A stretch of 64,000 nucleotides of DNA from NCBI RefSeq assembly GCF_003258365.1, contig NZ_QHKM01000001.1, positions 558,001 through 622,000 on the forward strand, read 5' to 3'. The notes below the pieces were generated by a model that had not been told where the DNA came from, did no database searches, and saw nothing but the letters and a program-made list of their open reading frames with translations. Below are positions 1 through 64,000 of this stretch, piece after piece (position 1 is the first letter of the stretch; every line of letters starts with the position of its first letter). The translations under genes were made by a program, and so were the position numbers. The stretch comes from Hymenobacter edaphi. GTDB lineage: Bacteria > Bacteroidota > Bacteroidia > Cytophagales > Hymenobacteraceae.

Positions 1-203
1 CCGTAGGCGGGGCCCAGCAGCGCTGTCAGCAGCAGGGCAAAAGCCAGCAGGCGGGGCAGCAGTTTCCAGCCCACGCGCCAGCCCGACTGACTCAGGGGCC
101 GCGCCAGGCGAACGGTGCGCTGCACGTAGCCCAGGTACAACAGCCCCGCCGCCACGGCCAGCGCAGCCTCCCATTGCGACCAGGAATACAGCCAATTAAG
201 CAT
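1..203 (-). CDS. N-terminal part of a membrane protein (truncated by window edge)
   Basis: Reading leftward from an ATG at 203 gives about 67 residues starting MLNWLYSWSQ and running off the window. Two hydrophobic stretches are visible, roughly residues 11-23 and 49-64, separated by a basic segment (QRTVRLARPL), and the second ends in LLGPAYG. This layout resembles the N-terminus of Bat-type (BatA/BatB) membrane proteins that place a VWA domain after two membrane helices, but the diagnostic domain is outside the window, so that identity is only a guess. The gene diverges from the tRNA genes to its right. Confidence 0.5.
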   Translation of the reverse strand, partial: MLNWLYSWSQWEAALAVAAGLLYLGYVQRTVRLARPLSQSGWRVGWKLLPRLLAFALLLTALLGPAY

Positions 204-289
204 AGCGGGCAGCCGATGGTTGGGCCGGCAGGAAGTCAAAGATAAGGCCCTGGCGAGGCCGTAGGGCATAATTTTTTTTGTGGGTGGGG

Positions 290-319
290 TTGGTTTGGCA
301 AAAGTCGCTTGTATATTTG
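290..319 (+). promoter_or_regulatory. Bacteroidota-type promoter for tRNA-Ser
   Basis: TTG at 290-292, a 19-nt spacer and a perfect TATATTTG (-7 consensus TAnnTTTG) at 312-319, about 45 nt before the mature tRNA-Ser. The 204-363 gap holds nothing else that I recognise. Confidence 0.6.
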
Positions 320-363
320 CTGCCCCGAAGGGTAAACGGCCCACGGGATAACGCCTCAAATAC

Positions 364-452
<89 letters not shown>

Positions 453-458
453 TCTTGG

Positions 459-537
459 AATTCTGAATTATGAACGCTGAATTCTGAATTGACTGGATTA
501 CCCACAATTCAGAGTTCAGCATTCATAATTCAGAATT
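459..537. repeat. Long inverted repeat between two tRNA genes
   Basis: Arms 459-491 and 505-537 (33 bp) are reverse complements with two mismatches and a 13-nt loop. The right arm runs into a T tract (535-543). The arms are AT-rich and built from AATTCTGAATT-like words, unlike the GC-rich surroundings. It may terminate tRNA-Ser transcription; a palindromic repeat element is the alternative. Confidence 0.7.
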
Positions 538-543
538 TTTTTT

Positions 544-620
544 CGGGGTGTAGCGTAGCCCGGTATCGCGCCTGCTTTGGGAGCAGGAGGCCGCAGGTTC
601 GAATCCTGCCACCCCGACCA
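544..620 (+). tRNA. tRNA-Pro (UGG anticodon)
   Basis: Acceptor strands CGGGGTG and CACCCCG pair. The anticodon stem CCTGC/GCAGG encloses TTTGGGA, giving anticodon TGG. T arm GCAGGTTCGAATCCTGC. Discriminator A is followed by an encoded CCA at 618-620, unlike the neighbouring tRNA-Ser and tRNA-Arg. Confidence 0.95.
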
Positions 621-675
621 CTTGTGTAAGCCGTCTGCCCGCCCTGCCGCGGTGGGCGGCTTCTGCTGTTTTTGG

Positions 676-749
676 GCCCCGTTAGCTCAGTTGGATAGAG
701 CATCCGCCTTCTAAGCGGACGGTCAGGAGTTCGAATCTCTTACGGGGTA
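676..749 (+). tRNA. tRNA-Arg (UCU anticodon)
   Basis: Acceptor strands GCCCCGT and ACGGGGT pair (first pair G-U), discriminator A at 749. The anticodon loop CTTCTAA within stem TCCGC/GCGGA gives anticodon TCT (reads AGA/AGG). T loop TTCGAAT is present. Confidence 0.95.
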
Positions 750-753
750 CTGC

Positions 754-779
754 AAGGCTGCTCTTTGGAGCAGCCTTTT
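754..779 (+). terminator. Terminator after the tRNA cluster
   Basis: Ten-base-pair hairpin AAGGCTGCTC/GAGCAGCCTT with a TTTG loop, followed by TTG, directly after tRNA-Arg. Confidence 0.65.
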
Positions 780-1020
780 GCATTTCCGGGGCCACCCTAC
801 GGCCCGCCCGCAGCGCCGCCGACCTACCGATAGTTCGACGCCCGTGCAACCAATCCGGCTCCCGGCCAGTCTACTTAACTAGCCGGCGGCAGGCTTTGCT
901 TTTGTTGGGAAAACAGGGGTATTGTGCCCGTTTACCGTTTTTAAAGCAAAGTCATTACCTTGCGGTGCCTCACACCCAGGCAACACCATCCTCAGATTCC
1001 TTCCACTCAACACCTTCACC

Positions 1021-2469
1021 ATGAAGAAAACCCTACTCACCCTGGCCTGCGCGATGCTACTCGGGGCCGCTGCAAATGCCCAAACGACGCCGCCGCAACC
1101 GTGGACTATTGTTTCGGTTGGTTCAGCGGTGCCTACCAACTACATCACGGAGGACATCGTGACGGTAAACCCGGCTACGGTATGGGTACTGTACCGCGAG
1201 GTTTCCTCGGGGACGACGGCCCTGCCGGTGCGCACGTACGCCCGCACCATTGACGGGGGCACGACCTGGACGGGCGGCGCCCTCAACATCCCGACCGACC
1301 TGAACGTGTCCAACATCACCGCTATCGACGGCAACACGGCCTGGATTGCGGCTTTCTCGACGACCAGCAACAAAACCCAGCAGGGCGTTTACAAAACCAC
1401 CGACGGCGGCGTAACCTGGACCAAGCAAGGCACGGCCACCTACTCCCAGGCTGACTCGTTCCCGAACGGGGTGTATTTCTTTGATGCCAACAACGGCGTG
1501 ACCTTCGGCGACCCGCAGCCCGCCGGCATCGGCCAGCGCATGGAGATTTACACCACCACCAACGGCGGCACCAACTGGACGCGCAACACCACCAGCGCCC
1601 CGGTGGTTAACAGCAACCAGGAGTACGGCCTTGCCGGCTCGTTCTTCGCGCTGGGCAATACCATCTGGCACGGCGGCGTGAGCGACGACGGCTCGGGTCC
1701 GGCTTCGGGCCAGGGTGCCCGTCTGTACAAGTCGACGGACCGCGGCCTGACCTGGACGGCCGCTGACACCGACCTGCCCTACGCCGTGAGCAACCTGGCC
1801 TTCACCAGCCCGAGCCGCGGCCTGCTCTCCAGCGGCTTCGACCTGCTGGAGACCCTCGATGGCGGTGCCACCAACTCTACCCTGCTCTACTCGGGCCACT
1901 TCCGCGGTGCCGGTCTGGATGCCGTGCCCGGCCTGAACAATACGTACGTCAGCGTAGGGGTAATCGACACGACCTCGACCCTGCAGTCGGGCTACAACGG
2001 CAGCTCCATCTCCTACGACGGCGGCCAGACCTGGAAGGACATGCTGTCGCGCGGCGTGAGCATCAACCAGTACGAAGTGGACATGTTCAGCCCCTCGGTA
2101 GGCTTCACGGGTAGCTTCACGCAGGGCACTACGGCTAACCCGAACGTGAACCTGACCGGCGTGACCAAGCTGAACACGGTTATCACGGGCAGCAAAAACG
2201 CCGTGGCGCTGCGCGGCGTGCTGCAGGTGTTCCCGAACCCGAGCAACGACGGCCGCTTCACGATGAACGTGAACCTGCCCGCCGCCACCAAGCGCGACCT
2301 GACCGTAACCGACGCGCTGGGCCGCGTGGTGAAGCAGATCAAGCTGAACGCTACCGGTGCTGCCGTGCAAAACCAGGCGCTGGATCTGAGCCAGTTTAAA
2401 GCCGGTGTGTACACCCTGCGCCTCGTAACCGAGCAGGGCACCGCCGTGGAGAAGCTGGTGGTCAATTAA
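1021..2469 (+). CDS. T9SS-secreted beta-propeller (Asp-box/YCF48-like) protein
   Basis: 482-residue secreted protein of unknown substrate. Start chosen at 1021 because it gives a clean signal peptide (MKKTLLTLACAMLLGAAANA, cut before QTTPP); reading from further upstream adds unlikely residues. The body contains several Asp-box-like blades (TIDGGTTW, TTDGGVTW, TTNGGTNW, STDRGLTW, YDGGQTW), as in sialidase/BNR and YCF48-type propellers. The C-terminal ~75 residues match a T9SS type-A sorting domain: VFPNPSNDG, then DALGRVVKQ, ending in GVYTLRL and VEKLVVN. Such domains direct proteins across the outer membrane and to the surface. It stands alone and is followed by a strong terminator. Confidence 0.85.
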   Translation: MKKTLLTLACAMLLGAAANAQTTPPQPWTIVSVGSAVPTNYITEDIVTVNPATVWVLYREVSSGTTALPVRTYARTIDGGTTWTGGALNIPTDLNVSNITAIDGNTAWIAAFSTTSNKTQQGVYKTTDGGVTWTKQGTATYSQADSFPNGVYFFDANNGVTFGDPQPAGIGQRMEIYTTTNGGTNWTRNTTSAPVVNSNQEYGLAGSFFALGNTIWHGGVSDDGSGPASGQGARLYKSTDRGLTWTAADTDLPYAVSNLAFTSPSRGLLSSGFDLLETLDGGATNSTLLYSGHFRGAGLDAVPGLNNTYVSVGVIDTTSTLQSGYNGSSISYDGGQTWKDMLSRGVSINQYEVDMFSPSVGFTGSFTQGTTANPNVNLTGVTKLNTVITGSKNAVALRGVLQVFPNPSNDGRFTMNVNLPAATKRDLTVTDALGRVVKQIKLNATGAAVQNQALDLSQFKAGVYTLRLVTEQGTAVEKLVVN

Positions 2470-2489
2470 GCGGACTTCTTCCGCGCTCA

Positions 2490-2527
2490 AGCCCCCGTTC
2501 AGCCCCGCTGAACGGGGGCTTTTTTTA
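2490..2527 (+). terminator. Intrinsic terminator
   Basis: Thirteen-base-pair stem AGCCCCCGTTCAG/CTGAACGGGGGCT followed by seven T, 20 nt after the T9SS protein stop. Confidence 0.9.
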
Positions 2528-2660
2528 TGGTATTGCGGCTGATAGGGCCCTAGATTCGACGCGCTGGCAGCTGGCCCGGAACGACCGAAGCCGCCGCTGC
2601 CGGGCCGGGCGCCGGCCGCCGGCCCGGCGCGGCCGGCCGGGGGCGGGGCAGCCGCAATAA

Positions 2661-4736
<2,076 letters not shown>

Positions 4737-4751
4737 GCGTCGAGCGAGTAG

Positions 4752-4778
4752 AAAAGCCCGCCTTGCGCGGGCTTTTTT
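4752..4778 (+). terminator. gyrB terminator
   Basis: Ten-base-pair stem AAAAGCCCGC/GCGGGCTTTT with T tract, 15 nt after the gyrB stop. Confidence 0.85.
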
Positions 4779-4800
4779 ATTGGTTAACATTGATTTTATA

Positions 4801-4910
4801 AGAACGTCATGTCGAGCCCCGCGAGACATCGCGCGCGCTGCTGCCGGATAGCAAATAGTACTGGGCATCAGCACGCGAGATGCTTCGCTACGCTCTGCAG
4901 GAGGGACTAA
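4801..4910. repeat. REP-like element, family A (decayed copy)
   Basis: Begins AGAACGTCATGTCGAG and contains GCACGCGAGATGC, both shared with the intact palindromic copy at 47897-48025. The final arm (CATGACGTTCT) is missing here; the element runs into the ridA leader. Confidence 0.6.
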
Positions 4911-4924
4911 GGAAACCGAATACC

Positions 4925-5302
4925 ATGCGACAACTCATATCCTCCGGCTCGCCCTGGGAAGGCCCGGTGGGCTACTCCCGCGCCGTGCGCGTGGGCAACG
5001 TGGTGGAAGTGGCCGGCACCACCGCCCAGGACGGCGACATCACCCCCAGCGGCGACGCCTACGCCCAAACCAAGCGCATCCTGGAAAAAATTGCCGACGC
5101 GCTGGCCGAAGCCGGCGCGACCATGCAGGACGTGGTGCGTACCCGCATCTACGTGACCGATATCCGGCACTGGGAGGCGGTGGGCCGGGCCCACGGCGAA
5201 GTGTTTCACCTTATCCGGCCTGCCAGCACCATGGTGGAGGTCAGCGCCCTGATTGACCCGCGCCTGCAGGTGGAAATTGAAGCCACGGCCATTATTTCGT
5301 AA
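4925..5302 (+). CDS. ridA: RidA-family (YjgF/YER057c) enamine/imine deaminase
   Basis: 125 residues from the ATG at 4925; an upstream in-frame ATG at 4880 would add 15 residues encoded by a repeat element and is rejected. RidA proteins are small trimeric cytosolic enzymes that hydrolyse reactive 2-aminoacrylate and related imines. Visible family features are the [19 protein letters not shown] opening, AGTTAQDG, the arginine in RTRIYVTDI that binds the substrate carboxylate, and the tail [13 protein letters not shown]. The first segment is closest to the subgroup lacking the classical N-terminal IxTxxAP motif, so its substrate may differ from canonical RidA. It ends 54 bp before ppk1, so co-transcription is possible. 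Confidence 0.85.
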
Positions 5303-5356
5303 CTCTGCGCAACCCCGCGCCGGCTGGCCCGAATACGCGGGTAGTTTTCCGCCTTT

Positions 5357-7684
5357 ATGAAGCTGTTTAAGTCCTCGGACCTCATCCGCAAAAGCAAATA
5401 CATCAGCCGCGACCTGAGCTGGTTGCGCTTCAACTACCGCGTGCTCGACCAGGCCCGCGACAGTGGCCGCTCGGTGCTCGACCGGCTGCGCTTCCTGGGC
5501 ATCACGGCTTCCAACCTCGACGAGTTTTTCATGATTCGCGTCGGGTCGCTGTATAATTACCTCGACTACGGCAAGCTGCGCGTCGACTACTCCGGCCTGC
5601 GCGAACTGCCGTTCCGCCGCAAGCTGCTGGACTTCGCGCACCGCTTCGTGCACGACCAGACGCAGACCTTCACCCAGGAGCTGCGGCCGCTCTTTACCAA
5701 GAGCGGCTTCGACATCCTGGGTGTCTCGGAACTGACGGAGGTGGAGCAGAAAAAGGCCGACGGCTACTTCAAGAACACCGTCTTCCCGCTGCTCACGCCG
5801 ATGGTGTACGACTCCTACCACGGCTTTCCGCTGATGATGAATCAGCTGCTGGTGTTCGGGGTGGTGACGCGCATGAACCCGGAGGGGCCGGAGGAAGGGC
5901 AGGAGCGGCTCACGTTCGTGCAGATTCCGGCCAACCTGGCCCGGTTCTTCGAACTGCAGCGCAAGGACCGGGTCATCTTCGTGCCCATCGAAGAAATCGT
6001 GCGGGCCAACCTGGAGAAGCTGTTCCGCAACGTGGACATCCTCTCGGCCACGCTGATGCGCATTACGCGCAACGGGGACTTCACGCTGGAAGAGTCGGAC
6101 GACATCGACGTGGACTTCATCCAGGAAATTCAGCTCGGCCTCAAGACGCGCAAGCGCGGCCGGGTGGTACGCTTAGAGGTGGAGCCCGACGCCTCCAACC
6201 TGCTGATGAACGTGCTGAAGGAGCGGTGGAAAATCGACAACGGCAACGTGTTCGTCATCAACGGCCTCATCGACCTGAAGGGGCTGAACCAGATCGTGCG
6301 TCACCCCAGCTTCCGCGACAAGCTGCCGCGGTCGATGTCGCCGGTGCAGCCGCTGAGCTTGCCGCCCGGCGCCGACGAAAACCTGTTTGAGTACCTAAAG
6401 CACCACGACGTGCTGCTGCACCACCCCTACAACTCGATTGACCCGGTGGTGAAGCTGCTCGAACAGGCCGCCGAAGACCCGCACGTGCTCGGTATCAAGC
6501 AAACCATCTACCGCCTCGCCGACGATTCGCGCGTGTCGGCGGCCTTGCTGAAGGCGGCCGAGAACGGCAAGCACGTGTCGGTGCTGTTCGAGGTAAAGGC
6601 CCGCTTCGACGAGGAGCGCAACATTCGGGAGGGCACCAAGCTGGAAAAAGCGGGCTGCTTTGTCATCTACGGCGTGTCGAAGTACAAGACGCACACCAAG
6701 ATGGCCATGATCATCCGCAAGGAAGGCGAGAAGGTGACGCGCTACGTGCACATCGGCTCGGGCAACTACAACGAGGCCACTTCGCGCTTCTACACCGACG
6801 TGAGCCTGCTCACCACCAACGACGTGTACGGCCACGACGTGTCGGAATTCTTCAACGTGATTACCGGCCACTCGCAGCCCGACGACTACGAGTACCTCAT
6901 CACGGCGCCCAAGGACATGCGCCAGCAGCTCATTCAGCTCATCCGCGACGAGGCCCGCAACGCCAAGAAGGGCCAGCCCGCCGGCATCGTGATGAAGATG
7001 AACTCCCTGGAGGACCGCGACGTCATCGATGAGCTGTACAAGGCCTCCAAAGCCGGGGTGCCTATTCGCCTGATCGTGCGCGGCATCTGCTGCCTGCGGC
7101 CCGGCCGGCCGGGGCTGAGCGAGAACATCGAGGTGCGCAGCATTGTGGGCGAGTTTCTGGAGCACACGCGCCTGTTCTACTTCCACCACGCCGGCCACCC
7201 GAAGCTCTATTCCGGCTCGGCCGACGTGATGGTGCGCTCCTTCGACCGCCGCATCGAGGCACTGTTCCTCATCGTGAATCCGCAGCTGATGCGCGAGGCC
7301 ATCAACATCCTCTACTTCAACCTCAAGGACAACTACAACACCTACCTCATGCGCGAGGACGGGGCCTATATCAAGCGCCAGCCGGCGGAAGGCGAGCCGC
7401 TGTTCAACGTGCATAAGGAGTTCTACTTCAAGAACTACGGTCTGATGAGTGACTCCGCGCTGTACGACGACTACCTGGTGAAAAAGTCAGCTGACGTGCC
7501 GGACGGCGAAGCCGTGTCGCCCTCGGAAGACAGTCTGATTGCCGGCGAGGAAATCGTGCTGCCCGACGAGGACGTGGAAATCAACGGGGTGCTGGAGCTG
7601 CCCACGCTGGTGGAAACGCCCGCTGAGCCGCTGGCCCCCGGCCCGATTCCGCCGGTCATTGCCGAGGACGTGGAGAACGTGTAA
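5357..7684 (+). CDS. ppk1: Polyphosphate kinase 1
   Basis: 775 residues; reversibly polymerises the gamma phosphate of ATP into polyphosphate. Domain order fits PPK1: N domain with RDLSWLRFNYRVLDQA and LDEFFMIRVG, a head domain, then two catalytic domains of phospholipase-D-like fold. Two candidate active-site histidines are H446 (KTHTKMAM), the likely phosphohistidine, and H603 (LEHTRLFYF). HIGSGNYNEATSRFYTD and the GSADVMVRSFDRRIE segment are also typical. The last ~70 residues are an acidic tail beyond the usual enzyme end. A near-consensus TAGTTTTC at 5343-5350 lies close to the start. The gene faces ppx across a palindromic spacer, so synthesis and degradation of polyphosphate are encoded convergently. 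Confidence 0.95.
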   Translation: MKLFKSSDLIRKSKYISRDLSWLRFNYRVLDQARDSGRSVLDRLRFLGITASNLDEFFMIRVGSLYNYLDYGKLRVDYSGLRELPFRRKLLDFAHRFVHDQTQTFTQELRPLFTKSGFDILGVSELTEVEQKKADGYFKNTVFPLLTPMVYDSYHGFPLMMNQLLVFGVVTRMNPEGPEEGQERLTFVQIPANLARFFELQRKDRVIFVPIEEIVRANLEKLFRNVDILSATLMRITRNGDFTLEESDDIDVDFIQEIQLGLKTRKRGRVVRLEVEPDASNLLMNVLKERWKIDNGNVFVINGLIDLKGLNQIVRHPSFRDKLPRSMSPVQPLSLPPGADENLFEYLKHHDVLLHHPYNSIDPVVKLLEQAAEDPHVLGIKQTIYRLADDSRVSAALLKAAENGKHVSVLFEVKARFDEERNIREGTKLEKAGCFVIYGVSKYKTHTKMAMIIRKEGEKVTRYVHIGSGNYNEATSRFYTDVSLLTTNDVYGHDVSEFFNVITGHSQPDDYEYLITAPKDMRQQLIQLIRDEARNAKKGQPAGIVMKMNSLEDRDVIDELYKASKAGVPIRLIVRGICCLRPGRPGLSENIEVRSIVGEFLEHTRLFYFHHAGHPKLYSGSADVMVRSFDRRIEALFLIVNPQLMREAINILYFNLKDNYNTYLMREDGAYIKRQPAEGEPLFNVHKEFYFKNYGLMSDSALYDDYLVKKSADVPDGEAVSPSEDSLIAGEEIVLPDEDVEINGVLELPTLVETPAEPLAPGPIPPVIAEDVENV

Positions 7685-7713
7685 ATGCCAAAAGGACAGG
7701 GGCGGCTCACCCC

Positions 7714-7917
7714 GCTGTCATTGCGAGCGAACCGAAGGTCGACGTAGTCAAGCGCGGCAATTCTTGCTGCAGTAGCACCGCCGAGCCACTTCCTACCAAC
7801 CGAAAACAGCACCGCCCGAAGACGTTCGTACGACGTTTTCGGGCGGTGCTGTTCGTGCCGCGGGAGGATTGGCTACGCCTTCCTGCGGAGGCTTCGGCTG
7901 CGCCGCGCAATGACAGC
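7714..7917. repeat. REP-like element, family B, with nested hairpin
   Basis: Outer ends GCTGTCATTGCGAGCG and CGCGCAATGACAGC are reverse complements over about 10 bp. Inside lie further imperfect arms and a strong GC hairpin (7805-7852). It fills the ppk1-ppx convergent spacer. Confidence 0.7.
7803..7853. terminator. Probable bidirectional terminator between ppk1 and ppx
   Basis: Stem AACAGCACCGCCCGAA/TTCGGGCGGTGCTGTT (16 bp) around a short self-complementary loop, between convergent genes. There is no long T tract, so intrinsic termination is inferred. Confidence 0.5.
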
Positions 7918-7934
7918 CAGTGCAGCCGCCCGGC

Positions 7935-8909
7935 TTACGATTCCGAATCGTTCTGAATGGTCAGGTAGGGGACGCGCAGGGTGTGGTCCGTCACGGGGCG
8001 GATTTCCTCGAAGTGGTCTTCAAACAGGGCCTGCAGCATGCCGTCCTTCAGGCCGATATCGGGCACGAGCATGTCCTTGGCGCCCGACCACTCCATGGCC
8101 GACAGGTAAATCTGCCCGGCGGGCACGATGACGTCGGCGCGGTCGGGGTTGAGCATCAGCAGGTTCACCCGCTCGTCCATGCTCAGCCCGCGCAGGCGGG
8201 AGAGGATGTCGCTGATGCGCTTGCGGGGCAGAGGCTGATCGGCGGGCAGTTGGGCCAGGGAGTAGATTTTGTTGATGTTGCCGCCGGTGCCGATGGCGCG
8301 CGTCACGTGGAAGCGGCGCGAGTTGTCCTTCACCCACTGCTCCATGCGCTGCCAGGTGTCCTGCAGGGCCTCGCCGGGCTGCCCGTTTTGCTGCAGCCGC
8401 CGGATGGAACCCACCTCGAACGACTGCGAGGCAATTTTCTTCCGGTCGGAATACAGGTTGAACTCGGTGCTGCCGCCGCCCACGTCGATGTGCAGGTAGT
8501 GGCGCTTGTCCTCCAGCAGCTGCATAATCACGCGGTTGACGTACGCCGCCTCGGCCTCCCCGTCGATGATCTGCACCTTGATGCCCAGCTCGCGCTGCAT
8601 GCGGTCGGCAATGGCCTGGCCGTTGTCGGCGGAGCGCATGGCGGAGGTGGAGCAGATCAGGTAGTGGGCCACGTCGTGTACCTCCATCAGCAGCTTGAGC
8701 GCGTGCATGAATTTGACGAACTTCTCCTCCTTTTCGGGTGAGATGTGGCCGGTGGCAAACACGTCTTCGCCCAGGCGCAGGGGGTAGCGCACGTATTCCA
8801 CGCGCTTGAGGCGGTAGGCGCCCTCGTACTCCAGCACGGCGGAAATCTGACAACGGACGGCGTTGGAGCCGATATCAATGGCGGCCAGTTTCAGCAGCGG
8901 GTATTCCAT
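7935..8909 (-). CDS. ppx: Ppx/GppA-family exopolyphosphatase
   Basis: 324 residues of the ASKHA fold: N-terminal LAAIDIGSNAVRCQI (phosphate 1 motif), STSAMRSADNG, IIDGEAEAAYV, the phosphate 2 motif IDVGGGSTEF, and GTGGNINKIY. The family releases terminal phosphate from polyphosphate or hydrolyses pppGpp to ppGpp. The length matches short Ppx proteins without the C-terminal HD-like domain. Its placement next to ppk1 favours an exopolyphosphatase role; pppGpp hydrolysis remains possible. It lies downstream of the large phosphoesterase fusion, with a weak terminator between them. Confidence 0.9.
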   Translation of the reverse strand: MEYPLLKLAAIDIGSNAVRCQISAVLEYEGAYRLKRVEYVRYPLRLGEDVFATGHISPEKEEKFVKFMHALKLLMEVHDVAHYLICSTSAMRSADNGQAIADRMQRELGIKVQIIDGEAEAAYVNRVIMQLLEDKRHYLHIDVGGGSTEFNLYSDRKKIASQSFEVGSIRRLQQNGQPGEALQDTWQRMEQWVKDNSRRFHVTRAIGTGGNINKIYSLAQLPADQPLPRKRISDILSRLRGLSMDERVNLLMLNPDRADVIVPAGQIYLSAMEWSGAKDMLVPDIGLKDGMLQALFEDHFEEIRPVTDHTLRVPYLTIQNDSES

Positions 8910-8945
8910 GCGCGGGAGTGAAGTGACGGGAGAAGTGCGGCAAAG

Positions 8946-8975
8946 ATAAAAAGCCGGACTAAAGCCCGGCCTTTT
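8946..8975 (-). terminator. Candidate terminator downstream of the phosphoesterase fusion
   Basis: GCCGG/CCGGC stem flanked by A and T runs, 40-70 nt after the stop at 9016 and just before the ppx start. Confidence 0.5.
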
Positions 8976-9015
8976 CTGTTATTCGGCATGCCGAAGAAAT
9001 TGCTTGCGCGCCCGG

Positions 9016-12000
9016 TTACTGGTCGATGCGGAAGCCCAGGCCGAACTGGATCAGCGCAGCTTCCTCCACCGAGTGCTGCACCGATACCGACAGGGCGAAG
9101 GTTTCATACACCGGCGCGATGTAGAAGCCGCCGCCGTAGCCGCGGTGCCAACCGCCCGGCGCGTCGCCCTTGTAGTACACTTGGCCCTGGTCGTAGAAGC
9201 CGAACACGCCGTAGTAGAAGGGCAGGATGGAGGTGTTGGCGTAGCCCAGCGAGAGGCGCAGCTCCGTGTTCAGGTACAAGGAAGCGTCGCCGGTGAAGCG
9301 GTTGCGCACGTAGCCGCGCAGGCTCTGGCGCTGGCCCAGCTGGGTGAACTTGTAGAACGGAATTTCGTCGTCGGGGCCGTAGTTTTTGCCGCCGCCGCCC
9401 TTCACGGCCAAGGTTACCGGGATGCCCAGGCGGGCGGTGGCCAGGTACTCGGCAAAGGCTTCGGTGAGGCCGAAAGTGCGCTGCTGCTGATTCAGCTGGT
9501 GCCAGGTGGTGTGCTCCCCGTACAGGCGCACGCCCTTGCGGGCGAAGAGCTTCCGGTCCCGGAAGTCCAGGTCGACCACGGCCTTGCCGCCGAGCAGGCG
9601 CTGGAAATCGGTGTTGGGCACCAGGTCGGAGGGCGTGGGCTGGGCTTTCAGCTGGCCGATGTAGCTGCCCGCGGAAAAGTCGCTCTGGTACTGCTCGTAC
9701 ACCGGACCGATGCGCACCAGGCTCTTGCCGCGGAAGGCCCGCTCGAAGAAGGCTTCGGTCTGGTAGCCGCGGTACCGGGCGCGGTAGAACCGGTCGTCAT
9801 ACAGGTCGTCGTTCTTGCCGGTATTGTTGCCCAGCCCGAAGAAGTTGTAGAAGGGGAAGAAGTTGCCGTAGGTGGCGCGGGCGCCGAAGTCCCACTTGCC
9901 GATGAGGTAGCGCCAGCGCACGTTGCCGGTCAGCTGCCGGTTGCCGCCGGTGGTGTACTGCGCGTCGATGCCGTAGCGGACGCGGTAATCGGGCTTGCGG
10001 AAGCCCTGCTTCACCCAGTCAAAGCCCGCGGCCAGGCCGAAGCCGTCGTTCTGGTTGTAAATCAGGCCGCCGCGCGGGGCGTAGCCGTCGTACTCGAAGG
10101 CGTCGCGGTCGTAGCGGTTGATGCCCAGGGTAGTGGCGCGGCGGTCGGCGGTGCCGGGGCCGGCTTTCAGCTCGGTATTGGGCACGTCGTACACCTCGGT
10201 GCGGCCGCCCGTGGCGTTGTCGGCCACCACGTCGCCGCCCTCGCCGCCGATAATGCGCACGCGGATGCTGTTCTTGCCCTCCCCGCTGACGTTGAACACG
10301 TCCTTGCCGTCGAGACCGTAGAGGCGGATGTCGCGGGTTTCACCCTTCACGAAGGTGCGGTCGAAGAAGGGCTGGCCCTTGGCCGCGCCGTCGTCGTTTT
10401 TCTTGCTGACCTGCACGCGCACGTTGCCGTCGGGCAGGCGCTGCACGGTGAAGACCTCCGCCTTGTTGGAACCCACCACGTCCACGTCGCGGGCCAGCAT
10501 CAGGTAGTACTCGTCGATGGCCTGGGGTAGCTCCTGGATGCGGCTTTTCAGCTTGCGGTTGATGTCCTGGCCCGAAATGCCCTGGATTTCCTTGGGCAGC
10601 TGGGCCGTGGCCGAGTCGATGGCCGTGGGCGTGATGCGCCGCTGCAGGTACTGGCCGATCTGCTTCCAGTCTTCCCGCGTCAGGCTCTGGAGCAGGGCGC
10701 GGTCGAGGTGCCGGGCGGGCCAGTTCAGGCTTTCCAGGTCGTTGAACTTCAGCTGGAAATCCTCGATGCTGGGCACGGCCCACTCGCGGTTGGCAATCCA
10801 GGTCAGCGCCCCGTTCCAGAGCGTGAACGACTGGTCCCGGTCGCGGGGAATGGGCTGGAATACCGAGCCTTTGCCCTCCTTGTACTCGGCCCACTTCCAG
10901 TTGTCCTCGTGCTTGCCAAAGTCGGCCACCAGCATGTCGAAGGCGCGGGCGCGGCCCAGCTGCCGGGCGTCGACGCGGTTGTCGTGGTCCTTGTATAGCT
11001 GCCGGAACATGCTGAACGAGCGGCGCACGTTGTCGGCGCCGCCGAAGCCGGCAAGGTTGTCCTTTCGGTCCCAGGGGTCATCTTCCAGCGTGCCGAGCAG
11101 GCCGGCGTACCGCTCCCGGTAGGGGCCGAGCTGCTGGTTGTCGGGCAGCACGAACAGGCGCGGGCGGGCGTGCAGAATGTCGGTGCGGTCGAGCAGCGGG
11201 GAGATGACCAGGGCTGAGTAGGGGTGGGCCGTGGGCGTGATGTCGCGCAGAATGTCGGCCGCCACCGAGCCGCGCAGCTCCGGCGGCAGAATCTTGGTCA
11301 CGTCCTTATCGACCGAGCGGAAGGTGTACTCCGAGGAGTCGGCCGCAACCATCTTCAGCGAGGTGGTCTGGCGTCCGCCACCGCGGCCGGTGGGGCGCAG
11401 CCCGCCTTTTTCGGTGTTCAGGTCGAGCACCGGCACGGCCACCGGCTGCGTCCACGACGTGCGGTACACCGGCCCCACCATCGTTTTCTGCAGGCCGTGG
11501 GCGCGGTACTGCGGGCCGGGCGTCACGGTAGCCGTGGGGCCGCTGGGGGCGTCGGGCTTGGGCGCGGCCACGCCTCTCGGGGCCGCGGGGCAGTCGGGCA
11601 GGAAGGCGTTGGTGGGCACGTCCTGGCTAGCGGGCAGGCAGGCCGACTGAAACAGCGTGGCCGCAAAGGCCTCCTTCACCGCGTCATTGCTCTCAAAGCG
11701 CAGCATCACCGTCTTCACCGTACCGTCGGGGTAGTAGTCGAGGCGGGTATAGCCGGCGTCGGCTTCGTTGTAGAGCGAGCGGGCGTTGCTGCCCACCGGC
11801 TCGGTGTGGGCAAACGAGCCGCTGACGAGGTGGTAGTTTTTCTCGAATGGCGTGAGCTGCAGGCTGAAGTCGTGGGCGGCGGCGTAGATGACGCCGGGAT
11901 GCTCCTTCAGGGTGCTCAGCAGCGTTTTCTTGAACTCCTGGTAGCCCGGCGAAGCCATGTCGCGCGGGGTGCCCACGTTCTGCCGGTAAGCCGCGTTGAT

Positions 12001-12723
12001 GGTACCAAAGACCGGTGGCGAAAGGTGGCGCTTCAGGGGCTGAAAGCCGCCGTAGGTGCCGTTGCTGAGGGCCGGCTGGTGGCCCACCAGCAGCACGTTG
12101 CGCCCCTTGGTATCGTCGATGACGTCCTGAATCTGCTCCCGAAACTCCTCCGTCGACATGGTCTTGCAGTCGGTATCGGGAGCTTCGGGCCGGTCGAAGG
12201 GGTGCGAAAACCAGGGCGTGTTCAGCGCTACCAGGCGCACCAGCGGGGCCACGTCCACGATTTCGGGGCCGGGGCAGCCGTTGCTCGGGATGAAGGCGTT
12301 CTGCCCGCCCAGCTGCTGCTCGATGTATTTTTCCAGCCGCCGCACGCTTTTCTGCCCGTCGCGGCCGGAGTTGTTCCAGTCCTTGTCGCCGGGCACGAAG
12401 TAGATGCGGCCGCCCGGCAGGCCTTTCACCAGTGCCAGCAGCGCGTTGGCCCGGCTTTCCAGCCCGGCGCGGGTGGTGTCCTGCTTGTCGGACAGGCCCG
12501 CGTTGCCCACGATGTCGCCCAGGTGGACGACGGTAAAGGGCGTGGTTTCCTGCTCCAGGGTGCGGCGCAGGGCTTTCAGGCGGGCCTCGGGTACCGGGCC
12601 GGCGGTGTTGCCGAGCAGGTACACGTGGTGGGCCGGTGGGGTTGATTGGGCATGGGCGGGCAACGCTGCCGGCAGCAACAGACCCGCGGCAAGCAGCGGG
12701 CGGTAGAAATAGCTCATTGGCAA
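9016..12723 (-). CDS. Metallophosphoesterase-like / kinase-like / outer-membrane barrel fusion
   Basis: 1,235 residues with signal peptide (to about AHAQS). Residues ~30-330 resemble a calcineurin-like phosphoesterase (HLGDIVGNAG, VPGDKDW, LLVGHQP, AAAHDF), but the usual first GD motif reads LLGNTAG and the usual GNHD reads GDKD, so metal ligands are changed. A central region (~440-840) has a kinase-like pattern: ADFGKHEDNW followed by PRDRDQSF, reminiscent of atypical-kinase D...N and metal-binding loops (inference). The last ~400 residues alternate like a BamA/D15-type barrel and end in FGLGFRIDQ. Proteins of this overall type are common in Bacteroidota and of unknown function; periplasmic/outer-membrane location is expected. 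It overlaps nothing and lies 108 bp downstream of the sirtuin gene. Confidence 0.75.
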   Translation of the reverse strand: MPMSYFYRPLLAAGLLLPAALPAHAQSTPPAHHVYLLGNTAGPVPEARLKALRRTLEQETTPFTVVHLGDIVGNAGLSDKQDTTRAGLESRANALLALVKGLPGGRIYFVPGDKDWNNSGRDGQKSVRRLEKYIEQQLGGQNAFIPSNGCPGPEIVDVAPLVRLVALNTPWFSHPFDRPEAPDTDCKTMSTEEFREQIQDVIDDTKGRNVLLVGHQPALSNGTYGGFQPLKRHLSPPVFGTINAAYRQNVGTPRDMASPGYQEFKKTLLSTLKEHPGVIYAAAHDFSLQLTPFEKNYHLVSGSFAHTEPVGSNARSLYNEADAGYTRLDYYPDGTVKTVMLRFESNDAVKEAFAATLFQSACLPASQDVPTNAFLPDCPAAPRGVAAPKPDAPSGPTATVTPGPQYRAHGLQKTMVGPVYRTSWTQPVAVPVLDLNTEKGGLRPTGRGGGRQTTSLKMVAADSSEYTFRSVDKDVTKILPPELRGSVAADILRDITPTAHPYSALVISPLLDRTDILHARPRLFVLPDNQQLGPYRERYAGLLGTLEDDPWDRKDNLAGFGGADNVRRSFSMFRQLYKDHDNRVDARQLGRARAFDMLVADFGKHEDNWKWAEYKEGKGSVFQPIPRDRDQSFTLWNGALTWIANREWAVPSIEDFQLKFNDLESLNWPARHLDRALLQSLTREDWKQIGQYLQRRITPTAIDSATAQLPKEIQGISGQDINRKLKSRIQELPQAIDEYYLMLARDVDVVGSNKAEVFTVQRLPDGNVRVQVSKKNDDGAAKGQPFFDRTFVKGETRDIRLYGLDGKDVFNVSGEGKNSIRVRIIGGEGGDVVADNATGGRTEVYDVPNTELKAGPGTADRRATTLGINRYDRDAFEYDGYAPRGGLIYNQNDGFGLAAGFDWVKQGFRKPDYRVRYGIDAQYTTGGNRQLTGNVRWRYLIGKWDFGARATYGNFFPFYNFFGLGNNTGKNDDLYDDRFYRARYRGYQTEAFFERAFRGKSLVRIGPVYEQYQSDFSAGSYIGQLKAQPTPSDLVPNTDFQRLLGGKAVVDLDFRDRKLFARKGVRLYGEHTTWHQLNQQQRTFGLTEAFAEYLATARLGIPVTLAVKGGGGKNYGPDDEIPFYKFTQLGQRQSLRGYVRNRFTGDASLYLNTELRLSLGYANTSILPFYYGVFGFYDQGQVYYKGDAPGGWHRGYGGGFYIAPVYETFALSVSVQHSVEEAALIQFGLGFRIDQ

Positions 12724-12831
12724 GGAAGGTAGGACGGAAACCCGCCGGCTGCGGCACCGGCCGGGTATACCGTTATCCTACGCGAAAATCCCGTCCCGGG
12801 ATTAAAGCAGGCTTAATCTGCCCGGGCCGGG

Positions 12832-13524
12832 TTAGTGCTCCGCCTGCGCCAGCAGCTGCTGCACCACCCGCGGCACGCCCACCGTAGCCGGCTCGGCCAC
12901 CACCTGCACCCCGCGCCGCGAGGTGCCCGGCTGGCCCGGGTCGATAAGGTAGAGGGGCCGGCCGCTGGGCAGGTAGTGCAGCAGCCCGGCCGCCGGATAC
13001 ACCTGCAGCGACGTGCCCACCACCAGCATTACGTCGGCCGTGGCGCACTCTTCGGCCGCGCGCTCAATCAGCGGGACGGCCTCGCCGAACCACACGATGT
13101 TGGGCCGCAGCTGGTGGCCCCGCTCGCACACGTCGCCCATTTCGATGCGGTCTTGGTCGAGCGGGTACACCAGGTCTTCGTAGCGGGAGCTGCGGGCTTC
13201 GTTGAGCTTGCCGTGCAGATGGATGACGTGCCGGGAGCCGGCCCGCTCGTGCAGGTCGTCCACGTTCTGCGTGACGATGACCACCTCGTAGGCCTGTTCC
13301 AGCGCCACCAGGGCGCGGTGGCCGGCGTTGGGTTGGGCCTGCCGGGCGGCGGCGCGGCGCTGGTTGTAGAATTCCTGCACCAGCGCCGGGTTGCGGGCCC
13401 AGCCTTCGGGCGAGGCCACGTCCTCCACGCGGTGGTTTTCCCACAGGCCATCGGAAGCGCGGAAGGTAGCAATGCCGCTTTCGGCGGAAATACCGGCCCC
13501 GGTAAGCACAACGACTTTTTTCAT
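12832..13524 (-). CDS. cobB: Sir2-family NAD-dependent protein deacylase
   Basis: 230 residues. Sirtuins remove acyl groups from lysine using NAD. Visible motifs: NAD-binding GAGISAESGIATFR near the start, TQNVDDLHERAG, the catalytic histidine in HLHGKL (about 124), GTSLQVYPA and LIDPGQPG. FYNQRR carries a Tyr-x2-Arg pair as in SIRT5/CobB-like class III enzymes that prefer succinyl or malonyl groups. The structural zinc site looks lost: only the Cys in CERGHQL is seen where four are expected, a pattern known in some bacterial sirtuins. The product is cytosolic. Confidence 0.92.
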   Translation of the reverse strand: MKKVVVLTGAGISAESGIATFRASDGLWENHRVEDVASPEGWARNPALVQEFYNQRRAAARQAQPNAGHRALVALEQAYEVVIVTQNVDDLHERAGSRHVIHLHGKLNEARSSRYEDLVYPLDQDRIEMGDVCERGHQLRPNIVWFGEAVPLIERAAEECATADVMLVVGTSLQVYPAAGLLHYLPSGRPLYLIDPGQPGTSRRGVQVVAEPATVGVPRVVQQLLAQAEH

Positions 13525-13591
13525 AGCAGGCTATTCTACGAATACCGGAGAAAAAATGCAGGTAGACGCCTGTCTATCATATAGCACTACC

Positions 13592-13728
13592 TTCTACCCG
13601 CTCGGGTAGAAAGCAATAACAATCTGTTGCTCTGCTTCTACCCATAAGGTAGAAGCAGAGCAACAGATGAGCTATGTCTTCTACCATCCTGGGTAGAAGA
13701 GCAGACAAAATAACCTTGTGCTTCTACC
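13592..13728. repeat. Cluster of TTCTACC/GGTAGAA hairpins
   Basis: Three inverted repeats in the sirtuin-DUF4846 spacer: 13592-13600/13603-13611 (TTCTACCCG), 13622-13642/13648-13668 (perfect 21-bp arms, 5-nt loop CATAA) and 13679-13685/13692-13698 (TTCTACC), plus a single TTCTACC at 13722-13728. The 13525-13782 spacer otherwise has no gene. Confidence 0.8.
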
Positions 13729-13782
13729 TAAGCAAATGCGCGGTGGTGGACGCCGTTGGCCGCAGGTACGGCGGCCCTTTCG

Positions 13783-14595
13783 TTATTGCCAGCGCTTCAG
13801 CTGGTCGGCGCCGAATTCCCATTCGGGCGTGTCGAATACCCCGTTCGGGGCCGCCAGCCGAAACCAGGCGCCCAGTTGAGGCTCGGCCGTGTTGCGCAGC
13901 ACGTGCAGGTCTTGGGCGGGCATGTAGCTCTGGGCCAGCAGGGCGTAGCGGGCGTGAGTACCGGGGTGTTCAGCCACGTCGAGCACCGTCACGGCGTGGC
14001 CGGGCGAACCGCCCTGCACGAACACGTCGCCGGGCTGGGCCTGAGCCAGCGGCACCGGCCGTAGCTCCCGGCTCAGCGACAGGGTGCCGGCGTAAGTGAA
14101 AATCACGTCGAGGTAGCGGCGCAGGGCGGCGTGCGTGGGCGTTTCGGCCTGGCGCGGGGCCGGCACCACGTCCTCGCCCTGCACCCGAAAGCCCTGGCCC
14201 GCCACCCAGTCGCCAAACCAGATGTCGTGGCCGCTGGTCAGGTGAAAGTGGATGCTGCGGAAGCTGCGGGTAAACTGATACTCGGCCCGCAGGCGAATGG
14301 CCGCGTCGGCGCACTGCTGCAGGTCGCGCGCGCCGGTATCGATGTCGATAACGGCCGCGTGTACCGTTTGCGGGTTCTTCAGCCGGCCGTCGTGCAGCCG
14401 CACGGCGGTGCCGCGGGGGCGCAGCGGCAGGCCGCCCAGCCATTCGCCGAAGGAGCCGGGGGGCGCGGCCACGCGCCGGCAGCCGGCCGGCGGCGCAAAG
14501 CGCGCCCGCAAGGCGGCCTGGGAGTTGTAGGGCCGGCTAAGCCAGTCGTAGCGCGGCGCGGCGGCCAGCGAACCTAGGATAATCAATCTGCTCAT
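13783..14595 (-). CDS. DUF4846 family protein
   Basis: About 270 residues if started at the second of two adjacent Met codons (14595); an upstream start at 14619 is possible. I recognise the DUF4846 pattern, a Bacteroidota-enriched family without an established reaction. Visible signature segments are RLHDGRLKNPQTVHAAVIDIDTG (shortened here in description to its LHDGRLK and VIDID parts), the LRAEY and RSIHFHLTSG region, PGDVFVQGG followed by GHAVTVLDVA, and LLAQSYMPAQDLHVL with the tail FDTPEWEFG. The conserved GHAV histidine plus DVA suggests a peptidase-like or hydrolase fold (inference). A weak hydrophobic N-terminus (LIILGSLAAA) could be a signal sequence. Confidence 0.75.
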   Translation of the reverse strand: MSRLIILGSLAAAPRYDWLSRPYNSQAALRARFAPPAGCRRVAAPPGSFGEWLGGLPLRPRGTAVRLHDGRLKNPQTVHAAVIDIDTGARDLQQCADAAIRLRAEYQFTRSFRSIHFHLTSGHDIWFGDWVAGQGFRVQGEDVVPAPRQAETPTHAALRRYLDVIFTYAGTLSLSRELRPVPLAQAQPGDVFVQGGSPGHAVTVLDVAEHPGTHARYALLAQSYMPAQDLHVLRNTAEPQLGAWFRLAAPNGVFDTPEWEFGADQLKRWQ

Positions 14596-14756
14596 CATGT
14601 GCTCGTAGATAACCAGCAACGCGGTCCGGCCGCTTTTCTTGCGCCCGCCGGGCCGCCTGAGCTGCGTGGACAGCCAGCGAAACGAACGTTCTGCTCATCT
14701 AGCGTCCGTTTGCCGAACCGCAGAAAGGCGTAGCCAGGCATCTCTGCAAGCTCCCG

Positions 14757-15179
14757 TTACGGATTGCGTCGTACTTGCTCCACCGCATGCGGGCTCAACA
14801 AGCTTCGCTTAGAGGGAATAACAATCGTGAGCAGCCGCTCCTGCCCCTCAACTTTGGCGTAGATGTGCAGGCTGTCGTGGGTAAGCCAGTCGAATTTGAA
14901 TCCGGTGGGATGATAGGGGCCGCCTTGCTGACTATCAAAGGTTCCCAGTTCTTTTTCGTACCCCATCCCGAACCACGGGTCATACTCCAGCAGTACAGCG
15001 GTACGGTCATGATCATCCCGGAAGCCCAGGTTCTGCACCTCTACCCGAATCGACAGGGCCGCTTGCCCGGGCACCTGAGCCGTCCACTGCCGGGGAGAAC
15101 TGGCCAGGTAGAACAGGGCCCACAGGCCCAGGCCGACCACTAGAACGACAAGGCTGGCGACGGTTAGAGCGGAGCGCAT
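14757..15179 (-). CDS. Hypothetical protein with N-terminal membrane anchor
   Basis: 140 residues from the ATG at 15179. Residues 6-26 (SLVVLVVGLGLWALFYLA region) form one membrane helix, followed by a short periplasm-facing or cytoplasmic domain rich in aromatic residues (YDPWFGMGYEKELG, FKFDWLTHDSLHIYAK). I do not recognise a family. A longer version from 15248 is open but adds no hydrophobic or conserved features. It sits between the DUF4846 gene and the YgjP gene, all leftward, with spacers of about 150 bp and no shared overlap. Confidence 0.6.
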   Translation of the reverse strand: MRSALTVASLVVLVVGLGLWALFYLASSPRQWTAQVPGQAALSIRVEVQNLGFRDDHDRTAVLLEYDPWFGMGYEKELGTFDSQQGGPYHPTGFKFDWLTHDSLHIYAKVEGQERLLTIVIPSKRSLLSPHAVEQVRRNP

Positions 15180-15324
15180 GGGGAGGCTGGCGTTGGAAAT
15201 GAGGGGGTACGCATTCAATACAGCGCGGCGAATAGCCCCACGAAGCAACAGAGGGGTTGTGGTCGGCTCAGCATTCTATATCGCGTGTTGGCAACATTCC
15301 ACACGCTCTAATCGGCGGGGGCGC

Positions 15325-16056
15325 TCAATCCGCGTCGTCACCCGTGGGCTGGGGCTGACCCGGCACCGCTTGGTTCAGCCGCGCCTTGTGCTGCCGCCAG
15401 TCGGGCATAAACTGGTCCATCAGGCCCCAGAACCGGGCGTTGTGCAGCCGCTCGTGCAGGTGGGTCAGCTCGTGGACCAGCACGTAGTCCAGGCATTTCG
15501 GCGGCTTTTTGATCAGCTCCAGGCTCAGCCAGATGCGGCGGGCGCGGGTGTTGCAGGTGCCCCAGCGGGTGCGCATCTGCTTCACGCCCCAGGCCGCGGC
15601 CCGGGCGCCCACCACCGGCTCCCAGCGGGCCAGCAGGGCCGGCAGCTGCTCTTTCAGCCGGGCGCGGTACCAGCGGGCCAGCACCTGCTGCCGCTCGGCG
15701 GGCGTGCTGGCGGCCGGGGCATAAAGCTCCAGCAACCCGGTTTCCGGCAGCTCCACCCGGGGGCGGCCCTCCGTGGCGTGTACCCGCAGCTGGTGGGGGC
15801 GGCCCTGGTAGTAGTGCGTTTCGCCGGTGCTGTAGGTTAGCTCGGCTGGCGGCGCCTGGGTGGCAAAGCGCGCCCGGTGCTTCTCGATCCAGGCCCGCCG
15901 GGCCTCGATGAACGCGTGAATGTTGGCCTCGGGCAGGCGCAGCGGCGCGGCCACGCGCACCCGGCCGTGGGGCGGGTACACCGTCACGCGCAGGGTGCGA
16001 ATGGCCTTGCGCACCAGCTCCACTTCCAGCCCGGCAATCTGTACGGTCTTGCTCAT
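15325..16056 (-). CDS. YgjP/SprT-like M48-type metallopeptidase (DUF45)
   Basis: 243 residues from the ATG at 16056 (MSKTVQIAGLEVELVRK). Family signatures: MRTRWGTCNTRARRIWLSLEL, YVLVHELTHLHERLHNARFW with the HELxH zinc motif, and the trailing WRQHKARLN. The WGTC and HExxH segments are diagnostic of the YgjP-like group, predicted zinc metallopeptidases of the cytosol. A perfect TACTTTTG -7 box at 16144-16137 lies about 80 nt upstream and would exclude the earlier ATG at 16098 only weakly, since that ATG is downstream of it; the shorter start matches the family beginning better. Confidence 0.85.
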   Translation of the reverse strand: MSKTVQIAGLEVELVRKAIRTLRVTVYPPHGRVRVAAPLRLPEANIHAFIEARRAWIEKHRARFATQAPPAELTYSTGETHYYQGRPHQLRVHATEGRPRVELPETGLLELYAPAASTPAERQQVLARWYRARLKEQLPALLARWEPVVGARAAAWGVKQMRTRWGTCNTRARRIWLSLELIKKPPKCLDYVLVHELTHLHERLHNARFWGLMDQFMPDWRQHKARLNQAVPGQPQPTGDDAD

Positions 16057-16136
16057 TGCTATTGCTGCGGGCTGCGGCCGGGTTCGAAACACCTCCACCG
16101 GCTTCGTTTCCTGCTTCAGCGCCCGGCCGCAGCCCG

Positions 16137-16144
16137 CAAAAGTA
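16137..16144 (-). promoter_or_regulatory. -7 box upstream of the YgjP-like gene
   Basis: Perfect TACTTTTG on the minus strand, right after the topA terminator hairpin. No clear -33 element. Confidence 0.5.
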
Positions 16145-16151
16145 CGCCACG

Positions 16152-16190
16152 CAAAAGCCCCGCCGACGAGCTTGCGTCAGCGGGGCTTGC
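16152..16190 (-). terminator. topA terminator
   Basis: Nine-base-pair stem AAGCCCCGC/GCGGGGCTT followed on the minus strand by TTTTGC, 20 nt after the topA stop. Confidence 0.75.
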
Positions 16191-16209
16191 GAGATGAAAG
16201 CCGGACCGG

Positions 16210-18687
16210 CTACTTGGTCGTTTTCTTGGCCGTGCCGGTTGCTTTTTTGGCCGCCGGCTTTTTGGCGGCGCCCTCGGTTTTCTTGGCTGCCGCTTTGGTC
16301 GTCGTCTTGGGGGCCTTGGCGGCGCCGTCGGCGGCCGGGGCCGCTTTCTTGGCCCCGAAGCGGCCCTTGGCGGGCTTGTCCGGGGTGGCGTCGGCCAGCT
16401 CGATGCAGCGCGCCAGCGTCAGCTCCCGGGGCTCCTCGCCCTTGGGAATCTTCACGTTCTTGCCCGCCGCCACGATGTAGGGCCCGTACTTGCCGTTGAC
16501 CACCTGCACGTCGGCGCGGCCTTCGCTTTCAAAGCTCTTGATAACCTTCTCGGCTTCCTGCTTGCGCTTGGCGTTGATCAGCTCCACGGCTTCCTCGGCC
16601 GTCACGGTGTGCGGGTCCTGGCCCTTGGCCAGGGAGTAGAACTTGCCGTCGTGGCGGATGTAAGGACCGAAGCGGCCCACGGCGGCGGTCATGTCGGCCT
16701 CCTCGTACTGGCCCACGTTGCGCGGCAGCTTAAACAGCTCCAGCGCGTCTTCCAGCGTCAGGCTTTCGATGAACTGGCCTTTGCGCAGGTTGGCGTAGGC
16801 GGGCTTCTTGGTTTTGTCCTCGTCGATTTCGCCCAGCTGCACGTAGGGCCCGAAGCGGCCCAGCTTGGCGTAGATTTTCTCGCCGGTTTCGGGGTGCAGG
16901 CCCACTTCGCGGGTGGTGCCCACGTCGGCGCGCTCCACTTCCTTGCCGCGCTCCACCGTTTCGTGGAAGGTGCCGTAGAAGGCCGCAATCATTTCCTCCC
17001 AGCTTTCCAGCCCGTCGGCAATGCGGTCAAACTCGTCCTCCACCTTGGCCGTGAACTGGAAGTCCACAATCACCGGGAAGTGCTCCACCAGGAAGTCGTT
17101 CACCACCATGGCCGTGTCCGTGGGAAACAGCTTGGCCTTGTCGGCCCCGTAGGTTTCGGTCTTCACCTCGGTCTGCACCTCGCCGCCGTTCAGCGTGAGC
17201 ACGTGAAACTTGCGTTCCTTGCCCTCGCGCGAGTCTTTTTCCACGTAGCCGCGCTTCTGAATGGTACTGATGGTCGGGGCGTAGGTCGACGGGCGGCCGA
17301 TGCCCATCTCCTCCATCTTTTTCACCAGCGAGGCTTCGGTGTAGCGCGCCGCCGGCGTGGCGTAGCGCTCCGTAGCCGTCAGGCGCTGCAGCGGCAGCGG
17401 CTGCCCCACCGCCAGCGGCGGCAGCCCCCGCGAAAACGACGACTCGCCGTCCGTGGCCTCGTCCTCGTCCTTGCTCTCGGTGTAGGCCTTCAGAAAGCCC
17501 TCGAACGTAATGACCTCGCCCGTGGCCGTCAGGCGGGTGTCGGGCTGGGTGCTGATGCCAATGGTAGCCGTGGTCCGCTCGATCTGCGCGTCGGCCATCT
17601 GCGAGGCCAGGGCGCGCTTGCGGATCAAATCGTACAGGCGCTGCTCGGCCGAGTCCTCGCCGGCCTTAATCAAGGAGAAGTCCGTCGGGCGGATGGCTTC
17701 GTGAGCCTCCTGGGCCGAAGCGGCCTTGGTTTTGTACTGGCGGGTGTGGGCGTACTCCGGGCCGTAGCTGCGTTCAATCTCGTGCTTGGCGCCGGTCAGC
17801 GCCTCCTGCGAGAGGTTCACCGAGTCCGTCCGCATGTAGCTGATCTTGCCGGCTTCGTAGAGGCGCTGGGCCACGCTCATGGTCTGCGCCACCGAGAAGC
17901 TCAGCTTGCGCGAGGCCTCCTGCTGCAGCGTGGAGGTGGTGAAGGGCGGGGCGGGGGAGCGTTTGCCCGGCTTCTTTTCTAAGGTGTCGATGGTGTAGGC
18001 CGCGCCCACGCAGCGGGCCAGGAAGTTCTCGGCTTCCTCGCGGGTGGGCAGGCGGCGCGGCAGCTCGGCTTCGAGCACGGCGCCGTTGCCGGCGTCGAAG
18101 CGGGCCACCACGCGGTAGGCCGACGAGGTCTTGAACTGGCTGATTTCCCGCTCCCGGTCCACCACTAAGCGCACGGCCACCGACTGCACGCGGCCGGCCG
18201 AAAGGCCGGTCTTCACCTTTTTCCAGAGCACCGGGCTGAGCTCGAAGCCCACGAGGCGGTCGAGCACGCGGCGGGCCTGCTGGGCATTTACCAGGTTCAG
18301 GTCGATTTCGCGGGGCGAATCGATGGCGTTCAGGATGGCATTCTTGGTGATTTCGCGGAACACGATGCGCCGCGTCTTCTCGTTGGTCAGGTCCAGCGTT
18401 TCGGCCAGGTGCCAGCTGATGGCTTCGCCTTCGCGGTCATCGTCACTGGCCAGCCACACGGTTTCGGCTTCCTTGGCCAGCTTCTTCAGCTGGGCAATGA
18501 CCTCGCGCTTGTCGGGCGACACCACGTAGGTCGGTTTGAAGCCGTTCTTAATATCAATGGCGTTGTTGTCCTTGGGCAGGTCGCGGACGTGGCCGAAGCT
18601 GGACTTGACGATAAAGTCTTTGCCCAGGTAGCCTTCTATGGTCTTCGCCTTAGCGGGCGACTCCACGATGACAAGATTCTTGACCAT
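16210..18687 (-). CDS. topA: DNA topoisomerase I (type IA)
   Basis: 825 residues; relaxes negative supercoils through a transient 5'-phosphotyrosine link. TOPRIM domain at the start (LVIVESPAKAKTIEGYLG; ASDDDREGEAISWHL), the catalytic tyrosine in KISYMRTDS (about residue 285), GRVQSVAVRL, and GIGRPSTYAPTI. Instead of zinc ribbons, the C-terminal part has three or more repeats of the TopoI C-terminal type (GRFGPYVQLG, GRFGPYIRHD, GKYGPYIVAAG). The last ~45 residues are a Lys/Ala/Thr-rich tail (KKPAAKKATG) resembling histone-like DNA-binding tails. A CATCTTTG near-consensus -7 box lies at 18784-18777. Confidence 0.95.
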   Translation of the reverse strand: MVKNLVIVESPAKAKTIEGYLGKDFIVKSSFGHVRDLPKDNNAIDIKNGFKPTYVVSPDKREVIAQLKKLAKEAETVWLASDDDREGEAISWHLAETLDLTNEKTRRIVFREITKNAILNAIDSPREIDLNLVNAQQARRVLDRLVGFELSPVLWKKVKTGLSAGRVQSVAVRLVVDREREISQFKTSSAYRVVARFDAGNGAVLEAELPRRLPTREEAENFLARCVGAAYTIDTLEKKPGKRSPAPPFTTSTLQQEASRKLSFSVAQTMSVAQRLYEAGKISYMRTDSVNLSQEALTGAKHEIERSYGPEYAHTRQYKTKAASAQEAHEAIRPTDFSLIKAGEDSAEQRLYDLIRKRALASQMADAQIERTTATIGISTQPDTRLTATGEVITFEGFLKAYTESKDEDEATDGESSFSRGLPPLAVGQPLPLQRLTATERYATPAARYTEASLVKKMEEMGIGRPSTYAPTISTIQKRGYVEKDSREGKERKFHVLTLNGGEVQTEVKTETYGADKAKLFPTDTAMVVNDFLVEHFPVIVDFQFTAKVEDEFDRIADGLESWEEMIAAFYGTFHETVERGKEVERADVGTTREVGLHPETGEKIYAKLGRFGPYVQLGEIDEDKTKKPAYANLRKGQFIESLTLEDALELFKLPRNVGQYEEADMTAAVGRFGPYIRHDGKFYSLAKGQDPHTVTAEEAVELINAKRKQEAEKVIKSFESEGRADVQVVNGKYGPYIVAAGKNVKIPKGEEPRELTLARCIELADATPDKPAKGRFGAKKAAPAADGAAKAPKTTTKAAAKKTEGAAKKPAAKKATGTAKKTTK

Positions 18688-18958
18688 ACAATGAGGGGGT
18701 AGTATCGGTAGGCGCTAAGCGTCGGTTTGGGGAAAAAACGGAAACAAAAAGCGCGGCGCGGCGTTGAAGTTGGCCGCAAAGATGAACGAATAATCCATTG
18801 GGCCGCCTCGCGTCGCCGGTTGGCTCCTAGCAACGCGCCGGATTCGCGCCGAGTTTCGCCCCCGTGAAAGTATTGCCGGTCAGCACCCTTGCGAAGTCAT
18901 ATTTGACCCGCCCCGAACACAAAAGAATATATAGTAGCGCGCAACCGATACGGTTTGC

Positions 18959-18966
18959 TACTTTTG
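18959..18966 (+). promoter_or_regulatory. -7 box of the chemosensory operon; sets the receptor start
   Basis: Perfect TACTTTTG. Transcription would begin near 18973, so an ATG at 18955 in frame with the receptor cannot be used; the ATG at 19042 is the likely start. The 18688-19041 gap otherwise holds only the divergent topA leader. Confidence 0.6.
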
Positions 18967-19041
18967 CCGATACCGCCTGCCATGCCCGGCCGGCTTCCCC
19001 ACGCCCTCACTGCGCTTCCTCGCGCCCTGCATTCCGCACAT

Positions 19042-22000
19042 ATGGCCACCGGTAAGACCAGCAAACCTGCTACGACGCCTACGCCCTCCGACGCTAACCT
19101 GCCCGATACGCCTGCCACCGGACCCGTTACCCGCAACGGCACCGGCATGCTGGCGCGCACTACGTCGGACCTGACGCGCAAACGCGGCGTGGCCCGCGGC
19201 GGCGCCAACGACTCGGCCGATCCGGACTACGTCAACGAGCAGCTCAACCGGGTGCTCTACGCGCTGGACGCCTTTAAGAAGGGCGACATTTCGGTGCGCC
19301 TGACCAAGCAGAACGACGACATCTTCGCCGAAATAGCCGAAGCATACAACTCCATGGTGGAGATGATCGGCGGGGTGGGCGGCGAGGTGTCGCGCATCTC
19401 CAAGGTGGCCGGGGTGGAGGGCAACCTGAAAGCCCGCGCCTCCGGCGAAAACGCGACGGGCTTCTGGCGGGACATGATCAACAACATCAACGGCCTGGTG
19501 GACTCCATCGCCGTGCCGGTGTTGGAAGTGGGCAAGGTGCTGAAGAACATCAGCCGCGGTAACCTGGACGAGTCGTTCCAGATTCCGGTGTCGGGCGACT
19601 TCAAGCTGATGGCCGAAACCATCAACAAGACGATTGACAACCTGAACGTCTTCGCCAGCGAAGTAACCCGCGTGGCGCAGGAAGTGGGCACCGAGGGCAA
19701 GCTCGGCGGCCAGGCGTCGGTGCCGAACGTGGGCGGGGTGTGGAAGGATCTGACGGACAACGTGAACACGATGGCCTCGAACCTGACCTCGCAGATGCGC
19801 GACATTGCCAACGTGGCCACCGCGGTGGCCCGCGGCGACTTGTCGCAGAAAATCACGGTGAACGTGAAGGGCGAGCTGCTGCAGCTCAAGGAGAACATGA
19901 ACCAGATGGTGGACTCGCTGAACCTGTTTGCCGGCGAGGTAACCCGCGTGGCGCAGGATGTGGGCACCGAAGGCAAGCTCGGCGGCCAGGCCGTGGTGCC
20001 CGGCGTGGGCGGCGTGTGGAAGGAGCTGACCGACAACGTGAACTACATGGCTTCGAACCTCACGAGCCAGATGCGGGACATTGCCAACGTGGCCACGGCC
20101 GTAGCCAAAGGCGACTTGTCGCAGAAAATCACGGTGGACGTGAAGGGCGAGCTGCTGCAGCTGAAGCAGAACATGAACCAGATGGTGGACTCGCTGAACC
20201 TGTTTGCCGGCGAGGTAACCCGCGTGGCGCAGGAAGTGGGCACCGAAGGCAAGCTCGGTGGCCAGGCCGTGGTGCCCGGCGTGGGCGGGGTATGGAAGGA
20301 TCTGACGGACAACGTGAACACGATGGCCTCGAACCTGACCTCGCAGGTACGCGACATTGCCAACGTGGCCACGGCCGTAGCCAAAGGCGACTTGTCGCAG
20401 AAAATCACGGTGGACGTGAAGGGCGAGCTGCTGCAGCTCAAGCAGAACCTCAACCAGATGGTGGACTCGCTGAACCTGTTTGCCGGCGAAGTAACCCGCG
20501 TGGCATTGGAAGTGGGTACCGAGGGCAAGCTCGGCGGCCAGGCCGTGGTGCCCGGCGTGGGCGGCACCTGGAAGGACCTGACCGACAACGTAAACAACAT
20601 GGCCTCGAACCTGACCCTGCAGGTGCGAGACATTGCCAACGTGGCCACCGCCGTAGCCCGCGGCGACTTGTCGCAGAAGATGACGGTGAACGTGAAGGGC
20701 GAAATCCTGGAGCTCAAGAACATCTTGAACCAGATGGTGGACTCCTTGAACATCTTCGGCGACGAAGTAACCCGCGTGGCCCGCGAAGTGGGCACCGAGG
20801 GCAAGCTGGGCGGTCAGGCCGTGGTGCCGCGGGTAGGGGGCACCTGGAAGGAGCTGACGGACAACGTGAACACGATGGCCTCGAACCTGACCTCGCAGGT
20901 GCGCGACATTGCCAACGTGGCCACGGCCGTAGCCAAAGGGGACCTGACGCAGAAAGTAACCGTCGATGTAAAGGGCGAGCTGCTGGAGCTGAAGAACAAC
21001 CTCAACCAGATGGTGGACTCGCTCAACATCTTCGCCGGCGAAGTAACCCGCGTGGCAAGGGAAGTGGGCACCGAGGGTATCTTGGGTGGCCAGGCCAACG
21101 TGCCGAACGTGGGCGGGGTGTGGAAGGACCTGACGGACAACGTAAACAACATGGCCTCGAACCTGACCCTGCAGGTGCGAGACATTGCCAACGTGGCCAC
21201 CGCCGTAGCCCGCGGCGACTTGTCGCAGAAAATCACGGTGAACGTAAAGGGCGAGCTGCTGCAGTTGAAGGAAAACCTCAACCAGATGGTGGACTCCTTG
21301 AACACCTTCGGCGACGAAGTAACCCGCGTGGCCCGCGAAGTGGGCACCGAAGGGAAACTGGGCGGCCAGGCCAACGTGCCGAACGTGCGCGGCACCTGGA
21401 AGGAGCTGACCGACAACGTAAACACGATGGCCGCCTCGCTGACCTCGCAGGTACGCGACATTGCCAACGTGGCCACGGCCGTAGCCAAAGGCGACCTGAC
21501 CCAGAAGGTATCGGTGGATGTGCGCGGCGAAATGCTGGAGCTGAAGAACATCCTCAACCAGATGGTGGACTCGCTCAACGTGTTTGCCGGCGAAGTAACC
21601 CGCGTGGCACAGGAAGTAGGTACCGAAGGCCGCCTCGGCGGCCAAGCCAACGTGCCGAACGTGTCGGGCGTGTGGAAGGACTTGACCGACAACGTAAACC
21701 GCATGGCCGCCAACCTTACCACGCAGGTGCGGGGTATTGTGAAGGTAGTAACTGGCGTATCGCAGGGTGACCTTACCCAGAAGCTGACGCTGGAAGCCCG
21801 CGGCGAGGTGGCCGACCTGGCCGACACCATCAACCGCATGGTGGACGACCTGAACCGCCTGGCGCAGGAAGTGTCGCGCGTGGCCCGCGTGGCCGGGGTG
21901 GAAGGCAAGCTGACCGAGCGTGCCATGGTAACCGGCGTATCGGGCTCGTGGAAAGACATCGTGGATACGCTCAACGACCTGATCGAGTCCATTGCCTCGC

Positions 22001-23496
22001 CGGTACTGGAAGTGTCGCGCGTGGTGCGGGCCCTTTCGGAAGGCGACCTGACCCAGCGCGTGGAAGTACCCACCGCCGGCGACATCTACGCCATGGCCAT
22101 GGCCCTGAACACCGCCGTGGACTCGCTCAACGAGCTGCTGGCGGAAATCAACGAGTCGTCGCTGGTAGTAGGAGCCTCGTCGGAGGAAATGGCGCAGAAA
22201 GGTCTGGAGATGAGCCGCGTCACGGTCGACGTGTCCTTGGCCATGCAGCAGATGGCTGAGGGTGCCCAGAACCAGGCTATGAAGACCGACCAGGCCTTCA
22301 AGCTGATCGAGGAAATCATGACGGCCACCAAGGAAACGGCCAACAAAGCCGACGTGGTAAACAAAGCCGCCATCCTCGGGGAGCAAACCTCGCAGCTCGG
22401 TCTGAAAACCGTGGCCGAGGTGGTAAAGAACATGGAAGAAATTTCCAGCGCTTCGGCCGGTACCGCCCGCACCATCGACGTACTGTCGGTCCGCTCGCAG
22501 GACATCAGTAAGTCGCTGGGCGTAATCACCGACATTGCCGCCCAGACCAACCTGCTGGCCCTGAACGCCGCCATCGAAGCCGCCCGCGCCGGGGAAGCCG
22601 GTCGGGGTTTCGCGGTGGTAGCCGAGGAAATCCGCAAGCTGGCCGAAGGCTCCCGCAAATCCGCCAACGAAATCAACACGCTGGTGGAAGACGTGAAAAA
22701 GGACACCGCTTCGGCCGCCGCGGCTATTTCGACCATGGAAGGTCGAGTACTGAAAGGGAAGAACGCCACGTTCGAGGCCTCTTCGGCCTTTAAGAACATT
22801 GCCACCAGCTCGGGCGAAATCCTGCGCACCTCCCGCGACATTCTCACGGCCACCGAGATTCAGAAAACCTCGATTGGCGACGTGGTGAAGTACGTGGAAG
22901 AAGTGGTTGCCATTGCCGAGCAAACGGCGTCGGGTACCCAGCAGGTAGCCTCCACGGCCAAGCAGCTCAGCTCGTCGATGGCCGAGCTGACCGCGTCGAG
23001 CCAGAAGCTGACCGACATTGCCGACGACCTGCAGGTGGGCCTCTCGGCCTTCCAGCTGATGGACTACATGGCCGAGGATGCCTACTACGAGCCCGAGCCC
23101 GTGCGGCCCGCCCGCCCGGCGCGTCGGCAGCCCGTAGCGCAGCAGCCCGAGGCACCGGCCCAGCGTCCAGTAGGCCGCATGGCCGCCCGGCAGGCCGCTT
23201 CGGCGGCGCCGTCCGCAGCACCCGCCGCGCCGCCGCGCCGTCCGGCTCCGGCCCAGCGTCCCGCTGCCGGCGGTACGGCCAACGGCGCGCCCACCAGCGC
23301 CGCCCCGGCCCGCCCGATGCCAACGCGCAAGCCGGCGGCCAGCGCGGCCGAGCCCACCGAACCGACTATGCCCACGCCCCGCAAGGCGCCGGTACGGCGG
23401 GCCGCGGCCCCCGAGGCCAAAAACGGCAAGCCGGTCGACAACCAGCGCCCGGATAACGCCGCCAAAGCCCCGACGCCTAAGCAACGCAAGAAATAA
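19042..23496 (+). CDS. Soluble poly-HAMP methyl-accepting chemotaxis protein
   Basis: 1,484 residues. No signal peptide, membrane helix or periplasmic sensor domain is seen. After a disordered N-terminus there is a chain of about ten HAMP-type modules; eight consecutive units are exactly 92 residues each and nearly identical (DLTDNVN..., [47 protein letters not shown]). The signalling domain follows, with the conserved hairpin tip [22 protein letters not shown] and [13 protein letters not shown], which contacts CheA and CheW. A Pro/Ala/Arg-rich tail of ~140 residues ends in KQRKK. Poly-HAMP chains also occur in osmosensing hybrid kinases. It leads the che operon and is presumably its dedicated receptor; no CheR is nearby to methylate it. 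Confidence 0.92.
19747..21954 (+). repeat. Tandem 276-bp in-frame repeats (HAMP units)
   Basis: Eight successive units start at 19747, 20023, 20299, 20575, 20851, 21127, 21403 and 21679, each exactly 276 bp; a ninth, diverged unit begins at 21955. The inner units are nearly identical in DNA, so recombination could change copy number and short-read assembly could miscount them. Confidence 0.9.
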
Positions 23497-23572
23497 CACG
23501 GTCTGAGTGCCGCCCGCCGGGGCCTTATCCGCTCCGGCCGGGCTGTCCGTTTCGCCCTAATCCACCCCGTGC

Positions 23573-24112
23573 ATGCCTGATAGTCAAGCGGCCGCCGACA
23601 AAAAAGCCTCCAAGCCCGACGTGCCCGTGCAACTCATCGTGTTCCGCCTTGCCGGCGAAGAATACGGGATTCGCATCGAGCAGGTAAAGGAGGTCACGCT
23701 CACTCCCGAAATTGCGCGCATGCCCAAAACGCCGCGTTTCGTGAAGGGCATTGCCAACCTGCGCGGCGACATCATTGCCATCATCGACTTGGAGGAGCGG
23801 TTCCGGCTGCGCAACTCCAGCAACGAGCCGGTAACGGGCGTGACCTACACCATGGCCCTCGAGGCCAAGGACTACACCATCGGCATCATCGTGCGCGAGG
23901 TGCCGCAGCCCCTGTCGCTGCCGGCAGCCAGCATCGAAAAGGCTCCGGAGTTTATCCAGGACCTGAACATCAACGACAAATACATCGAGGGCATCGCCCG
24001 GGTGGAAAACCGCATCATCATCGTGCTGGACATGCTCAAGCTGCTCACGCCCGAGGAAATCATGCAGCTCAAGCCCAAATCCACATCTTCCGCCGCTGCC
24101 GAGCGTAGATAG
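23573..24112 (+). CDS. cheW: CheW coupling protein
   Basis: 179 residues. CheW links receptors to CheA in the signalling array. The family features are QLIVFRLAGEEYGIRIEQVKEV at the start of the domain (about residues 19-40, given here by its FRLAGEEYGI core), IANLRGDIIAIIDLEERF, and IEGIARVENRIIIVLDMLKLL. About 18 charged residues precede the domain and a short Ser/Ala tail follows. It lies 76 bp after the receptor gene and 48 bp before cheY, consistent with one transcript. Confidence 0.95.
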   Translation: MPDSQAAADKKASKPDVPVQLIVFRLAGEEYGIRIEQVKEVTLTPEIARMPKTPRFVKGIANLRGDIIAIIDLEERFRLRNSSNEPVTGVTYTMALEAKDYTIGIIVREVPQPLSLPAASIEKAPEFIQDLNINDKYIEGIARVENRIIIVLDMLKLLTPEEIMQLKPKSTSSAAAERR

Positions 24113-24160
24113 GCCCGGTAACTCTGCCACTTCCTCGCTCACTCCCTAGACCGAACTCTT

Positions 24161-24541
24161 ATGAAAAACCGCATCCTCATCGTAGACGACTCGTTCTACA
24201 TGCGCACGATGCTGAAAAATATGCTCACCGACGCCGGTTACGACGTGGTGGGTGAGGCCGCAAACGGCCAGCAGGCCCGCGACTTAGCCAGCGAAACCAA
24301 GCCCGACCTGATTACCCTCGACGTCATCCTGCCCGACAACACCGGCCTGGAAGTGCTCAAGGATATCCGCCAGGAGCTGCCGGACGTGAAAATCGTCATG
24401 TGCTCGGCCGTAGGCCAGGAGGTTATCGTTAACGAAGCCCTGGAAAGCGGCGCTTCGGCCTACATCGTGAAGCCGTTCTCCGAAGACAAGGTGCTCGAAA
24501 TCGTGGGCGGCGCGCTGCAGGACAGCGGCGCTTCGGCCTAA
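24161..24541 (+). CDS. cheY: CheY-like single-domain response regulator
   Basis: 126 residues, receiver domain only. All catalytic positions are present: acidic pair DD in ILIVDDSFYMRTML, phospho-acceptor Asp in LITLDVILPDN (about 54), Ser/Thr-equivalent in VMCSAVGQ, and Lys in AYIVKPF. It is expected to be phosphorylated by the CheA encoded downstream. The output is unknown; no flagellar genes are in the window, so gliding, pilus or developmental control are possible (inference). Confidence 0.95.
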   Translation: MKNRILIVDDSFYMRTMLKNMLTDAGYDVVGEAANGQQARDLASETKPDLITLDVILPDNTGLEVLKDIRQELPDVKIVMCSAVGQEVIVNEALESGASAYIVKPFSEDKVLEIVGGALQDSGASA

Positions 24542-24556
24542 TCCCCGCTTCCGGCA

Positions 24557-24582
24557 GCGCCGCGGCCGCCTAACCGCGGCGC
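24557..24582. other. GC hairpin between cheY and cheB
   Basis: Nine-base-pair stem GCGCCGCGG/CCGCGGCGC with an 8-nt loop, followed 8 nt later by TTGTTTT. It could attenuate transcription into cheB or protect the upstream mRNA end. Confidence 0.4.
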
Positions 24583-24615
24583 CCGGCTTGTTTTCGGCTT
24601 CTGTTACGTTTCGCT

Positions 24616-25728
24616 TTGTTTAATACCCCGGTACTGCCCGCTCCCCTGACCATCCTGCTTGGCGACCTGCCAGGCTTGATGCGCTTGGCGTTGTCCAAGC
24701 TGCTGCGGACCGACGCGAGCGTGCAGATTGTGGGCAGCACCGCCGGTCCCGACGACCTGATTGCCCAGGCCCGCCGCCTGCGGCCCGACCTGATCATCAC
24801 CGGTGAGCAGCCCGCCGCCAGCATGAAGCGGCTGGCGCAGTTTCACCGCGGCCCCGTACTGCTCTACGCCGGCTACACGCTGCCCTCCGCCACGCTGCGC
24901 GAAGCCTCGCAGTGGGGAGTATACGACCACATCGGCCCCCTGCCGGCGCCCACCGACCCGGACTACGGCTTTGTGCGCCGCGACCTGCTGCGCAAGGTGC
25001 ATCAGTCGCGGGCGGTGGCCACGGCGGCCCTGCAACGGCTAAGCGTGAGCAGCGGCTCGGTGGCCTACGGAATGGCCGGCCACGTGCTGAGCACCACTCC
25101 GCGCGGCGTCGTCGTAATCGGCGGCTCAACGGGGGGGGCGGCGGCGGTGGAAACCCTGGTGCGCGGGCTGCAGCCGGGGCTGCGCTGGGCGGTGGTGGTG
25201 GCCGTACATCTGCCGGCCGCTTTCACGGCGTCGCTGCTGGAGCGGGTGCGCCGGGCGGCGTCGCTGCCGGTGGTGGAAGGCCGCGCCGGACTGCGCCTGC
25301 AGGCCGGACAGATTGTGGTGGTGCCGGGCGGCTCGAACTGGGCCGTGCGCGGCGAAGCCGGTCAGTCCGTGTGGCTGCAGCAGGCCAACGAGCCCGTTGC
25401 CGGCCTCGACGAACCCAACATTGACCTGCTGATGATTTCGGCGGCCCGGGCCGCCGGTGCCCGCACCCTGGGCGTGGTGCTGACCGGGCTGGGCTGCGAC
25501 GGCACCGCCGGAGCCGCCATGATCCGGCACTTCGGCGGCACGGTGCTGGCCCAGAGCGAGCAGTCGGCCGCTGTATTTGCCATGCCCAAGGCCGTCATTC
25601 AGGGCGGGCACGCTTCGGCCGTGCTGGCGCTGGAAGACATGGCCCGCTTTATCAACGGCCACGTGCAGCCGCTGCGGCCCGCCGCACCGGTGCGCGTGGC
25701 CCCCGCTATCCGTTCGTACTCCCGATGA
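24616..25728 (+). CDS. cheB: CheB methylesterase with a degenerate receiver domain
   Basis: 370 residues from a TTG start at 24616; the next Met lies after the first receiver strand (LTILLGD), so an upstream start is needed. The C-terminal domain is a CheB methylesterase/deamidase with GGSTGG (Ser about 170), VAVHLPAAF (His) and TGLGCDGTAG (Asp) forming the catalytic triad, plus FAMPKAVI. The N-terminal ~110 residues have the receiver layout but lack its chemistry: the acidic pair reads GD, the phospho-Asp position reads G (LIITGEQP) and the Lys position is not Lys. Control by phosphorylation therefore looks lost. It overlaps cheA by ATGA. Confidence 0.88.
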   Translation: MFNTPVLPAPLTILLGDLPGLMRLALSKLLRTDASVQIVGSTAGPDDLIAQARRLRPDLIITGEQPAASMKRLAQFHRGPVLLYAGYTLPSATLREASQWGVYDHIGPLPAPTDPDYGFVRRDLLRKVHQSRAVATAALQRLSVSSGSVAYGMAGHVLSTTPRGVVVIGGSTGGAAAVETLVRGLQPGLRWAVVVAVHLPAAFTASLLERVRRAASLPVVEGRAGLRLQAGQIVVVPGGSNWAVRGEAGQSVWLQQANEPVAGLDEPNIDLLMISAARAAGARTLGVVLTGLGCDGTAGAAMIRHFGGTVLAQSEQSAAVFAMPKAVIQGGHASAVLALEDMARFINGHVQPLRPAAPVRVAPAIRSYSR

Positions 25729-27359
25729 AGTCACGCGAGCAGGAATACCGGGAGTTGTTTATGGCCGAGGCCCTGGAGGCCTACGACGCCATGAGCCAGC
25801 ACATGTCGGTGCTGGAAAAGCGGCCGGGCGACGAGGGCGCACTCAACGAAGTGTTCCGCCTGCTCCACAACCTGAAGGCCAACGCCCGCGCCATGGGCCA
25901 CGACGCCATCGGGGAAGTGGCCCACCGCATGGAAACCATCTTCGGGCAGATCCGCAGCAAGGAGCGGCCCTTCGCCGGCTCGATGGTGCCCGTGCTCTTC
26001 AGCGGCATCGACGTGCTGGGCGGCATGATCCGGGCCGTGGGTGCCAACCTGCCGCTGACCGAAAACGTCCCGCTCGTTGAGAACCTGGACCGCGTTATCG
26101 AGGGCGAGGAGCCGGTGCTGGTGGACGACGAATCGGGCACCGAGGAGGATGCTACCCGCAAGCTGGAGCTGTCGGACCTGGTCTACATCCCGATCAAGAA
26201 GCTCGACCACCTGCTCAACCTCGTCGGGGAGTTGATTATCGACCGGGACCGGGTGCTGACGCTGGCCCAGGAAATCGGCGACACCACGCTGCAGAGCGTG
26301 ACGGCCCACCTCAGCCGCCTGGCCGACGACCTGCAGTACTCGGTAATGGACGCCCGCCTGGTGGGCGTGGGCACGCTGTTCAACAAGTTCCCCCGGGTGG
26401 TGCGCGACGTGGCCACCGCCGAGCAGAAGCAAGTGGAGCTGACCATCAGCGGGCAGGACATTCAGATCGACCGCAACATCCTGCAGATCATCACCGATTC
26501 GCTGCTGCACCTGGTGCGCAACGCCATCGGCCACGGCATCGAAACGCCGCAGGAGCGCCTGAAGGCGGGCAAGCCGGAAGTCGGGCAACTCACGCTGTCG
26601 GCCCAGACCGACCGCGACAACGTGCTGATCCGCATCAGCGACGACGGCCGCGGCGTGGATGCGGAGCGCGTGCGCCGCAAGGCCGTGGAGCGCGGGCTGC
26701 TCTCGCGCGAGGCGGCGGCCCGCCTCAACGAAGCGGAGGTCCACAACCTGCTCTTCGAAGCGGGCTTTTCGACGGCCGAGCAAGTAACCGAAATTTCGGG
26801 CCGTGGCGTGGGCCTCGACGTGGTAAAGCTGGCCATCGATTCGCTCGGCGGGCAGCTGCGCGTGGACTCCCGGCTGGGCCAGGGCACCACCTTTACGCTG
26901 GTGCTGCCCACCTCCATTGCCGTGAAGGGCGCCCTGCTCTTCGAACTGGACGGCCACCCGTACGCCCTGCCGCTGATGCACACCGACTCGGTGGTGTCGT
27001 TGCGGCCCGAGAAGCTGCACGTGGTGGGCGGCACGCTGCTGGCCAAGGTGCTGGCCGAGAACATTCCGGTGGTGCGCCTGGCCGACCTGCTGGCCGACAA
27101 CGACGACGCGCTGCCGCCGGCCAACCGCGCCGCACTGCTGGGCCCCCAGGACATCATCATCACCAATTACAACGGCCGCAAGTTAGGCCTGATTGTCGAC
27201 CGGTTTCTGCGCCAGCAGGATATCGTCATCAAACCCGTCAGCCAGCCGCTCGATATGATCGATCTGTTTGGCGGTGTTACCTTGCTCGGCAGCGGGCAGG
27301 TGTGCCTGGTACTCGATGTGCCGGCTATTACGCGCCTGTTCTTATCCCGCCGCCCATGA
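25725..27359 (+). CDS. cheA: CheA histidine kinase (P2-less)
   Basis: 544 residues, shorter than E. coli CheA (654). P1/Hpt has the phospho-His at residue 48 in FRLLHNLKANARAMG. There is no room for a P2 docking domain: an acidic linker (about 120-145) leads directly to P3 (KLDHLLNLVGELIIDRD). The P4 ATPase shows HLVRNAIGHGIE, where the usual Asp before His is Gly, then DDGRGVD and GRGVGLDVVK. P5, a CheW-like domain, occupies roughly 405-544. It starts within the cheB stop (ATGA), which indicates translational coupling. It should phosphorylate the CheY encoded two genes upstream. Confidence 0.93.
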   Translation: MKSREQEYRELFMAEALEAYDAMSQHMSVLEKRPGDEGALNEVFRLLHNLKANARAMGHDAIGEVAHRMETIFGQIRSKERPFAGSMVPVLFSGIDVLGGMIRAVGANLPLTENVPLVENLDRVIEGEEPVLVDDESGTEEDATRKLELSDLVYIPIKKLDHLLNLVGELIIDRDRVLTLAQEIGDTTLQSVTAHLSRLADDLQYSVMDARLVGVGTLFNKFPRVVRDVATAEQKQVELTISGQDIQIDRNILQIITDSLLHLVRNAIGHGIETPQERLKAGKPEVGQLTLSAQTDRDNVLIRISDDGRGVDAERVRRKAVERGLLSREAAARLNEAEVHNLLFEAGFSTAEQVTEISGRGVGLDVVKLAIDSLGGQLRVDSRLGQGTTFTLVLPTSIAVKGALLFELDGHPYALPLMHTDSVVSLRPEKLHVVGGTLLAKVLAENIPVVRLADLLADNDDALPPANRAALLGPQDIIITNYNGRKLGLIVDRFLRQQDIVIKPVSQPLDMIDLFGGVTLLGSGQVCLVLDVPAITRLFLSRRP

Positions 27360-27424
27360 AATTCGTACTGCCAACCCCCCAGGGTCGCCGCCGCGTTGCC
27401 GCCGCCGGCCTGCTTTTAACCTAA
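27356..27424 (+). CDS. Possible 22-residue peptide overlapping the cheA stop
   Basis: ATG at 27356 overlaps the cheA TGA (ATGA) and reads MKFVLPTPQG, then an Arg/Ala-rich stretch to TAA at 27422-27424, 9 nt before cheC. It could couple translation between cheA and cheC; there is no evidence for a functional peptide. Confidence 0.2.
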   Translation: MKFVLPTPQGRRRVAAAGLLLT

Positions 27425-27433
27425 GCCACCCGT

Positions 27434-28072
27434 ATGGACCTGCTCATGAATGATCTGGAACGGGATATTATCCGCGAAATCCTGAATATTGGATTGGCGC
27501 GGGCCGCCGACTCGTTTGCAGCCATTGCCCAGGAACGGGTGCTGCTGGAAGTGCCCAGCCTGGAGCTGGTGCGTGCCGGCGACATTCTCAAGCTCATCAG
27601 CAGCTACCAAAGCAGCCACGTGGCCATTCAGTCCGACATCAAGGGCGACTTCAACGGCACCACGCTGATGTTCTTCTCCGGCCAGCACGTGCAGCGCCTC
27701 TCCAAGGTGTGCCTGCGCATGGACGTAAGCGACGACCTGCAGATCAACGAAATGCAGGAGTCCTTGCTGCTGGAAATCAGCAACATCATCACCGGTGCCC
27801 TGGTTACGCAGCTGGCCAACATCCTGAAGGCCAAGATCTACGGGGCCCCGCCGCGCGCCGCCACCCACGGCAACCTGGCCCACTCGCTCGACAGCCTGCT
27901 GGAAACGCACCCGAAGATGCAGCCGCTGATTTTCTCGGTTATCACGCAGTTCTCCGACCAGAACAGCAACGTGGAGCTGCCGCTGATGCTCTTCTTCGAC
28001 CGCGAAACCTTCGACAAGATTCTGACCATCATCCGCACCTACGACCTGCCCGGCAACGGCCTGCCCGCCTAG
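27434..28072 (+). CDS. cheC: CheC/CheX-type phosphatase
   Basis: 212 residues. CheC-family proteins dephosphorylate CheY-P. Both copies of the ExxN active-site signature can be read: REILNIGLARAADSF near residue 14 and LLEISNIITGALVTQL near residue 115. CheC normally partners with the deamidase CheD, which is not present here. It is the last gene of the operon, followed by a REP-like element. A CheX- or FliY-like role is the alternative. Confidence 0.8.
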   Translation: MDLLMNDLERDIIREILNIGLARAADSFAAIAQERVLLEVPSLELVRAGDILKLISSYQSSHVAIQSDIKGDFNGTTLMFFSGQHVQRLSKVCLRMDVSDDLQINEMQESLLLEISNIITGALVTQLANILKAKIYGAPPRAATHGNLAHSLDSLLETHPKMQPLIFSVITQFSDQNSNVELPLMLFFDRETFDKILTIIRTYDLPGNGLPA

Positions 28073-28103
28073 CCCCCGGCCGGGTGCCCGGAAACCGTGA
28101 AAT

Positions 28104-28215
28104 GTCGTCTGTCATCCTGAGCATAGCGAAGGACCTTACCACGTCTGAACAATAGTCGTCACCACGATATGTTCACGCTTGATAAGGTCCTTCCTTCGTC
28201 AGGACGACAGACGAC
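28104..28215. repeat. REP-like element, family C
   Basis: Ends GTCGTCTGTCATCCTGA and TCAGGACGACAGACGAC are near-perfect reverse complements. Internal arms AAGGACCTTA and ATAAGGTCCTT also pair. It lies between cheC and the agmatinase-like gene. Confidence 0.75.
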
Positions 28216-28286
28216 TTCTAATTCTGCCTGACCTTTCGAACCGCTTTTCAGTTCGTTTCTCCTCCGACTTCATTCTCCCTTTCTTC

Positions 28287-29384
28287 ATGCACGACCCGAT
28301 TGTACTTGCGCTGCAGCAGAAAATAGCCAATTTCGACCCCAACGCCGTCGGTGACACGTCCGGCGGCCTGTTCGGCCTGCCCTTCACCCCCGAGGAAGCC
28401 CAGGTGGTGGTGGTGCCCGTGCCGTGGGAAGTGACCGTGTCGTACCGCGCCGGCACGGCCCAGGGCCCGGCGGCTATTGCCGAGGCTTCGGCTCAGGTCG
28501 ACCTCTACGACCCGGACCTGCCCGACGCCTGGAAGCTGGGCCTGGCCATGGAGGCGGTGGACGAAAAGTGGGAGGCCGAAAGCCGGGAGCTGCGCGAGCT
28601 GGCCGAAGGCTACATCGGCTGGCTGGAAGACGGCCAGCCCGCCGAATCGGCCAAGAAATTTGCCAACGTGACGGGCAAAGTCACCGAGCGGGGCGAGGCG
28701 CTGCTGAAGTGGCTCAAGGCCAAAACCGGCGCCTACCTCGACGCGGGCAAGGCCGTGGTGGTGCTCGGCGGTGACCACAGCACGCCGCTGGGCTACCTGC
28801 ACGCGCTGGCCGCGCGCCACGAGGAATTCGGCATTCTGCAGATCGACGCGCACTGCGACCTGCGCGTGGCCTACGAGGGTTTCCAGTACTCGCACGCCAG
28901 TATTATGTACAACGCGCTGCAGCTGCCGCAGGTGAAGAAGCTGGTGCAGGTGGGCATCCGCGACCTGTGCCAGCAGGAGGCCGACGTCATTGCTCAGTCG
29001 GGCGGGCGCGTGGTGATGTTCCACCACCGCTTTCTGCGCGAGGGCATGTACGAGAAGAAGTCGTGGAAAAAGCAGTGCGGCAAAATCATTGCCCAGCTGC
29101 CCCAGAAGGTGTATTTGAGCTTCGACATCGACGGGCTGGACCCCAAGCTGTGCCCCGGCACCGGCACCCCGGTGCCCGGCGGGCTGGAGTTCGAGGAGGC
29201 GCTGTACCTGATCCGGGCCGTGGTGCGCTCGGGCCGCCAGATCATCGGCTGCGACCTGAACGAAGTGGCCCCCGGCGACACCGACTGGAACGGCAACGTG
29301 GGCGCCCGCCTGCTCTACCAGATGGCCAACTGGATGGCCGTGTCGCAGGGCCGGCTCACGGCCAACGGGGTCACGGAAGCCTAA
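28287..29384 (+). CDS. Arginase/agmatinase/formiminoglutamase-family ureohydrolase
   Basis: 365 residues from the ATG at 28287. The family hydrolyses guanidino groups (agmatine, arginine, guanidinobutyrate or formiminoglutamate) using two Mn ions. Metal-binding motifs are visible: GGDHSTPLG, DAHCDLR and SFDIDGLDP. VPWEVTVSYRAGTAQGP near the start is typical of agmatinases. A ~60-residue insertion between about 75 and 145 (acidic, WEAESRELRELAEG) is longer than in E. coli SpeB and typical of Bacteroidota homologues. The exact substrate cannot be read from sequence. Confidence 0.88.
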   Translation: MHDPIVLALQQKIANFDPNAVGDTSGGLFGLPFTPEEAQVVVVPVPWEVTVSYRAGTAQGPAAIAEASAQVDLYDPDLPDAWKLGLAMEAVDEKWEAESRELRELAEGYIGWLEDGQPAESAKKFANVTGKVTERGEALLKWLKAKTGAYLDAGKAVVVLGGDHSTPLGYLHALAARHEEFGILQIDAHCDLRVAYEGFQYSHASIMYNALQLPQVKKLVQVGIRDLCQQEADVIAQSGGRVVMFHHRFLREGMYEKKSWKKQCGKIIAQLPQKVYLSFDIDGLDPKLCPGTGTPVPGGLEFEEALYLIRAVVRSGRQIIGCDLNEVAPGDTDWNGNVGARLLYQMANWMAVSQGRLTANGVTEA

Positions 29385-29416
29385 GCGCAGCCAAGCATAG
29401 ACTTTTGCGTATAGTT

Positions 29417-29455
29417 GCCCGTCGGTTCACTGCTGAGCCGGCGGGCTTCTTTTTT
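29417..29455 (+). terminator. Terminator after the ureohydrolase gene
   Basis: Stem GCCCGTCGGTTCA/TGAGCCGGCGGGC (13 positions, wobble included), then TTCTTTTTT. Confidence 0.75.
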
Positions 29456-29480
29456 CTCCTCCTTCCAAACCCTTCCCTGT

Positions 29481-29816
29481 ATGGGCTTCATTCTGAAATT
29501 CATCCTCAGCGCCATCCTGGCCTACGTGCTGACGAAGGTGCTGCCCGGCGCCCACCTCGGCGGCTTCACCGACGCGCTGCTGCTGGTGCTGGTGCTCGGC
29601 ATCCTGAACGCGGTGGTCAAGCCGATTCTGAAAATCCTGGGCTTTCCCATCACCGTGCTCACGCTGGGCCTGTTCCTGCTCGTTATCAATGCCGTCATCG
29701 TGCTGCTGGCCGACTGGCTGCTGCCCGGCTTCAAGGTCGACGGCTTTTTCTACGCCCTCATCTTCAGCATCGTGCTGACCTTGGTAACGTCGGTGGTCGA
29801 CATGATTGTCGACTAA
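29481..29816 (+). CDS. Phage-holin-superfamily (YvlD-like) small membrane protein
   Basis: 111 residues with four hydrophobic segments (about 3-20, 31-45, 57-75, 87-108). The motif NAVVKPILKILGFPITVLTLGLF, here abbreviated to its VVKPIL and FPIT cores, is characteristic of the YvlD/phage holin family 4 group. Despite the name, chromosomal members like this one are not phage lysis genes; their function is unknown. The start at 29481 places the first helix at the N-terminus. A strong terminator follows. Confidence 0.85.
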   Translation: MGFILKFILSAILAYVLTKVLPGAHLGGFTDALLLVLVLGILNAVVKPILKILGFPITVLTLGLFLLVINAVIVLLADWLLPGFKVDGFFYALIFSIVLTLVTSVVDMIVD

Positions 29817-29837
29817 GCCGCGGGCGGAACCGAAACC

Positions 29838-29875
29838 AAAAAGCCCGGCGCCGTGGAGGTGCCGGGCTTTTTTTG
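29838..29875. terminator. Bidirectional terminator
   Basis: AAGCCCGGC/GCCGGGCTT stem flanked by A and T runs between convergent genes. Confidence 0.8.
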
Positions 29876-29890
29876 TGCGCCGCCGATAGG

Positions 29891-30772
29891 CTACGGCTGC
29901 AAGGCCAGGCGCCGCTGGCGCCAGCGCCGAATCAGCCAGAACAGCACGCCGCCGACCAGCAGCAGCGGCCAGAGCGACACCAACCCGATGCACAGCCCGG
30001 TGACCAGCTGCCAGCCGTCGTAAAAGGCCTCGACCACGCGGCTGCCGAAGGAAATAACCGGCGCGTCGGGCGCGGGCAGGGCCAAGGGCTGGTAGAGCTT
30101 CAGGGTGATGGTGGAGTAGGCTACCTGGTCGCTGAGGGCCTTGAAGCGGCTTTCCGCCGACTCGATTTCCTCGCGCACCTGCCCGATTTTGGCCTCGATT
30201 TCCAGCACCTCGCTCACCTTTTTGGCCTGGCTCAGCAGCCCGATGTAGCGCTGCTCCAGGGCGCGCTTGGTGCGCAGGCGGGCCGCCACGTCGGCGTGCT
30301 CGGCCGTCACGTCCTCCGAGGTCAGGGCCTTGCGCTCCACGGTACCGAGGGTGGACAGGCCCGCGAGCAAAGTGGTAAACCGCTCGGGCCGCACGCGGAT
30401 GGTCATTTCCTGCCGCCACGCGTCGTCGGAGCGGGTTTGGGCGGCGGAGCCCACCCAGCTGCCGCTACGCCGCACGATGCTGTCGACACGAGCCGCCGCG
30501 CGGGGCAGGTTGCGGACTTTGATGTCGACGTCGGCCTTGTAGATCAGCTGCCGGGCCGTGGGGCTGACGGGCACGGCGACCGGGCCGCTGTTGCCGTCGG
30601 CCAGGGCATCGGCCTGCTCTGCTTCGGCGGCCCCGGCAACCGCCGCGTATTCCACGGCCGGGGCCTCCAGCATCACGGCCTGATCGGCTACGGCGGGCGC
30701 CGCTTCCTTATCGTTGCTGCAAGCGCCCAGCAACAACCCCAACCCCACCAGAATTCCAAGTAGTTTATGCAT
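29891..30772 (-). CDS. DUF4349 lipoprotein
   Basis: 293 residues from the ATG at 30772. Lipoprotein signal MHKLLGILVGLGLLLGAC with the lipobox cysteine at 18. A low-complexity Ala/Glu region follows, then the DUF4349 domain: ARQLIYKADVDIKVRN, SGSWVGSA, VRPERFTTLLAGLSTLG and the coiled-coil LEIEAKIGQVREEIES, followed by YSTITLKLYQP. A C-terminal membrane helix (about 262-285) and an RRWRQRR basic end complete it. DUF4349 proteins are envelope proteins of unknown function; the helix plus lipid anchor could bridge two attachment points. Confidence 0.85.
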   Translation of the reverse strand: MHKLLGILVGLGLLLGACSNDKEAAPAVADQAVMLEAPAVEYAAVAGAAEAEQADALADGNSGPVAVPVSPTARQLIYKADVDIKVRNLPRAAARVDSIVRRSGSWVGSAAQTRSDDAWRQEMTIRVRPERFTTLLAGLSTLGTVERKALTSEDVTAEHADVAARLRTKRALEQRYIGLLSQAKKVSEVLEIEAKIGQVREEIESAESRFKALSDQVAYSTITLKLYQPLALPAPDAPVISFGSRVVEAFYDGWQLVTGLCIGLVSLWPLLLVGGVLFWLIRRWRQRRLALQP

Positions 30773-30852
30773 GGCAATACATGGGTTTAGATGAATGTGG
30801 ACGGATAACGACGGGCGGCTAATTTCCTTTTGCGGCAGGGCTTGGGGCAACC

Positions 30853-30883
30853 AAAAAGCCCCGCCGGTGGGGGCGGGGCTTTG
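30853..30883 (-). terminator. Terminator after murA
   Basis: AAAGCCCCGCC/GGCGGGGCTTT stem with A/T runs, downstream of the murA stop. Confidence 0.75.
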
Positions 30884-30906
30884 GTTGTGCAGCGGTCTTC
30901 GGCGCC

Positions 30907-32217
30907 TTAGCCGACGCGCTTGATTTGCGCACCCAGGGCCTGCAGGCGGCCTTCGATGTTCTGGTAGCCGCGGTCAATCTGCTCGATGTTGAGAATCGTG
31001 CTCTTGCCCTCGGCCGAGAGGGCGGCAATCAGCAGGGCCACGCCGGCGCGGATGTCGGGCGAGGTCATGGTGATGCCGCGCAGGGCGTGGTGCTTGTCGA
31101 GGCCGATGACGATGGCGCGGTGCGGGTCGCAGAGGGTAATCTGCGCGCCCATGTCGATGAGCTTGTCGACGAAGAACAGGCGCGACTCAAACATCTTCTG
31201 GTGGACCAGCACGGTGCCCTTGGCCTGGGTGGCCACCACCAGCACGATGCTCAGCAGGTCGGGCGTGAAGCCGGGCCAGGTGTGGTCCGACACGGTCAGG
31301 ATGGAGCCGTCGAGGTAGGTGGCAATTTCGTAGCGGTCCTGGGCCGGCACGAAGATGTCGTCGCCGCGGAATTCCAGTTTGATGCCCAGCTTGCGGAAAG
31401 TGTCCGGAATCAACCCCAGCTCGGGGATGGAGCAGTCCTTGATGGTAATTTCGGAACCCGTCATGGCCGCGAGGCCAATGAAAGAGCCGATTTCAATCAT
31501 GTCGGGCAGCATGCGGTGCTCGGTGCCGCCGAGGGTTTTCACGCCCTCGATGACCAGCAGGTTGGAGCCGATGCCCTGGACGTTGGCGCCCATGCGCACC
31601 ATCATCTTGCAGAGCTGCTGCAGGTACGGCTCGCAGGCCGCGTTGTAGATGGTGGTGGTGCCTTCGGCCAGCACGGCGCCCATCACGATGTTGGCCGTGC
31701 CCGTCACCGAGGCTTCGTCCAGCAGCATGTACGCGCCGCGCAGCCCGTTGGGGGCCGACATGCGGTAGAACTCCGGGCCTTCCACTTTCAGGTCGGCGCC
31801 CAGCTTCTGCAGGCCCCAGAAGTGGGTGTCCAGCGGCCGGCGCCCGATTTTGTCGCCGCCGGGCTTGGGCAGCTGGCACTTGCCGAAGCGGGCCAGCATC
31901 GGGCCCAGAATCATCACCGAGCCGCGCAGCTCGCGCGCCTGCTTCACAAACTCGGGCGTGTCGAGGTAGTCGAGGTTGACGTCGTCGGCCTGGAAGCGGT
32001 AAGTGTCGGCCGAGAGGCGCTCCACCTTCACGCCCATGCTGCCGAGCAGCTCGATGAGCTTGTTGACGTCGCGGATGTCCGGAATGTTGGAGATGGTGAC
32101 GGGCTCCGCGGTCAGGAGCACGGCACAGAGGATTTGCAGGGCCTCGTTTTTGGCCCCTTGCGGCACGATGTTGCCGCGCAGCGGTTTCCCGCCGATTACT
32201 TCAAAAGCTGCTGCCAT
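30907..32217 (-). CDS. murA: UDP-N-acetylglucosamine 1-carboxyvinyltransferase (MurA)
   Basis: 436 residues; transfers enolpyruvate from PEP to UDP-GlcNAc, the first committed step of peptidoglycan synthesis in the cytosol. Typical segments: GGKPLRGNIVPQGAKNEALQ (substrate-binding Lys/Asn near 20), SGVxxTG-like ASVTGTANI, and the C-terminal DIRAGVALLIAAL and QIDRGYQNIEGRLQALGA. At the position of the E. coli active-site Cys115 (GGCTIGARP) this protein has Asp122 (GGDKIGRRP, codon GAC at 31854-31852). Cys-to-Asp MurA enzymes are active and known to be fosfomycin-insensitive in mycobacteria and chlamydiae. It follows the DUF4290 gene by 21 bp, so co-transcription is likely. Confidence 0.95.
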   Translation of the reverse strand: MAAAFEVIGGKPLRGNIVPQGAKNEALQILCAVLLTAEPVTISNIPDIRDVNKLIELLGSMGVKVERLSADTYRFQADDVNLDYLDTPEFVKQARELRGSVMILGPMLARFGKCQLPKPGGDKIGRRPLDTHFWGLQKLGADLKVEGPEFYRMSAPNGLRGAYMLLDEASVTGTANIVMGAVLAEGTTTIYNAACEPYLQQLCKMMVRMGANVQGIGSNLLVIEGVKTLGGTEHRMLPDMIEIGSFIGLAAMTGSEITIKDCSIPELGLIPDTFRKLGIKLEFRGDDIFVPAQDRYEIATYLDGSILTVSDHTWPGFTPDLLSIVLVVATQAKGTVLVHQKMFESRLFFVDKLIDMGAQITLCDPHRAIVIGLDKHHALRGITMTSPDIRAGVALLIAALSAEGKSTILNIEQIDRGYQNIEGRLQALGAQIKRVG

Positions 32218-32238
32218 TCTAGGTTGCGTGCCGCGCTA

Positions 32239-32961
32239 CTACTGCGGCGGTTGTTGCTGTTCACGGCCTCCTTTTTTGCCCCGGCGCTTGTCGCGGCGCT
32301 CCTGCTTGCCCCCGCCGCGGCGCTGCTCGCGCTCCTGGCGGGGCTGCGGCACCACGAAAGCACCCTGGCTGGCGCGGCTGCCGCCGCCCTGGCTGGCCGA
32401 GCCGGTCATGGTGTCGAAGCCGCCGGCCGCATCCACCTGGGCCTGGTCGAGCTGCAATTTGCCGCCCGACAGGTCTTTCAGGTGACGGATGATGGTCACG
32501 TCCTTGGGAATGTCCTTGCTGTGCATGCGGTGCAGGAACTTCATCACCCGCCCGATGCTGATGGCGGCCTGCTCGCGGGCCGTGGCGTCGTCGAGAGCCG
32601 CGGCTTTGGCTACCAGCTCCTCCACGTTTTTGCCGTAGGGGCGCAGCTTGGGGCCCTTGGTGGGGTAGCTGAGGCGCTCCGGCTTGTTGTTGAACTGCTC
32701 GAGGCCGGTGAGCGGGAAGGGAGCATCCACCTCCAGCTGGTTGCCGGTCATGGCGTAGAGGTGGTTCCAGAGCTTGTGCTGGTAGTCCTGCTGCTCCCGC
32801 ACGCCGGGATTCAGGCGGAACATAAGCTGCACAATCTGGTGGGCGCGCTTGGTGCGCTCGGCGCGGTCGTCCAGCGTGAGCAGCGTCTGGGCCAGCTGGT
32901 AAGTGTTCTGGCCGTATTCGCGCACCAGCAGTTGGAGCTGCGGGGGGAGGGTATCAATCAT
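32239..32961 (-). CDS. DUF4290 protein
   Basis: 240 residues from the ATG at 32961; longer versions reach back through a repeat element and are unlikely. The DUF4290 family is Bacteroidota-specific and of unknown function. Recognisable segments: LLVREYGQNTYQLAQTLL, HQIVQLMFRLNP, HKLWNHLYAMTGN and LRPYGKNVEELV. The last ~60 residues are a low-complexity basic tail (QERRDKRRGKKGG), suggesting nucleic-acid or ribosome association (inference). It precedes murA by 21 bp. A TATATTTA near-consensus -7 box is at 33074-33067, next to the left inverted repeat of the DUF559 unit. Confidence 0.8.
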   Translation of the reverse strand: MIDTLPPQLQLLVREYGQNTYQLAQTLLTLDDRAERTKRAHQIVQLMFRLNPGVREQQDYQHKLWNHLYAMTGNQLEVDAPFPLTGLEQFNNKPERLSYPTKGPKLRPYGKNVEELVAKAAALDDATAREQAAISIGRVMKFLHRMHSKDIPKDVTIIRHLKDLSGGKLQLDQAQVDAAGGFDTMTGSASQGGGSRASQGAFVVPQPRQEREQRRGGGKQERRDKRRGKKGGREQQQPPQ

Positions 32962-33152
32962 TGCTTGGTCAGGAAAGGAATTCGGCGGCGCGGATTCTTG
33001 CATCCGGACAGGAGGGAAGGCCAGCCGAGGGTGCCGAGCAGGTAATGGCTCGACGGTTTGAAGCGCTAAATATACGGCAGTTGGGCGGACCTCACCCCCC
33101 GGCCCCCTCTCCTTAGGGAGAGGGGGAGCCACGGCGGCGCGGAATTGCTTGC

Positions 33153-33557
33153 TCAACGACTATTTAGCTGTTCGCGGATACGTTGCAGGACGGTTTCGGT
33201 TTGGGTCAGTACTTCGTTGTTTGGGAAGCGGATAACCTGAAAACCGCGTTTCTCCAACTCGATGGTGCGGTTCTGGTCGTATTCCGCTTGGTTGGGTTCG
33301 TTGTGAACTTCGCCATCTACTTCCACAACCAGCCAAGCGGTCAAGCAAACGAAATCAACAATGAACGAGCCGATAGCGTGCTGACGGCGAAACCGAAGGC
33401 CCAACTGCCCACCACGTAGAGCTTGCCACAAGTGGTTTTCTGCCTTGGTAGAGGTGTGCCGATGCTGCTGCGCAAGTCCTTTTAGAATACGCCACCGATT
33501 TACATCGGTCGTAAAAACGTGCTCCTGCGTTGATAAAAAATGATTCTGCTCTTCCAT
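33153..33557 (-). CDS. DUF559 endonuclease-domain protein
   Basis: 134 residues from the ATG at 33557, chosen because a perfect TAGGTTTG -7 box at 33601-33594 lies downstream of the alternative ATG at 33611. DUF559 (Vsr-like, PD-(D/E)XK fold) signatures: TSTKAENHLWQALRGGQLGLRFRRQH in spirit (core: AENHLWQALR), IGSFIVDFVC, LVVEVDGEVHN, and ELEKRGFQVIRFPNNEV. Predicted catalytic acids are the Asp of FIVDF and the Glu of VVEVDG. Such proteins occur widely as single genes and their substrates are unknown. It sits in an inverted-repeat unit inserted between pcrA and the DUF4290 gene. Confidence 0.85.
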   Translation of the reverse strand: MEEQNHFLSTQEHVFTTDVNRWRILKGLAQQHRHTSTKAENHLWQALRGGQLGLRFRRQHAIGSFIVDFVCLTAWLVVEVDGEVHNEPNQAEYDQNRTIELEKRGFQVIRFPNNEVLTQTETVLQRIREQLNSR

Positions 33558-33593
33558 AACAGAAAGTAGCAGGAAACCAGCAGTATTCAGTGT

Positions 33594-33601
33594 CAAACCT
33601 A
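33594..33601 (-). promoter_or_regulatory. -7 box of the DUF559 gene
   Basis: Perfect TAGGTTTG on the minus strand inside the inverted-repeat unit, 37 nt upstream of the ATG at 33557. Confidence 0.5.
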
Positions 33602-33656
33602 ACAGAAACATAGAACGCTCCCCCTCTCCCTAAGGAGAGGGGGCCGGGGGGTGAGG

Positions 33657-35903
33657 TCACACAATCCGCAGCTTGGCGAAGCTCAGCAGCAGGGTTTTTT
33701 CGCCCACGCCGCCCTCGAACTGAATTGTAGCCTTCACCGAGCCGTCCTGCTTTTCCAGCTTGGCCACCGTGCCGAAGCCAAATTTCGGGTGCTCCACCTT
33801 GTTGCCCACGGCTAGGTTGGTGGTGTCCGAGGGCTTGAAGTCGGGGGAGGGCACGTAGGGCTTCACCGGGGCCGCGGCGGGCTTGATTTTCTGGGCGCCG
33901 ACCAGGTTCGAGCGGCGTTCCAGCACCGGGGCGAAGGGGCTTTCTTCCTGCCCGTACTTGAACTCCACGAACGTGGGGTCAATTTCGTCGATGAAGCGGC
34001 TTTTCTCGCAGCTGCGCAGGTTGCCCCACTGGTAGCGCGAGGTGGCGTAGCTGAGCGTGAGCTTTTTCTCGGCGCGGGTAATGGCCACGTAAAACAGGCG
34101 GCGCTCCTCTTCCAGGTCCGAGCGCGACGTTATCATCATCTGCGAAGGGAACAGGTTTTCCTCCATGCCTACGATGTACACGTTGCGAAATTCCAGGCCC
34201 TTCGCCGAGTGAATCGTCATCAGCGTGACGGATTCGCCCTCGTCCTTGGCGTCCTTCAGGTCAGTATCTGTCACCAGGGCAATGTCCTGGAGGAACGACG
34301 CCAGCGACTTATCCTCCCGCTCCGGGTCGTCGACGTACTCCTTGATGCCGTTCAGCAGCTCCTGGATGTTCTCGTAGCGCGAGAGGCCCTCGATGCTCTT
34401 GTCGGCGTACAAATCCTCGATCATGCCCGAGTTTTTGGCAATAAACTTGGCCGCCTCGAAGGCGTCGTCCTTGCCGGCCACCACCGCGTAGCTCTTGATT
34501 TTCTCGCCGAAGTCCACCACCGGGTTCGACACCCGGGCGGGCAGGAACTGGTCGGCATTGGTCACCACTTCCCACAAGGTGTGGTTCGACTCCTCGGCCG
34601 CGTTGATCAGCTTGCTGATGGTCGTGTCGCCGATGCCGCGCTTGGGGTAGTTGATGATGCGGCGCAGGGCCTGCTCGTCGTTGGGGTTGACGGTCAGGCG
34701 CAGGTAAGCCACCAGGTCCTTGATTTCCTTGCGCTGGTAGAACGAAAGGCCGCCGACGATTTTGTACTTGATATTAAGCTTGCGCAGGGCCTCTTCCATG
34801 GCCCGGCTCTGGGCGTTGGTGCGGTAGAGGATGGCGAAATGGTCGTAGGAAAGATGGTGGTTCATCTTCTCCTCGTAGATGCCGTTGGCCACCAGCTTGC
34901 CCTCCTCGTTGTCCGACGCGGCCCGGATGACCTCGATGCGCGGGCCCTCCTCGTTGTCGGAAAACACGCTCTTGCGCAGCTGAGCCTGGTTGTTCTTAAT
35001 GACGGAGTTAGCCGCCTTCACGATGTTCTTCGTGCTGCGGTAGTTCTGCTCCAGCTTGAAGATGGCCAGCTCGGGATAGTCCTTCTCGAAGTTGAGAATG
35101 TTCTGGATGTCGGCGCCGCGGAAGGCGTAGATGCTCTGCGCGTCGTCACCTACGACACAGATATTGCGGTTTTTGGCCGAGAGCTTCCGGCTGATGAGGT
35201 ACTGCGAGTAGTTGGTGTCCTGGTACTCGTCCACCATCACGTAGTGGAAAATGTTCTGGTACTTGTTCAGCGCGTCCGGGTGGTCCTTGAACAAGACGTT
35301 GGTCTGGTACAGCAGGTCGTCGAAGTCCATGGCGCCGGCCTTGAAGCAGCGCTGCTGGTACTGCTGGTAGATGACGCCGATTTTGGGCCGCAGCGCCGCC
35401 TCGTCGTCCTGCTTGATGACCGGGTCCTGCAAGTACTGCTGCACCGAAATCAGCTTGTTCTTGGCCGCCGAAATGCGCCCCAGCACCGTGCTGGGCTTGT
35501 AAAGCTTGTCGTCCAGGTCCAGCTCCTTCACAATCTGGGTGATGAGCGTCTTGGTGTCCTGGGTATCGTAGATGGTGAAGTGGCGCGGGTAGCCGAGCTT
35601 GTCGGCCTCCGAGCGCAGAATGCGGGCGAAGATGCTGTGGAAGGTGCCCATCCACAGGTTCTTGGCCTCGGGCCCGACCACCTTCTCGATACGGGCGCGC
35701 ATTTCGCGGGCGGCCTTGTTGGTAAAGGTCAGGGCCAGGATGTTGAACGGGTCCACGCCCTTTTCCAGCAGGTGCGCAATGCGGTAGGTGAGTACCCGCG
35801 TCTTGCCCGAGCCCGCGCCCGCAATAATCATCGCCGGGCCTTCGGTGTGCAACACCGCGCCGCGCTGCGACTCGTTGAGTAGGTTGATATAGTCCAGTGC
35901 CAT
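33657..35903 (-). CDS. pcrA: UvrD/PcrA-type superfamily 1 helicase
   Basis: 748 residues; ATP-driven 3'-5' DNA helicase for repair and replication restart. Motifs in order: AGAGSGKTRVL (Walker A, about 30), LTFTNKAAREM, VDEYQDTN (Walker B), GDDAQSIYAFRGAD, LEQNYRST, and near the end TIHSAKGLEF with VAITRAEKKL. The C-terminal ~60 residues carry the Tudor-like segment VGNKVEHPKFGFGTV typical of PcrA. Its stop codon is formed at the edge of the neighbouring inverted repeat, so the original 3' end may have been altered slightly. A perfect TACCTTTG -7 box lies at 35946-35939. Confidence 0.95.
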   Translation of the reverse strand: MALDYINLLNESQRGAVLHTEGPAMIIAGAGSGKTRVLTYRIAHLLEKGVDPFNILALTFTNKAAREMRARIEKVVGPEAKNLWMGTFHSIFARILRSEADKLGYPRHFTIYDTQDTKTLITQIVKELDLDDKLYKPSTVLGRISAAKNKLISVQQYLQDPVIKQDDEAALRPKIGVIYQQYQQRCFKAGAMDFDDLLYQTNVLFKDHPDALNKYQNIFHYVMVDEYQDTNYSQYLISRKLSAKNRNICVVGDDAQSIYAFRGADIQNILNFEKDYPELAIFKLEQNYRSTKNIVKAANSVIKNNQAQLRKSVFSDNEEGPRIEVIRAASDNEEGKLVANGIYEEKMNHHLSYDHFAILYRTNAQSRAMEEALRKLNIKYKIVGGLSFYQRKEIKDLVAYLRLTVNPNDEQALRRIINYPKRGIGDTTISKLINAAEESNHTLWEVVTNADQFLPARVSNPVVDFGEKIKSYAVVAGKDDAFEAAKFIAKNSGMIEDLYADKSIEGLSRYENIQELLNGIKEYVDDPEREDKSLASFLQDIALVTDTDLKDAKDEGESVTLMTIHSAKGLEFRNVYIVGMEENLFPSQMMITSRSDLEEERRLFYVAITRAEKKLTLSYATSRYQWGNLRSCEKSRFIDEIDPTFVEFKYGQEESPFAPVLERRSNLVGAQKIKPAAAPVKPYVPSPDFKPSDTTNLAVGNKVEHPKFGFGTVAKLEKQDGSVKATIQFEGGVGEKTLLLSFAKLRIV

Positions 35904-35938
35904 TCGTCGTCTTCGTAGCCGGCTTGGCGGCTAAACCA

Positions 35939-35946
35939 CAAAGGTA
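35939..35946 (-). promoter_or_regulatory. -7 box of pcrA
   Basis: Perfect TACCTTTG on the minus strand, 36 nt upstream of the pcrA ATG. Confidence 0.55.
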
Positions 35947-36084
35947 AGACGAACGGGGCGGCGGGGGAAGCGGCCGGGCGGCTAATGTGGTTAGCCGGAC
36001 CATCTGCCGCGCCTTGGAATACGGCGTACCCTTCTACAATCAGGTAGATACTACGAAACCAACAAAGAAGGTACTCCACGAACG

Positions 36085-36335
36085 TAGAACCGACCGAAAC
36101 GGTCTTAGAAGCAGCCGAAACAGACGTAGAACCGACCGAAACGGTCTTAGAAGCGGCCGAAACGGACGTAGAAGCAACCGAAACGTTCTTAGAAGGGCCT
36201 AAACGGATTTAGAAGCGCCACCAACGCTCTTAGAAAGGGCAGAAACGGTCTTAGAAGCAACTCAAACCATCTTAGAAGCAAGCGCCACCGTCTCAGAAGC
36301 AGCCCGGACGGACGTAGAAGCAGTTGGAACGGGGC
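36085..36335. repeat. Array of 12 degenerate 21-bp direct repeats
   Basis: Units begin TAGAA (once CAGAA) at 36085, 36106, 36127, 36148, 36169, 36190, 36210, 36231, 36252, 36273, 36294 and 36315; all are 21 bp except the 20-bp unit at 36190. Approximate consensus TAGAAGCAGCCGAAACGGTCT. One or more weaker units precede it (from about 36065). No protein-coding start supports any frame: one frame is Arg-rich and another reads ETVLEAA heptads until the 20-bp unit breaks it. This occupies most of the 589-bp gap between pcrA and the DUF3109 gene. Confidence 0.85.
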
Positions 36336-36461
36336 GGAGGCACTGCAAACCGGCGCTGCACTTGGGGAAAAGTCGACGGCGCTGGGTGACCGGGCTTTTT
36401 CATTGCCTGACGCCCGAACTTCTGGCCGGCCCCGTGCTGTTCTTCACCGCCGTCCGCGCCG

Positions 36462-36469
36462 TATCTTTG
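36462..36469 (+). promoter_or_regulatory. -7 box of the DUF3109 gene
   Basis: Perfect TATCTTTG, 24 nt before the ATG at 36493; it excludes an in-frame ATG at 36403. Confidence 0.55.
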
Positions 36470-36492
36470 CTGTTCGTTTCCCGCACCCTTCC

Positions 36493-37071
36493 ATGATTGT
36501 CATCCAGAATACCATCGTCTCCGACGACGTCCGCGACCAGTTTTTCGTCTGCAACCTGGAGCGCTGCAAGGGCGCCTGCTGCGTGGAGGGCGACCTGGGC
36601 GCCCCGCTCGAAGAGGCGGAGCTTAAGATTCTGGCCGAGGAGTACGACAAGATCAAGCCCTTCCTGACCCACGCCGGCCGCCACGCCATCGAGGAGCAGG
36701 GACTCTACGTGGAGGACTGGGAAGGCGACTACTCGACCACCACCATCGACAACCGGGAGTGCGCCTACGCCCTCTACGACGAGCGGGGCATCCTGAAGTG
36801 CGGCATCGAGCAGGCCTACCTGGCCGGGGCCACCACCTTCAAGAAGCCCATCAGCTGCCACCTGTACCCCATCCGCATCAGCAAGTACGACGAGTTCGAG
36901 GCCCTGAACTACGACCGGTGGGAAATCTGCAACCCGGCCTGCGCCTTCGGGGCCCAGCTGGGCGTGCCGGTGTACAAATTCCTGCGGGAGCCGCTGATTC
37001 GCAAGTACGGCGAGGCCTGGTACCAGGAGCTGACCCAGGAAATCGAGCACCCCAAGCCGGCTATTGGTTAG
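36493..37071 (+). CDS. DUF3109 cysteine-rich protein
   Basis: 192 residues from the ATG at 36493. DUF3109 is related to the YkgJ/UPF0153 group, predicted to bind zinc or an iron-sulphur cluster; its role is unknown. The conserved cysteines are visible: [11 protein letters not shown] near residue 20, then [23 protein letters not shown] and ICNPACAFG. The length and Cys spacing agree with Bacteroidota homologues. Its 3' end overlaps the convergent outer-membrane gene by 4 bp. Confidence 0.85.
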
Positions 37072-37769
37072 CGTTTGCGCAACGGGTAATGCAGCGTGAG
37101 CTCGGCGTAGCTTTCGCGCAGACCCAGGTTGGTGGTCTTGGTCAGGCCGTACTCGTAGCTGAGCAGCACCGTCCAGGGGCGCTGGGCGCGGGCCGGGCGG
37201 TAGCCCAGGCCGGCGTGGAGCAGTACGTTGCCCACCGCCGGACCGTGGCTGTAGGTGCTGAAGGAGCTGTCCGGGCGCGCCAGGTAGTGAGCCCGCACCC
37301 GGGTGTCGTCGCGAAAGGCCAGCCCGAAGCTGGGGCCGACTTCCAGCACCAGAAAGTTGTGGACGTACTGCCGGATTCCCAGTAGCAGGCGCGCATTTAG
37401 CGTGCGGTACTGCTCCCGGATTTGGGAGTCGGGGCGGGCGTAGGCGCCGTAGGAGGACGCGCGCAGCACCAGGCTTCGGCGTAGGTAGGACAGGTTGCCC
37501 CGCAGCAGCAGAAACGTCCGCTCACCGGTGGGCGGTACCGGAAGGGCCAGGGTAATGCCCACGGTCGGGCCCAGCTCCGCGGTGGGGCTGGCCAGCCGAT
37601 ACACAGTGCCGCTGCCCTGCCCTCCGTTGCGCACGCTCTGGTTGGCGTAGCCGAGGGTGGTCAGGGTCACACCGGCGTGCAGGCTCACCTCACCGGCCGG
37701 CGGACGCTCCTGGGCCCGGGCAGCGGTACAGAACAGCCCGAGGCCGAAAAAGAGTAGGGGTGTTTTCAC
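37068..37769 (-). CDS. Predicted outer-membrane beta-barrel protein, paralogue 1
   Basis: 233 residues from a GTG at 37769, which places a signal peptide ([19 protein letters not shown]) at the very start; an ATG at 37820 would add 17 non-hydrophobic residues. The mature part alternates polar and hydrophobic residues as in small beta-barrels ([60 protein letters not shown]). No known family is recognised. It is clearly related to the adjacent leftward gene (37870-38553), with matched segments LALPVPP, YRTL/YRTV and AELTxHY, indicating tandem duplication. Confidence 0.65.
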
Positions 37770-37869
37770 AAAGGATTGAATCGAAGCTGCCGGAACCGGA
37801 TACCGGCTGGGAGGCGACAATATGCCCCTGCGCCGTTTGGATTACAAGCGCGCAAGCCCTGTTCGGCGG

Positions 37870-38553
37870 TTAGAGAGCCGATAAAGCGTAATGCACGGTC
37901 AGCTCGGCAAAGTCTTCGGCGGTGGCTACCTGCGTGCGGCGCAGCACCAGGCCCCGCGCGTAGCCCGCCGCCAGCTGCCAGCGGCGGGCCGGGCGCAGGC
38001 CGAAGACGCCGCGCAGCAGCACGTTGGTGCCCGGCGCGGGCAGGTAGCGGTGGGCCGCGGCTTCGCTGTCGAGGCGGCTGTAATCCTGGCAGGTGAGGGC
38101 CAGCATCGGGCCGATTTCCCAGAACAGGCGGCGCCGCGGCGACAGGTAATGGCGCACCCCCAGGCCCACCTGCGCATCCACGGTGCGGTAGCGGAAGCGC
38201 GCGTCGTAGGCGGGGGGCGGCGCTCCGCCGGGCGCGTACGGGGCGGCGTGCACGGCCAGCAGCCGGCGGTTGTAGGCCGCGCGCAAGCTCAGCAGCAGGT
38301 AGGTATTGCGGTTGCCGGGGGGCACGGGCAGGGCCAGGCTGGCGCCGACGGCCGCGCCCACCTGCGGCGGGTGGCCGCTCAGCGTGTAATCGGTGCCGTT
38401 TTCGGCGGAGCCGCTGCGCTGCCGGGCGGCCGGGTAGCGCAGGCGCCCGACGAGCAGGCTGCTGCTTACGCTCCAGTGCCCCGCGTGGGCGCGGGCCTGC
38501 TGGCCGGCGGCGGGCAGCGCGGGCAGCAGCAACGGGCTCAGCAGGCAGTACAT
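37870..38553 (-). CDS. Predicted outer-membrane beta-barrel protein, paralogue 2
   Basis: 227 residues if started at the ATG at 38553 (MYCLLSPLLLPALPAAGQQ, a signal peptide); upstream Met codons at 38580 and 38610 are alternatives. It aligns along its length with the neighbouring product of 37068-37769: VGASLALPVPP, YRTVDAQVGLGVRHY, EIGPMLALTCQDYSR, NVLLRGVFGLRPARR and FAELTVHYAL. It is likely a porin-like or structural outer-membrane protein. About 100 bp separate the two paralogues, so they could share a transcript. Function unknown. Confidence 0.65.
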   Translation of the reverse strand: MYCLLSPLLLPALPAAGQQARAHAGHWSVSSSLLVGRLRYPAARQRSGSAENGTDYTLSGHPPQVGAAVGASLALPVPPGNRNTYLLLSLRAAYNRRLLAVHAAPYAPGGAPPPAYDARFRYRTVDAQVGLGVRHYLSPRRRLFWEIGPMLALTCQDYSRLDSEAAAHRYLPAPGTNVLLRGVFGLRPARRWQLAAGYARGLVLRRTQVATAEDFAELTVHYALSAL

Positions 38554-38730
38554 AAGGCGGGCTGGGTAGGAATACGGCATAAAAGCGGGCGGATTTGCTG
38601 CTAAACGCACAACGCCGGTATTCCGTGTGAGCAGCTTGGTAGAGCCGGCACCTGCGTCGGTCGATTTCGGGCCGAAAACCGGCCGGTACGGCGTACATTC
38701 TCTCTGCCCGCCATTCCCACCAGCCCCGTC

Positions 38731-39924
38731 ATGCCCAACTGCCTACTGCCCCGCCTTTTAGTTCTGGCTCTGCTGCTCGGTGCCGGCCGCACAGCCCCGG
38801 CCCAGACCACCGCCCAAACCCAGCACCAGGCCGTGGAAGCCCTCTACCCGGTAATGCTGCAGGCCGTGAAGGACCGCAACTTCGCCCAGGCCCGCGCGCT
38901 CTGCCTGCAGGCCATCGGCTACGAGCCCCGGGAAGCCGTGCACCGCTACAACCTGGCCTGCATCGAAGCGCTGGCCGGGGCGCCCAACGCCGCTTTTGCC
39001 GCCCTGAACCAGGCCACGGCCCTGGGCTACGCCGACGTCGGCTCGCTGCGTACCGATGCCGACCTGGCCGCCGTGCGCGCGGACTCGCGCTTCGCCGCGG
39101 TGCTGCAGGCCGCCGCCCGCAATGCCAGCGGTACCCCGGCGCCGCCGGCGGCCGCGGCCGCCACCGTCCGCCCGGTGGGGGCCCGGCCCAACGCTGCGCC
39201 GGCCGCTGCCAAACCCGCCCCGGCCGCCGCCTCAGCGCCGCGCCCGGCCCCGGCGGCCGGCACCACCACCCCGCCGGTAGCCGCCAAAGTCAGCGGCAAC
39301 AAGCCCGTGGGGCTGTTTTTTATGACGCGCTACTGGATAAGCAACGGCGCGCTGGAAAAGCACACCTGGTACTTCGCGCCCGACGGCCGGGTGTACGTCG
39401 ATCCGCCGGGCTTTTCGGCGGCCGAGCTGGCGGCCCACCGCGGCGAGCGGGGCAGCTACCAGGTCAGCGGCGGCACCATGACGGTGAAATGGGCCGGCGG
39501 CTCGACCTCCACCAGCACCGTGGAAAACCCCCAGGCTGCCTCGTTTACCTGGGACATGGGCAACTTCACCGGCGTGCGCCCCTTTGCCAGCAGCCAGGCG
39601 CTGATCGGTAGCTACGAGGGCGGTGAGTCATTGAGCAGCGGGCTGGGCTCGGCCATTACCTCGCGCACCCTCACCCTGCGCCCCGACGGTACCTTCAGCC
39701 GCGAAGGCGTGTCCTCGTTCAAGAGCACTTCCGATGCCAGCACCATCGGCACCGGCGCGCAGAGCCAGGGCGCCGGCCGCTGGCAGCTCAACGGCTACTT
39801 CCTCACCCTCACCGACGGCCAGGGCCAGGTGACGCGCGGCATCATCTTTCCCTTCAATATCAGCGGCACCGCCGCCCGCCCCGACCGCCTGTACTTCAAC
39901 GGCACGATGTACAAGCGGCAGTAA
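38731..39924 (+). CDS. Secreted protein with TPR-like N-terminus and beta-rich C-terminus
   Basis: 397 residues. Signal peptide (LLVLALLLGAGRTAPA, cut before QTTAQ). Residues ~35-130 form TPR-like helices of the 'end of group' kind: FAQARALCLQAIGYEP, YNLACIEALAGAPNAAFAALNQA (core YNLACIEALAG) and LRTDADLAAVRADSRF. A Pro/Ala linker (about 133-190) follows. The C-terminal ~200 residues are beta-rich with a lipocalin-like look (LRPDGTFSREG, GAGRWQLNGYFLTLTDG, LYFNGTMYKRQ). Function is unknown; periplasmic location is expected. Confidence 0.65.
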   Translation: MPNCLLPRLLVLALLLGAGRTAPAQTTAQTQHQAVEALYPVMLQAVKDRNFAQARALCLQAIGYEPREAVHRYNLACIEALAGAPNAAFAALNQATALGYADVGSLRTDADLAAVRADSRFAAVLQAAARNASGTPAPPAAAAATVRPVGARPNAAPAAAKPAPAAASAPRPAPAAGTTTPPVAAKVSGNKPVGLFFMTRYWISNGALEKHTWYFAPDGRVYVDPPGFSAAELAAHRGERGSYQVSGGTMTVKWAGGSTSTSTVENPQAASFTWDMGNFTGVRPFASSQALIGSYEGGESLSSGLGSAITSRTLTLRPDGTFSREGVSSFKSTSDASTIGTGAQSQGAGRWQLNGYFLTLTDGQGQVTRGIIFPFNISGTAARPDRLYFNGTMYKRQ

Positions 39925-39985
39925 GGCCGGCTGGGCGTCGCCGGGCGGGCAGCAGGAGAGGAGCCTTTGGAGCTGCGGGCGGCGC

Positions 39986-40387
39986 CTAGCGTCGGAAGCC
40001 TTCCAGCGCGGATAACGCCGCCCCGCCCATAGCTACCACCGTCTGAGGTTCGTGCTGCGCATTCAGGTAGCGGAGCCGGAATACGCCGCGTTGATTTATC
40101 CAAAGGAACACGCTGACAATCGATTGAATACTTCGCAGCGGTACTTCATCGGTTCCTTCAGACCGGGTAATCAACAAGTGCTTCGGAGTAAAGGCTGCAC
40201 GTTGAGGCAAGCGGTTCAGCTGGTTGAACACCACCGGCAGCAGGAGCAGCATCAGAAGCTGGCAACCCGCCTCCCAGTAAGCACCTTCCTGCCGATACTG
40301 CCAGCTGGCGTAAAGAATCAGCAGGGCCGCCGGGCAGACCAACCAGCGGAGCGAACGGGCCAGAATCGGTAGTTTGCGCGGCAGCAT
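39986..40387 (-). CDS. Hypothetical protein with two membrane helices
   Basis: 133 residues. Hydrophobic segments at about 15-30 (LVCPAALLILYASWQY) and 40-56 (CQLLMLLLLPVVF) are followed by a ~75-residue soluble part (FTPKHLLITRSEGTDEVPLRSIQSI, core HLLITR) that resembles bacterial PH-like domains attached to paired helices (inference). GC content is lower than in neighbouring genes. It is not obviously linked to accC, from which a strong terminator separates it. Confidence 0.5.
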   Translation of the reverse strand: MLPRKLPILARSLRWLVCPAALLILYASWQYRQEGAYWEAGCQLLMLLLLPVVFNQLNRLPQRAAFTPKHLLITRSEGTDEVPLRSIQSIVSVFLWINQRGVFRLRYLNAQHEPQTVVAMGGAALSALEGFRR

Positions 40388-40406
40388 CGGGTAGTAAGTA
40401 GCAACA

Positions 40407-40440
40407 AAAACGGCTCATCCAAACGAGGATGAGCCGTTTC
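40407..40440 (-). terminator. accC terminator
   Basis: Thirteen-base-pair stem AAACGGCTCATCC/GGATGAGCCGTTT followed on the minus strand by TTTTTG, 21 nt after accC. Confidence 0.9.
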
Positions 40441-40460
40441 CAGGCTTGCAAGAAAGCCGC

Positions 40461-41804
40461 TTACAGCGTCGAGAAGTCAAACGACTCCAGAAACTTCGTG
40501 GTGAAGTTGCCGGCTTTAAACTCCTCGTCGTCCATCAGCTTCAGGTGGAAGGGAATCGTCGTCTTGACGCCTTCCACCACGAATTCGGCCAGGGCGCGCT
40601 TCATTTTCACCACGCACTCCTCGCGGGTCTGGGCCACGGTGATGAGCTTGGCAATCATGGAGTCGTAGTTGGGCGGAATCTGGTAGCCCGCGTACACGTG
40701 GGTGTCCACGCGCACGCCGTGGCCGCCGGGAATGTGGAGCACCGTGATTTTGCCGGGCGCCGGGCGGAAGTCCTTGCGCGGGTCCTCGGCGTTGATGCGG
40801 CACTCCATGGCGTGCAGCTTGGGCAGGTAGTTTTTGCCCGAAATGGCAATGCCCGCCGCAATCTTGATCTGCTCCTTGATCAGGTCAAAGTTGATGACTT
40901 CCTCCGTCACGGGGTGTTCCACCTGAATGCGGGTGTTCATCTCCATGAAGTAGAAGTCCCGGTTCTTATCGACCAGGAACTCGATGGTGCCCACGCCCTC
41001 GTAGCCGATGCTGCTGGCGCCGGCCACGGCGGCCTTGCCCATCTTCTCGCGCAGCTCGTCGGTCATGAAGGGCGAAGGAGCTTCCTCCACCAGCTTCTGG
41101 TGCCGGCGCTGAATCGAGCAGTCCCGCTCCGAGAGGTGGCAGACGGTGCCGAACTGGTCGCCGGCAATCTGGATTTCGATGTGGCGGGGTTCCTCCACGA
41201 ACTTCTCCAGGTACACGCCGTCGTTGCCGAAAGCGGCTTTGGCCTCGGTGCGGGCGTCGTTCCAGGCCTTCTCAAACTCGTCCTCGCTCTTGATGATGCG
41301 CATGCCGCGCCCGCCGCCGCCGGCCGTAGCCTTCAGGATGACGGGGTACTTGATCTTGGCCGCCACCTTCTTGCCCTGCTCGATGGAGTCGAGCAGGCCG
41401 TCGGAGCCCGGAATGGTGGGCACGCCGGCCTTCTTCATGGTGTCCTTGGCCGAAGCCTTGTCGCCCATGCTGTTGATCATCTCGGGCGAGGCCCCGATGA
41501 ACTTGATGCCGTTTTCGCGGCAGATGCGCGAGAATTCCGCGTTTTCCGACAGGAAGCCGTAGCCGGGGTGAATGGCGTCGGCGTTGGTGATTTCGGCGGC
41601 GGCAATCAGGTTCGGAATGTTCAGGTACGAGTCGCGCGAGGCGGGCGGCCCGATGCACACGGCCTCGTCGGCGAAGCGCACGTGCAGGCTTTCCTTATCG
41701 GCGGTGGAGTACACGGCCACCGTCTTGATGCCCATCTCGCGGCAGGTGCGAATCACGCGCAGCGCAATTTCCCCGCGGTTGGCAATGAGTATTTTCTTGA
41801 ACAC
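40461..41804 (-). CDS. accC: Biotin carboxylase subunit of acetyl-CoA carboxylase
   Basis: 447 residues. Carboxylates biotin on BCCP using ATP and bicarbonate, the first half-reaction of fatty-acid synthesis. Motifs: [42 protein letters not shown] (ATP grasp loop), [39 protein letters not shown] (core [11 protein letters not shown]) and the C-terminal [20 protein letters not shown]. Length is normal. It is encoded after accB, separated by an AT-rich hairpin-containing spacer (41805-41918). Confidence 0.96.
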
Positions 41805-41813
41805 GGTTGTGGG

Positions 41814-41920
41814 AATTAATAATTAAGAATGAAGAATTAATAAGTAAGGAAAAGGCCCTGCTCGTTTCCAAAGGAGCTGAACAGAGCCAATTCTTATTTA
41901 TTAATTCTCAATTATTAATT
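41814..41920. repeat. AT-rich inverted arms with inner hairpin between accB and accC
   Basis: Arms 41814-41849 and 41887-41920 (AATTAATAATT, AGAATTAATAA words) are imperfect reverse complements. Inside, GGCTCTGTTC pairs with GAGCAGGGCC (minus strand, G-U pairs included), followed by TTTTCC, which looks like a terminator or attenuator. The right arm overlaps the accB stop codon. Confidence 0.65.
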
Positions 41921-42410
41921 ACATGGGTTCGATCAGGAACAGCGGCTGGTCGTACTCCACGGGGGAGGCGTTGTCGACCATGGCCTTCACGATGCGGCCG
42001 CGCTGCTCGGCTTCGATTTCATTGAACAGCTTCATGGCCTCGATGATGCAAATCACCTGGCCGGCTTCCACCACGTCGCCTACGTTCACGAAGGAGGGGC
42101 TTTCGGGGCTGCTCGAGCGGTAGAAGGTGCCAATCATCGGGGCTTTCAGCGCTACCGTGTTGCTGGCAGCCGGCGCCTCAGCGGCAGCCGGAGCCGCCGT
42201 CGGTGCGGCCGAAGCCGCGGCGGGCGCGGCCTGCGGAGCCGGAGCAGCTACGGGAGCCGGGGCCGCCTGTACGGGGGCTGCAGCGGCCACGTACTTGGTA
42301 TTCGGCTCGCGCTGCACCGAAATCTTGAATTCTTCCGTCTCGATGTTGACCTTGTTCAGGCCCGACTTCGCGATGAAGTCGATGAGGTCTTGCAGTTCTT
42401 TGGCTTTCAT
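41919..42410 (-). CDS. accB: Biotin carboxyl carrier protein of acetyl-CoA carboxylase
   Basis: 163 residues from the ATG at 42410 (MKAKELQDLIDFIAKSGL), which matches the usual BCCP beginning; an in-frame ATG at 42458 would overlap efp. Layout: N-terminal helical/beta segment, an Ala/Pro-rich flexible linker (about 50-85), then the biotinyl domain starting near KAPMIGTFYRS. The biotinylated lysine lies in CIIEAMKLFNEIEAE, and the domain ends QPLFLIEPM. It moves carboxybiotin between AccC and the carboxyltransferase, whose genes are not in the window. It starts 28 bp after efp. Confidence 0.95.
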   Translation of the reverse strand: MKAKELQDLIDFIAKSGLNKVNIETEEFKISVQREPNTKYVAAAAPVQAAPAPVAAPAPQAAPAAASAAPTAAPAAAEAPAASNTVALKAPMIGTFYRSSSPESPSFVNVGDVVEAGQVICIIEAMKLFNEIEAEQRGRIVKAMVDNASPVEYDQPLFLIEPM

Positions 42411-42438
42411 GGCAGCGGGGGAGGGCTTCGCTTGGTCC

Positions 42439-43002
42439 TTATTTGACTCTTTCGACATAGGAGTAGTCGCGGGTGTCGACCTTGATTTTCTGGTCCTGGT
42501 CAATGAACAAAGGCACCTGGATGCGGGCACCCGTTTCCATGATGGCCGGCTTCAGGGTGTTGGTAGCCGTGTCGCCGCGCAGGCCGGGCTCGGTGTAGGT
42601 CACCACCAGCTCCACGAAGGAGGGCAGCTCGGCGGTCAGCGGCTGCTCGGTTTCGGCGTGCATCAGGATGGTTACGGCTTGGCCTTCCTTCATCAGGTCG
42701 GCGAAGGGCACCATGGCTTCGGGCAGCGTAATCTGCTCGAAGCTGTCGGTATCCATGAAGGTGTAGCCGTAGTCGTCCTTGTACAGGTACTGGTGCGGGC
42801 GCTGCTCCACGCGGGCCGTTTCCACTTTCACGCCGGCGTTGAAGGTGTTGTCAATCACCTTGCCGGTCTTGATGTTGCGCATTTTGGTGCGCACGAAAGC
42901 AGGGCCTTTGCCGGGCTTCACGTGCTGAAACTCCGTGATGACGTGCAGGTCCCCGTTGTAGTTCAACACGAGGCCATTGCGAAAATCCGCGGTGGTTGCC
43001 AT
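42439..43002 (-). CDS. efp: Elongation factor P
   Basis: 187 residues from the ATG at 43002 (MATTADFRNGLVLNYNGD). EF-P relieves ribosome stalling at polyproline. KOW-like N domain with the loop HVKPGKGPAFVRTK, whose lysine (PGKG) aligns with the modified Lys34 of E. coli; modification genes are not visible here. The OB domains follow (YKDDYGYTFMDTDSFEQ; ELPSFVELVVTYTEPGLRGDT), and the C-terminal signature is TGARIQVPLFIDQDQKIKVDTRDYSY (core VPLFIDQDQKIKVDT). It lies between fabH and accB in the lipid cluster. Confidence 0.96.
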   Translation of the reverse strand: MATTADFRNGLVLNYNGDLHVITEFQHVKPGKGPAFVRTKMRNIKTGKVIDNTFNAGVKVETARVEQRPHQYLYKDDYGYTFMDTDSFEQITLPEAMVPFADLMKEGQAVTILMHAETEQPLTAELPSFVELVVTYTEPGLRGDTATNTLKPAIMETGARIQVPLFIDQDQKIKVDTRDYSYVERVK

Positions 43003-43100
43003 GATGGTAAGAAGAGTTAAGGATGACGTTGCAGCGGGGCCAATTCCGGAAAACCGCTTAACTGCTGCGCCAAGGGGAGGAAAACGATTGGGGGAGAAAC

Positions 43101-43140
43101 AAAAACGTGCCGACCCGTCCGGGTGGGCGGGGCGGCACGT
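43101..43140 (-). terminator. Hairpin with T tract between fabH and efp
   Basis: ACGTGCCG/CGGCACGT stem with a GC-rich loop, then TTTTTG on the minus strand. It may end fabH transcripts; a TATACTTG near-consensus -7 box at 43157-43150 would instead place it in the efp leader. Confidence 0.55.
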
Positions 43141-43182
43141 CGGGAGGTGCAAGTATAGGGGTTCCGCGCCGGCCGCCTGAAA

Positions 43183-44196
43183 TTAGGCGGTTTGCGGACC
43201 AGGCTTCGGGTCGTAGGCCCACTTCACGTAGAGCGCGCCCCAGGTAAAGCCGCCGCCGAAAGCCGCCACAATCAGGTTGTTGCCGCGGCGCAGTTGGCTT
43301 TCGTAGTCCGACAGGCAGAGCGGAATGGTGGCGTTGGTGGTGTTGCCGTACTTGTAGATGTTCAGCATCACCTTGTCGGCGCCGATGCCCACGCGCGAAG
43401 CGGTAGCGTCGATGATGCGCTTGTTAGCCTGGTGCGGCACCAGCCAGTCGATGGTGTCGGCGGTGAGGCCGTTGCGCTCGGCCACGGTGCCGGCCACGTC
43501 GGCCATGCCCTTCACGGCAAACTTGTAAACCGTCGCGCCTTCCTGGTACACGAAATGCTCCCGGTTGGTCACCGTCTCGATGGACGGCGGACGACGCGAG
43601 CCGCCGGCTTTCTGGTACAGGTAGTTTTCGCCAATGCCGTCGGAGCGCAGCTCCTGGTCGAGGATGCCGTAGCCGTCGGTGGTGGGTTCCAGCAGCACCG
43701 CGCCGGCCCCGTCGCCGAACAGGATGCAGGTGCTACGGTCGGTGTAGTCGGTAATGGCCGACATCTTATCGGCCCCGACGATGATGACTTTCTTGTACAG
43801 ACCCGCCCGGACGAACGAGGCCCCGGTGGCCAGGGCAAACAGGAAGCCCGAGCAGGCGGCCGAAATGTCGTAGCCGAAGGCATTCTTGATGCCCACGCCT
43901 TCGCAGATGATGTTGGCCGTGGCCGGGAATACCATGTCCGGCGTGGTGGTGGCGCAGATCAGCAGCTCCACTTCCTCGGGCCGGGTGCCGGTTTTGTCCA
44001 GTAGCTGCTGCACGGCCTTGATGGCCATGACCGAGGTACCCTGATTTTCACCTTTCAGGATGCGGCGCTCCTTGATGCCGGTCCGGGTCTGAATCCACTC
44101 GTCGTTGGTATCGACCAGCTTTTCGAGTTCCTGGTTGGTCAGCACGTACTCGGGTACGTAGGCGCCTACGCCGGTAATGGCAGCGGTCAGCTTCAT
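43183..44196 (-). CDS. fabH: 3-oxoacyl-ACP synthase III (KAS III)
   Basis: 337 residues from the ATG at 44196 ([21 protein letters not shown]); an ATG two codons upstream is possible. FabH condenses acetyl- or branched acyl-CoA with malonyl-ACP to start fatty-acid chains. Catalytic triad: Cys in [16 protein letters not shown] (about 115), His in [11 protein letters not shown] and Asn in [27 protein letters not shown] near the start and [14 protein letters not shown] near the end are typical. It follows plsX by 113 bp, as in the conserved rpmF-plsX-fabH order. Confidence 0.96.
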
Positions 44197-44309
44197 GGGC
44201 AAGAGAAAAGAAAGGTGCGGCTGATGAGAAGGCGCCGCCTAAAACGGCCGCCAAGGTAGTAAAAAGTCCGGCCGAGGTGGCCGGACCGGGTGGCGGATGT
44301 GCGTCCGCG

Positions 44310-45254
44310 CTAAGACTTGAAGGTGTCCTTGATCTGGTCGGCAATGCCCGACTTGGCCATCTGGAAGCCCTGCATCAGCATGCTGCAGATAGCTTTCGGC
44401 CCGCTCACGCCGTGGCCGATGATGACGTTGTCGTTGATGCCCAGAATGGGGGAGCCGCCCACGCCTTCGTAGTCGAACTTGTGGAAGAACGGGTCCTTAT
44501 GGATGCCCTTCTCGTGCATGATGTCGTAAAACGACTCCGAGAGCTTCAAAATCACGTTCCCGGTGTAGCCGTCGCACACAATCACGTCGGCCTTCTCGTT
44601 GAACATGTCGCGGCCCTCGATGTTGCCGATAAAGTGAATGTGCGGGTTCACTTTCAGCAGGTTGTAGGCGGCTTGCAGCAGGGCGGTGCCCTTGCCTTCT
44701 TCCTCCCCAAGGTTCATCAGGCCTACTTTCGGCCGATCAATGCCCAGCACGTACTGCGCGTAGAGCGAACCAAGCTCGGCAAACTGCTCCAGCATCTCGG
44801 GCTTGCACTCGGCGTTGGCGCCGGCGTCCACCATCACGCCGTACTCGCCTTTCAGCTTGGGCACGAGGTTGGCAATGGCCGGGCGCATCACGCCGGGCAC
44901 GGGCTTCACGCTGAAGATGGCGCCGACCAGCATGGCGCCGGTACTGCCGGCCGAGCAAAAGGCCTCCACGTCGCTGCCGTGCAGCAGCTTGTAGCCCACG
45001 GCAATACTGGAATCGGGCTTTTGCTGCAGGGCCTTGGTGGGGTGTTCCCCCATGGCAATAACCTGCGTGGCGGGCACGAACTCAATATTGCGGGCACGCT
45101 CGCCGTGCGCGTCGAGCAGGGGGCGCACGGCTTCTTCCTGGCCGATGACCACGATAGTGGCCTGGCCATCGAGTTGTTCGGCGGCCAGCACGGCTCCGTC
45201 CACGGCAGCTTTGGGGGCGAAGTCGCCGCCCATGGCGTCGAGGGCTATTTTCAT
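44310..45254 (-). CDS. plsX: Phosphate acyltransferase PlsX
   Basis: 314 residues. Makes acyl-phosphate from acyl-ACP for phospholipid synthesis; a peripheral membrane enzyme. Signatures: MKIALDAMGGDFAPKAAVDGA, the GSTGAMLVGAIF segment, DAGANAECKPEMLEQFA, IGNIEGRDMFNEKADVIVCDGYTGNVILKLSE (core EGRDMF and CDGYTGNV), and FDYEGVGGSPILGIN. Length and order of motifs are normal. It is placed between rpmF and fabH, the arrangement seen across many bacteria. Confidence 0.96.
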   Translation of the reverse strand: MKIALDAMGGDFAPKAAVDGAVLAAEQLDGQATIVVIGQEEAVRPLLDAHGERARNIEFVPATQVIAMGEHPTKALQQKPDSSIAVGYKLLHGSDVEAFCSAGSTGAMLVGAIFSVKPVPGVMRPAIANLVPKLKGEYGVMVDAGANAECKPEMLEQFAELGSLYAQYVLGIDRPKVGLMNLGEEEGKGTALLQAAYNLLKVNPHIHFIGNIEGRDMFNEKADVIVCDGYTGNVILKLSESFYDIMHEKGIHKDPFFHKFDYEGVGGSPILGINDNVIIGHGVSGPKAICSMLMQGFQMAKSGIADQIKDTFKS

Positions 45255-45287
45255 GAAAGCGGGATGAAGAACAGTCGGCGGTAATGT

Positions 45288-45318
45288 AAAACCGGCGGCC
45301 GGGTGAGGGCCGCCGGCT
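45288..45318 (-). terminator. Hairpin between rpmF and plsX
   Basis: CCGGCGGCC/GGCCGCCGG stem followed by TTTTA on the minus strand. It could partially terminate so that rpmF is expressed above plsX. Confidence 0.6.
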
Positions 45319-45338
45319 GGGCTAGGAGCGGGTCGGGG

Positions 45339-45560
45339 CTATTCCTCGTCGGTGCTGGGGGCGGCCGAAGCTACCGGAGCGTAGCCGGCAATAGCTACTT
45401 TACCGTTGAGGTACAGGTCACCATCTACCACGTAAGCGCGGTGGCGCAGGTGCAGCTCGCCAGTGGTCTGGCAAACGGAAACCGGCTTCGGGTCGAGCTT
45501 GTAGTGGGTGCGACGCTTGTCGCGGCGGACGGCGGAAATGCGTCGTTTGGGGTGTGCCAT
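45339..45560 (-). CDS. rpmF: Ribosomal protein bL32
   Basis: 73 residues. The MAHPKRRISAVRRDKRRTHYKL beginning (core MAHPKRR...KRRTH) is diagnostic of bL32, a large-subunit protein. Only one cysteine remains (VSVCQTTGE); paired Cys zinc motifs of some bL32 are absent, which fits zinc-free forms. HLRHRAYVVDGDLYLNGKVAI completes the fold. A short Ala/Ser/acidic tail extends beyond it. It follows the YceD-like gene by 48 bp. Confidence 0.95.
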   Translation of the reverse strand: MAHPKRRISAVRRDKRRTHYKLDPKPVSVCQTTGELHLRHRAYVVDGDLYLNGKVAIAGYAPVASAAPSTDEE

Positions 45561-45608
45561 GAGTGAAAGTGAAGAAAAAAATGAGAAAACGGGAGTGGGG
45601 GCGCGGCC

Positions 45609-46148
45609 TTAATTCAGGTTCCGCAGCGCATTCCAGCGCGGGTCGCCGAGGTCCTCGTCATCGTCGTCGGGGTCGTCGGAAGACGTACCAGTGGAGTAGA
45701 TGAGCTTGGCTTCGGCGTCGGGGTTGTCGTCTTCCTCGTCCTGGAAGCGCGGGTGCAGCTTCTTCATGGGCAAGGCCAGGCCGATGTAATCAAACAGGTG
45801 CTGGGCCATGGGCAGGGTCTGCGTGTCGGGCGTCACCTGCAGCACGTCGTCGTCGAGCTCCAGCTCCTGGTCGCCGAAGCGCAGCAGCAGCTGGTTTTCC
45901 ACGTCGATGGGCTGGTCGAACTCGTCGAGGCTCCGGTCGCAAATCAGCTGCACGGTGCCTACGATGTGCGTATGGATGACGATGCGCTGGGCGGTTTTGT
46001 CGACCATCACATCGGCGCGCAGCTGGCCGTCCGGAATCAGGGTCTGGTCGAACTGCTCGAAGAACGCCTTGTCGAGGTCGAACACGTATTCGTGCTTTTT
46101 CTCGGTTAGCGCGGCCAGCGGCACGTCGTATTTATGGTCCTTTTTCAC
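45609..46148 (-). CDS. YceD/DUF177-family protein
   Basis: 179 residues. YceD (DUF177) proteins are linked to 23S rRNA accumulation and are regularly encoded just before rpmF, as here. Sequence features: IHTHIVGTVQLICDRSLDEFDQPI, in which the single Cys precedes the conserved (S/T)L(D/E)xF segment, an acidic midsection ELELDDDVLQV, the FDYIGLALPMKKLHP segment, and a strongly acidic tail (SSDDPDDDDEDLGDPRW) ending WNALRNLN, the typical DPRWxxLxxL close. It is the first gene of the cluster, with a perfect TATTTTTG -7 box upstream. Confidence 0.9.
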   Translation of the reverse strand: MKKDHKYDVPLAALTEKKHEYVFDLDKAFFEQFDQTLIPDGQLRADVMVDKTAQRIVIHTHIVGTVQLICDRSLDEFDQPIDVENQLLLRFGDQELELDDDVLQVTPDTQTLPMAQHLFDYIGLALPMKKLHPRFQDEEDDNPDAEAKLIYSTGTSSDDPDDDDEDLGDPRWNALRNLN

Positions 46149-46169
46149 AGAGTCGGTTCAGGCGGGCGG

Positions 46170-46177
46170 CAAAAATA
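46170..46177 (-). promoter_or_regulatory. -7 box of the yceD-rpmF-plsX-fabH cluster
   Basis: Perfect TATTTTTG on the minus strand, 21 nt before the YceD-like ATG. Confidence 0.55.
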
Positions 46178-46226
46178 GCAATATTTCGCCGCTCTAATTA
46201 GGGGTAAGGGAAGTTTGAGCGCCGGA

Positions 46227-46595
46227 TTACGCCTTTTTAAGGATGAATTCCGGGCTGATGCCCAGCCTCTCGTAGAGCTTTTTGGCCAGATCCAGGGTTA
46301 CGCGGCGCTTGCCACTCAGGATCTGGGACAGGGCCCCGGCCGGCACTTCCAGCAGCTGCGCCAGCTCTTTTTGCTTGAGGCGCATCTGCTGCCGCTTCAA
46401 TTCAATCATGTCGGCCAGGGACTCCGGTAGCGACGGGATGGGCATCAGCCCGAGCTGGTCTTCGTAGGCGTCGATGGCCACGACCAGCTCCCGAAACTCG
46501 GCTTCCAGCGCCACGTTGCCCTCGAAACCGGCGGCCACCAGTGCGTCGAGGCGGCGCAGGGCGGTTTTATATTCCGAAGGGTTGTGGAGCGTCAT
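46227..46595 (-). CDS. HigA-like helix-turn-helix protein (orphan antitoxin-type)
   Basis: 122 residues. The C-terminal ~60 residues are an XRE-type HTH: ELKRQQMRLKQKELAQLLEVPAGALSQILSGKRRVTLDLAKKL (core QKELAQLLEV and LSQILSGKRR). The N-terminal helical part (YKTALRRLDALVAAGFEGNVALEAEFREL, core RRLDALV) matches the COG5499/HigA antitoxin layout. Such antitoxins usually follow a ~100-residue HigB toxin gene, but the 222 bp upstream has no such reading frame. A weak TTTG...CACCTTTG promoter-like pair lies upstream on the minus strand, so it probably has its own transcript and may act as an independent regulator. Confidence 0.8.
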   Translation of the reverse strand: MTLHNPSEYKTALRRLDALVAAGFEGNVALEAEFRELVVAIDAYEDQLGLMPIPSLPESLADMIELKRQQMRLKQKELAQLLEVPAGALSQILSGKRRVTLDLAKKLYERLGISPEFILKKA

Positions 46596-46817
46596 ACGAA
46601 GAGTGAAGCGAAGGTGAAATGGCGGAATCAGACGGTGCCAATCAGCCTTTCCGACTGCAAAGGTGCAGTAGAAATTGCTAAATCAAAAACAAAGTTTCGT
46701 TTTTGGAAAGAATGTTTCTTCCGTGGGAAGAAAACGTGCCTTATTCCCCGGTCGTAGGTTGGTTATAACTGGTTGGCTTGCAACGGTATATACTTATTAG
46801 AAGGGAGTTGCACTGAG

Positions 46818-47837
46818 CTACCGAGCTGTGGCTTCTTTCTCCGCTTTGCGGTTGCGCACCAGGTCGCAGGCCAGGTACAGAGCTTCGCGGAAGGAGGTCG
46901 GGTCGGCGTCGAACTTGCCGGCCAGGCCGTAGGCAGTGCCGTGGTCGGGGGAGGTGCGGATGACGGGCAGGCCGGCGGTGAAGTTGACGCCCCGCTCGAA
47001 GGCAATGGTTTTGAAGGGGATGAGGCCCTGGTCGTGGTACAGGGCCAGGGTGGCGTCGAACTGCCCGTACTGCCGGGTGCCGAAGAAGCCGTCGGCGGGA
47101 TAGGGGCCGTAGACGAGGTGGCCGTCGTTGAGGAACTGCTGGATGACGGGCATCAGCAGATCCTGTTCTTCCTTGCCGATCAGGCCCTTTTCGCCGGCGT
47201 GCGGGTTCAGGCCCAGCACGGCCACCCGGGGCTTGTCGATGCCGAAATCCTGGCGCAGGGACTGCAGCAGCATGCGCAGCTTGCCGCTGAGCACCTCGGA
47301 GGTGAGGCGGGCGGGCACGTCCTTCAGGGCAATGTGGCCGGTGGCGGTGGCCACGCGCAAATCGTCGGCCACCAGAAACATCAGGCTGTCGTTGTTGGGG
47401 CTGAAGTGGTGGGCCAAGAACTCGGTGTGGCCGGGGAAGTTGAACCCTTCGCCCTGGGTGTTTTCCTTGCTGATGGGCGCCGTCACCAGCGCGTCGATCA
47501 GGCCGGCCTTGAGGTCCTCGGCGGCGGCAATCAGGGACAAGCGGGCGGCGCGGCCCGAAGCCTCGGTGGGCTGGCCGGGCGTGAGCCCGAAATCCTCGTC
47601 CCAGCAGGTCACGGCGTTGACTTTTCCGGCCGTAATATCGGCCGCCTCGCGCACCTGGCGGAAGCTCAGCGGCGGGTGGTGCTTGTCGTGCGGAAAGTCG
47701 TCGAAGAGGGTGGCAGCGGTGCCGTAGACCACCGGGGTGCAGAAGCGCAGCACGCGCGGATCCTGCAGGGTGCGGTAGATGATTTCGGGGCCGATGCCGG
47801 CCAGGTCGCCGGTGCTGATGCCAATGCGGGGAAGCAT
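46818..47837 (-). CDS. pdxA: 4-hydroxythreonine-4-phosphate dehydrogenase
   Basis: 339 residues. NAD-dependent, metal-requiring enzyme of the DXP-dependent pyridoxal phosphate pathway. Features: LPRIGISTGDLAGIGPEII at the start, VTAPISKENTQGEGFNFPGHTEFLA (core TAPISKE and FPGHTEFLA with metal-binding His), GHIALKDVP, VAVLGLNPHAGEKGLIGKEE (core GLNPHAGE), YDTMLA-equivalent FDATLALYHDQGLIPFK, and TSPDHGTAYGLAGK near the end. All metal-ligand histidines are present. A REP-like element lies directly upstream. Confidence 0.95.
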   Translation of the reverse strand: MLPRIGISTGDLAGIGPEIIYRTLQDPRVLRFCTPVVYGTAATLFDDFPHDKHHPPLSFRQVREAADITAGKVNAVTCWDEDFGLTPGQPTEASGRAARLSLIAAAEDLKAGLIDALVTAPISKENTQGEGFNFPGHTEFLAHHFSPNNDSLMFLVADDLRVATATGHIALKDVPARLTSEVLSGKLRMLLQSLRQDFGIDKPRVAVLGLNPHAGEKGLIGKEEQDLLMPVIQQFLNDGHLVYGPYPADGFFGTRQYGQFDATLALYHDQGLIPFKTIAFERGVNFTAGLPVIRTSPDHGTAYGLAGKFDADPTSFREALYLACDLVRNRKAEKEATAR

Positions 47838-47896
47838 TCTGTGGGATTGGTGCTAAGGGAGGAGAGAAGCAGCTGAGTCGAAGCAGCTGACTAAAC

Positions 47897-48025
47897 AGAA
47901 CGTCATGTCGAGCTTGTCGAGACATCTCGCGTGTTTCGTCTGAAAGCAATTTCCTCGTTCAACGAACGGGTTGCTATCTGGCATCCGCACGCGAGATGCC
48001 TCGGCCGCGCTCGGCATGACGTTCT
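47897..48025. repeat. REP-like element, family A (intact)
   Basis: Outer ends AGAACGTCATGTCGAG and CTCGGCATGACGTTCT are near-perfect reverse complements. Inner arms CATCTCGCGTG and CACGCGAGATG pair exactly. A decayed relative is at 4801-4910. It fills the pdxA-pepA spacer. Confidence 0.8.
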
Positions 48026-48037
48026 TAGACAACCAGG

Positions 48038-49486
48038 CTACGCGCGGTTGGTTAGGAAATCGTAAATCAAGCGCACGGCCGTGCCGGTGCCGTTTTTGCC
48101 GCGGTAAGAGTCGGGGGCGGCGAGGTAGGCGGGGGCGGCAATGTCGAGGTGAATCCAGGGCGTGCCTTCGATGAAGCGCTCCAGGAACTTGCCGGCCGAA
48201 ATGGCGCCGGCTTCGGCTTTGCCCAGGTTGTTGATGTCGGCAATGTCGCTCTTGATGTGCTCGGCGTACTCGTCCCAGAGCGGAAACTCCACGATCCGCT
48301 CGTGCACGCGGCGGCCGGCGGCGGCCAGCTCCTGCATGGTTTCGTCGCCGCAGGTGCCCATGGCCACGATGCCCTCCTTGCCGATGGCGCGGGCGGCCGA
48401 GCCGGTGAGCGTGGCCGCGTCGATAACCAGTTCGGGCTGGTACTTCTTGGCGAAGTGCAGCGCATCGGCCAGGATCAGGCGGCCTTCGGCGTCGGTGTTG
48501 AGTACCTCCACCGTGAGGCCCGAGTGCATGGTCAGCACGTCGCCGGGGGCGAAGGCGTTGCCGCCGGGGCGGTTGTCGGTGGCGGGCACCAGGCCGATGA
48601 CGTGCAGCGGGACGTTGTTTTTGGCCAGGGCGTAGAGCGTGCCCACCATGGCGGCGGCGCCGGCCATGTCGCATTTCATGAAGTCCATGCTGCCGGGCGT
48701 GGGTTTCAGGCTCAGGCCGCCGGTGTCGAACACCACGCCCTTGCCCACCAGCACGTAGGGCTTGTCGTTGGTGGCACCGGCGGGTTTCCACTCCATAATG
48801 GTGAAGGTGGGCGGCTCGGGGCTGCCCAGATTCACGGCCAGCAGCCCCCCCATGCGCAGGGCTTCGATGCGGGCCTGGTCGAGGATTTCGACGTGGAAGC
48901 CGGCCTGCTCGCCCGCGGCGGCCATCTGCTCGGCAAAGTTGGTGGCGGTGAGCTTGTTGGCGGGCAGGTTCACCAGGTCGCGGGCCAGCTCCACGCCGCT
49001 GAGCAGGTGGGCCAGGGCCGTTACCTCGGCTTCGGCGGCGCCCACCAGCACCGCGCGCTGCAGGTCGGCCGGCTGCTTGCTTTTCGCGTCGGTTTTGTAG
49101 CCCTCGAACTGGTAGGCCGTCAGGTACAGGCCCTCGGCCAGGGGCAGGGCGGCCTTCTTCTCGGCGGTCAGGTCGACGATGTGCAGCTCCTTAACCTTGG
49201 CGGTTTTCAGCTTGGCGTGCAGCTCGTGGCCCCTGCGGCGCAGCTGCTCGGCGCTGAGGTCGGCGGTTTTCTTTTCTTCGGCCACCACCACGTACAACCG
49301 GTGCGAGTACAGGTTTACAGCGAACAGCTTCTGCTCGGCGGCCAGTTGGCTTTCGGCGTAGTGGCGGGCGGCCTCGGGCAGGGACGGGGCATCGGCGGGC
49401 AGGGTGGTGCTGCCAGCGGGCAGAATCACGACGGTATCGGCGGGGCCGGCGGGCAGCGCGGCGGCAGTGGCGAGTTGGAGGGACAT
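48038..49486 (-). CDS. pepA: Leucyl aminopeptidase (M17)
   Basis: 482 residues from the ATG at 49486. Cytosolic hexameric aminopeptidase with two metals. Core signatures: VLVGKGVVFDTGGLSLKP (Lys and Asp ligands), MDFMKCDMAGAAAMVGT, and the M17 hallmark NTDAEGRLILADAL. DAATLTGSAARAIG and PAYLAAPDSYRGKNGTGTAVRLIYDF near the end are typical. The N-terminal ~160 residues are the variable M17 regulatory domain. It diverges from rsmA with about 140 bp between the chosen starts. Confidence 0.94.
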   Translation of the reverse strand: MSLQLATAAALPAGPADTVVILPAGSTTLPADAPSLPEAARHYAESQLAAEQKLFAVNLYSHRLYVVVAEEKKTADLSAEQLRRRGHELHAKLKTAKVKELHIVDLTAEKKAALPLAEGLYLTAYQFEGYKTDAKSKQPADLQRAVLVGAAEAEVTALAHLLSGVELARDLVNLPANKLTATNFAEQMAAAGEQAGFHVEILDQARIEALRMGGLLAVNLGSPEPPTFTIMEWKPAGATNDKPYVLVGKGVVFDTGGLSLKPTPGSMDFMKCDMAGAAAMVGTLYALAKNNVPLHVIGLVPATDNRPGGNAFAPGDVLTMHSGLTVEVLNTDAEGRLILADALHFAKKYQPELVIDAATLTGSAARAIGKEGIVAMGTCGDETMQELAAAGRRVHERIVEFPLWDEYAEHIKSDIADINNLGKAEAGAISAGKFLERFIEGTPWIHLDIAAPAYLAAPDSYRGKNGTGTAVRLIYDFLTNRA

Positions 49487-49575
49487 TAGCGCAGGTATAG
49501 CTTCGGCGCGCAAGTTATCGGGTTATGCGTAACCGCCGCGTAACCTGGCTGTGGCGGCGCCCGGCCGGGCTTTCG

Positions 49576-49583
49576 TACTTTTG
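49576..49583 (+). promoter_or_regulatory. -7 box of rsmA; sets its start
   Basis: Perfect TACTTTTG. It lies downstream of an in-frame ATG at 49525, which argues for the GTG at 49627 as the real start. Confidence 0.6.
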
Positions 49584-49626
49584 CGGCCCAATCCAACGCG
49601 CGAAGTCGTCCTTTGCGCCCCCGCCC

Positions 49627-50421
49627 GTGGAACGCGTCACCCCGAAGAAGCACCTGGGCCAGCACTTTCTGGCCGACCTCAATATTTCCCGCGACATCGC
49701 CGAAAGCCTGCGCCTGCCCGACGGCGTGCGCCACGTGCTGGAGGTGGGCCCCGGCATGGGCGTGCTGACGCAGTTCCTGCTGGAGCGCCAGGACGCGTAC
49801 GAAACCACCGTTATCGAAATCGACCGGGACTCGGTGGCCTACCTGAAAGTGCACTTCCCGGCTTTGCAGGACCGCATTCTGTCGGCCGACTTTCTGAAGC
49901 AGGACCTGGGCAAGCTGTTCGATAACGCGCCGCTGGCCGTTATCGGCAACTTCCCCTACAACATCAGCACCCAGATTTATTTCAAGGTGCTGGAACACCG
50001 CCAGCAGGTGCGCGAGTGCGTGGGCATGATCCAGAAGGAAGTGGCCGAGCGCATTGCCGCCGGCCCCGGCTCCAAGGTCTACGGCATCCTGAGCGTGCTG
50101 GTCCAGGCCTTCTACGACACCGAATACCTCTTCACCGTGCCCCCGCACGTGTTTGTGCCGCCGCCCAAGGTGCAGAGCGCCGTGCTGCGCCTCACCCGCA
50201 ATAGGGTGGAGCGCCTCGACTGCGACGAGAAGCTGTTCTTCCAGGTGGTCAAACAGGCTTTCAGCACCCGCCGCAAGACGCTGCGCAACTGCCTCAAGCC
50301 CCTGGGCATGCCCGCCGAGGCCATGACCGAGCCCCTCTTCGACAAGCGCGCCGAGCAGCTCAGCGTGCAGGACTTCATCGGCCTGACCCAGCAGGTGGCC
50401 GCGCACCGCAAGCAGGGGTAA
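49627..50421 (+). CDS. rsmA: 16S rRNA dimethyladenosine transferase (KsgA/RsmA)
   Basis: 264 residues from a GTG at 49627, the usual distance before the KKHLGQHFL signature. RsmA dimethylates the two adjacent adenosines near the 3' end of 16S rRNA. Motifs: HLGQHFLADLNISRDI, SAM-binding LEVGPGMGVLT, EIDRDSV, SADFLK, and the catalytic NFPYNIS (common form NLPY). The C-terminal FSTRRKTLRNCLK segment is typical. The ATG at 49525 lies upstream of the promoter -7 box and is rejected. Confidence 0.95.
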   Translation: MERVTPKKHLGQHFLADLNISRDIAESLRLPDGVRHVLEVGPGMGVLTQFLLERQDAYETTVIEIDRDSVAYLKVHFPALQDRILSADFLKQDLGKLFDNAPLAVIGNFPYNISTQIYFKVLEHRQQVRECVGMIQKEVAERIAAGPGSKVYGILSVLVQAFYDTEYLFTVPPHVFVPPPKVQSAVLRLTRNRVERLDCDEKLFFQVVKQAFSTRRKTLRNCLKPLGMPAEAMTEPLFDKRAEQLSVQDFIGLTQQVAAHRKQG

Positions 50422-50433
50422 CCTCGACTAAAG

Positions 50434-50832
50434 ATGGGGGTGACTTGGTTTCGCCGGTTCCTGATTGCAATCCTGGTCACGGTAGCTGGCTGCTTTGCCT
50501 TGGTTCAGTGGCTCGATGAAGACAACATCACCCAGCTGAGCGGACATTACTACACCGCCAACTACGATGACGGCGTGGCGCTGCACTGGTACGCGGACGA
50601 AAATCATCCATATGGCCCGCCACTGCTGGGGCGCGTGTACGACACCCGCCTCGGCCGACAGTTTCTGGTGGCCCGCGCCAGCACCGACGTGTACTTTCTC
50701 TTTCCCCTGAGCGCTGCCACGGAAGCCGCCGCCACGGCGGGGCGGCTGGGACCCTGGACGCGGGCCGAGGTCAGCCAGAACTTGTTACGAGCTACCGGCG
50801 ACACCTCGTTGCGCGCCGTGGGGCCTTTTTAA
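50434..50832 (+). CDS. Hypothetical protein with N-terminal membrane anchor
   Basis: 132 residues. One N-terminal helix (FLIAILVTVAGCFALVQWL, residues about 9-27) is followed by a ~100-residue domain outside the membrane, with YYTANYDDGVALHWYADENH and LGRQFLVARASTDVYFLFPLS. The Cys in VAGCFAL could be mistaken for a lipobox, but the helix continues past it. I do not recognise a family. It starts 12 bp after rsmA and ends 14 bp before the next gene, so it is probably part of the same transcript. Confidence 0.6.
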   Translation: MGVTWFRRFLIAILVTVAGCFALVQWLDEDNITQLSGHYYTANYDDGVALHWYADENHPYGPPLLGRVYDTRLGRQFLVARASTDVYFLFPLSAATEAAATAGRLGPWTRAEVSQNLLRATGDTSLRAVGPF

Positions 50833-50846
50833 GTAAGCTTAATCCT

Positions 50847-51794
50847 ATGAACTGCTGCCTCGTTGTCGACGAAATGCACCCCTCGCTGAAGACGCTGATG
50901 CGCGAAGCGGGCGTGCAGATTGACTACGAACCCGATTTGCTGCCGGCCGAAGTGCCCGCCGCGCTGGCCAAGCGACCCTACGACGGCTTGATCGTGCGCT
51001 CCAAGGTGCGCGTGACGGCCGAGCTGCTGCGCCACGGCCCGCGCCTGCGCTTCGTGGCCCGCGCCGGCGCCGGCGTCGACAACATCGACGTGGGGGCCCT
51101 GGAGGCGGCCGGCGTGGCGCTGGTGAATGCCCCCGAGGGCAACGCCCAGGCCGTGGGCGAATTTGCGGTGGGCACCTTGCTGGCCCTGCTGCGCAAAGTG
51201 GCCGCCGCCGACGCGGAGGTGCGCCGCGGCGAGTGGCAGCGCGAGGCCAACCGCGGCTACGAGCTGCAGGCCCGCACCGTGGGCATCATCGGGGCGGGCC
51301 ACATGGGGCGCAGCTTTGCCCGCTGCCTGCGCGGCTTTGGCTGCACCGTGCTCGGCTACGACCACGACCCGGCCGTTCCCGCTACCGACTACCTGCCGCT
51401 GGTGAGCCTGGCGGAGCTGCAGCAGCGCTGCGACGTGCTCAGCATCCACATTCCGTACTCGCCCGAAAACCACGGCTTCGTCAACGAGGCGCTGCTGCGC
51501 GGCTTCCGCCACCGGCTCTGGCTGCTCAACACGGCCCGCGGCGAAGTGCTCGACCACGCGGCCCTGGTGCCGCTGCTGCGCGAAGGCAAGCTGCGCGGCG
51601 CGGCCCTCGACGTGCTCGACAACGAGCGGCTGAGCGGCCTCAAGCCCGAGCAGCGTGCCCGCTTCGAGTACCTTCGCACGGCCGCCAACGTGGTATTGAC
51701 CCCGCACGTGGGCGGCTGGACGCACGAGTCCTACCAGCGCATCAACGAGGTGCTGGCCCAGAAAATTGGGGCGCTACTGCGCGAGCCGGCCTAA
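50847..51794 (+). CDS. D-2-hydroxyacid dehydrogenase (phosphoglycerate dehydrogenase-like)
   Basis: 315 residues. Catalytic and NAD-binding domains of the D-isomer 2-hydroxyacid dehydrogenase family: RFVARAGAGVDNID, Rossmann motif VGIIGAGHMGRSFA (about 146-159), LLNTARGEVLDHAAL with the catalytic Arg, the Glu-containing LDVLDNE segment, and TPHVGGWTHESYQR with the catalytic His. There is no ACT domain, so it corresponds to short SerA-like enzymes. The RSKVRV segment fits SerA, making 3-phosphoglycerate a plausible substrate; glyoxylate or hydroxypyruvate reduction is the alternative. Confidence 0.85.
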   Translation: MNCCLVVDEMHPSLKTLMREAGVQIDYEPDLLPAEVPAALAKRPYDGLIVRSKVRVTAELLRHGPRLRFVARAGAGVDNIDVGALEAAGVALVNAPEGNAQAVGEFAVGTLLALLRKVAAADAEVRRGEWQREANRGYELQARTVGIIGAGHMGRSFARCLRGFGCTVLGYDHDPAVPATDYLPLVSLAELQQRCDVLSIHIPYSPENHGFVNEALLRGFRHRLWLLNTARGEVLDHAALVPLLREGKLRGAALDVLDNERLSGLKPEQRARFEYLRTAANVVLTPHVGGWTHESYQRINEVLAQKIGALLREPA

Positions 51795-51996
51795 GCTGGC
51801 GCGGGGTTAGCCGCCACTGGAAATAAAGCCGGTTTGCAACCGGCGTGGAGCTGCCAGTTCGCGTCGGGGGGCGGCAAGCGGAAGCAGGCTGAACGCCTGC
51901 CTGATACCGGGCGCCGGTTACGCCGCCCGGCGGCCAAACCGGCGCCCGGCGCCGCCAGCCGGGGTGCCCGCGCCGGGCGGGGCTGCCCGGTTGGGC

Positions 51997-52028
51997 TTGC
52001 GTACTGTGGGCCTGATTGCCTATATTTG
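51997..52028 (+). promoter_or_regulatory. greA promoter
   Basis: TTG at 51997-51999, a 21-nt gap and perfect TATATTTG at 52021-52028; start of transcription expected near 52035. The rest of the 51795-52114 gap has GC-rich palindromic stretches and no gene. Confidence 0.7.
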
Positions 52029-52042
52029 CTGATGCCTGTTCG

Positions 52043-52084
52043 GGAGAACGGCCGGCAGCGCCGGCCGTTCTCCTTGTTTTTTTA
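52043..52084 (+). promoter_or_regulatory. Leader hairpin with T tract (possible attenuator) upstream of greA
   Basis: Perfect 14-bp stem GGAGAACGGCCGGC/GCCGGCCGTTCTCC (52043-52056 and 52060-52073) with loop AGC, followed by TTGTTTTTTTA. It lies just after the predicted transcription start and 30 nt before the greA ATG, so it would terminate greA transcripts unless read through. Confidence 0.7.
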
Positions 52085-52114
52085 CCTGATTGACCCACCA
52101 CACCCTACTTCGTC

Positions 52115-52585
52115 ATGGCCGTCAACTATTATACCGCCGAAGGCTTGCAGAAGCTGAAGGACGAACTGCAGGATCTTAAAATCCGCGGTCGGGCCGAGGC
52201 AGCCCGCCAGCTGGCCGAAGCCCGCGACAAAGGTGACCTGAGCGAAAACGCCGAGTACGACGCGGCCAAGGAGTCGCAGGGCCACCTGGAGCTGAAAATC
52301 TCCAAGCTCGAAGAAATCATCGGCAACGCCCGCATCCTCGACGACAGCAACCTGGACAACAGCAAGGTGCTCATCATGAGCAAGGTGAAGCTGAAAAACC
52401 TGAAGAACAACATGGTGCTCGACTACACCCTGGTGGCCGAGGAAGAAGCCAACCTGGCCGCCGGCAAAATCTCGGTGAAGTCGCCCATCGGCAAGGGCCT
52501 GCTAGGCAAGTCGGCCGGCGACGTGGCCGAAATCACCGTGCCCGCCGGCAAGCTGCAGTTCGAAATCCTGGAAATCAGTCGGTAG
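52115..52585 (+). CDS. greA: Transcription elongation factor GreA
   Basis: 156 residues. GreA inserts its coiled coil into the RNA polymerase secondary channel to stimulate cleavage of backtracked RNA. The coiled-coil N-terminus (YYTAEGLQKLKDELQDLK) has the conserved acidic tip in GDLSENAEYDAAKE (Asp and Glu). The C-terminal FKBP-like domain shows KVLIMSKVKLKN and SPIGKGLLGKSAGDVAEITVPAGKLQFEIL (core SPIGKGLLGK). Upstream, a promoter and a terminator-like hairpin suggest attenuation. A hairpin terminator follows. Confidence 0.96.
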   Translation: MAVNYYTAEGLQKLKDELQDLKIRGRAEAARQLAEARDKGDLSENAEYDAAKESQGHLELKISKLEEIIGNARILDDSNLDNSKVLIMSKVKLKNLKNNMVLDYTLVAEEEANLAAGKISVKSPIGKGLLGKSAGDVAEITVPAGKLQFEILEISR

Positions 52586-52591
52586 GCGGGG

Positions 52592-52770
52592 AGATGGTGA
52601 GTAGTGAACTGGTGAGTTGACCATTACTGCTCTCCTGCGACATTGTAAAAAGGGCGGAGCTGTGGCTTCGCCCTTTTGCGTTTTGCCCCGTACTTTGACG
52701 ACCGGCCCAACCGGGTCGTCTGGGTGCCATCGGAACGGTACTCACCCTTTCACCACCTCACCACTTCACC
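52592..52770. repeat. Imperfect inverted arms flanking the greA terminator region
   Basis: GATGGTGAGTAGTGAACTGG near 52593 is an imperfect reverse complement of the CTCACCCTTTCACCACCTCA region at 52741-52770. Low-complexity GTGA/TCAC words, comparable in layout to the AT-rich arms at 459-537 and 41814-41920. Confidence 0.4.
52647..52677 (+). terminator. greA terminator
   Basis: AAAAGGGCGGAG/CTTCGCCCTTTT stem (one G-T) with loop CTGTGG, 60 nt after the greA stop. Confidence 0.75.
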
Positions 52771-52772
52771 GC

Positions 52773-53660
52773 ATGCCTTCCATCTTTTCCCGCATCGTGG
52801 CGGGTGAGCTGCCCGCCTACAAAGTGGCGGAAGACGAGCATCACCTGGCCTTTCTCGACATCACGCCGCTGGTGGAGGGCCACACGCTGGTCATTCCGAA
52901 AAAGGAAGTTGATTACATCTTCGACCTGCCCCCAGCCGAGCTGGCGGCGCTGCACCAGTTTGCCCAGCGCGTGGCCAAAGGGGTGAAAGCCGCCGTGCCC
53001 TGCAAGCGCATCGGGGTGGCCGTAATCGGGCTGGAGGTACCGCACGCGCACATTCACCTGATTCCGATGAAGCAGGTGGCGGATATGAACTTTGCCAACC
53101 CCAAAATCAAGGTGGCGGAGGAGCGCATGCAGGAGCTAGCCGCCGCCATTGCCGCTAAGGTGCCCGGCGCCGACGGCAGTCCGGCCGCCAAAACGGCCGA
53201 AAAGCCCCTGGAAAGCAAAGCCGCGCGCGAAACCGCCGCTTCCAACGACGCCAGGGACGCCGGCCCCGCCGACGCCGCGCTCGATCAGCTGCGCCAACTC
53301 ACCGAAGGCCTGTACTTCGTCAGCGAATCGGATGCGCCGCTGACGGTGGTAAGCTACCAGGCCCCGAGCGGGGCGCTGGACAGCAAGGAGCTGCTGAAGC
53401 TGCTCAACCAACCCGCCGACACGCCCGTGCAGGTGCAGGAGCTGACGCATTTTCTGCGCAACCACACCGCCGACGACGGCGTGCTCGGCAATGTGGACCT
53501 GGCCAACCGCTACAAAGCCCTGCAGATGTTCCTGAAGCAGGAGCTGGAGGACGTGCAAGTGTACCGCGTGGGCTCAGGCCCGCAGCTGGAGGCCTACGCC
53601 CTGGGCAAAACCAGCAGCGGCAAGCTGGCCGGCTTCAAAACCACGCTCGTCGAAACCTGA
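52773..53660 (+). CDS. HIT-domain hydrolase fused to a NuiA-type nuclease-inhibitor domain
   Basis: 295 residues from the ATG at 52773. Residues 1-~125 form a HIT domain of the Hint/HinT type (MPSIFSRIVAGELPAYKVAEDE; catalytic HAHIHL near 92-97), which hydrolyses nucleoside phosphoramidates or dinucleotides. An Ala/Lys-rich linker (about 127-172) follows. The C-terminal ~125 residues resemble NuiA, the Anabaena inhibitor of the nuclease NucA: LRQLTEGLYFVSESDAPLTV, ELTHFLRNHT, VQVYRVG and AGFKTTLVET at the end, equivalent to the NuiA ending in VVET. The fusion is unusual. It lies about 740 bp from a NucA-family nuclease gene, so an inhibitor role is plausible (inference). Confidence 0.85.
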   Translation: MPSIFSRIVAGELPAYKVAEDEHHLAFLDITPLVEGHTLVIPKKEVDYIFDLPPAELAALHQFAQRVAKGVKAAVPCKRIGVAVIGLEVPHAHIHLIPMKQVADMNFANPKIKVAEERMQELAAAIAAKVPGADGSPAAKTAEKPLESKAARETAASNDARDAGPADAALDQLRQLTEGLYFVSESDAPLTVVSYQAPSGALDSKELLKLLNQPADTPVQVQELTHFLRNHTADDGVLGNVDLANRYKALQMFLKQELEDVQVYRVGSGPQLEAYALGKTSSGKLAGFKTTLVET

Positions 53661-53910
53661 TTTGGGTTGCTGCGGAACCGCGCCAGGCCCCGGTTTGCCA
53701 GCTTGCTGGCGGGCCGGGGCCTGACTGTGTCCGGCGGCTTGGCGGCCCGCGCGCCCGGAGGCCCCGCACACTGTCGGCTGGGGGTGCGTACGAGCGCGGC
53801 GTCACCGCGACTTGCTCAGTTAGGTATAATTATTGACGGAATAATGCACGCGCAGCAGGTGTTTTACGTTACAGGCTGGCATGTTCTACCCACTTATTAC
53901 CCCCCGCATT

Positions 53911-54324
53911 ATGTTCAAGCAGGTATTTGGCGTGCTGCTGGCCGCCCTTGTAAGCCACGGGGCCTGGGCCCAGGCCGCCCCCACCCAGCCAGTACTGGCC
54001 ACCGCCTCCGGCGGGCCGGTAGTCCCGGCGCCGGCCGCTCCCAACGTCGAAGCGTATGTGCGCACCGCTACCACGACCAAGGGCAGCGAGCTGGACTTCG
54101 ACAAAATGCTGGCGACTAAGAAGCAGACGGTGTTTCTGCACAACGGCAGTATGTACAGCAAGCGCGAATACGCCTTGGTGCTCTGGGGGCTGCGCGTGAA
54201 AGCCCTGGGCGTCGCATCGGCCGAGCGGGCCTGCGCCCTTTACGCGGGCGCCACCAACCGCAGCCTGAGCCCCGCCGAAAAGCAGGCCCTGACCGACGGC
54301 TTCGAGAGCGGCACCCCGGAATAA
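53911..54324 (+). CDS. Small secreted hypothetical protein
   Basis: 137 residues from the ATG at 53911, giving signal peptide MFKQVFGVLLAALVSHGAWA and a mature start QAAPTQ; an ATG at 53881 is open but adds ten residues before the signal. After an Ala/Pro-rich segment there is a ~85-residue domain (SELDFDKMLATKKQTVFLHNG, YSKREYALVLWGLRVKALG, ACALYAGATNRSLSPAEK). I do not recognise a family. It lies between the HIT-NuiA gene (same strand) and the convergent nuclease gene, with a perfect 28-bp hairpin downstream. Confidence 0.6.
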   Translation: MFKQVFGVLLAALVSHGAWAQAAPTQPVLATASGGPVVPAPAAPNVEAYVRTATTTKGSELDFDKMLATKKQTVFLHNGSMYSKREYALVLWGLRVKALGVASAERACALYAGATNRSLSPAEKQALTDGFESGTPE

Positions 54325-54333
54325 GCCGCTGCC

Positions 54334-54396
54334 CGGCCCTTGCAGCAACACGCCCGCCCCGGCAATGTCGGGGCGGGCGTGTTGCTGCAAGGGCCG
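54334..54396. terminator. Perfect 28-bp hairpin between convergent genes
   Basis: Arms 54334-54361 and 54369-54396 are exact reverse complements (begin CGGCCCTTGCAGCAACACGC), loop GCAATGT. No T tract follows on either strand, so termination is likely but not certain. Confidence 0.65.
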
Positions 54397-54400
54397 GCCG

Positions 54401-55876
54401 TCAGCGCGTAGGGCCGGCGTCGACGCGGGCTTCCAGCTGGGCCTGGGTTTCGACGGGCAGCAGGCTGAGCAGGTCGAGGCCGGTGGCGGCTTCGATGGCG
54501 TCGACGGAGGTGCGGTACTTGGCCCAGTCGGGGTCCACGCTGTTGTCGTTGGGCGTGTCGATGGCAATGAGGCGGGCCTGGCCGCCGGCAATGCGCTGCA
54601 GGTCGCCGGCGCCGTTGGGCAGCACCACCAGCACTTTCCACACGCGCTTGGGCACGGTCACGTGGCCGTTGTCGAGGGTTTGGACGAGGCCGCTGGAGCC
54701 GGTGCCGCCGCGGCCGTAGCTGCCCATCAGCACGTACACTTCGTGGCCGGCCTGCACCAGGTCGCGCGAGTAGTCTTCGAGGTGATTCCAGGTGCGCTGG
54801 TTGTTCATGGGCGCCTGCGGAATCATGTTGGTCATCAGGAAGGTGGCCGAATTGTCGTCCAGCGTCAGGCTGCGGTCGGCGGAGGGGCAGTTGTGGCCCC
54901 GGTCGAAGCCCGAGCCGGAGTAGGAGCGGGGCGTAACCTGATACCAGCCCCGGGGCAGGGCCGGGTCGGGGCGGAAGTCGTCCTGGCGCGGGGCCGAGCC
55001 CAGCCAGGCCCGGCTCAGGTGCCACGCCACCCAGTTGGGCGTGCCCCGGTCGCGGGAGTAGCTCAGCGTGTACTGAGGCTTCACCATCAGGTAGTTATTG
55101 GGCGACTTATCAGGCCTGCCGGTGGCGCCGCTGGGGTTGCCGAGGCCGAGCGGGTCATCCTGCCCCGCCGGGCCCTGCGGGCGGGTCTCGCCCCCCAGCC
55201 CTCGGTCCGGCGGAGAGGGGGCGCCTGACGATTTGGGGGCCGCGGCGGTGGGCGTTTTGGCGCCGTTGCCGGCCACGGCGGGCGGGGTGCCGCCCTGGTA
55301 GGGCTCCACGGAAAAGTCGTCGAGGTTCAGCCGGTCGTCGCCGCCATCGAGCTTGCGGATTTCCAGGCGCAGCGGGCCGGGGCGGTTCACCACGATGGTG
55401 GCGGGCAGGCCGGCGCCCTCCACCTTGATTTCGCTGCCCACGGGCTGCCAGCTGCGGCCGCGGTCGGCAGAGCCCCACAGCTGCCAGCGCACGGCGCCGT
55501 CCTTGCCGTAGCTGGCGTGGAAGACGCGCACCCGGCCGGCGCCGGCGGGCAGGTCGAAGCGCATTTGGGCGCGGCCCTTGCCGCGCAGGCGCAGGGCCTT
55601 CTGGCCGCGGCGGTGGTCCTGCTCGCTGCTGCCGATCAGGGCGTCGTCGAGCAGCCAGCGGCCGGAGGGCAGGGTTTCTTCGGCGGCGGCGTAGGAGCCC
55701 TTGCTGCCGGTTTCGAAGTCTTCGGTGACGGTCTTGCCGGCTTGCAGCACCACGGCCTCGGCGCCGGGGGCAGCGGTAGGGGCTTGGCGGGCTTCGTCGG
55801 CGCTGCGCTGGAAGCAGGCGGCCAGGGCGCCGGTCAGCAGCAGGGTGGAAACAAGGGGCGGGGTAGCGAGGCGCAT
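54401..55876 (-). CDS. Secreted lipoprotein DNA/RNA non-specific endonuclease (NucA/DRGH family)
   Basis: 491 residues from the ATG at 55876. Lipoprotein signal (MRLATPPLVSTLLLTGALAAC, lipobox Cys at 21). Residues ~45-195 form a beta-sandwich region (VTEDFETGSKGSYAAAEETL core EDFETG; LNLDDFSVEPY). A Pro/Gly/Ala linker leads to the nuclease domain (about 270-490). Its active site is FDRGHNCPSADR (about 323-334) with the catalytic His and the Mg-coordinating Asn further on in FLMTNMIPQ...NQRTWNHLE, as in NucA and Serratia nuclease. YVLMGSYG and PKRVWKVLVVLP are also typical. It is probably at the cell surface for nucleic-acid degradation. A NuiA-like inhibitor domain is encoded nearby. Confidence 0.9.
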   Translation of the reverse strand: MRLATPPLVSTLLLTGALAACFQRSADEARQAPTAAPGAEAVVLQAGKTVTEDFETGSKGSYAAAEETLPSGRWLLDDALIGSSEQDHRRGQKALRLRGKGRAQMRFDLPAGAGRVRVFHASYGKDGAVRWQLWGSADRGRSWQPVGSEIKVEGAGLPATIVVNRPGPLRLEIRKLDGGDDRLNLDDFSVEPYQGGTPPAVAGNGAKTPTAAAPKSSGAPSPPDRGLGGETRPQGPAGQDDPLGLGNPSGATGRPDKSPNNYLMVKPQYTLSYSRDRGTPNWVAWHLSRAWLGSAPRQDDFRPDPALPRGWYQVTPRSYSGSGFDRGHNCPSADRSLTLDDNSATFLMTNMIPQAPMNNQRTWNHLEDYSRDLVQAGHEVYVLMGSYGRGGTGSSGLVQTLDNGHVTVPKRVWKVLVVLPNGAGDLQRIAGGQARLIAIDTPNDNSVDPDWAKYRTSVDAIEAATGLDLLSLLPVETQAQLEARVDAGPTR

Positions 55877-56006
55877 GGGATAAACAGGAGAGGGGTGCAA
55901 TATAGGGAGGGGAGGCGCGGGCTGAATAGGGCGGCTCAACACATGAGGCGGGGTAGCTGGGGAGCCAAAAGCTGCCAAGTAGGTTCGCAGCCGCAGCGGA
56001 TCGGAA

Positions 56007-56039
56007 TAAAAAACTCCTCCGTCGTGAGACGGAGGAGTT
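56007..56039 (-). terminator. Terminator of the 56173-56736 gene
   Basis: Twelve-base-pair stem AACTCCTCCGTC/GACGGAGGAGTT, loop GTGA (plus strand), followed by TTTTTTA on the minus strand. Confidence 0.85.
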
Positions 56040-56172
56040 CGTAGAGTAGTACTTTTTTGAGCGTTCAGAAGGAGGCAAATCGTCGAAGCCGGGGACTTCT
56101 CATAGACTTCTCTCGGACAAGGCCCGGGCTGAACGGTTCGGGCAGGTAGAACTTTTCGGAGGATGAAGCCGC

Positions 56173-56736
56173 CTACAGGGGGGCTTCTTCGCTGGTGTGG
56201 TTGCCGGGGCGGTCGGCCACGGTAACGATGATTTTGTCACCGCCGAGGGAGGCGTTGGCGGCGGTAGCCGTGTAGCGAAAGGTATAGCCGTCGGGGTCGG
56301 GGGTAGCAGTTCCTTCTTCCACCAGAGAGCCGTCGGAGTTCTGGATGCGAACGTGGACGTCGGTAATGCCAAAGTCGTCGGTGGCCTGGATGATAATAAC
56401 GTCGCCAACGCGGCCATGATAGCTGCGAAAGTCAATACCCTGGATGTCGGGCGCGTTAAGGAAATCGGTGACGGCGACGGTGTAGGCGCTGGTGGAGTCG
56501 GCGGTGATGCCGGTTTCGTAGGCGGCTTTGAGGGCGGGGTCTTGTTGAACGGAGCGGCCGTAAAAGGCGGCTTGCTGGAAGCGCTGGCGGCGGGCCAGGG
56601 TGTCGGCGCCGGGGGCTTTGGTGCTGGGGCGGGGCGCGTCGCCGACGCTGACCGTGCCGTTGGCGTGTTGGCGGAAGACCAGGCCGGAAACTTTGCCGGA
56701 GAGGCCTTTGGTGAGGGCATTGGTGGCTTTAGCCAT
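56173..56736 (-). CDS. Hypothetical protein, DUF6266-like pattern
   Basis: 187 residues. The beginning (MAKATNALTKGLSGKVSGLVFRQHANG) and RRQRFQQAAFYGRSVQQDPALKAAYE (core RRQRFQQAA) follow a layout I know from a group of Bacteroidota proteins with a 'GxxGxxVFxxxxG...R..F' start, sometimes labelled DUF6266; the match is impressionistic. The second half is beta-rich (VGDVIIIQATDDFGITDVHVRI, GYTFRYTATA, KIIVTVADRPGN), like an Ig-type fold. No signal peptide is seen, so it may be cytosolic or exported by another route. It has its own terminator. Confidence 0.55.
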   Translation of the reverse strand: MAKATNALTKGLSGKVSGLVFRQHANGTVSVGDAPRPSTKAPGADTLARRQRFQQAAFYGRSVQQDPALKAAYETGITADSTSAYTVAVTDFLNAPDIQGIDFRSYHGRVGDVIIIQATDDFGITDVHVRIQNSDGSLVEEGTATPDPDGYTFRYTATAANASLGGDKIIVTVADRPGNHTSEEAPL

Positions 56737-56908
56737 GATAGCGGAAGAGAGAATTGATAGGTGAAAAGAAGTGGACGCCGCTACTCGCTATGGCGGGTAG
56801 TTGCGGTGCGGTAAGGGTAGGGCTTGCGGGAAGCCGGCGCATCCGTGGTGGCACTGAATGTTGCGGGGAGGCGCAGCGAGCAACAGCCCGTATGGGGACA
56901 AACGCTAC

Positions 56909-57985
56909 TTATCGAGTAGGAGTGTCGCGGTAGGTAGTAGACGTGAAGAAACCAAAAGCCAAGCCCAGGCGAGCGTAGAAATAAGCGTCTTCAAAATAGG
57001 CGTTGTATGGATCGGTGCCGTAATAGCCGCCGCTCGCTTGGAAGGCAACGTTGGCTGACACCGGCAAGCGGCGGGCATACATCAGTTCGGCGTTGACGCG
57101 TCGGTGCAGCTTGTTCATGCGGCCGTTTAAATCGGGTAGCCGGGTATCGGCAACAACGGAAACGGAGGCAACAAAGCGGTGGCGCTCCAACAGGTAACAC
57201 TCAGAAATGGTGGGATTAGGCCTGGTATTGAGCCAATAACGGTAGGCGCCGTTGCGAATCCAGCCTACCTGCGCGTTAAGGCGGTTTTGGCCGTACCGGC
57301 CAATCAGGTTGACATCGGTCGCGAAATGCTTTTCGAAACCAAGGCGGGCAAAGAAATCGGTATGGCCGCGCAGATTATTGTCGCAGGTAAAAGCGGGCTC
57401 CGGTACGTAGTTATACTTATGCGAGAGGTATACCGCCACCTCAGCGAAGTTGGTGGAAAAGCTGCCATTGTATTGGTTGAAGCGGCCATCGGGGTTCAGG
57501 GAGTTGCCATCCTGCCCATTGGAGTGGTGGAATACCGAGACGCTGGCAAACTTGTAGAACAAGGGCTGGCCGGCGTTCAGGGCATTGTTCTTAAAGTAAA
57601 GCGTGGCGCCAGGCATGTAGCTGGGAGTGCGTACTGGCAAAGAAGAGTCGCCGGCTAGCTCGTCGTCGCGGAAGATTCGGGCCTTAAAACGCGGAGTGAA
57701 GTGAAGGGCAAAGGGCAGCCTTTTGCCACCAATGGCAAATTGCGGAATGATATCGGCGGAGAGGATGTAAGGCGCTTTGGGAGCCCCCCAGTCCGCATAG
57801 GGCGGGCTACCATAGCTCAGGGCGGCGTAGTTGAGGGAGCGGAAGAGCAATTCTTCGTTTTGGGCGCGTTGATCCAGGATGCTGTTGTCGGGAGCAATGG
57901 ATTCCGCTTTTTGGGCCAGGGCCGGTAGGGTGAGGGCACAAAGGGCCAGGAGAAGGAGCTGGCGTTTGGGTAAAGTTGGTGTCAT
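56909..57985 (-). CDS. Outer-membrane protein with phospholipase A1 (OMPLA)-like motif
   Basis: 358 residues. Signal peptide (LLLLALCALTLPALA, cut before QKAES). The mature sequence has barrel-like strands. VSVFHHSNGQDG (about 170-181) resembles the OMPLA active-site segment YxHxSNG, with His and Ser two residues apart, and NGSFSTNFAEVAVYLSHKYN downstream could supply the Asn. OMPLA hydrolyses outer-membrane phospholipids. Overall length and the rest of the sequence differ from E. coli OMPLA, so a structural relative without activity is possible. GC content is lower than in flanking genes. It is followed by another outer-membrane-type gene upstream on the same strand. Confidence 0.5.
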   Translation of the reverse strand: MTPTLPKRQLLLLALCALTLPALAQKAESIAPDNSILDQRAQNEELLFRSLNYAALSYGSPPYADWGAPKAPYILSADIIPQFAIGGKRLPFALHFTPRFKARIFRDDELAGDSSLPVRTPSYMPGATLYFKNNALNAGQPLFYKFASVSVFHHSNGQDGNSLNPDGRFNQYNGSFSTNFAEVAVYLSHKYNYVPEPAFTCDNNLRGHTDFFARLGFEKHFATDVNLIGRYGQNRLNAQVGWIRNGAYRYWLNTRPNPTISECYLLERHRFVASVSVVADTRLPDLNGRMNKLHRRVNAELMYARRLPVSANVAFQASGGYYGTDPYNAYFEDAYFYARLGLAFGFFTSTTYRDTPTR

Positions 57986-58030
57986 AGGAGCAACGCAGAA
58001 GGAAATGATAGGGACCCCGCTAAGACGGCC

Positions 58031-59140
58031 TCAGCGGGTGCGGCTGGACTTGCTGAAGCGGAAGGCACTGCTGAAGCCCACGCTGAAGATGAACTGGCCG
58101 TGGGAAAAGCCTTTGACGTGGCCGCCGAAGGTGCTGTATGTAGCCGTGGCCCGGAATGCGTTGACGGCCACCTGCCCTCCTACATCATAGCCAAGAAACC
58201 GGTGTTTGTCGGACTGGCTCAGGATTTGGGTTAACAGCGGCCCTTCTTCGCGGATGTCGCCGTTGAGCGAACGGTACGTGAGGCCCGCAAATGCATCGGC
58301 ACGCATAGCAAAGTCATTGTCGTCTTTGGCTGGCACATCGAACAGGGTGTAATACGCCCTGGCGTTGGCGCTGACAATGTTTACCTCGCTCATGCGGCGG
58401 GTAGCGGCGGCCCAGCGCGTGGTGGCCACGCTCAGGTCGCCGCTGAAGCTCAGGGGGACCAGCTGCGCGTGCCGAACCCACCAGCTGAATGGGTACCAGC
58501 GGCCCGAAATAGTGGCGGAGCGCAGCGTGCTGGCAGCCGCGCTACCGGGCAGCAGCAGGCTTTGGCCAAACTCCCGCTGGTTGAGCATCTGACCGGGGTT
58601 CAGCGTATCGGGCTGTACCACGAGGGTGTCGCCCCGGCTACCCAGGGAAAACAGCAGGTTGAGGCTAAACCACGGCACCATGCGCTCGGGCTCTTCCTCA
58701 AAGAGAATCTGCTGGGTGGGCTCCGCCTCTTCGGGGCTGCCGGCCGGTGCAATCAGGTAGCGGCGGCCATAGGTTACGGGGAGGAACACCGCGTAATTCA
58801 GACCCAGTGAGCCGGTAGTGGGGGCTACGCCATCCTTGCCCACTGCTTTGCTGAAGTCCCCGTCGGTGAGGACCCCATACTTACGCTGCCGGTCAAAACC
58901 CACGCGGGCGGTGCGGAAGGTGGTTTTATTAGCAGCGGCTTCAAACTGGCTGATAAGTGCTTCGCGTGTACCGGCTGAAGCGGAACTGGTGCTGACACTA
59001 GCGCTGACTACCTTGTCGGGTATTACCTGTAAGCTATAGCCGGCGTTGCTTTGCACCTGACCGATGCTGAGGGCCACCGGGAGGAGCCACAGCAGGGCGG
59101 CGAGCAGCGGGCCAGTAAACCGATAGGGAAGGGGGCGCAT
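58031..59140 (-). CDS. Predicted outer-membrane protein of unknown family
   Basis: 369 residues from the ATG at 59140. Signal peptide with a strong hydrophobic core (GPLLAALLWLLPVALSIGQVQ). The mature part has alternating strands (SLGLNYAVFLPVTYGRRYLIAP, WFSLNLLFSLGSRG, YPFSWWVRHAQLVPLSFSGDLSVA core VPLSFSG) and ends FIFSVGFSSAFRFSKSSRTR, an amphipathic barrel-like end with a basic tail. I do not recognise a family. It is upstream of the OMPLA-like gene on the same strand with 45 bp between them, so the two may form an operon. Confidence 0.6.
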   Translation of the reverse strand: MRPLPYRFTGPLLAALLWLLPVALSIGQVQSNAGYSLQVIPDKVVSASVSTSSASAGTREALISQFEAAANKTTFRTARVGFDRQRKYGVLTDGDFSKAVGKDGVAPTTGSLGLNYAVFLPVTYGRRYLIAPAGSPEEAEPTQQILFEEEPERMVPWFSLNLLFSLGSRGDTLVVQPDTLNPGQMLNQREFGQSLLLPGSAAASTLRSATISGRWYPFSWWVRHAQLVPLSFSGDLSVATTRWAAATRRMSEVNIVSANARAYYTLFDVPAKDDNDFAMRADAFAGLTYRSLNGDIREEGPLLTQILSQSDKHRFLGYDVGGQVAVNAFRATATYSTFGGHVKGFSHGQFIFSVGFSSAFRFSKSSRTR

Positions 59141-59611
59141 GTGCAGAAGGAACATAGGACAAGGAGTGCCGAAACTGCTCGGCGCTACAAATAGGCGGTA
59201 ACAGACTTGCCAGGCATCAGTGCCTGCACTGAATTATAGCCCAGGGCCGATAATTCCGGTGCCCAAAAACCAATCTTGGTCCTACTCTAGCCCGCTGTTT
59301 CCCAGCTCTTCCGCCCCGTGCGCGTCGATTCAACGGGAATGCCATTTAGTAGCAGGAATCGAGCTGCCTTCGGGTTACTTTCCCCGCCTCCTCGGTATGT
59401 AAAGGACCCCGGCGCCGCTGGCGCCGGGTGCTTCACCCTCGGGCCGGCAGCTTTTGCGCCGCCGGCCGCGCCGGTGCTGCCGTCGCTGGTTTTCGTCGCG
59501 AAGAAAACCCCGGCCGCAGCGCCGCCCCACGCAGGTCGCGAATTGCGGCGGGGCGGGTAGCTGGTGCGCCAGAGCCAGGGCCGCATTTCATTCCACCAAG
59601 ACTTTCCTGCC
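59141..59611. other. Gene-free spacer with a GC hairpin
   Basis: 471 bp between divergent genes. It holds a perfect 9-bp hairpin CCCGGCGCC/GGCGCCGGG at 59408-59416/59420-59428. Short open frames here have no recognisable features. No clear TAnnTTTG box for the VWA gene was found. Confidence 0.4.
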
Positions 59612-61243
59612 ATGACACTTAACCGCTTGCGGCCCCTGCGGGGGCTGCTGCTGGCGGCTGCGCTATTGTCGGCCTGCAGCCAGCAATACTCTACCGAAGA
59701 CCAAAAAGAGCTGGAGCCCGCCTACGGGCTGGGCCGGGAGGCCGCGGCCGACGCCAGTGCCGAGCCCGCCTTTCCCGGCGCGGCCGACCCGGCCCCGGCC
59801 AGCCGCGAGAATTACGCCGTCGTTCACGAAAACCCGTTTCTGGAGGCCCGGCGCAACCCGCTCAGCACCTTTGCCATCGACGTAGACCGGGCCAGCTACG
59901 CCAACGTGCGCCGCTTTCTGCTGCAGAACCGGCAATTGCCCCCGCCCGACGCGGTGCGGCTGGAGGAGCTGGTGAACTACTTTCCTTACCAATACCCGCA
60001 GCCCCGGAGCGGCCCCGCCTCGCTGAACGCCGAAGTGGCTGCCTGTCCCTGGAACCCGGCCCACCGGCTGGTGCTGGTGGGGGTGCAGGGCAAGGAGGTA
60101 GCCTCCGAAAACCTGCCGCCGGCCAATCTGGTGTTTCTGCTCGACGTGTCGGGCTCGATGAACGACCCGGACAAGCTGCCGCTGCTGAAAGAGTCGTTGC
60201 GGCTGCTGGTGCGCGAGCGGCTGCGGCCCCAGGATTACGTGAGCATTGTGGTGTATGCCGGCGCCGCCGGGCTGGTGCTGCCGCCCACCTCGGGCACCGA
60301 GCGGGAAACCATCCTGCGCGCCCTCGACCAGCTGGAAGCCGGCGGCTCCACGGCCGGCGGCGAAGGGCTGCGCCTGGCCTACGAAGTGGCGCAGCAGCAC
60401 CGGCGGCCCGGCGGCAACAACCGCGTCATCCTGGCCACCGACGGCGACTTCAACGTGGGCGAGCAGAGCGACGCCGACATGGAGCGGCTCATCACGCAGG
60501 AGCGCGCATCGGGCGTGTTTCTCTCGGTGCTGGGCTTCGGCCAGGGCAACGTGCAGGACGCCAAGATGGAGCTGCTGGCCGACAAGGGCAACGGCAACTA
60601 CGCCTACATCGACCAGCTGGGCGAGGCCCGGCGGGTGCTGGTGCAGCAGTTCGGCGGCACCTTGTTCGCGCTGGCCAAGGACGTGAAAGTGCAGGTGGAA
60701 TTCAACCCCGCCCGGGTGCGCGAGTACCGCCTGCTGGGCTACGAAAACCGCCTGCTCGCCGCCGAGGATTTCAACGATGACCGCAAAGACGCCGGCGAGC
60801 TGGGCGCCGGCCAGCAAGTGACGGCCCTCTACGAAATCGTGCCCGCTGATGCGCCCACGGCCGCCGCGGCTCCCGCCGTCGACCCGCTGAAGTACCAGGC
60901 TACCTCCGCCACCGATGCCGGCAGCAGCCCGGAGCTGCTCACCGTGAAGCTGCGCTACCAGGAGCCGCAGGGCAGCCCCAGCCGCCTGCTGACGCTGCCC
61001 GTGCGCGGCGCCCGGTTCGACGAGCCCAGTGCCCGGGCCTCCGACAACCTGCGCTGGGCCGCCGCCGTGGCGCAATTCGGGCTGCTGCTGCGCGGCTCGC
61101 AGCACCGGGGCACGGCCAGCTGGGCCAGCACCCAGGAGCTGGTCAGCAGTGCCAGCGGCCCCGATGCCGACGGCTCCCGCGCCGAGTTCCGGCAGTTGGT
61201 GCAGCACGCGGCGACGTTGCAAGGCGAAACTGCTCAGCACTGA
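59612..61243 (+). CDS. VWA-domain lipoprotein (YfbK-like, DUF3520)
   Basis: 543 residues from the ATG at 59612, giving a lipoprotein signal (LRGLLLAAALLSAC, lipobox Cys). The region before the VWA domain matches the YfbK/Von Willebrand N-terminal type: NPLSTFAIDVDRASYANVRRFL and DAVRLEELVNYFPYQYP. The VWA domain starts at NLVFLLDVSGSMNDPDKL with an intact MIDAS (DVSGS), then VILATDGDFNVG. The C-terminal part matches DUF3520 (YRLLGYENRLLAAEDFNDD core GYENRLL; VTALYEIVP). Members are surface or periplasmic proteins of unknown partners. It converges on an anti-sigma/ECF sigma pair, a common setting for such genes. Confidence 0.85.
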   Translation: MTLNRLRPLRGLLLAAALLSACSQQYSTEDQKELEPAYGLGREAAADASAEPAFPGAADPAPASRENYAVVHENPFLEARRNPLSTFAIDVDRASYANVRRFLLQNRQLPPPDAVRLEELVNYFPYQYPQPRSGPASLNAEVAACPWNPAHRLVLVGVQGKEVASENLPPANLVFLLDVSGSMNDPDKLPLLKESLRLLVRERLRPQDYVSIVVYAGAAGLVLPPTSGTERETILRALDQLEAGGSTAGGEGLRLAYEVAQQHRRPGGNNRVILATDGDFNVGEQSDADMERLITQERASGVFLSVLGFGQGNVQDAKMELLADKGNGNYAYIDQLGEARRVLVQQFGGTLFALAKDVKVQVEFNPARVREYRLLGYENRLLAAEDFNDDRKDAGELGAGQQVTALYEIVPADAPTAAAAPAVDPLKYQATSATDAGSSPELLTVKLRYQEPQGSPSRLLTLPVRGARFDEPSARASDNLRWAAAVAQFGLLLRGSQHRGTASWASTQELVSSASGPDADGSRAEFRQLVQHAATLQGETAQH

Positions 61244-61335
61244 GCCTGGTGCAGCGCGGGCTTGGCTGATGCCTTCCCCCGGTTCTGCCCGCGCCCATCC
61301 GCACGGTTGTGGCAGAACGGGTGGGAACTGGTGGA

Positions 61336-61403
61336 CGCGGGCTAAAGCCCGCGCTACTGCTCGCAAAAAAAGCCGGGCCGCTGACGTCAGCGACCCGGCT
61401 TTG
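61336..61403. terminator. Double hairpin between convergent genes
   Basis: CGCGGGCT/AGCCCGCG at 61336-61353, then AAAGCCGGG...CCCGGCTTT at 61369-61402 with A run before and T after, between the VWA and anti-sigma genes. Confidence 0.7.
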
Positions 61404-61429
61404 GGCATTCGGCATTAGGGAAAAAGCAG

Positions 61430-62323
61430 TTAGAGCATCTGGCCCATTACCGTGAGGGCGGCCATGGTAGGCGTGGGGTGGCCGCCGGCGTCTTCCAGGG
61501 TCACGGCAAAGGCCTGGGCACTGGCCACGTCCTTCATGCGCTGCAGACTGTCGCCGACGGCCGTAGTCTGGGCCAGCATGCCGGCGTCGACGGGTTTGCC
61601 CTTGTCGAGGGCCCACAGCTGGTACTGCTTGCCGCTGGGGGCGGCGGGCAGGTTCTTCACGTCCACGTACACGCGGCGGCTGACGGGATTGTACATCACC
61701 CGGGCGCGGGCGCCGGGGGCCTGGGGCGTACCGGTCATCACCACCATACGGAACTGCTCGTCGCGCAGAATGCCCAGCTCCTCGGTGCGGGTGGCTAGGC
61801 GCTTTTCCACGGCCTGGGTGGCGGCGGCGTAAAGCTGCTCCTTAGCCTGGGCCAGCACCAGCTGGTTTTCCGATTGCTGCCAGCGGCTGTAGAACAGCCA
61901 GTTGGCGCCCAGGCTCAGCAGCAGCGCCACCGAGGCCGCAATGGCCAGCCAGCGGAAGCCGCTGCCGGCTTCGGCGGCGGGCAGGGTGCGGACGACGGTT
62001 TCGGCCGGGGCCGCTTCGTAGTGCGGGGCGGCGGGCGCTATGTAAGGAGCGGCCGGTTCGGTCGGGGTGGCGGGTTCGGCGGCGGACTGCGGCTGGATAG
62101 CCTGCTGAAAGCCGCTGAGTACCCGCTCGCGCAGGCCGGCGGGCGGGGTCAGGGCGTGGGCTTCGGCGTAGAGGCCCAGGGCCCGCTGCACGCTGATGAG
62201 TTCGGCCCGGATGGGCGGGTGCTCGGCCGCCAGCCGCTCGACCTCGGCCGCTTCGGCCGGGGAAAGCTGCTGCAGCGCGTACAGCTCTAGTTGACCCGAT
62301 TCGATGTATTCCTCGATGTTCAC
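61430..62323 (-). CDS. Anti-sigma factor (RskA-like)
   Basis: 297 residues. The N-terminal ~90 residues form a sigma-binding helical domain (MNIEEYIESGQLELYALQQLSPAEAAEVERL core ESGQLELYALQ; ERVLSGF) without the zinc HxxxCxxC motif, as in RskA-type proteins. A Pro/Ala linker precedes one membrane helix (about 152-168, WLAIAASVALLLSLGANW). The outer domain matches the RskA C-terminal type: VMYNPVSRRVYVDVKNLPAAPSGKQYQLWALDKGKPVDAG (core LPAAPSGKQYQLWAL), ending AFAVTLEDAGGHPTPT. It would hold the ECF sigma factor encoded 6 bp upstream at the membrane until a signal releases it. Confidence 0.9.
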   Translation of the reverse strand: MNIEEYIESGQLELYALQQLSPAEAAEVERLAAEHPPIRAELISVQRALGLYAEAHALTPPAGLRERVLSGFQQAIQPQSAAEPATPTEPAAPYIAPAAPHYEAAPAETVVRTLPAAEAGSGFRWLAIAASVALLLSLGANWLFYSRWQQSENQLVLAQAKEQLYAAATQAVEKRLATRTEELGILRDEQFRMVVMTGTPQAPGARARVMYNPVSRRVYVDVKNLPAAPSGKQYQLWALDKGKPVDAGMLAQTTAVGDSLQRMKDVASAQAFAVTLEDAGGHPTPTMAALTVMGQML

Positions 62324-62329
62324 AGCAGG

Positions 62330-62884
62330 TTATCGGATCAGGGTGGAGAGGACTTTGATGGCGGCGCGGGCGCGGGTTTTCACTGTACCTAAGGGCATAT
62401 TCAGCTCGTCGGCTACCTCGCTTTGGGTGTAGCCTTCGAAATACAGCAAGTCGACAATTTGGCGCTGCTCAGGGTTCAATCGGCGCGTGAGTTCCTGCAG
62501 CCCGATGTGCTCGGGCCGGAAGGAATCGACGGCGGGTTGGCGCTCGGCAGGACTCTCGTCCAGTGGCTGACTGTGAGAACTTACGCGGTACTGCCGCGAG
62601 CGGATTTTGTCGATGGCTAAATTTCTACACACGTTCAAAACCCACGTAAACAGGCGCCCTTTCGACGCGTCGTAGCTCTGAAACGAATGCCAGATTTTCA
62701 CCATGGCTTCCTGCAGCACGTCTTCGGCTTCTTCCTCGCGGCGCACGATGCGCAGGATTACGCCGTAGAGGGCCGCCGAGTACTTGTCGTAGAACTCGGT
62801 CATGGCGGACTCGTCCTGGGCGCGCAGCCGGGCTACGAGCTGCTGTTCGGCGGCGGGGGGCGACTCGGGTAGCAAACTGGTCAC
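62330..62884 (-). CDS. ECF-type (SigK-like) RNA polymerase sigma factor
   Basis: 184 residues from a GTG at 62884 (VTSLLPES); an ATG at 62977 lies upstream of the promoter and is rejected. Region 2: MTEFYDKYSAALYGVILRIV, AEDVLQEAMVKIWHSF and RLFTWVLNVCRNLAIDKIRS (core WVLNVCRNLAIDKIRS). Region 4: LNPEQRQIVDLLYFEGYTQSEVADELNMPLGTVKTRARAAI (core GYTQSEVADELNMPLGTVKTR). The pairing with an RskA-like anti-sigma places it in the SigK-like ECF group. It is likely the first gene of the two-gene operon and may regulate itself from the upstream promoter. Confidence 0.93.
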   Translation of the reverse strand: MTSLLPESPPAAEQQLVARLRAQDESAMTEFYDKYSAALYGVILRIVRREEEAEDVLQEAMVKIWHSFQSYDASKGRLFTWVLNVCRNLAIDKIRSRQYRVSSHSQPLDESPAERQPAVDSFRPEHIGLQELTRRLNPEQRQIVDLLYFEGYTQSEVADELNMPLGTVKTRARAAIKVLSTLIR

Positions 62885-62940
62885 GTGTGGGAATGAATAA
62901 GCCACCGCTGGAAGTGGTGTGGAACGCGGGCGGGGGCGGT

Positions 62941-62970
62941 CAAAAGTAAGGACAAAACGCAGACGGCAAA
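62941..62970 (-). promoter_or_regulatory. Promoter of the sigma/anti-sigma operon
   Basis: TTTG (62970-62967), 18-nt spacer, perfect TACTTTTG (62948-62941) on the minus strand, about 57 nt before the GTG at 62884. It looks like a housekeeping-type Bacteroidota promoter. Confidence 0.65.
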
Positions 62971-63080
62971 GCAGCACCAGCCAACCTGCGGCCGCGGAAA
63001 CCAGTTATACGTAGCGTCCGGGCGCCCTCTGCGTACGTACTTCCCGGCCCGTCGTTGCCCGTCATTTTGCACTTTCGCTC

Positions 63081-64000
63081 ATGCCCATCGAGTCTTACAA
63101 TCCTTACACCGGCCGCGTGCTGCGCCGTTTTCGCCCGTTTGCCTGGTCCAAGGTCGAGCGGATCCTGGCCGGGAGCCACCGCGCCGCCGCCCAGTGGCGG
63201 CTCACCTCGTTTGCCGAGCGCGCCCGCCTGATGCGCCGCGCGGCGGCCTTGCTGCGCGAACGGGCCGACGAGCTGGCCCGCCTCATGGCCCTGGAAATGG
63301 GCAAACCCGTGGTGGACGGCCGGGCCGAAGCCCAGAAGTGCGCCCTCTGCTGCGAGTACTACGCCGAGCACGCCGCAGCCTTTCTGGCCGACGAAGAAAT
63401 CAAGACCGAGGCCCGCCGCAGCTTTATCAGCCACGAGCCGCTGGGCGTGGTGCTGGCCGTGATGCCCTGGAACTTCCCCTTCTGGCAGGTGGTGCGCTTC
63501 GCCGCGCCCGCCCTGATGGCCGGCAACGTGGGGCTGCTCAAGCATGCCTCCAACGTGCCGCAGTGCGCCCTGGCTCTTGAGAAGATTTTCCACGACGCGG
63601 GCTTTCCGCCGGCCACCTTCCGCACCCTGCTCATCGGCTCCGACCTGGTGGGCAAGCTCATCGAGGACGACCGGGTGCGGGCCGTCACGCTGACGGGCTC
63701 GGAGCCGGCCGGGGCGCAGGTGGCGGCCACAGCCGGCGCCCAGATCAAGAAAACCGTGCTGGAACTGGGCGGCTCCGACGCCTTTATCGTGCTGGCCGAC
63801 GCCAACCTGGCGCTGGCCGCCAAAACCGCTGCCCAGGCCCGCATGATCAACGCCGGGCAGAGCTGCATTGCCGCCAAGCGCTTCATCGTGGAAAAACCGG
63901 TGCTCCGGGAGTTTATCAACCAGCTGAAAACCCACCTGCTGGCCCTGCGCACCGGCGACCCGCTGCTGGAAACCACCCAGTACGGCCCCCTGGCCCGCCC
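63081..64000 (+). CDS. Aldehyde dehydrogenase, succinate-semialdehyde type (truncated by window end)
   Basis: First ~306 residues, starting MPIESYNPYTGRVLRRFRP; the gene continues beyond the window. NAD(P)-dependent aldehyde dehydrogenase family: MPWNFPFWQVVRFAAPALMAGNVGLLKHAS (core PWNFPFWQ and the Lys of LLKHAS), cofactor loop TLTGSEPAG, catalytic Glu in LELGGSDAFIVL, and the catalytic Cys in NAGQSCIAAKRF. ELGGSDAF and the MPIESxNP opening are closest to short succinate-semialdehyde dehydrogenases (GabD/Sad-like). A TCATTTTG sequence at 63062-63069, one mismatch from the -7 consensus, precedes it. It diverges from the sigma operon. Confidence 0.9.
   Translation, partial: MPIESYNPYTGRVLRRFRPFAWSKVERILAGSHRAAAQWRLTSFAERARLMRRAAALLRERADELARLMALEMGKPVVDGRAEAQKCALCCEYYAEHAAAFLADEEIKTEARRSFISHEPLGVVLAVMPWNFPFWQVVRFAAPALMAGNVGLLKHASNVPQCALALEKIFHDAGFPPATFRTLLIGSDLVGKLIEDDRVRAVTLTGSEPAGAQVAATAGAQIKKTVLELGGSDAFIVLADANLALAAKTAAQARMINAGQSCIAAKRFIVEKPVLREFINQLKTHLLALRTGDPLLETTQYGPLAR

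What the first reader, a model, noticed from the sequence alone, without database searches (positions are those of the whole stretch)
52773..55876. HIT-NuiA fusion encoded near a NucA-family secreted nuclease
The C-terminal domain of the 52773-53660 product resembles Anabaena NuiA, the protein inhibitor of NucA, and is fused to a HIT domain. Only one small secreted protein gene separates it from a surface lipoprotein nuclease with the same DRGH active site as NucA. This suggests self-protection: a cytosolic inhibitor for an exported nuclease, physically coupled to a nucleotide-phosphoramidate hydrolase. The intervening 137-residue secreted protein could belong to the same system. I am not aware of a described HIT-NuiA fusion.
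Basis: partly seen in the sequence, partly recalled or inferred. Interest (0 to 1): 0.8.

Follow-up and report, generated by a model that had tools for sequence, protein, structure and literature searches.

The report
Enzyme fused to a nuclease inhibitor
A bacterium related to Hymenobacter carries a protein in which a nucleotide-handling enzyme is joined to an inhibitor that probably protects the cell from its own exported DNA/RNA-cutting enzyme, and the same kind of joining appears to have happened at least twice in evolution.

Summary
Confirmed. Window 52773-53660 encodes a 295-aa protein: a HIT domain, a low-confidence linker and a NuiA domain (119 bits, cut-off 22). Convergent downstream lies a lipoprotein nuclease closest to Anabaena NucA. 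All 8 genomes of the genus keep both; in 20 loci picked from the sister genus the fusion is kept in 20 and the convergent nuclease within about 10 kb in 19. In three other genera of the family nuiA is separate, beside nucA for 28 of 33 genes. Of 200 family genomes, the 3 without NuiA are among the 8 without this nuclease family. A second HIT-NuiA fusion, on a different HIT branch, occurs in Thermochlorobacteriaceae; a single origin is rejected (AU p 0.005). Residues thought to plug the nuclease are nearly invariant. Most likely: cytosolic immunity to the cell's own exported nucleases, carried on a housekeeping HIT protein. Inhibition, and what HIT adds, are untested. Searches found no paper on such a fusion. 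New variant of a known kind. The intervening secreted protein is nearly confined to this genus.

The parts
52773..53660 (+). HIT-NuiA fusion protein, 295 aa
52803..53075 (+). HIT domain (residues 11-101), HxHxHxx motif HAHIHLI intact
   Evidence: Pfam PF01230, 69.3 bits; HxHxH motif in 28 of 28 fused loci
53187..53261 (+). Low-confidence linker (pLDDT < 50 over most of residues 139-163)
   Evidence: AlphaFold2 model; length varies between relatives
53277..53657 (+). NuiA domain (residues 169-295), ends in the conserved C-terminal Glu-Thr
   Evidence: Pfam PF07924, 119 bits; Foldseek top hit 2o3b_B
54401..55876 (-). Convergent NucA-type lipoprotein nuclease, 491 aa, catalytic domain about residues 243-486, DRGH
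53911..54324 (+). Small secreted protein of unknown function, nearly confined to the genus; probably not part of the inhibitor system
   Evidence: no family match; found in 9 of 60 family genomes, 8 of them the whole genus
52115..52585 (+). greA; the gene directly upstream of the HIT gene in all fused and unfused loci examined
52636..52690 (+). Hairpin between greA and HIT-NuiA, possible greA terminator
   Evidence: fold z -3.8; not listed by the consensus terminator scan; 140-209 nt between the genes in 28 of 28 fused loci

Best explanation
A cytosolic self-protection protein. The NuiA domain binds and blocks NucA-type nuclease that folds in the cytoplasm before export, by placing a conserved glutamate and its own free C-terminal carboxylate (Thr) at the nuclease's metal site, as recalled for Anabaena. 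In the common ancestor of two Hymenobacter-like genera, a nuiA gene came to lie behind the housekeeping greA-HIT pair and was joined in frame to the 3' end of the HIT gene, with a nuclease convergent downstream. NuiA is the C-terminal partner because its last residue must be free. The HIT part, still with an intact catalytic motif, gives a steadily made and probably dimeric carrier, so the inhibitor may be bivalent. Shown: domains, fusion, linkage, co-occurrence, conserved key residues, two origins of HIT-NuiA fusion. Inferred: inhibition, cytosolic site, steady expression, dimerisation, the order of events. Unknown: whether HIT catalysis matters.
For: Domain matches. By eye no signal peptide: the fused proteins begin with the HIT domain, while the nuclease has a lipobox. 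Linkage: g1 8 of 8, g2 18 of 20 in the fetched 20-kb loci, convergent in all 26, plus G166 at about 10.3 kb, also convergent. Unfused nuiA within 33-740 nt of nucA for 28 of 33 NuiA genes in g141, g142 and g144, and a nucA in 41 of 53 loci from a scan of named genomes, more than half of them cyanobacteria. Co-occurrence: 18 of 18 NuiA-bearing genomes of a 296-genome phylum sample have Endonuclease_NS against 105 of 296 overall (hypergeometric p 2.9e-9); in the family the 3 NuiA-less genomes of 200 are all among the 8 nuclease-less (p 4e-5). Last residue Thr in 75 of 76 NuiA ORFs; the Glu24 equivalent in 27 of 28 fused proteins and in all 19 rows of a diverse NuiA alignment. NuiA domain dN/dS 0.13-0.35 in four pairs. 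Second HIT-NuiA fusion of separate origin.
Against: No inhibition data. 5 of 197 family genomes with NuiA have no Endonuclease_NS match (G338, G383, G393, G423, G480). In G370 (L105) no nuclease was found in the fetched stretches (about 10 kb upstream, 29 kb downstream) and the key Glu is Asp, yet the fusion is kept; that genome has 3 nucleases elsewhere. In 14 of 15 loci from outside the family, all those of Thermochlorobacteriaceae included, no nuclease lies in the fetched stretch. Two of the 28 linked nuclease genes of unfused genera are split over two frames (L066, L071). The co-occurrence tests do not correct for shared ancestry, and the region upstream (pepA-ksgA-2HDH-greA) is itself syntenic, so linkage could be inherited order. 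The roles of Glu24 and Thr135 are recalled from Ghosh et al. 2007, which is not held.
Confidence: 0.8

Rival explanations
1. Within the self-protection reading, the fusion itself is neutral: nuiA landed behind a housekeeping gene and was joined to it. HIT and NuiA work separately and HIT contributes only expression.
For: Linkers vary in length and are low-confidence in the model; both domains exist alone in relatives; pTM is only 0.51, so the model gives no support for a fixed domain interface.
Against: Two fusions of separate origin (AU p 0.005 against one origin) took HIT proteins of two different branches. The fusion is kept in 28 of 28 loci examined, and greA and HIT, 5-26 nt apart between matched domains in 12 unfused loci, are 140-209 nt apart in the fused clade, which suggests separate control.
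Confidence: 0.4
2. Within the self-protection reading, HIT is functional: HIT dimerisation makes a bivalent, tighter inhibitor, or nucleotide binding by HIT tunes inhibition or handles nucleotides freed by the nuclease.
For: HIT recruited twice; catalytic motif intact in 28 of 28. That HIT proteins are dimers is general knowledge, not tested here.
Against: Most NuiA genes seen have no HIT domain: 0 of 33 in three other genera of the family are fused; of 53 loci of the named-genome scan 2 are fused and 1 has an overlapping HIT gene. So HIT is not needed for an NuiA gene to be kept.
Confidence: 0.35
3. The NuiA domain has another target, such as a nuclease delivered by competitors or phages, rather than the cell's own enzyme.
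For: 5 of 197 NuiA-bearing family genomes have no detected Endonuclease_NS gene.
Against: Linkage and co-occurrence with the cell's own nucleases.
Confidence: 0.1

Closest known systems
Anabaena NucA-NuiA nuclease-inhibitor pair (PDB 2o3b, 1j57, 1ktu)
   Same: Homologous inhibitor domain ending in the same Glu-Thr and homologous nuclease; the Nostoc loci of the scan that hold both have them convergent and close (Anabaena itself was not looked at).
   Different: Inhibitor fused to a HIT domain; nuclease is a longer lipoprotein with an N-terminal region of about 240 residues that the NucA match does not cover; genes 0.6-10 kb apart in the fused clade.
HIT proteins such as 7mqw and 3p0t, and the unfused greA-linked HIT of other family members
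   Same: HIT domain 38% identical to 7mqw in the structural match, motif intact, same place behind greA.
   Different: Carries a linker and an inhibitor domain.
Ap4A phosphorylase-type HIT (3ano, 6af2)
   Same: Best PDB relative of the HIT part of the Thermochlorobacteriaceae fusion.
   Different: Different HIT branch from that of the window protein; there too it is fused to NuiA.
Nuclease colicin immunity proteins and B. subtilis Nin
   Same: Inhibitor of an exported nuclease (general knowledge; Nin: passages of PMC5758888).
   Different: No sequence relation claimed; [quoted passage not shown]

Membership tests
NuiA (PF07924) | Match over the curated cut-off across the whole model | tested here: met
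   119 bits against 22.1, positions 3-130 of 130
NuiA (PF07924) | NuiA fold | tested here: met
   Foldseek top hit 2o3b_B, E 2.8e-11, TM 0.88 by target length
NuiA (PF07924) | Glu24 and free C-terminal Thr at the nuclease site (roles recalled; PMC5374557, passage, puts an E24-D121 contact at the interface but gives D121 to NuiA and E24 to NucA) | tested here: met
   Glu185 and Thr295; invariant in alignments A1 (19 rows) and A3 (30 rows), neither of which holds L105, which has Asp
NuiA (PF07924) | Inhibits NucA-type nuclease | not testable with these tools
   needs an assay
HIT superfamily | HxHxHxx motif and HIT fold | tested here: met
   HxHxH motif in 28 of 28; Foldseek matches 7mqw, 3lb5
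HINT purine nucleoside phosphoramidase | NCBIfam equivalog cut-off | tested here: not met
   28 bits against 206; so filed only as a HIT protein
HINT purine nucleoside phosphoramidase | Phosphoramidate hydrolysis | not testable with these tools
   needs an assay
DNA/RNA non-specific endonuclease (PF01223), NucA branch | Match over cut-off, DRGH motif | tested here: met
   177 bits against 23; NucA E 1e-76; DRGH
DNA/RNA non-specific endonuclease (PF01223), NucA branch | Nuclease activity and export | not testable with these tools
   lipobox seen only

The most novel reading that the evidence does not exclude
HIT enzymes and NucA inhibitors form a real functional module: HIT proteins of two different branches were recruited separately because the HIT part senses or handles nucleotides, so that protection from the cell's own nuclease is tuned by the cell's nucleotide state.
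Probability: 0.25. Interest if true: 0.75.

Novelty: new variant of a known kind. Interest (0 to 1): 0.6.

Why it matters
NuiA is a very tight inhibitor (pKd 11.49 quoted in PMC5374557, passage), best known from Anabaena (recalled). Here it is found in 197 of 200 sampled genomes of one bacterial family and has twice been joined to a HIT protein, a superfamily whose role in bacteria is unclear (general knowledge). If HIT matters for protection, this gives a direct handle on what such HIT proteins do; if not, it is a clean case of repeated fusion that fixes immunity to a housekeeping gene.

Tried and rejected
Internal translation start giving a free NuiA: ATG codons in the linker segment occur in only 3 of 28 fused ORFs, but GTG in 25 and TTG in 11 of 28, so a non-ATG start is not excluded. 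Dead linked nuclease: a first motif count found no RGH in 16 of 18 g2 and 4 of 8 g1 linked nucleases; the alignment shows only Arg to Lys (DKGH), with the His kept. Intervening protein as part of the system: nearly genus-restricted. Promoter for the fusion: the sigma-70 scan found none; a TACTTTG motif (its resemblance to a Bacteroidota -7 element is recalled) lies between greA and HIT in 14 of 28, left as a lead. Fusions to other domains: the long open frames of L158, L165, L173 and L180 look by eye like out-of-frame extension and were not searched for domains. A first look at the short loci read minus-strand loci on the wrong strand; it is replaced. Rows left out of the NuiA tree: 10 of the 54 extra loci (L130, L133, L135, L141, L149, L154, L161, L170, L180, L183), as broken, cut or likely copies of loci already in. 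The tree has few columns (127) for 120 rows and some long branches, as its output warns.

Literature: NuiA with HIT domain, histidine triad with nuclease inhibitor and fusion, NuiA with Hymenobacter, and PF07924 gave 0 papers each; 'nuclease A inhibitor' gave 2, on plant PR1 proteins by their titles. Of 9 papers listed for at least two of nuclease A inhibitor, NucA and NuiA I saw passages of three and only the listing of the rest. The library holds only open-licence papers.
Full report
What is there. The ORF 52773-53660 gives 295 aa: HIT at residues 11-101 and NuiA at 169-295, both well above curated cut-offs. The only PDB sequences that match the C-terminal part at E up to 0.001 are NuiA entries. 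An AlphaFold2 model on a 30-row alignment has mean pLDDT 83 and pTM 0.51, with a low-confidence stretch over residues 139-163; Foldseek finds NuiA of the NucA complex first (2o3b_B) and HIT proteins next. The convergent gene at 54401-55876 (minus strand) is a NucA-type nuclease with a lipobox. In this genome NuiA and HIT have one match each and the nuclease family three.

Distribution in the family. NuiA was found in 197 of 200 sampled family genomes, Endonuclease_NS in 192 of 200 and HIT in 200 of 200. The 3 genomes without NuiA are all among the 8 without the nuclease (p 4e-5, not corrected for ancestry); the other 5 of those 8 have NuiA and no detected nuclease. All 8 genomes held for the genus (g1) carry NuiA in a frame of 294-352 aa. 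I fetched loci of up to 20 kb for those 8, for 20 genomes of the sister genus g2, and for 32 places with 33 NuiA genes in g141, g142 and g144; all but the 8 were picked from a cut list. HIT and NuiA share one ORF in 28 of 28 g1 and g2 loci and in 0 of the 33 others. Hymenobacter wooponensis, found in a named-genome scan, is fused and falls inside the fused clade of the NuiA tree, among g2 rows, so g2 is Hymenobacter or close to it (inference).

Linkage. In g1 the nuclease lies convergently 0.6-3.1 kb downstream in 8 of 8; in g2 it lies convergently 1.2-6.5 kb away in 18 of 20. For the two misses I fetched more: G166 has it at about 10.3 kb, also convergent; G370 has none in the fetched stretches. 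Unfused nuiA is within 33-740 nt of nucA in 16 of 20 (g142), 12 of 12 (g144) and 0 of 1 (g141) cases; two of these nuclease genes (L066, L071) are split over two frames. Of 15 loci from outside the family only 1 holds a nuclease, yet all those genomes have one somewhere: 18 of 18 NuiA-bearing genomes of the phylum sample against 105 of 296 in all.

Where the fusion came from. In 12 of 12 fetched loci of unfused genera (picked from a cut list) the HIT gene stands alone, directly behind greA (5-26 nt between the matched domains), and in 8 of 12 the further order pepA-ksgA-2HDH-greA-HIT is the same as in the window. In the fused clade greA and HIT-NuiA are 140-209 nt apart in 28 of 28, with a stable hairpin in the window (z -3.8; not listed by the consensus scan). 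So the HIT gene probably stayed in place and gained nuiA at its 3' end. On the NuiA tree the fused Hymenobacter-type proteins form one branch (support 100/99) whose neighbours are unfused family members (97/93).

A second fusion. Three of eight NuiA-bearing genomes of the group f28 (genus g89; one of them, G494, with 13% contamination) have NuiA in frames of 300-352 aa. The N-terminal part is a HIT protein of another branch: tested on L131, it matches Ap4A phosphorylase (3ano, 6af2) best in the PDB and an ATP adenylyltransferase model best in NCBIfam, 165 bits against a cut-off of 290. The named match L131 is Candidatus Thermochlorobacter aerophilum; that f28 is Thermochlorobacteriaceae rests on equal contig lengths (inference). 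In the related G133 the same two genes are separate but overlap by ATGA (L115), a likely step before fusion; the other four f28 loci fetched show no such HIT gene. Holding both sets of fused NuiA together is rejected (p-AU 0.005); the labels were set before the tree was built, the joint test was run after it was seen. So HIT appears to have been recruited twice.

Mechanism. NuiA of Anabaena is a competitive inhibitor that overlaps the DNA site (passage of PMC5758888), with pKd 11.49 quoted in PMC5374557 (passage). From memory, Glu24 and the C-terminal Thr135 of NuiA sit at the nuclease metal (Ghosh et al. 2007; not held). PMC5374557 describes a D121-E24 contact at the interface but with the two protein names the other way round. 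Numbering from the alignment puts the two residues at Glu185 and Thr295. Both are invariant in the 19-row and 30-row alignments; the last residue is Thr in 75 of 76 NuiA ORFs (L082 ends in Asn), and the Glu is Asp in 1 of 28 fused proteins (L105). A free C terminus would explain why NuiA is the C-terminal partner in both fusions (inference). The NuiA domain evolves faster than HIT (dN/dS 0.13-0.35 against 0.05-0.07 in four pairs) but shows no sign of decay. The HIT motif is intact in 28 of 28.

Verdict. The self-protection reading is well supported by comparison and untested by experiment. The fusion is, as far as the searches show, undescribed. What HIT adds is open: expression carrier, dimerisation or nucleotide sensing. 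Two fusions of separate origin favour some role for HIT, but two events are few.

Noticed in passing
window 54333-54397: A 32-base, 97% complementary inverted repeat with a 1-base gap between the small secreted gene and the convergent nuclease gene; the stretch folds with z -11.3. Probably a two-way terminator.
   Followed up: partly
window 53911-54324: Small secreted protein with no family match, in 8 of 8 genomes of this genus, each time between the fusion and the nuclease, and weakly in 1 of 52 other family genomes.
   Followed up: partly
linked nucleases of L055, L057, L058, L060 and 16 of 18 g2 loci: DRGH reads DKGH in 4 of 8 g1 and 16 of 18 g2 linked nucleases, but DRGH in the 27 aligned from g142 and g144 and in the two other copies of this genome. 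Could be matched to the fused inhibitor.
   Followed up: no
L105: The one fused protein with Asp in place of the key Glu is in the genome (G370) where no linked nuclease was found.
   Followed up: partly
L066 3649-4388 and L071 10245-10986: nucA beside unfused nuiA is split over two frames, a broken gene or a sequencing error, while nuiA is intact.
   Followed up: no
L158: An Actinomycetota NuiA has a hydrophobic, signal-like stretch just before the domain, which would fit an exported inhibitor; read by eye only.
   Followed up: no
L117 12061-12441: A HIT gene of the Ap4A-phosphorylase-like kind lies about 1.8 kb downstream of an unfused nuiA on the same strand; not seen in L118 of the same genus.
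   Followed up: no
L115 (G133), minus strand around 10190-10193: HIT and nuiA genes overlap by ATGA, unfused, in a relative of the second fusion.
   Followed up: yes
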